Positions 1 to 23,805 of a stretch of 23,805 nucleotides of DNA are shown here, one piece after another. The DNA comes from a virus, in IMG/VR virus record IMGVR_UViG_3300034062_004163, positions 1-23,805 of that record, one strand, 5' to 3'. The notes below the pieces were generated by a model. It was not told the origin of the DNA, made no database searches, and saw only the letters and a list, made by a program, of their open reading frames with translations. The position numbers were made by a program, and so were the translations under genes. Numbering within the stretch: position 1 is the stretch's first letter; every line of letters starts with the position of its first letter.

Positions 1-1482
1 GCCACAGAAGACTACCAGCGTGTGATTGCTGGATTGAGACAACAAAAACAAAACCTTTCAAAAGAAGAACGTGACAGTGGTGCTGAAGCCGCCATCAACA
101 AACAAATTGATGCTGCAAGAATCCTGTTCAATGTGCAAAAGACCAGTCTAGAAAACAGTGTGGCCTTGAATGTCAAAGCACAAAGTGCGGAACAAGCACG
201 ATTGTTTGGTATAGCACGGATCACAGATCTACAACGAGAACTCAATGGTCTCACACAGCAAACAGCCAGCGTGTTCTTGCCTGAAGTGGCCCGGGCCTAT
301 TTGGAAATTGAAGCAGCAGCCCTGGCCAGTGCTGAAGCAGAAATTGCTGCTGAACAGGCTCGCAGAGGTGCCACTCTTAGTGCAGAAGAAATACAAAGTT
401 ATTATGCAGCCGCACGTGAAGGCATTGATCGGGTCAAAGCCAGCACACGTGAACTGATTGAAGAACAACGCAAATTTGAATTTGTGCAGTTTCAGAAGCG
501 AGAAGAGATTCGTCTCACAGATGAACTCATGCGCTTGCAAGATGAAATGGCCAAAACTGGCATGAGTGACATAGAACAAAAATACTATGACATTGCAGCC
601 GCTGCCAGAGACAGTGCCCGGGAAGCCATTCGTGCTGAAGAAGCACGTAGAGGCGAGAATTTGCCAATTGAAGAACAGAAAAAATATTATGATGAGGCCA
701 TCAAAGGCAGTGGCCGACTCACACGTCAACTGGAAGAAAACAACAAGAAAGCCAGATCATTTGCCACAGGATGGAAAAGAGCATTCAATGAATATTATGA
801 TGCAGCAACCAACGCTTCAAGCCGTGCTGAGAGCCTGTTTAGAAATGCCACACAAGGCATGGAAGATGCCATTGTAAATTTTGCCAAGACTGGCAAATTT
901 GAGTTCAAGAGTTTTGTTGCCAGCATCCTGGAAGACCTACTGCGATCACAAATCAAAGATGTCATTGCACAGACGTTTGGTGGTATTGGCGGTATGAAAA
1001 CAGGCGGCGGCGGCGGTGGCGGCGGTGGTGGCAATTTCTTAGGTGATCTCATTGGCAGCATTGGCAGTATATTCAGTGGTGGATCAAGCAACAACAGCAG
1101 AAGCAGTCCCAGCACTAGTGGTAGCAGCAGTGGTGGTGGTATACTCAGCGGCATTACCAAAGCCGTAGGTAGCATATTTGGTGGCGGCAGCAGCAGTGGC
1201 GGTGGTGGCATCTTAGAAACAATTGGTGGCGGTATCAAGAGCCTGTTCTCTGGATTCTTTGCCAATGGTGGCATGATACCACAAGGCCGATTTGGCATTG
1301 CCGGCGAAGCAGGTCCAGAACTGATTGGTGGACCTGCTAGTGTAACACCCATGGGCACCAATGTCACATACAACATCAATGCAGTGGACGCTGCCAGTTT
1401 CAAGGCAATGATAGCACGTGATCCAAGTTTCTTGTTTGCAGTCAGCGAGCAAGGTCGTAGATCACTACCTGGAGGAAGATAA
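1..1482 (+). CDS. Tail tape-measure protein, C-terminal part (5' truncated by window)
   Basis: The frame is open from base 1, so the gene starts upstream; 493 residues are visible. The first half (to about nt 750) is charged, Ala/Glu/Gln-rich and predicted helical/coiled coil. At nt 757-985 comes a stretch (GWKRAFNEYYDAA, then MEDAIVNFAKTGKFEFK, then SILEDLLRSQIK) that matches the C-terminal domain of lambda-type tape-measure proteins. It is followed by Gly/Ser low complexity (nt 990-1250, including ten consecutive Gly) and a terminal GIAGEAGPELI motif typical of this family. The protein would set tail length and line the tail tube. The stop overlaps the next ATG (TAATG). The family assignment is strong; the length of the full protein is unknown. 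Confidence 0.9.
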   Translation, partial: ATEDYQRVIAGLRQQKQNLSKEERDSGAEAAINKQIDAARILFNVQKTSLENSVALNVKAQSAEQARLFGIARITDLQRELNGLTQQTASVFLPEVARAYLEIEAAALASAEAEIAAEQARRGATLSAEEIQSYYAAAREGIDRVKASTRELIEEQRKFEFVQFQKREEIRLTDELMRLQDEMAKTGMSDIEQKYYDIAAAARDSAREAIRAEEARRGENLPIEEQKKYYDEAIKGSGRLTRQLEENNKKARSFATGWKRAFNEYYDAATNASSRAESLFRNATQGMEDAIVNFAKTGKFEFKSFVASILEDLLRSQIKDVIAQTFGGIGGMKTGGGGGGGGGGNFLGDLIGSIGSIFSGGSSNNSRSSPSTSGSSSGGGILSGITKAVGSIFGGGSSSGGGGILETIGGGIKSLFSGFFANGGMIPQGRFGIAGEAGPELIGGPASVTPMGTNVTYNINAVDAASFKAMIARDPSFLFAVSEQGRRSLPGGR

Positions 1483-2099
1483 TGACAACAGCATTTCAAT
1501 ATGTGTTTGACAACGCAGAATCAATCAGCATTGACACCAAACGCATTGTGGGCAGCACACTCACACGTGATCAAACTTTGAGAACAACCAGTCGTGGTGG
1601 TCAGACCTGGCGCTTTGATGTCAAACTGCCGGATGGCATACCTTGGAATCAAGCAAGACAATACATTGCAAAAATTGAAGCCCTGGACCGAACCACTGTG
1701 GGCACAGTGCAAATCAACAATGCTGGATACAATGATTGGTTGATACCTTATCAAGGCACAGCAGCCAACAGTGCTGCCATTGCTGCCAGCTGGGTGAATG
1801 GTGCCATGAGCATCACACTCACCAGCGGTCAAGCAGGATCAGGATTCAATTTCCGTGCAGGTGATATCATACAATTGGCCACAGGTCGTGTTTACAGGGT
1901 CACTGCTGATGTGGCCAGTGGCACCAACACTGTGCCTGTGCATAGACCAGTGCTGGATACCACAGGCTCTGGCACACTCAAGGTTGGTCCGGCAGTGACC
2001 TGGAGTGTGCTGTGCTATGAATTGCCAACCTGGACTATATTTGCAAGAGATCAAGTCAGCTGGTCAGGCAGTTTTATTTTTTATGAGAACATGGTATGA
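1482..2099 (+). CDS. Minor tail / distal tail protein
   Basis: This 205-aa protein lies directly after the tape measure, in the position of lambda M/L or a distal tail protein. The start is supported by GGAGGAAG a few bases upstream and by a TAATG overlap. It is a beta-rich protein without signal or membrane segment. The C-terminal half contains FRAGDIIQL, a VYRVTADV strand and the ending WTIFARDQVSWSGSFIFYE, a pattern I associate with siphovirus tail-tip proteins found next to the tape measure. Probably a structural component linking the tail tube to the tip complex. The exact equivalence to a lambda gene is not established. Confidence 0.7.
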   Translation: MTTAFQYVFDNAESISIDTKRIVGSTLTRDQTLRTTSRGGQTWRFDVKLPDGIPWNQARQYIAKIEALDRTTVGTVQINNAGYNDWLIPYQGTAANSAAIAASWVNGAMSITLTSGQAGSGFNFRAGDIIQLATGRVYRVTADVASGTNTVPVHRPVLDTTGSGTLKVGPAVTWSVLCYELPTWTIFARDQVSWSGSFIFYENMV

Positions 2100-2692
2100 G
2101 TTTAGATTTAAGCACTTATCCCAGTATAGCCACTGCACTGTTTGTGAAAATTGAGAGTGGCTACACCTCTCTAGGTGATTTGACCTTTAGCAGTTACTAT
2201 CGTCCGCTGACCATTGCGGGTGTGAGTTATACCGGACTGGGCAGTTTGATGACAGTGGGAGATACCACCAGCGAACTCCGACTCAGCAGCAGTGAAATCA
2301 ATGTGGGCATCAGTGGTATCAACACCACCAACATGAGCAATGTGTTGACCTACAATCTCAAAGGTGCTGAAGTGATTATATACCGTGGTATATTTGATGC
2401 TGTGACCAATACCTTGTTGGGCATAGCAGGTAATCCTGCAATCAAATTCAAAGGTATCATAAACAATTTTGGACTCAGTGAAGACTTTGAACCTGGTGGC
2501 AAAAACAGCACAGTCACAATCAACTTTGCTTGCACCAGTGAGATAGGCATGATTGAACGAAGAGTCACTGGGCGTAGAACCAATCCTGATGATCAGAAAA
2601 AATTCTACCCCACAGATGTCAGCATGGATCGGGTGCCCACGCTGGTAGATGCCAACTTCAATTTTGGCGCACCATTAAGGTTGGCAGCATGA
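2096..2692 (+). CDS. Tail-tip / baseplate hub-like protein
   Basis: A 198-aa protein translationally coupled by an ATGA overlap to the preceding gene. It starts MSLDLSTYPSIATALFVKIE and ends with TGRRTNPDDQKKFYPTDVSMDRVP followed by a short Ala/Leu tail. This ending, in which Arg/Asp-rich residues precede FYP.D, resembles DUF2163-like hub proteins and lambda L/K-region tail assembly proteins, which sit between the distal tail protein and the J-like host specificity protein. The position (tape measure, distal tail, this protein, J-like) agrees. No catalytic motif or peptidase signature (Cys/His NlpC type) is seen, so it is more likely structural than the lambda K hydrolase. Confidence 0.6.
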   Translation: MSLDLSTYPSIATALFVKIESGYTSLGDLTFSSYYRPLTIAGVSYTGLGSLMTVGDTTSELRLSSSEINVGISGINTTNMSNVLTYNLKGAEVIIYRGIFDAVTNTLLGIAGNPAIKFKGIINNFGLSEDFEPGGKNSTVTINFACTSEIGMIERRVTGRRTNPDDQKKFYPTDVSMDRVPTLVDANFNFGAPLRLAA

Positions 2693-3471
2693 GTTTCTTT
2701 GATGACTTGATCAGTGGAGTAGGCAATTTTCTCAGTGGTGGCAACAGCATTGGTGGCAGTCTTGCCAAAATTGCACTGTTGGGACTGGGGCTAAACAAAG
2801 TCAGCAACAGCATCAACAGTGAAAAGAACAGTCAGTTGCAGACAGTGCGTCCATACAAAGCACGAGTTGATCAGGGAGTGCGATTGCAAGTGCCACCAGC
2901 AGCTGATCAAAAGATTCCTGTGTGTTATGGTAGATCTACCCTGGGAGGTATCATCAATGATGCCAGACTCAGCAGTGACAACCGCAACATGTTTTATGTG
3001 CTGACCATTAGTGAACGCACAGGCACATTGTTGAGCACAGGCAATCCCAGTGCTTATGTGTTCAATGACGTGTATCTCAATGACGAACGTATCATATTTG
3101 AAAGCAATGGTATAGACTGTGCTTACAGCATTGACCGCGATGGCAACAAAAATTTTGCCTATGCAGGTGTGGTAGAAGTGTATTGCTATGCTGGTGACAG
3201 CGACACACCACAGGTGCCAGAATACTACACCAATGGCAGCTTAGATCCAGCCTATGACATTGTGCCTGGCTGGACCACGTTGCACATGATGGAAGACTTG
3301 ATCTTTGCAGTGGTCAAGATCACGTATTCACCAGAATCTGGACTCACGCAAATACCCAACATGCGATTCAACATCACCAATTCAATGACCTTGCCTGGTG
3401 ATGTCATACGTGACTACATGGTCAGCACACGCTATGGTTGTGCTATACCTGCAGGAGATATCAACGTATGA
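2689..3471 (+). CDS. Tail-tip host-specificity protein, J-like, N-terminal part
   Basis: A 260-aa protein starting by ATGA overlap with AAGG upstream. A Gly/Ser-rich N-terminal segment (residues 1-40) is followed by a domain with KIPVCYGRSTLGGIINDARL, VFNDVYLNDERI and, near the end, TLPGDVIRDYMVSTRYGCAI. These match the first half of phage J-like tail-tip proteins of marine phages and the lambda J family, in which TRYG.GIP precedes a second half. Here the reading frame stops right after PAGDINV. The expected continuation (YTINGVV..., scaffold of the second half) is found about 3 kb downstream at 6503. The protein is therefore a split N-terminal part, or was cut by insertion. Known J proteins recognise the host receptor and form the tail tip. 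Confidence 0.75.
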   Translation: MSFFDDLISGVGNFLSGGNSIGGSLAKIALLGLGLNKVSNSINSEKNSQLQTVRPYKARVDQGVRLQVPPAADQKIPVCYGRSTLGGIINDARLSSDNRNMFYVLTISERTGTLLSTGNPSAYVFNDVYLNDERIIFESNGIDCAYSIDRDGNKNFAYAGVVEVYCYAGDSDTPQVPEYYTNGSLDPAYDIVPGWTTLHMMEDLIFAVVKITYSPESGLTQIPNMRFNITNSMTLPGDVIRDYMVSTRYGCAIPAGDINV

Positions 3472-3893
3472 TGAGTCTCAGTGATCTAAACACATTTTCA
3501 GCAGCCAATGTCACCTACACAGCCAACGTGGTCACCATTGATCGGTCAGTGGGCAATGTGTTTCAACACGTGCCAGTGGCCTGGAACACAGTGAGAACAT
3601 TTGGTGCATTGACTGGCAATGGTATCACTTTGACTTTTGCAGCCAACACAGCCACCACTGTGAATTTTACATTTCCCAGCAGCAGTTTTGCCACACACAC
3701 TCTAAGCATAACCACTGCAGCCAACACTGCTGTGGTGTCTGGTATCTTGGACATCCTTGACTACAATGCTGCTCGTGCCCAGGTCAATCCCACAGTGGGC
3801 GAAGCAGGCAATGTGACCTACACAGTGACCACAATCAACACCAACGATCTTGCAGGAAATATTGCTGTGGATTATCGCGGAGTGCCTGTGTAA
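3468..3893 (+). CDS. Beta-rich structural protein inserted in the J-like region (141 aa)
   Basis: The start is at 3468 rather than further upstream because ATG overlaps the previous stop (ATGATGA) and AGGAG lies at 3453. The N-terminus, MMSLSDLNTFSAANVTYTANVV, reads like the continuation of the J-like protein (SLxxLNxxxxxxVxY after the TRYG segment) but in a different frame. The rest is rich in Asn, Thr and Val with repeated NV dipeptides, with no Cys, no membrane segment and no catalytic signature. The next gene overlaps it by TAATG. Possibly an adhesin-like beta module or a J remnant fused to one. I do not recognise the family beyond the first residues. Confidence 0.65.
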   Translation: MMSLSDLNTFSAANVTYTANVVTIDRSVGNVFQHVPVAWNTVRTFGALTGNGITLTFAANTATTVNFTFPSSSFATHTLSITTAANTAVVSGILDILDYNAARAQVNPTVGEAGNVTYTVTTINTNDLAGNIAVDYRGVPV

Positions 3894-6493
3894 TGGACAG
3901 TCTGGCACAGCTGAATACAGTGGCCATTGAAAATGTCAGTTTTAGTGCTGTGGCCAATGTGGTTCAGCAAGAAGACACTGCATACACTGTGCGTGTGCCC
4001 AGCGTGGATCTAGTCAAAACACTGGGCAACATACAGAGCAACACTGTGATCACGCATAGTTTCGACTGGGGCAACATACCCAGTGCCTATCAGAATGTCA
4101 CTGTGAGTCTGAACAATCCAGGTGCTGTGTCCAATGTCAGCAGCACCTATGCTGGCAATGTGCTCACTATCACAGGCATTAAATCTGCACAAGATTATCT
4201 TGGCACAGTGGCCACAGTAGGAACTTCTTTAGGGTTTGATAACACTGGTGAATTTTCACACAACAGCAATGTGAGATTGACAGGCAACATCTTTAATTCA
4301 GGTGTGTTTTTATACACAGTGAATGTGAACTTGGTCAATGTGCCTGAATTGTTTCCAGTGGGCAATCCTGGCAACTTGGTCTACAACTTTTTTGGCAATA
4401 ACGTAAATGAACAAGATTCAATCGTGACACCTGTGTCACCAGGTGTGCTGATCAACACCAACAACCCTGCTGGTCTTTACACCATGACCATTAGCACTCA
4501 GGACAATGGCAATGCAGTGACCTTGACCAGCACAGGACCCACTTTAACAACCAATACTTTTTCAGCAGTGGGCAATGTGGGCACATTGACCTTGCAAGGT
4601 AATATTGTGCCACTCAATCAACACCTGGCCAATCTTGCATTTGTCAAAAGCAATGCTGCGGTTGCCAATGTGCCGTCAATTGGGCGAGGTGTAAGAAATC
4701 TCACCTACAGTCTTACCAATCCAGCCAATGTTGTGTCGCCAGATGGCACAAGAACACAAACCTATTTCAGTAATTTTGCACAGACTCAATTTGCCAACAC
4801 TGCTGGCAATCTCAAATATCGTGCGCAGCCTGGCAATGTGGCTGTGGTCAATCTGTTTCAATCAGGCTCACGAGACACTGGTGTAAACACCCTGGCCTAT
4901 GTGGGATACCATGCAGGCACTCTTGATCCACACTGGGCTTATGCACATCGTGAAAACAGCAATGTGGGCAATGCCAATGTTTTGCTGACCATGATAGGCC
5001 TGCAGGCCAACAGTGCCAGTGTGCTCAGTGGACCACAGCATGTGATTGGTGTCAGCAACAATGCCACAGTGGTGCGAAGTGCAGTGAGTGATTTGATGGG
5101 CGCCAACATAGGCAATCAAAGCAACACAACAGCACGACTTTTTGTCACTTCCAGTAGCCCTGGTAGTTTTTATGGCAATACCACTGCCCGCACAGTTGGT
5201 GCTGATGCAGGTGATCAGTTCAACAGTGTGATTTATAGCAATGTTGCCATGGGCTCAAGCACCTTGACTATACAACCAAAACTCACATTTAATGGCACAA
5301 CATTCCCAGTAGTTGTTAGTCATATTCTTGCAGGTCCAAGCGGTCTTGGTGTTTTTCAACGACAATCAAAACCCAACAATGACATCCAGGACTCAGCAAA
5401 CTTGACCTTTTCAGGCAGCACCTACAAAGGAATACATTGGTGGTATCCGCAATCAACATCAGTGTTCAACCCACCAGCGGTGTCTACCACAACCAGTTTT
5501 GTCAACTGCCATTATGATCTGACTACCAGTAACTGGCCACATCCAATCATGGTCAATGGGTTCACAAAAATTATTGATCCCCTGATTGGACAAACTGGTC
5601 AACTGCGAACTGTGCCCAATTTTTCTGGAACAAGCCTGGCAGTGTGGCGCGGACAAACAGACATACCTGCCAGCGATCTTGCACAAAGTCAACAAATCAT
5701 AACCATGCAAGTGGTCTTGACCGGCACCACTGCATACACTGACAACCTGGTCAGCACCAAGGTCACTGCCGCTGGCTACGCATTCACAGTCACACAAAAT
5801 TTTGCTGGTGCAACACCTCTTGGTGCGTTTATGACTCCTTATCTTGGTGACAATCCCATATGGCCCAATGCCTGGTTGTTGCGAGGACAAACATACGATT
5901 TCAATGTGGACATGACTGCCTCAGGAGCCAATGTGTATATTACCACTGCATTAGGTGGCGGTGTTGTAACACCTTCTGGTGTGACCAACAACAACATCAA
6001 ACTGGGCACAATCTCTTTTACTCCCACGTCAAGCACTCCTGACATTGTGTATTTTCGTGGTGGTGGCAGCAGTCCTGTCAGTGGTGTTGATCTAGAAAAC
6101 AGTCAAGGTGGAGCATTCTATATATTCAGTGACACCAGCAGCACCAGTGGTAGATGGACCACAGTTCCTGGTGCATTTGACATTATGAAAAAAAGCGACA
6201 CTGAGATCCTGATGGTGTATACCAAATACACAGGCACAGTGTCCAATGGTGCCACGCAGAGTGCTGGACTGTATTACAGAATAATCACCTGGAATGGTAG
6301 TAATCTCACTTTTGGCACACAGGTGCAAGTTCAGAACCCTGACATCACAGGCAATATATATGGCATCAGCATGACTGCTAGTTCAACCAATCTCAATGGC
6401 TACACCTATGTGCTGTGTGTGATTGCACCAGCACAAGGTGCACAGAGTGCTTTTACCACTGTCACACCCATTGTGACCGGATTCAAATTTTAA
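3893..6493 (+). CDS. Large beta-rich fibre/adhesin-like protein inserted in the J-like region (866 aa)
   Basis: Starts at the TAATG overlap. Its first residues, MDSLAQLNTVAIENVSFSA, resemble the start of the preceding protein. Asn/Thr/Ser/Val/Gly-rich beta structure with many NV pairs runs through most of the length. Around nt 5878-6060 a segment LLRGQTYDFNVDMTASGANV, then a TT.LGGG...G and an SSTPD..YFRGGG, resembles a beta-sandwich domain common in cyanophage/marine phage structural proteins. Residues in the last third (TTVPGAFDIMKKSDTEILMVYTK) are less repetitive. Two TAA codons separate it from the next gene, in the same frame. Likely a tail-tip appendage or receptor-binding component; function not established. 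Confidence 0.65.
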   Translation: MDSLAQLNTVAIENVSFSAVANVVQQEDTAYTVRVPSVDLVKTLGNIQSNTVITHSFDWGNIPSAYQNVTVSLNNPGAVSNVSSTYAGNVLTITGIKSAQDYLGTVATVGTSLGFDNTGEFSHNSNVRLTGNIFNSGVFLYTVNVNLVNVPELFPVGNPGNLVYNFFGNNVNEQDSIVTPVSPGVLINTNNPAGLYTMTISTQDNGNAVTLTSTGPTLTTNTFSAVGNVGTLTLQGNIVPLNQHLANLAFVKSNAAVANVPSIGRGVRNLTYSLTNPANVVSPDGTRTQTYFSNFAQTQFANTAGNLKYRAQPGNVAVVNLFQSGSRDTGVNTLAYVGYHAGTLDPHWAYAHRENSNVGNANVLLTMIGLQANSASVLSGPQHVIGVSNNATVVRSAVSDLMGANIGNQSNTTARLFVTSSSPGSFYGNTTARTVGADAGDQFNSVIYSNVAMGSSTLTIQPKLTFNGTTFPVVVSHILAGPSGLGVFQRQSKPNNDIQDSANLTFSGSTYKGIHWWYPQSTSVFNPPAVSTTTSFVNCHYDLTTSNWPHPIMVNGFTKIIDPLIGQTGQLRTVPNFSGTSLAVWRGQTDIPASDLAQSQQIITMQVVLTGTTAYTDNLVSTKVTAAGYAFTVTQNFAGATPLGAFMTPYLGDNPIWPNAWLLRGQTYDFNVDMTASGANVYITTALGGGVVTPSGVTNNNIKLGTISFTPTSSTPDIVYFRGGGSSPVSGVDLENSQGGAFYIFSDTSSTSGRWTTVPGAFDIMKKSDTEILMVYTKYTGTVSNGATQSAGLYYRIITWNGSNLTFGTQVQVQNPDITGNIYGISMTASSTNLNGYTYVLCVIAPAQGAQSAFTTVTPIVTGFKF

Positions 6494-6502
6494 GGATAAC
6501 CC

Positions 6503-8122
6503 ATGCCAACCAGCACACTTGCTAGAAAATACACCATCAACGGTGTGGTCAACACAGAAAATCCTGTGATGGAAAACCTTGATGGTATCTGTCGCAGTGC
6601 CGGCAGTTTTCTCACCTATGACGTGCATCAAGGCCTGTGGAGTGTGGTCATAAACACCACTGCCAGCAGTGTCTACAGTTTTGATGACTCAAACATTGTG
6701 GGTCCCATACAGGTCAGCACCACCAGTCTGTTTGATCTTTACAATGAAGTAGAAGTAGAATTTCCCTTGTTGGACACAGCAGACAAAACTGATTTTGTTA
6801 GACTAGAGATCCCTGATGCAAATCGTGCACCATACGAACAAGACAATCAATTGAAAATGACCTTGAACTTTGCCAGTGAGCCAGTGCAGGCCAGTTTGTT
6901 GGGACGCATTGAATTGTTGCAAAGCAGACTGGACAAAGTTGTAACATTTGAAAGTGACTATTCAGCCTTGCAATTGAACGCAGGTGATGTGATTGATGTG
7001 ACCAACACCTTGTATGGTTTTTCAGCCAAAACTTTTAGAATCATAACCATTAGAGAACTGGATGCTGATGACGGCAGCATACGATGTGAGATCACAGCAT
7101 TAGAATATGATGCCACAATCTACAGTGCAGCCAATCTCACCAGAACTGTGCGCAGTGACCTCACTGGCATACAGACTCTGGGTGCCATAGGAATTCCGGC
7201 CACTCCCACTTTTGTTAAATCAGAAGCCAGTGCAAGACCACAGATCAATGTTGTGACCACTGTGCCCACAGGAGTTATTGAAGGTGTGGAATGCTGGATC
7301 AGCAGTGATGGCACCAACTATCAATTGCGTAATACCATCAAGAACGCTGACACAGTGCTCACACCTGGTGCCAGTTTGACATTTGAATTTGATGATCAGG
7401 CAGCAGGCAATGTGTATGCCAAAACACGTGGCACCAATTATTCAGTTGCAGGACCATTCTCAAATGTGGGCAACACCACTTACTCACCACAACAGATCAC
7501 AGATGCCATAGGCAACAACACCAGTATTCTTGACAGCGGTGGCGGGACCATTGCCCTTGCTGCTGCATTGCCCTCTCTGATCAGTGCTCTTAATGGTTTG
7601 TTTTCGGGCAACATTTCAGCAGGCACTCCTGGTGGTAACATTGCCGCAGCCATGAGTGGTCAAGGATTCATGGTCAGTGTGGATGCTGGTCAGACCACGG
7701 TGGGCAATATTGCACAGGCCGCTGGCAATGCCAATCCAGGCTCACCAGGCGTTTATACCACTCTAGGGTCCTCTACATTTTCCCCCAACTACACTGCCAC
7801 TTACAAATACGATGTTATTTTTGATCAGAACACCTCTGGTGCTGAAGGTGGACGTGGTGCTTATTGGAGCGAAACCGAAGATGTAGTTCGTGTTCGTGCC
7901 GAGATTTTTGATATCACTGGCAACGCCAACACCTTCATTGCAGGTGAAGCCAGTGGTGCCCGTGGTGCCTGGTTTTGGACTGATTATCCTTTAACAGGCC
8001 AGGTTACTTTGAATGTTGGCGACACTTACAAAATAGAATTTGGGGCATTGTTCTACACAGAGTCTGCCAATACCACACCAGGTAATATGACTTTTGGATG
8101 GAATGTATACACCACAATATGA
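6503..8122 (+). CDS. Tail-tip host-specificity protein, J-like, C-terminal part
   Basis: AAGGA lies nine bases before the ATG. A 539-aa protein beginning MPTSTLARKYTINGVVNT and continuing with LDGICRSAGSFLTYDVHQGL, WSVVIN, YNEVEVEFP and AGDVIDVTN...FRIITI is the recognisable second half of J-like tail proteins, which is normally fused to the half ending in GDINV (3471). The C-terminal third (from about nt 7190) has fibronectin-like strands, then Gly/Ala-rich low complexity and a short beta tip. Because the N-terminal half is encoded separately and 3 kb away, this polypeptide probably works with that partner, but the assembly is inference. The start is unambiguous; no upstream in-frame extension exists because of two TAA codons. 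Confidence 0.75.
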   Translation: MPTSTLARKYTINGVVNTENPVMENLDGICRSAGSFLTYDVHQGLWSVVINTTASSVYSFDDSNIVGPIQVSTTSLFDLYNEVEVEFPLLDTADKTDFVRLEIPDANRAPYEQDNQLKMTLNFASEPVQASLLGRIELLQSRLDKVVTFESDYSALQLNAGDVIDVTNTLYGFSAKTFRIITIRELDADDGSIRCEITALEYDATIYSAANLTRTVRSDLTGIQTLGAIGIPATPTFVKSEASARPQINVVTTVPTGVIEGVECWISSDGTNYQLRNTIKNADTVLTPGASLTFEFDDQAAGNVYAKTRGTNYSVAGPFSNVGNTTYSPQQITDAIGNNTSILDSGGGTIALAAALPSLISALNGLFSGNISAGTPGGNIAAAMSGQGFMVSVDAGQTTVGNIAQAAGNANPGSPGVYTTLGSSTFSPNYTATYKYDVIFDQNTSGAEGGRGAYWSETEDVVRVRAEIFDITGNANTFIAGEASGARGAWFWTDYPLTGQVTLNVGDTYKIEFGALFYTESANTTPGNMTFGWNVYTTI

Positions 8123-8343
8123 TCTCACACAACGCTATGATAACAAAACCTCTCAAACGATTTGCTCGTGTAAACAACCTTGTTTGCACTCACCTGGTTG
8201 AAACACAACGCCAAGACTGGTGTGAAACACAACTGTGGGAAAACATTCCTGGTGTATGGGAAGACGTTACACACACCCAGGTCAACAGTGAATGGACAAA
8301 AGACGCCCAAACAGGTGCTTGGTCGCCCCCTCCTGGTAAATAA
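8119..8343 (+). CDS. Small protein of unknown function (74 aa)
   Basis: Start chosen at 8119, where ATG overlaps the previous stop (ATGA); an upstream in-frame ATG at 8098 lies inside the preceding gene. The protein has a basic N-terminus (TKPLKRFARVNN) and a Trp-rich second half (DWCETQLWENIPGVWEDV, SEWTK, GAWSPPPGK). Sits between tail-tip and fibre genes, so a structural or chaperone role is possible. No motif with a known function is seen. Confidence 0.55.
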   Translation: MISHNAMITKPLKRFARVNNLVCTHLVETQRQDWCETQLWENIPGVWEDVTHTQVNSEWTKDAQTGAWSPPPGK

Positions 8344-8393
8344 CATATTGCTGGTGCCTCAGTGCCAGCAGTATCGCCCTAAGGAGAGCACAC

Positions 8394-8912
8394 ATGGCCG
8401 GAGTATTAGACTTCCAACAATATGTTGGCGGTGCGGATCAAATCAAATGCGAACAATGGTTCCCATCAAATAGACGCACTTTAATATACAACTTTCAACA
8501 AAACATCACCGGCTGGACATTCACAGCAGACTTTCAAACCATAGTGGTAGACACTGTGAGTTTTGCTCGCTACACCGGTCAACCCAACTTTGCCAACTCA
8601 ACGGTGATTGGCTCATTTGCCAAACAAGAAATGAGCACATTTGCTGCCGGCATCTATGTGCCCACAGTGCTGAATGTTGCCACAGGCACTGTGCGAGTGT
8701 ATCAACCTGATGCCATGTATACCGGACCTATAATTCCTGATGCAAGAAAGAATGTGCCCATCACAGTTTTTGCATTGACCTGGACTGATGCAAACTCTCC
8801 CATTACCAATGTAAACACACATCGTTTTGCATTGGTGCAATGTTGGGAACCTGATGTGGATCCTGGTGATCCCACCTTGCTCACAACTTATATTCCATTG
8901 GTGGTGGCATAA
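8394..8912 (+). CDS. Virion-associated protein of unknown function (172 aa)
   Basis: The strongest ribosome-binding site of the tail operon, AAGGAGA at 8380, lies eight bases from the ATG, after a 50-nt gap. The sequence, with segments such as FNFQQNITGWTFTADFQT and Cys-containing QIKCEQWF near residue 20, is beta-rich, lacks signal peptide and membrane segments, and ends hydrophobic (YIPLVVA). It ends in TAATG overlap with the long fibre gene, suggesting co-translation with that fibre. I associate the pattern with proteins next to marine phage tail fibres but cannot name a function. The strong site suggests high copy number. Confidence 0.6.
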   Translation: MAGVLDFQQYVGGADQIKCEQWFPSNRRTLIYNFQQNITGWTFTADFQTIVVDTVSFARYTGQPNFANSTVIGSFAKQEMSTFAAGIYVPTVLNVATGTVRVYQPDAMYTGPIIPDARKNVPITVFALTWTDANSPITNVNTHRFALVQCWEPDVDPGDPTLLTTYIPLVVA

Positions 8913-11900
8913 TGAGTTACGAAGTCATAATCACAGAAGAAGTGGCTGCCAATGTAACAGTGGCCACCACAACATATCCCATCACCATTGAATACAATGC
9001 AGTGATTGAACAAGCTGGAGCCAATGTCACTTACGGCAATGTCAATGTGGCGGCTTATTTGGCCAGCAATACCAGTTTGCCCATACTCACCACTGCCAAT
9101 GTGCAAGCTGGATATTTCCTTGGCAATGGTTCACAGTTGACTGGTATCATCGCCACATCAACTTATGGCAATGCCAATGTGGCAGCCAATCTAGCAGCGT
9201 TTGGATCAAATCCTATTTCGACCACAGGCAATATCACAGGTGGCAACATCCTGGGTGGTGCCAATGTCAATGCCACACTACATTCAGGCACAACTGTGAG
9301 TGTGACAGGCAATATCACAGGTTCCAACGTGATAGGAACACATTTTGGATCAGGTGCTGCTCTCAGCAGTATCACAGGTGCCAATGTCACAGGCACTGTG
9401 GCCAATGCCACATTTGCCACTTCGGCGGCCACTGCCACGTCAGCCACAACTGCTGCCACTGCCAACTCAGTAGCAGGTGCCAATGTGAGTGGCACCGTGG
9501 CCAATGCCACATTCGCCACATCAGCAGCCACTGCCACGTCAGCCACAACTGCTGCCACTGCCAACTCAGTAGCAGGTGCTAATGTCACAGGCACAGTGGC
9601 CAATGCCACATTTGCCACTTCGGCAGCCTCAGCAACCAGTGCCACAACTGCTGGCACTGTGACATCAAATGCACAGGCCAACATTACCTCAGTGGGTGTG
9701 TTGACTAGTCTCAGTGCTAGTGGCAATATCACAGGCAATTATTTCCTGGGCAATGGATCACAACTCACAGGCTTGCCAGCCACATACGGCAATGCCAATG
9801 TGGCAGCCAACCTGGCTGCATTTGGCACCAATCCAATATCAACCACAGGCAATGTCACTGCTGGTTATGTGATTGGCAATGGCAGTTTGTTAAACAACAT
9901 CACCGGTGCCAATGTTACAGGAACTGTGGCCAATGCCACCTTTGCCACTAGTGCAGGCACAGCTACTTCAGCCACAACTGCTACTTCAGCCACAACTGCT
10001 GGCACAGTGACCACAGCAGCTCAGGCCAATATCACCTCAGTTGGCACATTGACCAATCTTGATGTGAGTGGCAACGCTGTGATAGGCGGCAATCTCACTG
10101 TAAATGGCGACACTGTTTATACCAATGTGACCAGTTTCAACATAGAAGATCCTGTGCTGGAAATGGGTCGTGGTGCCAACAATGCACCCCTGGTCAGCAA
10201 TGATGGCAAAGATCGTGGCGAACGTTTGTGGTATTACTCTGGCAGTGAAAAAAGTGCATTCACAGGTTATGACAACAGTGCTGGCAAATTGATCCTGGCA
10301 GCAGATGTGACCATTGCCAGCGAAGTGGTCACAGTGGTTGATTATGGAACCACAGTGGTAGGCAATTTGCAAGGCACCACAGTCAGTGTCACAGGCAATG
10401 TTACTGCGGCCAACATCACAGGCAATGGATCTGGACTATCAAGTATAACAGGTGCCAATGTCACAGGCACAGTGGCCAATGCCACATTTGCCACTTCAGC
10501 AGGTAGTGCCACAAGTGCTACCACAGCAGGCACAGTGACCTCAAATGCACAGGCCAATATCACTTCAGTGGGCACACTCACAAGTTTGAGCGTGACAGGC
10601 AACATTGCCACTTCAGGCAACTTTGTGGGCAATGGCTCAGCACTCACAGGTATCACAGCCAGCACAGCCAATGCTGCCAGTTTCTTGATTGATCCCACAG
10701 CACCCGGTGTGAATGTCAGTGTCAGCAACGCATTCAGCCTCTTGAACTTTCCACAAGGTGGATATATTGGCTGGTCAGGAGATGGAGTAGACCCCAACAC
10801 TGGTGGCAGTTTAGACATTGTTCCTGGCGGCAATGTGGCCAATGCATATGCGAGCCTGACATTTCTCAACCCTGCCAATGTGTTTGCCAATCCCATCAGC
10901 ACTGTGAATGTCAGCAATATTGGCATGGTGTTCAAGTATGATTTCCTGGGCACATTTGGTGGAACCCGAACACTACAGCTGGATGGTTCAGGCATGAGCT
11001 TAGACACCACATTCAGTGCAACAGGCAACATAACCACCGCAGCCAATTTTGTAGGCAATGGTGCAGCACTCACAGGCATTGTTTCAAGTTATGGCAATGC
11101 CAATGTGGCTGCCAATTTGGCAGCATTTGGGTCAAATCCCATCAGCACCACAGGCAACATCACCAGTGGCAACAGCAATGTGACCAACACTTTGTATGCA
11201 AGCAATATCACAGGTGCTGCTGGTCAGAATGTCACAATCACAGCAGACGGCACTGGTGACATACATCTTGACGCTGACAGTATCAGAGTTGGCGACAACA
11301 ATTCACCTGTGACCATTGTCACACATGGCACAGGCAACCTGATCCTACGCACACACGAAGGTGATGCCTCGCAAGGCAATATCACCTTGGTCAATGGGGC
11401 AAACGGCAACATTCAATTGAATCCCAATGGCACTGGTCAGGTCACTACCACTACAATTTCAGCCACAGGCAATGTGACCGGCAACTACTTCCTGGGCAAT
11501 GGCTCAGCACTCACAGGCATCACAGCCAGCACAGCCAATTCAGCCACATTTTTAACTTCCAGCAGCAATGCTGCTGCTCATGTCAGCGTTGACAGTGCCA
11601 ACACACAAACTGTGTTGCCTGGCAATGGTAGAATTGGGTATGGTGGCGATGGTGTAGATCCCAACACATTTGGCAGTGTTGATATCATACCAGCACAAAC
11701 AAACTTGGCCAATGCTTATTCAGCATTGACATTTGTAAATCTAGCAAACTTTGCAGCCAATCCAATCAACACTGTGAATGTCAGCAACACTGCTGCATTC
11801 ATGACTTATGATGTAATTGGCACAGCCAAAACATTAACTGTGAGCTCTGCAGGTGTTGACATCAACACCACATTGTCAGCCACCGGCAACATAACTACTG

Positions 11901-12595
11901 CTGGCAACTTTGTGGGCAATGGTGCAGCACTTACAGGCATTGTGAGCACATATGGCAATGCCAATGTCACAACACTGCTGGGTGCATTTGGATCAAACAC
12001 CATATCAACCACTGGCAATGTGACCAGCGGTAATTTACAAACTACAAGTCTCACAGGCACTACAATTTCAGTCAGCAGCACTGTGATTGGTGGCAACTTG
12101 CAAACACCAGGTTTTGCCTCAGCAGTGGGCAACATCATTGGTGGCAATGTGCTGTCAGGTGGTGCGATCACTGCCACTGCTGGTATATCTACAGGAACCA
12201 CAGTAAGTGCAGTAGGCAACATCATTGGCGGTAATATTACCACCGGTGGAGCAGTAAGCACAAGTGGACGTGTGATTGGCGCAAACTACACAGAAACTGT
12301 GCATGCAATTGGCAGCAGTGGTGGCACTATCACTCCCAACATCAGTCTGGGTAGCATACAAAGTATCACATTGACCAGCAACATGACATTCAGTTCAATC
12401 ACAAATATCAATGCAGGACAGAGTTTCACATTCATTGTCACACAAGATGGCACAGGTTCAAGAACACTGACCAGCACCATGAAGTTTGCTGGCAACAGCC
12501 GAACACTCAGCACAGCAGCCAATAGCATAGACATCATATCAGTGTTCTACAACGGCAGCACTTATTTTGCAAGTTTAACCAAGGGCTACGCATAA
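8912..12595 (+). CDS. Long repetitive tail fibre protein (1227 aa)
   Basis: Starts at TAATG. The sequence is built from repeated motifs: GNGS.LTGI, YGNANVAANLAAFG, GANVTGTVANATFATSA and SATTAGTV, typical of trimeric phage fibres. At nt 10110-10290 lies a domain with EDPVLEMG...SNDGKDRGERLWYY and FTGYDNSAGKL, which I recognise as recurring in cyanophage and marine myophage fibres. Two related modules of about 185 residues occur (nt 10616-11172 and 11479-12030). The C-terminal end (nt 12280-12592, GSIQSITLTSNMTFS then GSRTLTSTM) looks like a receptor-binding tip. No Cys-rich or catalytic motif. Its length and repeats indicate an elongated, recombination-prone fibre. Confidence 0.85.
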   Translation: MSYEVIITEEVAANVTVATTTYPITIEYNAVIEQAGANVTYGNVNVAAYLASNTSLPILTTANVQAGYFLGNGSQLTGIIATSTYGNANVAANLAAFGSNPISTTGNITGGNILGGANVNATLHSGTTVSVTGNITGSNVIGTHFGSGAALSSITGANVTGTVANATFATSAATATSATTAATANSVAGANVSGTVANATFATSAATATSATTAATANSVAGANVTGTVANATFATSAASATSATTAGTVTSNAQANITSVGVLTSLSASGNITGNYFLGNGSQLTGLPATYGNANVAANLAAFGTNPISTTGNVTAGYVIGNGSLLNNITGANVTGTVANATFATSAGTATSATTATSATTAGTVTTAAQANITSVGTLTNLDVSGNAVIGGNLTVNGDTVYTNVTSFNIEDPVLEMGRGANNAPLVSNDGKDRGERLWYYSGSEKSAFTGYDNSAGKLILAADVTIASEVVTVVDYGTTVVGNLQGTTVSVTGNVTAANITGNGSGLSSITGANVTGTVANATFATSAGSATSATTAGTVTSNAQANITSVGTLTSLSVTGNIATSGNFVGNGSALTGITASTANAASFLIDPTAPGVNVSVSNAFSLLNFPQGGYIGWSGDGVDPNTGGSLDIVPGGNVANAYASLTFLNPANVFANPISTVNVSNIGMVFKYDFLGTFGGTRTLQLDGSGMSLDTTFSATGNITTAANFVGNGAALTGIVSSYGNANVAANLAAFGSNPISTTGNITSGNSNVTNTLYASNITGAAGQNVTITADGTGDIHLDADSIRVGDNNSPVTIVTHGTGNLILRTHEGDASQGNITLVNGANGNIQLNPNGTGQVTTTTISATGNVTGNYFLGNGSALTGITASTANSATFLTSSSNAAAHVSVDSANTQTVLPGNGRIGYGGDGVDPNTFGSVDIIPAQTNLANAYSALTFVNLANFAANPINTVNVSNTAAFMTYDVIGTAKTLTVSSAGVDINTTLSATGNITTAGNFVGNGAALTGIVSTYGNANVTTLLGAFGSNTISTTGNVTSGNLQTTSLTGTTISVSSTVIGGNLQTPGFASAVGNIIGGNVLSGGAITATAGISTGTTVSAVGNIIGGNITTGGAVSTSGRVIGANYTETVHAIGSSGGTITPNISLGSIQSITLTSNMTFSSITNINAGQSFTFIVTQDGTGSRTLTSTMKFAGNSRTLSTAANSIDIISVFYNGSTYFASLTKGYA
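9377..9574. repeat. Two tandem 99-nt repeats in the fibre gene
   Basis: Units 9377-9475 and 9476-9574 each encode 33 residues (GANVTGTVANATFATSA then ATATSATTAATANSVA; one Thr/Ser change), followed by a diverged third unit from 9575. They keep the frame. Copy number could change by recombination or slippage. Confidence 0.8.
10616..12030. repeat. Duplicated ~185-residue module in the fibre gene
   Basis: Module at 10616-11172 and its diverged copy at 11479-12030 share GNGSALTGITASTAN, GDGVDPNT.GS.DI.P, NAY..LTF.N, NP I.TVNVSN, and end with YGNANV..... A unit duplication in a fibre; about 300 nt of different sequence lies between copies. Confidence 0.7.
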
Positions 12596-13338
12596 TGTTT
12601 GCAGCACGTGGCGGATTTTTTGCACAACCCCTGGGACCTGTGCCGGTATATAGATCAGATGCATATGCTGCTTATTTGGAATTGGCTGTGCCATTTGATC
12701 ATGTGAATCAATTCAACGATGTCACACCCGCCATCAAAGGATCTGGATCACCAGCCAGCAAAACCACTGGTGCCAACAGCACAATGGATGCTGGTCAGGT
12801 CAAATGGACCAGCAGTCCCGACTATGAGAAAAGTGTGAAGACTATTGCCACTGGTGGTGTGGCAGCAATGACATACACCATGCCCACAGGTCTGCCCACT
12901 TGTGCTTCAGGTTCAAATGACTATGTGGTAGAAGTCTGGGCCTATGCCAATGATTCTACCACCAATGCCAACTGGGCTTTGAGTTCAGCTGATTCTGGTG
13001 GTCGTTGGTTGTTTGGCGTCAACAGTGGCAGCAGTTTTACTTTTGCTAGTGAAAACAATATTGGAATTGGCAGCGGCTGGCATCATATTGCCATTGTGTT
13101 AGATAATGGAGTCAAAAGATTCTACTATGATGGCATTTACAAAGGTGTGTGGTCCAGCAGCAACACAGGATTCAGTGTGTTGAATGTTGGTCAATTCAAT
13201 TCAGGTGATAACAATGACTACCGGGGTTGGCTGCAAGATCTAAGAGTATACAGCGGAACTGACAAAGGTTACACTGGCACTGATAGCAGTAACGCAAATT
13301 TTACCTTGCCCTCAAGTATGATACAGAGCTATTCATGA
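12595..13338 (+). CDS. LamG-like concanavalin-type lectin domain protein (247 aa)
   Basis: Overlaps the fibre gene end by TAATG with AAGGG upstream. After an N-terminal region of about 90 residues, motifs of a LamG/concanavalin A-like beta-sandwich appear: VVEVWAYAND, WLFGVNSGSSF, GWHHIAIVLDNGVKRFYYDG (around residues 162-180), and YRGWLQDLRVYSG (around residues 209-221). In phages this fold binds carbohydrate or sits at fibre tips. Position after the long fibre suggests it attaches to, or follows, the fibre as a receptor-binding accessory. No signal peptide. Fold assignment is good; the ligand is unknown. Confidence 0.8.
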   Translation: MFAARGGFFAQPLGPVPVYRSDAYAAYLELAVPFDHVNQFNDVTPAIKGSGSPASKTTGANSTMDAGQVKWTSSPDYEKSVKTIATGGVAAMTYTMPTGLPTCASGSNDYVVEVWAYANDSTTNANWALSSADSGGRWLFGVNSGSSFTFASENNIGIGSGWHHIAIVLDNGVKRFYYDGIYKGVWSSSNTGFSVLNVGQFNSGDNNDYRGWLQDLRVYSGTDKGYTGTDSSNANFTLPSSMIQSYS

Positions 13339-13586
13339 GTGAAATAGAACGCACCAATCTAGATGCACACGTTAGCCTGTGCGAACTGCGCTATCAGGCT
13401 CTGGAACGACGTCTGGAAATAGTTGAATCTCAACTGGGTGATCTACATACTCTCGTATTAGAGATCCGTGACAGTCTCGCTCGATTACCTGCCGGTGAAA
13501 ACACACGATGGATTCAGGCTCAGGCTGCGGTGATTGCTGTGCTGGTGTCGGTAGTGGCTTGGTTGGCCGCACGGCTTTGGACTTGA
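13335..13586 (+). CDS. Small coiled-coil protein with C-terminal membrane segment, holin-like position
   Basis: Starts by ATGA overlap. 83 aa: residues 1-50 are charged and helical (LELRYQALERRLEIVE-like heptads in MSEIERTNLDAHVSLCELRY and following), and residues 58-82 form one hydrophobic helix (AQAAVIAVLVSVVAWLAARLW). This layout, one C-terminal TM behind a coiled coil, is found in many marine phage genes at the end of the tail module and some are annotated holins, but no lysin is visible here, so the lysis role is uncertain. The antisense gene 13875-13372 overlaps most of it from the other strand. Confidence 0.6.
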   Translation: MSEIERTNLDAHVSLCELRYQALERRLEIVESQLGDLHTLVLEIRDSLARLPAGENTRWIQAQAAVIAVLVSVVAWLAARLWT

Positions 13587-13875
13587 ACCTGGGTTCAAAC
13601 TCACCAGTGCGGGCATTTCTATAACTGTTGCAACCGCCACAGTGTTCACGCCATTCGCCTGCACGACGACTGAATGATCGTTCAGGAGCACCCTCAAACA
13701 CACGTTCACAATCTGAACACTGTCGATGCGGCAACCGTAAACTCAGTATCCGCATGCCACCTGTATCACGTGTGAGCCAATGTTCACCTGAGGCTGACAG
13801 CACTGGTTGATCTCGGGGTCTCAACTCTACGTCAGCAACTTGACTGACCAATTGTTCGAATCGTTTTTGTTCCAT
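13372..13875 (-). CDS. Antisense protein with two CxxC motifs, possible zinc-binding protein
   Basis: The only convincing minus-strand gene. 167 aa from ATG at 13875. Residues 53-56 (CSDC) and 79-82 (CGGC) form paired CxxC knuckles, separated by an Arg/Trp-rich linker (ERSFSRRAGEWREHC), and are followed by SYRNARTGEFEPRF, typical of a small zinc ribbon. The + strand of 13587-13870 has no convincing gene (only a 60-aa shadow frame), which supports the minus reading. The C-terminal half (from about residue 97) is low-complexity Pro/Glu-rich and is antisense to the 13335-13586 gene, so that tail may not be constrained. No ribosome-binding site is obvious. Function unknown; nucleic-acid binding is a guess. 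Confidence 0.6.
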   Translation of the reverse strand: MEQKRFEQLVSQVADVELRPRDQPVLSASGEHWLTRDTGGMRILSLRLPHRQCSDCERVFEGAPERSFSRRAGEWREHCGGCNSYRNARTGEFEPRFKSKAVRPTKPLPTPAQQSPQPEPESIVCFHRQVIERDCHGSLIREYVDHPVEIQLFPDVVPEPDSAVRTG

Positions 13876-13880
13876 ATAAT
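13852..13880 (+). promoter_or_regulatory. Sigma-70-type promoter for the 13913 gene
   Basis: TTGTTC at 13852-13857, a 17-base spacer, and a perfect TATAAT at 13875-13880. Transcription would begin near 13887, giving a leader of about 26 nt. The -10 overlaps the start codon of the antisense gene (13873-13875). Confidence 0.5.
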
Positions 13881-13896
13881 ATGCGTATATTTAGTG

Positions 13897-13912
13897 ACCA
13901 ATAAATATTGGT
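13897..13912. promoter_or_regulatory. Perfect palindrome directly before the 13913 start codon
   Basis: ACCAATAAATATTGGT: 7-base arms with a 2-base centre, touching the ATG. It lies in the leader where a ribosome-binding site would be; none is seen there. Could be an operator or a translation-blocking hairpin. Inference only. Confidence 0.4.
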
Positions 13913-14152
13913 ATGAGCAACCAACTATCATTTTCAGTAGACCAAATTGTAGAATATCCTGACTTGTTTATTATCCGTGTGCGTGGTCCCAGTGATGAAC
14001 AAATTGATGCCTTTATGACCCTGGATGAAGTCAGCAGTTTTTTGCAGGACTTGGGCGCACAATGTGTGGCGATAGCACAACAATGTCAACAGATACAAGC
14101 AGATCAATCAGATGAAACCTTTACCCCAGAAACTGCCCCAATACTCCACTAA
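13913..14152 (+). CDS. Small protein of unknown function (79 aa)
   Basis: An acidic protein, MSNQLSFSVDQIVEYPDLFI at the start, with a Gln-rich middle (IAQQCQQIQADQSDETF) and no known motif. The only start that fits is 13913, after the promoter at 13852-13880 and palindrome 13897-13912. It overlaps the next gene (14112) by 41 nt in another frame. No SD is visible. Unknown function; the first gene of a short operon that ends at the terminator 14788-14822. Confidence 0.6.
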   Translation: MSNQLSFSVDQIVEYPDLFIIRVRGPSDEQIDAFMTLDEVSSFLQDLGAQCVAIAQQCQQIQADQSDETFTPETAPILH

Positions 14153-14660
14153 AGACCATTGCCTGGTTGTGCTCAACGGTCCATCCGGTGACGCCATGCC
14201 AGATCAAGACTGTGAAACATTTGTGTGCAATGGCAACTTCCTGCGACGCCGTTGGGATCACATTGTGAGTCTGGATCATCAGCGCATTCAGTTTGCTAGA
14301 CAGCACGGACATGGTGTTTGGACCAGACCAAGATTTTGTCGCGGCTCAGATATACCTGTGCCAGACCAACACAGTGTGTTCAATGATTCAGGCAATGCTG
14401 CCATCTGGGCTGCTCACACCATGTATGACACCATAATCATTGTGGGTGCTGATGCCTGGTTGGGTGGTGAAGAATACACTGTGTGCAGAGAACTGTATGT
14501 CACAGCAGACAAGAAACCCAAACTGCCGCCCATATGGTTCAAACGTTTCTTGGGCTGGTCAGGGCAGACTCCCAACAACTACATTTTTGTTTGGCCAACC
14601 ATCAAATTAGGCGTCAAAACCCAGCGGTTGGACCAGGTGATTGCTAAATATTTTGTGTAG
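14112..14660 (+). CDS. MptE-like / DUF115-type Rossmann protein, sugar-related
   Basis: 182 aa. Near the N-terminus HCLVVLNGPSGDAM, then a short strand with VCNGNF and, later, DSGNAAIWAAHTM followed by YDTIIIVGADAW, form the pattern of the MptE-like/DUF115 family (LNGPS...NSG..A...A...I..LG.D), found in bacteria in surface glycan loci and in marine phages. No DxD of GT-A enzymes. Starts at 14112 overlapping the previous gene; a weak ribosome-binding site, so reading may be coupled. Possible activity: nucleotide-sugar or glycan-related transferase, unproven. It lies near two glycosyltransferase-like genes further down. Confidence 0.6.
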   Translation: MKPLPQKLPQYSTKDHCLVVLNGPSGDAMPDQDCETFVCNGNFLRRRWDHIVSLDHQRIQFARQHGHGVWTRPRFCRGSDIPVPDQHSVFNDSGNAAIWAAHTMYDTIIIVGADAWLGGEEYTVCRELYVTADKKPKLPPIWFKRFLGWSGQTPNNYIFVWPTIKLGVKTQRLDQVIAKYFV

Positions 14661-14683
14661 GCACTGATACCTTTCAAGTTAAG

Positions 14684-14705
14684 TCAATACTGTGGTTGGT
14701 ATTGA
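14684..14705 (+). promoter_or_regulatory. Perfect 7-bp hairpin after the 14112-14660 gene
   Basis: TCAATAC at 14684-14690 pairs with GTATTGA at 14699-14705 around an 8-base loop. It lies 24 bases after the stop, without a following T-run. Possible RNA 3' end structure or processing element. Confidence 0.35.
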
Positions 14706-14787
14706 TCCTGTTCCTGATGTTTATATTGCCATTTAAATGTCCCCCGTCAGTGCTTACACTCATTAGGTAAATCTGTAGTATCGTGTG

Positions 14788-14822
14788 AATCCCCCGGCCC
14801 ACAAAGCCAGGGGATTTTTTTT
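14788..14822 (+). terminator. Rho-independent terminator
   Basis: Stem AATCCCC-C-GGC / GCC-A-GGGGATT (one mismatch) with a loop of seven bases, followed directly by a run of eight T. It ends the transcription unit that includes 13913-14660. Its strong stem and T-run make it the clearest terminator in the window. Confidence 0.85.
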
Positions 14823-14912
14823 GTTTGCCAAAACGCTAGGAAAAAAACAGGTATTTTGTTAAACTTACTAAATAAACTATATGGCAATAGTATCCGGCAG
14901 CAAAACAAATCA

Positions 14913-14944
14913 CAAACAAACAAACAAACAAACAAACAAACAAA
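14913..14944. repeat. Tetranucleotide microsatellite (CAAA)8
   Basis: Eight exact tandem copies of CAAA. Slippage could change length; it lies outside a convincing gene, so an effect would be on promoter or RNA geometry. Unusual for a compact phage genome. Confidence 0.9.
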
Positions 14945-15220
14945 GTATGTGTGCTCTGAGAAAAAGCAACACACAGGAACCAGATGTTTCTCTTCCGAGC
15001 ACCTGGACCGAACAGTTCCGCTACGTGTAGCAAGACCCTGCCAATGGTGAACGGACTTACCAACCCTGCTTGAAATAGCACCGGTGCAGAGAAGGAAGAT
15101 CGATGATGACTGGTGTCTGATTTGATTTTTTGGTTTCAGCAGTATGCCTGCATTAGGGCTTCGACACGACTTCGAATCCAGCCTGGTGTGTAGGAAAACA
15201 TATTGCTGAAATAAACATGA

Positions 15221-15258
15221 GTTCTCGACAGAGAACGAATTGATCTCGTAAGAGATCA
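15221..15258 (+). promoter_or_regulatory. Two tandem perfect tetraloop hairpins in the 15274 leader
   Basis: GTTCTC-GACA-GAGAAC at 15221-15236, then TGATCTC-GTAA-GAGATCA at 15241-15258, separated by 4 bases and ending 2 bases before the AAAGGA ribosome-binding site (15261-15266). Both loops are four bases. GTAA and GACA fit the GNNA pattern of stable tetraloops, so these are probable RNA structures controlling translation or stability of the 15274 gene. Confidence 0.6.
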
Positions 15259-15273
15259 CTAAAGGATCTACAG

Positions 15274-15765
15274 ATGGATATAAACATAAACAAACAAAAT
15301 TTTGATCGACTTGTTGACTCATTAACAAGAAAAGAAAGATTATTGATTGCCACTGAGTTGTGTGTGGCAAGTGATAGTCGTCTATCAAGTCCACTTATAC
15401 CTGGTGCCTTGATCTCTGAAATAGTAAAAGTGCGAACACGAATACTTGTGAAACGAAAAGTTTCTACTTGGAGTCTTTGGAAGTTATGGGTGTTTGCAAT
15501 GAAACCAGAAGGCGACCTCAAGAACTGGCGTATGACTACCAATCAATGCTATAGACTCCGACCCCGGCAACGGAGCGTGACTGGCAATCTATATCGCACA
15601 AGACCTCGCACCAGTCAACGACGAAGCATGCGACCAAGAATATATGACTGCAATGGCAATGTTGTGCCACGACGTTGGTTGGATCGATTTGCTCCCAACA
15701 TAAAGACGCAGGCAGATTGGGATCTCAACAGCGTTATTAAAAACCCCGGGCGATCACGCTACTAA
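15274..15765 (+). CDS. Basic protein of unknown function (163 aa)
   Basis: ATG 15274 follows AAAGGA at 15261-15266 and the two hairpins. The first third is AT-rich in its codons (INKQNFDRL, KERLLIATEL); the rest is Arg-rich: RLRPRQRSVTGNLYRTRPRT, RRSMRPR, RRWLDRFAP. No membrane segment and no recognisable domain. The strongly positive charge suggests nucleic-acid contact, which is inference. AT-rich leader and start compared with neighbours hint that the segment came from elsewhere. The gene ends 24 bases before the next ATG. Confidence 0.6.
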   Translation: MDININKQNFDRLVDSLTRKERLLIATELCVASDSRLSSPLIPGALISEIVKVRTRILVKRKVSTWSLWKLWVFAMKPEGDLKNWRMTTNQCYRLRPRQRSVTGNLYRTRPRTSQRRSMRPRIYDCNGNVVPRRWLDRFAPNIKTQADWDLNSVIKNPGRSRY

Positions 15766-15789
15766 ATACAACACAAGGACTCAACCACA

Positions 15790-16155
15790 ATGACTGACCA
15801 ATACATTTTGATAGATCTAGAACAACGACCAGGACGCAATGGCGTGAGATTCTGGAGACTGACATTTCAGAACTTGATGACCAATCACATAGGCGAAATG
15901 ACAGTGGATGCCACTTACACCAACTTCAAGAAGTCAGGTTGGGATCATGTGGTTGAGCACGAGACACCTTGGGGTGTGTATGCAGGACTAAAACTTACCA
16001 AGCGAACCACACGTGAAGGCACACCTGTGATATCAGCAGACTGTCGTGCAGACATTGTGTATAGATGTCAAGATCACGCAGAGGCCTTGGCCCTGGCTGA
16101 AGCCAGCATTGCGGCTGAGTCACCAGGTGGTAGATTTCAGGAGTTGTTCTCATGA
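15790..16155 (+). CDS. Conserved-looking protein of unknown function (121 aa)
   Basis: AAGGA lies upstream (about 15774). Protein MTDQYILIDLEQRPGRNGVR... with FWRLTFQNLMTNHIGEMTV and WDHVVEHETPWGVYAGLKLT, and a C-terminal Ala-rich helix. Compact globular, alpha/beta, no Cys pairs or membrane segment. Overlaps the next gene by ATGA, so the two are probably co-translated. I have seen similar sequences in marine phage genomes but cannot assign a function. Confidence 0.55.
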   Translation: MTDQYILIDLEQRPGRNGVRFWRLTFQNLMTNHIGEMTVDATYTNFKKSGWDHVVEHETPWGVYAGLKLTKRTTREGTPVISADCRADIVYRCQDHAEALALAEASIAAESPGGRFQELFS

Positions 16156-16502
16156 TACGAGGTCAAACCGGACGTGGCACAGGACCCAGACCACACACCT
16201 GGGTTACTGGTCCAGACGAACTTACACATGCGCAGTATCGTGCATTCATACAGTGCCGGGCACAGGCCAACTATCGTGGCGAAGGTTGGGAACTGGAGTT
16301 TGATCAATATCAAGCAGCCTGGGGTGATCAATGGAGCCAGCGTGGCCGCTGTCGAGACGATGTGTGCATGACACGCTGTGATCCCACTCAGCCCTGGAGT
16401 GAACACAATGTGCATGTGATCACCAGACAACAACATGCTGACCTACAGGGCATTGGTCGTCGTGGTTGGAGAAAGAATCGCAACCATGCAACACAAGAGT
16501 AA
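16152..16502 (+). CDS. Small HNH-like-pattern protein (116 aa)
   Basis: Starts by ATGA overlap. After a basic N-terminus, WELEFDQYQAAWGDQW, then an RGR and CMTRCDPTQPWSEHNV followed by HVITRQQHADLQG. This order (aromatic helix, RGR, a (M/T)R.(D/G) strand, NV, then a helix with H or N) is the pattern of small phage proteins related to HNH-type DNA-binding folds or their degenerate forms. The classical HNH catalytic triad is not clearly present, so nuclease activity is uncertain. C-terminus is Arg/Lys-rich. Probably a DNA-binding phage protein; moderate to low certainty. Confidence 0.45.
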   Translation: MIRGQTGRGTGPRPHTWVTGPDELTHAQYRAFIQCRAQANYRGEGWELEFDQYQAAWGDQWSQRGRCRDDVCMTRCDPTQPWSEHNVHVITRQQHADLQGIGRRGWRKNRNHATQE

Positions 16503-16506
16503 GAGA

Positions 16507-17247
16507 ATGCATCAAAACTTCCGGGTGGGACGCTACACTGTGTATGGCGGCATGCAACTGCGTGACAATCCTTGTGCGGTGTTTGTGGACAATCCGCTAT
16601 TCAGTGAAATGATCTTTCGCAATGCTGTGAATCCCACAGGAGGCAAAACCTGGCAACGCTTTGTGCGGCAAACAGGACAGGCCAACTGTTGTTTTGTGCC
16701 TGAACAACAGGGCACCGGGCAGGACTACGACAGACTCAACACCTACTATCGCAGAAAAGCCGGACAAGACTTTGATCAATTGTGGGGTGGGTGGCGGCCA
16801 GTTGAATCTAGACCAGACCTGCCTTGGTTGGTGTGTGAGCCTAGAGATGAAATCTTGCGCTACTGGTATAACACCACACTGAGCGAATGGCGCACACAGA
16901 TTGCTGACGCCCTGGGTGCGGAGCCTTATCATGTGAGACCCAAGCCCATTCGACGTGAGCGAAGCAATGGCACAGTGCCACGTGTGATACACATGATGGC
17001 TGAATATCGTGGAGTTATCACTGCACACTCAGTCAGTGCCATAGATGCCATCCTGGCTGGACGACCGGCTGTGATTTGGGGACAAGATCCAACCCTGGGC
17101 TGTGGCACACCATTTCAACACTGGGAAGCGGATCACTCAGTGAGAATACCCAGCCTGGATCAGGTGCAGTCAGCAGCCTGCACCTGGGCCGCCACCACCT
17201 ACAGCAGTTTAGACACAGAAAGGGCAGTGCAATGCGTTATGAGGTAA
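16507..17247 (+). CDS. Glycosyltransferase-like protein, GT-B type (246 aa)
   Basis: The 16507 start fits just after the stop at 16502 (an in-frame ATG at 16486 is an alternative, overlapping the preceding gene). Early residues: MHQNFRVGRYTVYGGMQLRDNP. In the last third, PRVIHMMAEYRGVITAHSVS continues as AIDAILAGRPAVIWGQDP and C.TPF...W. The pattern (VIT..S..AIDAIL.GRP.V..G) is that of GT-B/capsule-type glycosyltransferases acting with nucleotide sugars. No signal peptide or membrane segment. The next gene (17232) begins inside its end. Likely modifies a phage or host glycan; target unknown. Confidence 0.55.
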   Translation: MHQNFRVGRYTVYGGMQLRDNPCAVFVDNPLFSEMIFRNAVNPTGGKTWQRFVRQTGQANCCFVPEQQGTGQDYDRLNTYYRRKAGQDFDQLWGGWRPVESRPDLPWLVCEPRDEILRYWYNTTLSEWRTQIADALGAEPYHVRPKPIRRERSNGTVPRVIHMMAEYRGVITAHSVSAIDAILAGRPAVIWGQDPTLGCGTPFQHWEADHSVRIPSLDQVQSAACTWAATTYSSLDTERAVQCVMR

Positions 17248-17906
17248 TCACCAGTTGCAACAGCAACTTATGGGCCGAGTATGCCCAACGAAGCATACCA
17301 GGTTGGCAATATCAGCCCAGAATATACTGGGAATCAGATGCAGACTGGCAGGATCCGCGTTGGGACCAACTGCGAGCACAGGCTGAACCAGCAGAAACTC
17401 CAAGACTCCATCATCAATACAGAAGATTCACCTGGAAAGTGCAGGCACAGATACATGCCATTAGAAACAGTTCAGCAGACTATGTGATTTGGTTGGATGC
17501 TGATGTGGTGCAAACTCAAGAGATCACACCAGATCAACTGCAGACTCTTATGCCGTCAGCAGACCATGTGGCCACATTTTTGAGTCGTCAGCCCTGGATG
17601 TATGCCGAAACAGGTTGGATTGCCTACAACCTGGCACACCCTGACACCAGGCCATTCATCAACGCACTAGAAGAGATTTATCTCAGCAGAAGAATATTTG
17701 ATCTTGAACAATGGCACGATGCCTTTGTGTGGGACCATGTGCGGCAAGCAACCACCACACCCATGCGCAACATACTGCCCAGGCCTCGCACAGGTGATCC
17801 ATTTGGCCAAAGCGATCTTGGCAGCCACTTTGCTCATCACAAAGGCCCACGCAAAGCCAACATCAAAGATAATACTCCAGTATTACCCAAAGACCCTACA
17901 GCATAG
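17232..17906 (+). CDS. Phage glycosyltransferase, GT-A-like (224 aa)
   Basis: Start 17232 (ATG after AAGGG), overlapping the preceding gene by 16 nt; a longer frame upstream is an extension without support. Begins MRYEVITSCNSNLWAEYAQR. After FTWKVQAQIHAI the strand DYVIWLDADVVQTQE gives the DxD-type metal/nucleotide-sugar motif, followed by AETGWIAYNLAHPDTRPFIN, FDLEQWHDAFVWDHVR and the end motif GSHFAHHKGPRKAN. I recognise this arrangement as a glycosyltransferase family frequent in marine T4-like and other phages. Two possible alternative 3' RNA structures overlap its end (17871-17921). Substrate unknown; possibly phage DNA or surface glycosylation. Confidence 0.7.
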   Translation: MRYEVITSCNSNLWAEYAQRSIPGWQYQPRIYWESDADWQDPRWDQLRAQAEPAETPRLHHQYRRFTWKVQAQIHAIRNSSADYVIWLDADVVQTQEITPDQLQTLMPSADHVATFLSRQPWMYAETGWIAYNLAHPDTRPFINALEEIYLSRRIFDLEQWHDAFVWDHVRQATTTPMRNILPRPRTGDPFGQSDLGSHFAHHKGPRKANIKDNTPVLPKDPTA

Positions 17907-17924
17907 TGTAATACTTTGGGTTTA
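17885..17924 (+). terminator. Possible terminator at the end of the glycosyltransferase gene
   Basis: ACCCAAAG (17885-17892) pairs with CTTTGGGT (17914-17921), loop of 21, then TTACATT. An alternative stem AGTATTAC (17879-17886) / GTAATACT (17908-17915), and a further AATACT (17871-17876) / AGTATT, overlap the same bases. The T-run is short, so termination would be weak; the mutually exclusive stems hint at a switch. Confidence 0.35.
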
Positions 17925-17926
17925 CA

Positions 17927-17955
17927 TTGACCAGGAATGGGTGTTCTGCTATACT
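17927..17955 (+). promoter_or_regulatory. Sigma-70 promoter P1 with extended -10
   Basis: TTGACC at 17927-17932, 17-base spacer, TATACT at 17950-17955, with TGC immediately before it (extended -10). Start of transcription predicted near 17962. The architecture is identical to P2 at 18470. Confidence 0.75.
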
Positions 17956-17959
17956 ATAG

Positions 17960-17990
17960 ACTTACAAACAAACGCTTCAAGGAGCACCAA
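17960..17990 (+). promoter_or_regulatory. Repeated leader with ribosome-binding site, copy 1
   Basis: 31-nt leader containing AACGCTTCAAGGAGCAC, just before ATG 17991; AAGGAG at 17979-17984. Nearly identical to copy 2 (18503-18532), with a diverged relative at 19342-19370. Confidence 0.7.
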
Positions 17991-18455
17991 ATGGTAGTAG
18001 TCAAGATCAAGGGACAACGCGGTCAGCGTCAGATAGCACATTTCAATATGCCTATCATTCATAATAATAATAATAATAATAAATGGACAATCCGCAAGCA
18101 GTTCAGGCTCAATCCAGAAACAGGTGCGGATCAACCTTACAATCCAGACTACTATCGCGAGATGATCCGTGCTGGCTCAATAGAAGGTGCCAAAATCCAA
18201 AACTGGACCACAGGCGATGGCGAAAAGATTCGTGCTGTTCAGACCATGCTACACCTGCAGACCAACTACAATCGCCTGCTGATGGCAGGCTTGTATCGCC
18301 AAGATCGTGCGGTGATTGTGGCTTGTTTGCGGCCTTGGTATGATGAGATTGCCTGTCTGTTTCCACAATATCGTTCAGTGTGTGAGTATGAGTTCAACAG
18401 GCACTTGGCTCGTTATGACCAACGGCAAGGCTTTGCCTTTCAGTTTGTGGCGTAA
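17991..18455 (+). CDS. Protein of unknown function (154 aa) with an Asn6 tract
   Basis: Start 17991 sits after the strong AAGGAG and the P1 promoter; a longer frame from 17937 would run through the promoter and is rejected. N-terminus is basic (VKIKGQRGQRQ), then HNNNNNNK from an (AAT)6 tract (18063-18080). The remaining 110 residues are helical and aromatic (YNPDYYREMI, RAVQTMLHLQTNYNRLLMAG, YDEIACLFPQYRSVCEYEF). No membrane segment, no recognised domain. It is the sole gene of the P1 unit before P2, so it is probably made early or strongly. Function unknown. Confidence 0.65.
   Translation: MVVVKIKGQRGQRQIAHFNMPIIHNNNNNNKWTIRKQFRLNPETGADQPYNPDYYREMIRAGSIEGAKIQNWTTGDGEKIRAVQTMLHLQTNYNRLLMAGLYRQDRAVIVACLRPWYDEIACLFPQYRSVCEYEFNRHLARYDQRQGFAFQFVA
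18063..18080. repeat. (AAT)6 trinucleotide tract
   Basis: Six in-frame AAT codons give six Asn. Slippage would change the number without breaking the frame. Confidence 0.9.
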
Positions 18456-18469
18456 ATGCCACACACGGG

Positions 18470-18498
18470 TTGACCACAAATCACCCTTGTGCTATACT
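18470..18498 (+). promoter_or_regulatory. Sigma-70 promoter P2 with extended -10
   Basis: TTGACC at 18470-18475, 17-base spacer, TATACT at 18493-18498 preceded by TGC. Same boxes and spacing as P1. Transcription would begin near 18505, upstream of the small genes 18533-19739. Confidence 0.75.
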
Positions 18499-18502
18499 AA
18501 CA

Positions 18503-18532
18503 ACTTATCAACAACGCTTCAAGGAGCACAAG
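18503..18532 (+). promoter_or_regulatory. Repeated leader with ribosome-binding site, copy 2
   Basis: 30-nt leader with AACGCTTCAAGGAGCAC and AAGGAG at 18521-18526, before ATG 18533; almost the same as copy 1 at 17960-17990. Confidence 0.7.
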
Positions 18533-18679
18533 ATGGTTTATTTTTTATTGAAACATAATCTGATTCCCAGTGTCTTGCGTAAATTTGCATTACGCTATAT
18601 CACATTCTCTGACCTCCTCACTCTGATGTCAGCAGGTGTAGCACGGACAGTGGCAAAGAACAAAGAGGCCGCAGAATGA
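18533..18679 (+). CDS. Small protein ending in AAE, cassette gene 1 (48 aa)
   Basis: Start after the P2 leader, ATG 18533; a longer frame from 18470 would run into the promoter. MVYFLLKHNLIPSVLRKFAL at the start is hydrophobic and basic; the middle ITFSDLLTLMSAGVARTVAK could be a short amphipathic or membrane-contacting helix. Ends KNKEAAE. The last codons overlap the next start: GAGGCCGCAGAATGA. Function unknown. Confidence 0.6.
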   Translation: MVYFLLKHNLIPSVLRKFALRYITFSDLLTLMSAGVARTVAKNKEAAE

Positions 18680-18951
18680 ACAATCGTTTAACCATCTTAC
18701 CCAAGGCTCAAGTGGGCAATCTCAAGCAGGCCATACGCATTCAACCTTATCGCAAACACGGTAACAATCTTGTCTACAAAGACGGTGTGCATATATTTGG
18801 ATTAAAACCCAAACACAGATCCTATATTATGACTTGTGCCATAATGATGGGCATTACCAAAAAATCCGCAGGATGGTATGAATTGACCACACCACATTCA
18901 TACAATCACATTCTCAAGGTATGTGAGGATTTGGCAGGTGCCGCAGAATGA
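18676..18951 (+). CDS. Small protein ending in AAE, cassette gene 2 (91 aa)
   Basis: ATG in the ATGA of the AAE junction, so translation is coupled; GAGG of the preceding codons serves as ribosome-binding site. MNNRLTILPKAQVGNLKQAI, then many Lys/Arg/His (RIQPYRKHGNN, KPKHRSYIMTCAIMMG), ending LKVCEDLAGAAE. Basic, two Cys apart from each other, no known motif. Junction with the next gene is GGTGCCGCAGAATGA, a slightly diverged copy. Function unknown. Confidence 0.6.
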   Translation: MNNRLTILPKAQVGNLKQAIRIQPYRKHGNNLVYKDGVHIFGLKPKHRSYIMTCAIMMGITKKSAGWYELTTPHSYNHILKVCEDLAGAAE

Positions 18952-19157
18952 AACACTATAAAAAAGTCGTGTGGTCCAATGGTAAGACTATGATTGCTGA
19001 AGTAAATTGGCAGCATCCAGACTGGATAAAGTTGGGTCAGCAGAAAAAATACAGCATCTTTCACCAGGTGGAAGGTTCGTGGTTGGATGCTGGTAAAAGC
19101 GATAATGTAGAAGAACTTGAACAATATCTAACCCTGGTCCTGGAGGCCGCAGAATGA
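18948..19157 (+). CDS. Small protein ending in AAE, cassette gene 3 (69 aa)
   Basis: ATG in ATGA overlap with gene 2, with AGGTG upstream. MKHYKKVVWSNGKTMIAEVN; Trp-rich (VVWSNG, NWQHPDWIK, GSWLDAG), ends LTLVLEAAE. A small beta-like or mixed protein; no Cys, no membrane helix. Overlaps the next start by GAGGCCGCAGAATGA. Function unknown. Confidence 0.6.
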   Translation: MKHYKKVVWSNGKTMIAEVNWQHPDWIKLGQQKKYSIFHQVEGSWLDAGKSDNVEELEQYLTLVLEAAE

Positions 19158-19339
19158 AAACCGTTTTATATCGCGTTGAATACTATGACAACGACAACGA
19201 ATACAAAGAAACCCATATAGAGGTTCCTGCTTGGTTGCCAGACTACGATCCCACTGATGTGGAAGATGTGCCTTTGTATATCAAAGCCAACATTGAAGAT
19301 CTTGGTATGTTAGAACACTTTGAAGAGGCCGCAGAATGA
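19154..19339 (+). CDS. Small acidic protein ending in AAE, cassette gene 4 (61 aa)
   Basis: ATG inside the AAE junction. MKTVLYRVEYYDNDNEYKET, then a very acidic middle (PDYDPTDVEDVPLY, ANIEDLGMLEHFEE) and EAAE end. The acidity and length resemble small phage inhibitor or DNA-mimic proteins, but nothing proves such a role. The junction GAGGCCGCAGAATGA at its end leads to a 12-codon frame (19336-19374), not to a full gene. Confidence 0.6.
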   Translation: MKTVLYRVEYYDNDNEYKETHIEVPAWLPDYDPTDVEDVPLYIKANIEDLGMLEHFEEAAE

Positions 19340-19341
19340 AC

Positions 19342-19370
19342 ACTTATCAACCACACTTGAAGAGGATAAT
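19342..19370 (+). promoter_or_regulatory. Diverged third copy of the repeated leader, without promoter
   Basis: ACTTATCAACCACACTTGAA then GAGGATAAT. It resembles leader copy 2 (ACTTATCAACAACGCTTCAA then GGAGCACAAG) and precedes ATG 19371, with GAGGA as ribosome-binding site. No TTGACC/TATACT upstream; the cassette gene 4 end lies there instead. Confidence 0.5.
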
Positions 19371-19739
19371 ATGACACAAATTATTGATTGGACTTTGTAT
19401 GTTTCTAAACTGGCAGAATATGGTGGTGGCGAATCAAATTATGAACACGAAGGCACAGAACGAGAAGTTGTGTTGGCAACCATAGCAGATTATGGTCCAC
19501 GCTGGCTGCAGATTCTCATGCTTGATCCAGATGATTGCGATAACAGTGTGACGATCAATCGTGAAGATCCAGAAAGTCTTGACTGGGCTGAACAGTATTT
19601 TGATATTGATCTTTCTGCTTATCGCTTTACCACGGAAGAATTGAAAGCATTAGAAGAAAGAGAACAACGCCATTATGAAGCCTACAAACAGGCCATGGGT
19701 GAAATGCGTGTGTATCTAAAAGAAAACTCGTTGTTGTGA
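19371..19739 (+). CDS. Acidic protein of unknown function (122 aa)
   Basis: Start 19371, chosen for the GAGGA upstream; a frame from 19320 lacks support. MTQIIDWTLYVSKLAEYGGG; acidic middle with ATIADYGPRWLQILMLDPDD, NREDPESLDWAEQYFDID; long C-terminal helix (TEELKALEEREQRHYEAYKQ then AMGEMRVYLKENSLL). No Cys-pairs or membrane segment. Last gene of the small-gene string before the structured region 19740-19831. Function unknown. Confidence 0.6.
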   Translation: MTQIIDWTLYVSKLAEYGGGESNYEHEGTEREVVLATIADYGPRWLQILMLDPDDCDNSVTINREDPESLDWAEQYFDIDLSAYRFTTEELKALEEREQRHYEAYKQAMGEMRVYLKENSLL

Positions 19740-19747
19740 AACGAATA

Positions 19748-19812
19748 GTCAGGGCGATTTAGTGACATTTATCGCTTCCAGGTCGACGGTGGGCGGCCCT
19801 GACGTGCCCACC
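19748..19812 (+). promoter_or_regulatory. Structured leader with interleaved inverted repeats
   Basis: GTCAGGGC (19748-19755) with GCCCTGAC (19796-19803), and GGTGGGC (19788-19794) with GCCCACC (19806-19812). They are interleaved (first arm, second arm, first partner, second partner), so they cannot form simultaneously as simple hairpins. CTCTTTT follows the second stem. It lies before ATG 19832; a switch, attenuator or pseudoknot is inferred. Confidence 0.45.
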
Positions 19813-19831
19813 ACTCTTTTGAAAGATTGCA

Positions 19832-20197
19832 ATGCCTAAACTTTACACGTATAAGACACCCCTGGGACACTTTGCTGGTGCAGCCGCTGCCGCCAGAGCA
19901 CATGGCGTGGACAAAAGCACCATAATGAATCGTTGCGAAACACAGCCAGAGCAATATCAAAAGATTGCGGAAGGCCGGGTGCAACCCACAAAGAAAAAAC
20001 TGCCAGCAGAGCCCACCTTGCATGCCACCAAACGAACCTGGCCCTTGACTTGGTATCAGTATCGCTTGTTGGACTGGGACACAAGAGAAAGCATATGGCT
20101 CACGTGGTGTGCTGAACATGAACTCAATCCTGAACTGGAGAGCACAGTGGATGCATTCTTTGACGAAATGGACTCAGTGCCGGAGGTGGTGGTATGA
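19832..20197 (+). CDS. Helix-turn-helix-like small phage protein (121 aa)
   Basis: The start 19832 follows GAAAG. N-terminal 35 residues, KTPLGHFAGAAAAARAHGVD then KSTIMNRCETQ, resemble the TPLG.F....A..AHGV...T...RC pattern of small phage proteins with a NUMOD- or HTH-like DNA-binding fold. The rest (WPLTWYQYRLLDWDTRESIW and an acidic C-terminus) is not recognised. Translation of the next gene begins in its stop (ATGA). Probably DNA-binding; function not known. Confidence 0.5.
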   Translation: MPKLYTYKTPLGHFAGAAAAARAHGVDKSTIMNRCETQPEQYQKIAEGRVQPTKKKLPAEPTLHATKRTWPLTWYQYRLLDWDTRESIWLTWCAEHELNPELESTVDAFFDEMDSVPEVVV

Positions 20198-20316
20198 TCA
20201 CAATGAATGTGGTCATGGCTGTGATACTGGCTGTGCTACCACCAGCACCCCAGCCCGTGGGTGAACAACAAGTGCAACTCTACTACTCACAAATGGTGCC
20301 CAATGGATCTAAATAA
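20194..20316 (+). CDS. Very small membrane-type peptide gene (40 aa)
   Basis: ATG in the ATGA overlap of the previous stop, with GGAGG upstream (cggaggtggt). MITMNVVMAVILAVLPP is a hydrophobic N-terminus like a signal anchor or lipid-free signal peptide, followed by PQPVGEQQVQLYY and a polar tail. Reads for 40 codons to TAA at 20314-20316; the next gene overlaps its end. A small membrane or exported protein; candidate for a lysis-associated role, but unproven. Confidence 0.45.
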   Translation: MITMNVVMAVILAVLPPAPQPVGEQQVQLYYSQMVPNGSK

Positions 20317-20509
20317 ACTTATGGAACGTTTGAGAATACAAAGTATCATACAACGCTTGGCCAGAACACATGGTCGTGAAGCAGCCTTGGAGGTGATCCT
20401 GCAGGCCATTGCCCTGGAGTTTCCTGACACAAAACCAGCCAAAACCCACCGCGCAACTATCAAGGTGGTAAATATGGCTGATGAATCAACAAAAACTTTG
20501 GACCGTTGA
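20303..20509 (+). CDS. Small helical protein of unknown function (68 aa)
   Basis: Start 20303 overlaps the preceding gene by 14 nt; a longer frame from 20261 has no ribosome-binding site. MDLNKLMERLRIQSIIQRLA, then HGREAALEVILQAIALEF, and a Lys/Thr-rich C-terminus (KTHRATIKVVNMADESTK). Looks helical, HTH-size. No family recognised. Overlaps the following small gene (20481). Confidence 0.5.
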   Translation: MDLNKLMERLRIQSIIQRLARTHGREAALEVILQAIALEFPDTKPAKTHRATIKVVNMADESTKTLDR

Positions 20510-20657
20510 AGAACTAGAAGATCTACGTGATCAGTGCCGGGAATACATCCAGGCCGCTGCCGTAGCCATACCTGATCCCTGGGCCGACTACACGGGTCGT
20601 GTGCATCTCACACCACTGGCTACTGAACGTATCCTAGCAGTTGAGCAAGAGGATTAA
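20481..20657 (+). CDS. Very small acidic protein gene (58 aa)
   Basis: ATG 20481 with AAGGTGG about 14 nt upstream. MNQQKLWTVEELEDLRDQCR, then EYIQAAAVAIPDPWADYTGR and an acidic end. The TAA at 20655-20657 is 3 bases before the GTG start of the terminase small subunit, so it is probably co-translated with it. Possible packaging accessory, unproven. Confidence 0.5.
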   Translation: MNQQKLWTVEELEDLRDQCREYIQAAAVAIPDPWADYTGRVHLTPLATERILAVEQED

Positions 20658-20660
20658 CCC

Positions 20661-21023
20661 GTGGGCTTAGAAAAAAAGCCCACCAGGGCCAACCATCTCA
20701 AAGTGCATCGCTGGGAACCAGGCTCAAGTCCCTATGCGGACTGGCTGAACGCTCTCACTCCAGAACAACGCACTGCTCATATGGAAGCACGTGCCAAACG
20801 CAAGAGCATGAAGCAGGCCATGAAAACCGTGGTGGAGCAATACCAAACACAATGGGTCACTGAACTGCACAACGCTGCCTGGGCACAGTTAGTGCGGGCT
20901 AGAGACTCTGGCGATGCTCAAAGTTTTGTGGCTGTGTGGGACAGAATCATTGGCCGTCCTGAAGAACAGCACACAGTGGATCTACCACGTGCCTTGCCCT
21001 GGCGGGATGATGATCTCAAATGA
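20661..21023 (+). CDS. Terminase small subunit, probable
   Basis: GTG start with AGAGGA upstream. 120 aa: basic N-terminus (GLEKKPTRANHLKVHRW), long central helices (RTAHMEARAKRKSMKQAMKT), then ARDSGDAQSFVAVWDRIIGR followed by PEEQ, a C-terminal pattern seen in many terminase small subunits (A..GD..A...L.DR..GRP). The next gene, terminase large subunit, overlaps by ATGA. Binds the packaging start site on DNA in related phages. Sequence divergence makes it a positional plus pattern call. Confidence 0.65.
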   Translation: MGLEKKPTRANHLKVHRWEPGSSPYADWLNALTPEQRTAHMEARAKRKSMKQAMKTVVEQYQTQWVTELHNAAWAQLVRARDSGDAQSFVAVWDRIIGRPEEQHTVDLPRALPWRDDDLK

Positions 21024-22297
21024 GTCTCAGTGCCGCACAGGCCCAGGTGGCTCAGGACTCACATAGATTTAGAACGCTAATTACTGGTCGACGCTTTGGC
21101 AAGACCACTTTGGCCATTAGAGAAATGGCACGTTATGCCGCCCCACCCAATCAAACTGTATGGTATGTTGCCCCCAGTTATAGAATGGCCAAGGGCATTG
21201 TTTGGCGCAAACTCAAACATAGACTGCAAGACCTAAACTGGACGGAGCGATGCAATGAAAGTGAACTTACAATATATCTTAGAAATGGTTCAGAGATCAG
21301 CCTCAAAGGTGCTGAGAACGCTGACAGCCTGCGCGGTCGCGCTATCAATTTTCTTGTCATGGACGAATTTGCGGACATTGATTCGGAAGCCTTTTACGAA
21401 GTCCTGAGACCCACACTGGCCGACACACAGGGCCATGCCTTGTTCTGTGGCACACCCAAGGGCATAGGCAACTGGAGTTATGACCTATATCAGATGCCCA
21501 GGGAGGATCCTGACCACTGGGCTTCATGGCAGTTTACCACACTGCAAGGCGGATTTGTTTCGCCCAGTGAAGTAGCAGAAGCACGTGCCTTGCTGGATGA
21601 ACGCACATTCCAACAGGAGTTTGAAGCCAACTTCGTTACAGCCGGCAATCGTGTGTGGTATAGTTTTGACCGCATGCACAATGTGAAGCCTTGGACAGGC
21701 GCAGTGCCACAACTGATCTCAGTGGGCATGGACTTCAACATTGATCCCATGAGTGCTGTGGTGTTTGCAAGGCAGGGTGATGATGTCTGGGCCATTGATG
21801 AAATCGAAATGTATTCTAGTAACACACAAGAAATGGTGGCGGAACTTCTCACGCGGTATCCACGAAGTGACCGCAGCAGAATCTGGTGCTATCCTGACCC
21901 AGCATCACGACAACGCAAAACATCAGCAGGTGGTGCCACGGATCTGTCAATCTTACAAAACGCCGGCTTCACTGTCAAGGCTCCCTCAGCCCACAACCCC
22001 ATACGTGATGGAGTCAACGCTGTAAATAGTATGCTGTGTTCAGCGTCAGGTCAACGGCGATTCTTTGTTGACCCCAAATGTAGACGATTGATAGAGTGTT
22101 TGGAACGACACAATTACAAGTCAGGCACCAGTCAGCCAGACAAAGATTCAGGCTATGATCACCTTACAGATGCCGCACGTTATTATTTTGATTATGTGTG
22201 GCCAGTGAGACGAGAAGTAGAATACCAGCCCCCACAGCGTTGGGCGCACGGCATAGGTCCTAGCCCACAGGGTCAGGCACGCAAACAAAGGATTTAA
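21020..22297 (+). CDS. terL: Terminase large subunit
   Basis: 425 aa. Residues 23-29 GRRFGKT form the Walker A loop (Lys28), 111-116 FLVMDE the Walker B (Asp115, Glu116), and LFCGTPKG (141-148) the coupling motif of the packaging ATPase. The C-terminal nuclease shows GMDFN (Asp238), YPDPASRQRK (Asp293) and GYDHLTDAARYY (Asp380/Asp384). It packages DNA into the procapsid. All catalytic residues appear intact. Start by ATGA overlap with the small subunit; the portal gene starts one base after its stop. Length is at the short end of large terminases. Confidence 0.95.
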   Translation: MSLSAAQAQVAQDSHRFRTLITGRRFGKTTLAIREMARYAAPPNQTVWYVAPSYRMAKGIVWRKLKHRLQDLNWTERCNESELTIYLRNGSEISLKGAENADSLRGRAINFLVMDEFADIDSEAFYEVLRPTLADTQGHALFCGTPKGIGNWSYDLYQMPREDPDHWASWQFTTLQGGFVSPSEVAEARALLDERTFQQEFEANFVTAGNRVWYSFDRMHNVKPWTGAVPQLISVGMDFNIDPMSAVVFARQGDDVWAIDEIEMYSSNTQEMVAELLTRYPRSDRSRIWCYPDPASRQRKTSAGGATDLSILQNAGFTVKAPSAHNPIRDGVNAVNSMLCSASGQRRFFVDPKCRRLIECLERHNYKSGTSQPDKDSGYDHLTDAARYYFDYVWPVRREVEYQPPQRWAHGIGPSPQGQARKQRI

Positions 22298-22298
22298 T

Positions 22299-23805
22299 AT
22301 GACAGTAATGCAAACAGTGGACGAACAACTTGCCGCGGTAATGAGCGAGAAGGAACTCTACACAAACTATCAAGCACGTTGGAAGTATCTACTAGAAAGT
22401 TACCTGGGCGGTGATGACTATCGCGAGGGTGCCAACCTCACACAGTATCAATTGGAAACACAACTGGACTACAATCAACGGCTGCAGGCCACCAGTCTAG
22501 ACAATCATTGCAACAGTGTGATCTCGGTCTACAACAGTTTCTTGTTTCGCAAAGAACCCGACAGAGACTTTGGAAGTCTAGAGAATTCAGTAGAAGTGCT
22601 GGACTTCCTGGAAGACTGTGACTTTGATGGCCGCAGTCTAAACAACTTCATGAAAGAAGTTGCCACCTGGGCCAGTGTGTTTGGACACTGCTGGATCATA
22701 GTTGCCAAACCCAACATTGGTGCACAGACTCGTGCAGAAGAAATTGCCGCAGGAGTTAGACCTTATCTCAGCATGGCATCACCTTTAAACGTGCTGGACT
22801 GGTCATACGAACGTCAGCGCAATGGTCGCTATGAATTGATCTATCTCAAATACATTGAAGAAATGAATGACAGTCTGCGAACCATCAAAGAATGGTATCC
22901 TGACCGTGTGGTCACAACTGTGACAGACATTGACAAGCGCACCATCAACTATTCAAACACAGAATCAAATGGCCTGGGCTTTATTCCTGCTGTGTGTGCC
23001 TACAATCAACGCACACCCATACGTGGCATTGGCACCAGTGACATTGTGGACATTGCTGACACACAGCGAATGATCTACAACATCAACAGTGAAATAGAAC
23101 AAAGCATTAGAATTGATGGTCATCCCAGTCTTGTGAAGACCAATGAAACAGCAGCCGGCATTGGCGCAGGATCAATCATTGCCATGCCAGACAATCTTGA
23201 CCCAGGACTCAAACCCTACATCCTGGATGCGTCAGGTGCAGAAGTCACTGCCATGTTGGCTGTGAAACGCAACCTGGTAGAAGTCATAGACAAGATGGCC
23301 AACACTGGAGCCATACGCGGCACCGAAGCCAGAGTCATGAGTGGCATTGCACTGCAAACAGAATTTGAATTGTTGAATGCACGTCTGGCTGAAAAGGCCG
23401 ACAACCTGGAACTGGCAGAAGAACAGTTGTGGCAAATCTTTGCTGTGTATCAAGGACAGGTCTGGACCGGACACATTGAGTATCCTGGCAGTTTCAACAT
23501 ACGCGACACTGAAAATGAAATTGCACAACTCAAGATGGCCCGAGAAACTGCCACAGATGTGGGTGTCTACAAGGTGATTGACTACAAGTTGTTGGAGTAT
23601 TTGGGCGTGGACAATCCTGCCAAATACCTGACCAATGAGGATGGCCTGCCTGCTGCCTATGTGCCGGCCACCACACCAGGTGTGCCTGCTGGAGAGAACT
23701 GTGCCAACTGTGAATACTTTGATGCCATCACCTATAATTGCAGCAAGTGGGATGAATCAGTAAGTCCTGTGTATTGGTGCAGAGCCTGGGAAGGCCGCAT
23801 TGAAG
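22299..23805 (+). CDS. Portal protein, N-terminal 502 residues (3' truncated by window)
   Basis: ATG 22299, one base after the terminase stop, with AAAGGA upstream; the frame is open to the end of the window. Residues: MTVMQTVDEQLAAVMSEKEL, then LDYNQRLQATSLDNHCNSVI and SVYNSFLFRKEPDRDFGSLE, a charged/helical stretch, and a body with DWSYERQRNGRYEL, RTPIRGIGTSDIVDIADTQR and MANTGAIRGTEARVMSGIAL. Position directly after terL, and the RL.A...N.....V....F.RK.P pattern, fit a portal of DUF4055-like type. At the visible end (nt 23700-23780) four Cys occur as CxxCx9Cx12C with WCRAW, unusual for portals. Rest is outside the window. Confidence 0.75.
   Translation, partial: MTVMQTVDEQLAAVMSEKELYTNYQARWKYLLESYLGGDDYREGANLTQYQLETQLDYNQRLQATSLDNHCNSVISVYNSFLFRKEPDRDFGSLENSVEVLDFLEDCDFDGRSLNNFMKEVATWASVFGHCWIIVAKPNIGAQTRAEEIAAGVRPYLSMASPLNVLDWSYERQRNGRYELIYLKYIEEMNDSLRTIKEWYPDRVVTTVTDIDKRTINYSNTESNGLGFIPAVCAYNQRTPIRGIGTSDIVDIADTQRMIYNINSEIEQSIRIDGHPSLVKTNETAAGIGAGSIIAMPDNLDPGLKPYILDASGAEVTAMLAVKRNLVEVIDKMANTGAIRGTEARVMSGIALQTEFELLNARLAEKADNLELAEEQLWQIFAVYQGQVWTGHIEYPGSFNIRDTENEIAQLKMARETATDVGVYKVIDYKLLEYLGVDNPAKYLTNEDGLPAAYVPATTPGVPAGENCANCEYFDAITYNCSKWDESVSPVYWCRAWEGRIE

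Follow-up and report, generated by a model that had tools for sequence, protein, structure and literature searches.

A J/pb3-type baseplate-hub gene split around variable, putatively host-binding genes in uncultured tailed viruses

Few components of long-tailed phages are as conserved as the hub proteins, whose receptor-binding parts are usually carried on C-terminal fibres. In the viral DNA analyzed here (the window; positions 1 to 23,805 of IMG/VR record IMGVR_UViG_3300034062_004163), a J-like tail protein, of the kind by which the tail tip is closed, is encoded by two genes with approximately 3 kb between them, as an earlier note on this DNA had described. This raises the questions of whether the break is genuine, where in the hub it falls, and what the intervening genes might contribute to the tail tip. 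The features of the locus are as follows.

1..1482, + strand: tape-measure protein, C-terminal part (context; Pfam Tape_meas_lam_C, E 3e-23)
1482..2099, + strand: distal tail protein, lambda gpM position (context; phrog_1302 distal tail protein, E 4e-11)
2096..2692, + strand: tail protein, gpL position (context; phrog_2048, E 3e-27)
2689..3471, + strand: J-N, N-terminal part of the J/pb3 hub, 260 aa (aligns with the intact J of P19250A and L012; J-N HMM over 142 loci)
3454..3473, + strand: J-N/ORF2 stop/start overlap (from the sequence: GGAG 3454-3457, TGA stop 3469-3471, tandem ATG 3468/3471)
3468..3893, + strand: ORF2, 141 aa, J-linker segment (first ~18 aa) and a single beta domain (linker motif)
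3879..3895, + strand: ORF2/ORF3 overlap (from the sequence: GGAG 3879-3882; TAA stop 3891-3893 overlapping the ORF3 ATG 3893-3895)
3893..6493, + strand: ORF3, 866 aa, J-linker-like N-terminus and conserved beta domain, then a variable beta-rich body (linker motif at position 1)
6492..6505, + strand: J-C ribosome-binding site AAGGA and ATG (from the sequence; same in L006)
6503..8122, + strand: J-C, 539 aa, second linker half, remaining hub domains and C-terminal tail (PF13550, E 7e-6; P19250A J)

J lies where a siphophage hub is expected, after the tape measure, the distal tail protein, and a gpL-like gene (2096..2692) that probably encodes the HDI hub domain, judging from its position and the lambda precedent (PMC10721106). 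Short overlaps of the ATGA type also link other adjacent tail genes of the window, and fibre-like genes occur farther downstream as well (8912-12595 and 12595-13338).

The proposed J-like identity of the tail-tip protein is borne out for both halves. J-C matches Pfam family PF13550 above the cut-off, and a J-C profile in which the window's own J-C is included aligns with residues 525-717 of T5 pb3 (E 2.5e-9), while a full-length J profile aligns part of J-N and the linker with pb3 403-721 (E 3e-19). In a related locus, L080, the two halves match successive parts of a single family, phrog_5616 (at 26-210 and 293-500), and these matches together place the 3' half in the hub family rather than in an unrelated one. 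In an AlphaFold model of the intact J of locus L012, the J-N domain (70-255, pLDDT 81-96) is followed by a helix (257-267) and a hairpin (271-274/280-283), the intervening loop being less certain, and the fold matches both T5 pb3 (E 5.5e-25) and lambda gpJ (E 1.6e-24). A match of the J profile to FNIII was weak (E 0.22).

The split is not an artefact. Near-identical contigs from other metagenome records (L001/L011, L003, and L004; 99.8-99.98% identity) cross the junctions, and the same layout is retained in more divergent relatives whose J-N is 67-68% (L006 and L007) or 54% (L010) identical. Assembly or sequencing error is ruled out by these independent contigs and divergent relatives. Differences by codon position show that ORF2, ORF3, and J-C are evolving as coding sequence.

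The break falls at a precise point. In the Methylophilaceae phage P19250A (KX815270), both halves reside in one 1,099-aa "host specificity protein J", approximately 70 nt apart, and in the closer relative L012 they form one 1,262-aa ORF; relative to the window, these proteins belong to the same family, with similar gene order and the same linker, but are single polypeptides with a linker of approximately 23 aa and no insert. In intact J, the linker TTSLTALNTYSNQTITYT.. comes directly after DIN(T). The window's J-N ends in ..RYGCAIPAGDINV*, i.e., ..AGDINV, immediately ahead of the linker helix; the first 18 linker residues then open ORF2 in the -1 frame (MSLSDLNTFSAANVTYT..), and J-C begins with the second linker part, TSTLARKYTING (compare TSTMKRFEFNG in P19250A). 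The earlier note had the J continuation resume only at 6503. This holds for the second half of the linker, whose gene does have its own ribosome-binding site (AAGGA, 6 nt before the ATG), but not for the first half (helix and strand), which already forms the N-terminus of the 141-aa ORF2.

A survey of 142 loci with a J-N HMM places the window within a widespread group of uncultured tailed viruses. J was found as one ORF with a linker of 21-27 aa in 65 loci, so that the halves are by no means always separate genes; as two overlapping ORFs without insert in eight; and as two ORFs around an insert of 1.6-3.6 kb in 43, always at the identical site. The insert holds either one gene or two. One locus, L134, appeared at first to carry an in-frame insertion at the linker, which proved normal. 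In distant cultured homologues (HTVC111P, CRP-811, CRP-406, CRP-6, DSL-LC06, V6Aob, and Kolga), J is a single annotated gene. The layout is thus common to a large set of relatives, which the earlier note had missed, along with the split forms that lack an insert and the J piece at the insert N-termini. Past the linker, J-C is shorter in insert-bearing loci (medians 540/558 aa vs. 842/986), as if the adhesin had moved; this short form accompanies the insert 26 to 1, yet represents only about two independent changes on the tree. A single clade of all insert-bearing J was not rejected (p-AU 0.39), and the window's clade forms one branch.

As had been noted, two beta-rich genes lie between the J polypeptides, and their relatives share a distinctive beginning. 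Using a slightly shifted matrix with BLOSUM pseudocounts, the best match to the J-linker motif was N-terminal in 41 of 42 distinct insert proteins, and 30 of the 42 scored above 200 of their own shuffles; an earlier, strict matrix without substitution pseudocounts had missed the motif, with only 13 of 57 best hits N-terminal. Because each insert protein starts with a piece of the tip protein, the insert appears to be built into the tip. ORF2, conserved in seven relatives (L006, L007, L010, L017, L048, L091, and L107), is a stand-alone copy of the ORF3 N-terminal domain (hhalign of the ORF2 family against the ORF3 N-terminus, 99.4%, E 2.3e-21). Relatives of ORF2 and ORF3 were not found among cultured phages. 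Matches of the IIIa insert N-terminus to the PDB (designed repeat proteins, lectins) were weak or had no passing stretch, and were set aside.

The first 100-200 aa of the inserts are conserved and the remainder is variable: N-termini are common to up to 20 other inserts, and bodies to few. Likewise, three close pairs of loci (L056/L048, L091/L107, and L062/L067) are approximately 88-97% identical save within the insert protein. Such a conserved attachment N-terminus with a variable distal body is the pattern of receptor-binding proteins. The earlier description of the filling as fibre-like is supported by the LamG, FG-GAP, and glycine-rich domains of some homologous inserts, but not by the window's own 866-aa ORF3, in which Pfam/PHROG-type searches recognized no domain and whose predicted structure (pLDDT 38.5) was too poor for use. 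Taken as a whole, these sequence patterns suggest that the insert genes are host-binding and that ORF3 is probably an adhesin. It is conceivable, though rather unlikely, that the hub is split in the same way and the inserts are instead structural collar or side-fibre proteins, or tip chaperones; the lack of a lectin-type domain in ORF3 and the single docking-type beta domain of ORF2 would fit such roles, whereas the confinement of rapid change to the insert body and the lectin-type domains of several homologues are typical of host-binding proteins.

The junctions themselves bear on how the pieces are translated. A Shine-Dalgarno sequence and start codon are present at the break in 29 of 39 distinct split loci and in none of 47 intact ones, insert starts having been chosen partly by an L..LN pattern but coinciding with the stop overlap; the other 10 of the 39 lack a recognizable Shine-Dalgarno sequence there. 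At most junctions the adjoining genes overlap in ATGA and the following gene is read in the -1 frame, an arrangement that would also suit programmed -1 ribosomal frameshifting, which could be stimulated by the GGAG 10-11 nt upstream and would yield a covalent fusion of J-N to the insert, or full-length J in type II loci. We consider this improbable. The frame relation varies, being -1 in most loci, +1 in four (L031/L035/L092/L104), and 0, with TAA in frame, in another four (L046/L048/L049/L056), which argues against frameshifting; no shared slippery heptamer was seen when the junction sequences were inspected by eye; and the element that is conserved is an overlapping start codon, in most cases accompanied by a Shine-Dalgarno sequence, in a window where similar overlaps join other tail genes.

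Ordinary tail-fibre genes, like those downstream in the window, might also have landed in J, leaving a broken copy that is decaying or redundant. This is very unlikely: J-N and J-C have both kept a conserved open reading frame across dozens of divergent loci, with change biased to the third position, the site is the same, nearly every insert carries the linker piece, and no second, intact J was found in the window's record. A mobile intron, intein, or other selfish insertion, with J restored by RNA or protein splicing, would explain why a conserved gene carries some 3 kb at one constant position but is scarcely credible given the absence of Rfam matches in the window, the lack of intein-like or nuclease domains in ORF2 and ORF3, the separate Shine-Dalgarno/start sites, the conservation of the inserts as coding sequence, and the first half of the J linker that they hold, which a joined J-N and J-C would lose.

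It is therefore likely that the window's J, a baseplate-hub ("tip attachment") protein of the T5 pb3/lambda gpJ family, is naturally divided as a result of hub-gene fission and is accompanied by exchangeable adhesins docked through a hub-derived segment. The linker connects the J-N domain with the other hub domains, and an ancestral one-piece J would have been interrupted in the loop leading into the linker helix when a stop codon and an overlapping Shine-Dalgarno/start arose. The adhesin genes lie where the beta-hairpin after this helix has its tip; the J helix and first hairpin strand thereby form the insert N-terminus, and J-C opens with the second strand. Translation of the four coupled genes may proceed in order by termination-reinitiation, and J-N and J-C, presumably separate chains in the virion, would assemble non-covalently into a trimeric hub. 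The insert protein could dock by strand complementation, with its hub-derived helix-strand standing in for the part of the hub wall that is missing and its variable body turned towards the host surface. The small ORF2 appears to be a duplicate of the docking/beta domain in the window's clade, perhaps serving as an adaptor. More tentatively, it is possible that the hub wall is completed in trans, the adhesins acting as exchangeable cartridges in a fixed tail-tip slot and supplying, as their own N-termini, the helix and strand that are absent from the split hub; tip assembly might then depend on adhesin loading, with ORF2, a copy of the cartridge base, as an adaptor or second slot occupant.

Divided hubs are known in other systems. 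T5 pb3 (PDB 7ZHJ; DT57C, 8HQZ) is a single chain comprising HDI to HDIV, whereas in the window other genes interrupt the chain at a point equivalent to pb3 ~480-520, and the hub domains from HDII-insertion through HDIV are not in a single polypeptide (stop at 3469-3471, J-C from 6503). In lambda, genes L-K-I-J occupy the place of the single pb3 gene, and the hub is already divided relative to pb3, with HDI in gpL, the plug in gpI, and the rest in gpJ (PMC10721106, PMC11101478). Like the RcGTA hub/megatron (gp13/gp15), lambda thus offers a precedent, by analogy, for a hub distributed among polypeptides. The lambda division lies upstream, inside HDII-insertion, whereas the window shows a second division farther downstream, within J itself, where the gap is filled by variable adhesin-like genes, each beginning with a J segment; the receptor-binding domain of lambda gpJ, in contrast, is at its own C-terminus. 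Finally, two UniProt entries from uncultured phages appear, by size and match, to be free-standing halves: A0A6J5L2G0 (257 aa, uncharacterized; 42% identity to L012 J) as J-N and A0A6J7WLJ8 (570 aa, "Tip attachment protein J"; 46% identity) as J-C. Their annotation does not recognize them as halves of J.

The split suggests a reason why such halves go unrecognized, one being labeled "uncharacterized" and the other "J". One-piece J and J split without insert both persist in relatives, making the order and effect of gene fission testable. The finding indicates where a siphophage hub may be split naturally and which segment may serve for docking, and it appears that uncultured phages of a broad group have opened up the hub itself, placing variable adhesin genes in the break.

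The window encodes its J/pb3-type tail-tip (baseplate-hub) protein as two genes, J-N and J-C, for the N- and C-terminal parts, with two insert genes between them. The earlier note's description of the sequence and genes was borne out position by position, and the region is laid out as follows:

upstream of J-N, in this order: tape measure C-terminus, distal tail protein, gpL-like tail protein
2689-3471: J-N
3468-3893: ORF2, first insert gene (141 aa)
3893-6493: ORF3, second insert gene (866 aa)
6503-8122: J-C, passing Pfam PF13550

The note's statement that homologues form one polypeptide with a short linker also proved correct; tblastn of each half against annotated phages leads to Methylophilaceae phage P19250A, whose single J (1,099 aa) contains both halves about 70 nt apart. 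The gpL-like gene directly adjoins J (2689-2692) with no gene between, as it does (at 9164) in L012, a related locus with an intact J of 1,262 aa, whereas in lambda K and I occupy this interval. A helix is predicted at residues 19-37 of the L012 J, within a poorly modelled region of its first 69 residues, and might act as a plug.

An assembly artefact is ruled out by contigs from other metagenome records (L001/L011, L003 and L004) that are 99.8-99.98% identical over the junctions, and by divergent relatives retaining the window's gene order and its kind of stop/start overlaps, namely L006 and L007 (67-68% identity in J-N) and L010 (54%). Changes in J-N, ORF2, ORF3 and J-C fall mostly at third codon positions.

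The break lies at the linker, which in intact J reads ..IDTTSLTALNTYSAQSVxYTDEGTGAQTLANRYQING... In split loci, J-N ends in IDT/DINV or similar, the following gene opens M(x)SLxxLNTYS..VxYTD, and, where an insert is present, J-C opens MATSTLARRYxING. These start motifs match the intact linker, so its first half begins the insert protein and its second half begins J-C; the expected continuation of J is thus not absent until 6503, as the earlier note had it, but already opens the insert protein. When 42 distinct insert proteins were scanned with a weight matrix built from 47 intact linkers, 41 scored highest at the N-terminus (the sole exception, L089, has a wrongly picked start), and 30 of the 42 score above 200 shuffles of themselves. 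The AlphaFold model of L012's intact hub, which matches T5 pb3 (E 5.5e-25) and lambda gpJ (1.6e-24), shows J-N as a confidently predicted domain (70-255), after which come a helix (257-267) and a hairpin (271-274/280-283); mapped onto this model, the break precedes the linker helix and the insert sits at the hairpin tip. With a full-length J profile, the linker aligns with pb3 at about 480-520.

Of 39 distinct split loci, 29 have a Shine-Dalgarno sequence 4-14 nt from a start codon at the J-N end, versus none of 47 intact loci; in the window, the starts of ORF2 and ORF3 are each preceded, at 10 nt, by GGAG. The gene after J-N lies in frame -1 in most loci, +1 in L031, L035, L092 and L104, and 0, beyond an in-frame TAA, in L046, L048, L049 and L056. 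Together, the varying frame relation and the initiation sites are in keeping with termination-reinitiation. A single frameshift mechanism does not fit a relation of -1, +1 or 0, and Rfam found no intron.

When 142 loci were sorted by J-N and J-C profiles, three forms emerged at one site, in proportions that are not prevalences, since the search for loci relied on J motifs and several ids can belong to one contig. Form I, a one-ORF J with 63-81 nt separating the profile ends, comprises 65 loci (L134 and L138 are two further single-ORF J). Form II, with overlapping J-N and J-C ORFs and no insert, comprises eight (L015, L016, L018, L019, L094, L014, L028 and L093), possibly intermediates or relics of insert loss. 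Form III, with the identical break and a 1.6-3.6 kb insert, comprises 43, having either one insert gene of 558-1136 aa (IIIa, where L089 and L096 lack clean delimitation) or two, of 133-142 and 408-1041 aa (IIIb, the window's clade). In a J-N plus J-C tree (87 rows, quick search, no root inferred), IIIb is a single branch with support of 96, and form II occurs at two positions. A single clade uniting every form III locus is compatible with the data (p-AU 0.39), and P19250A and other intact J proteins fall outside. J-C after the linker has medians of 540 and 558 aa in insert-bearing loci versus 842 and 986 in forms I and II, and is shorter than 650 aa in 26 of 27 loci with an insert versus 2 of 38 without, reflecting only about two independent changes on the tree.

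The insert proteins are variable. Their first 100-200 residues are common to up to 20 other inserts, their bodies to few. By hhalign, the IIIb ORF2 is related over its whole length to the ORF3 N-terminal domain (99.4%, E 2.3e-21) and less strongly to the N-terminus of IIIa inserts (97.2%, 4e-11), which makes it a free-standing copy of the presumed docking domain. Some insert homologues carry LamG (L080, and L010 slightly under the Pfam cut-off), FG-GAP (L085) or a glycine-rich domain (L104); ORF3 of the window gave no recognised domain and an unusable structure model. In three pairs of closely similar tail modules (L056/L048, L091/L107 and L062/L067), flanks are about 88-97% identical and only an internal stretch of the insert protein has been exchanged, which points to recombination or rapid change within the adhesin body. 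Synechococcus cyanophages (S-RIM12 and others) have a 19-kb structural gene that shares, at 30% identity, a 230-aa region of the L080 insert (7413-9989), LamG included. Downstream of the tip, the window also encodes a fibre-like protein of 1227 aa (8912-12595), with a 99-nt tandem repeat (three copies at 9375-9659, 87% matches), further GNV/ANV-rich repeats throughout and a weak Chlorovirus glycoprotein repeat match, and a second adhesin-like protein (12595-13338) with a LamG/ConA-like domain (PF13385, E 5e-8). Further on are a perfect (ACAA)8 microsatellite (14912-14944) and a weak glycosyltransferase family 2 match under the Pfam cut-off (17076-17906).

The split, its place, the linker piece on the inserts, the initiation sites and the insert variability are all seen directly in the sequences. 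From these we propose that the hub gene fissioned at a tolerated seam, and that the gap is taken by variable, probably host-binding proteins, attached via a hub-derived helix and strand. The parts would then be separate chains in the virion, with inserts docking by completing the hub and presumably binding receptors. In lambda, the content of the single-chain T5 pb3 is spread over gpL, gpI and gpJ, and the RcGTA hub is distributed similarly (PMC10721106, PMC11101478, PMC10038345). No description of J itself divided around variable genes was found in the open-access papers searched; the window's arrangement is a further variant of the split-hub theme already seen in lambda and RcGTA.
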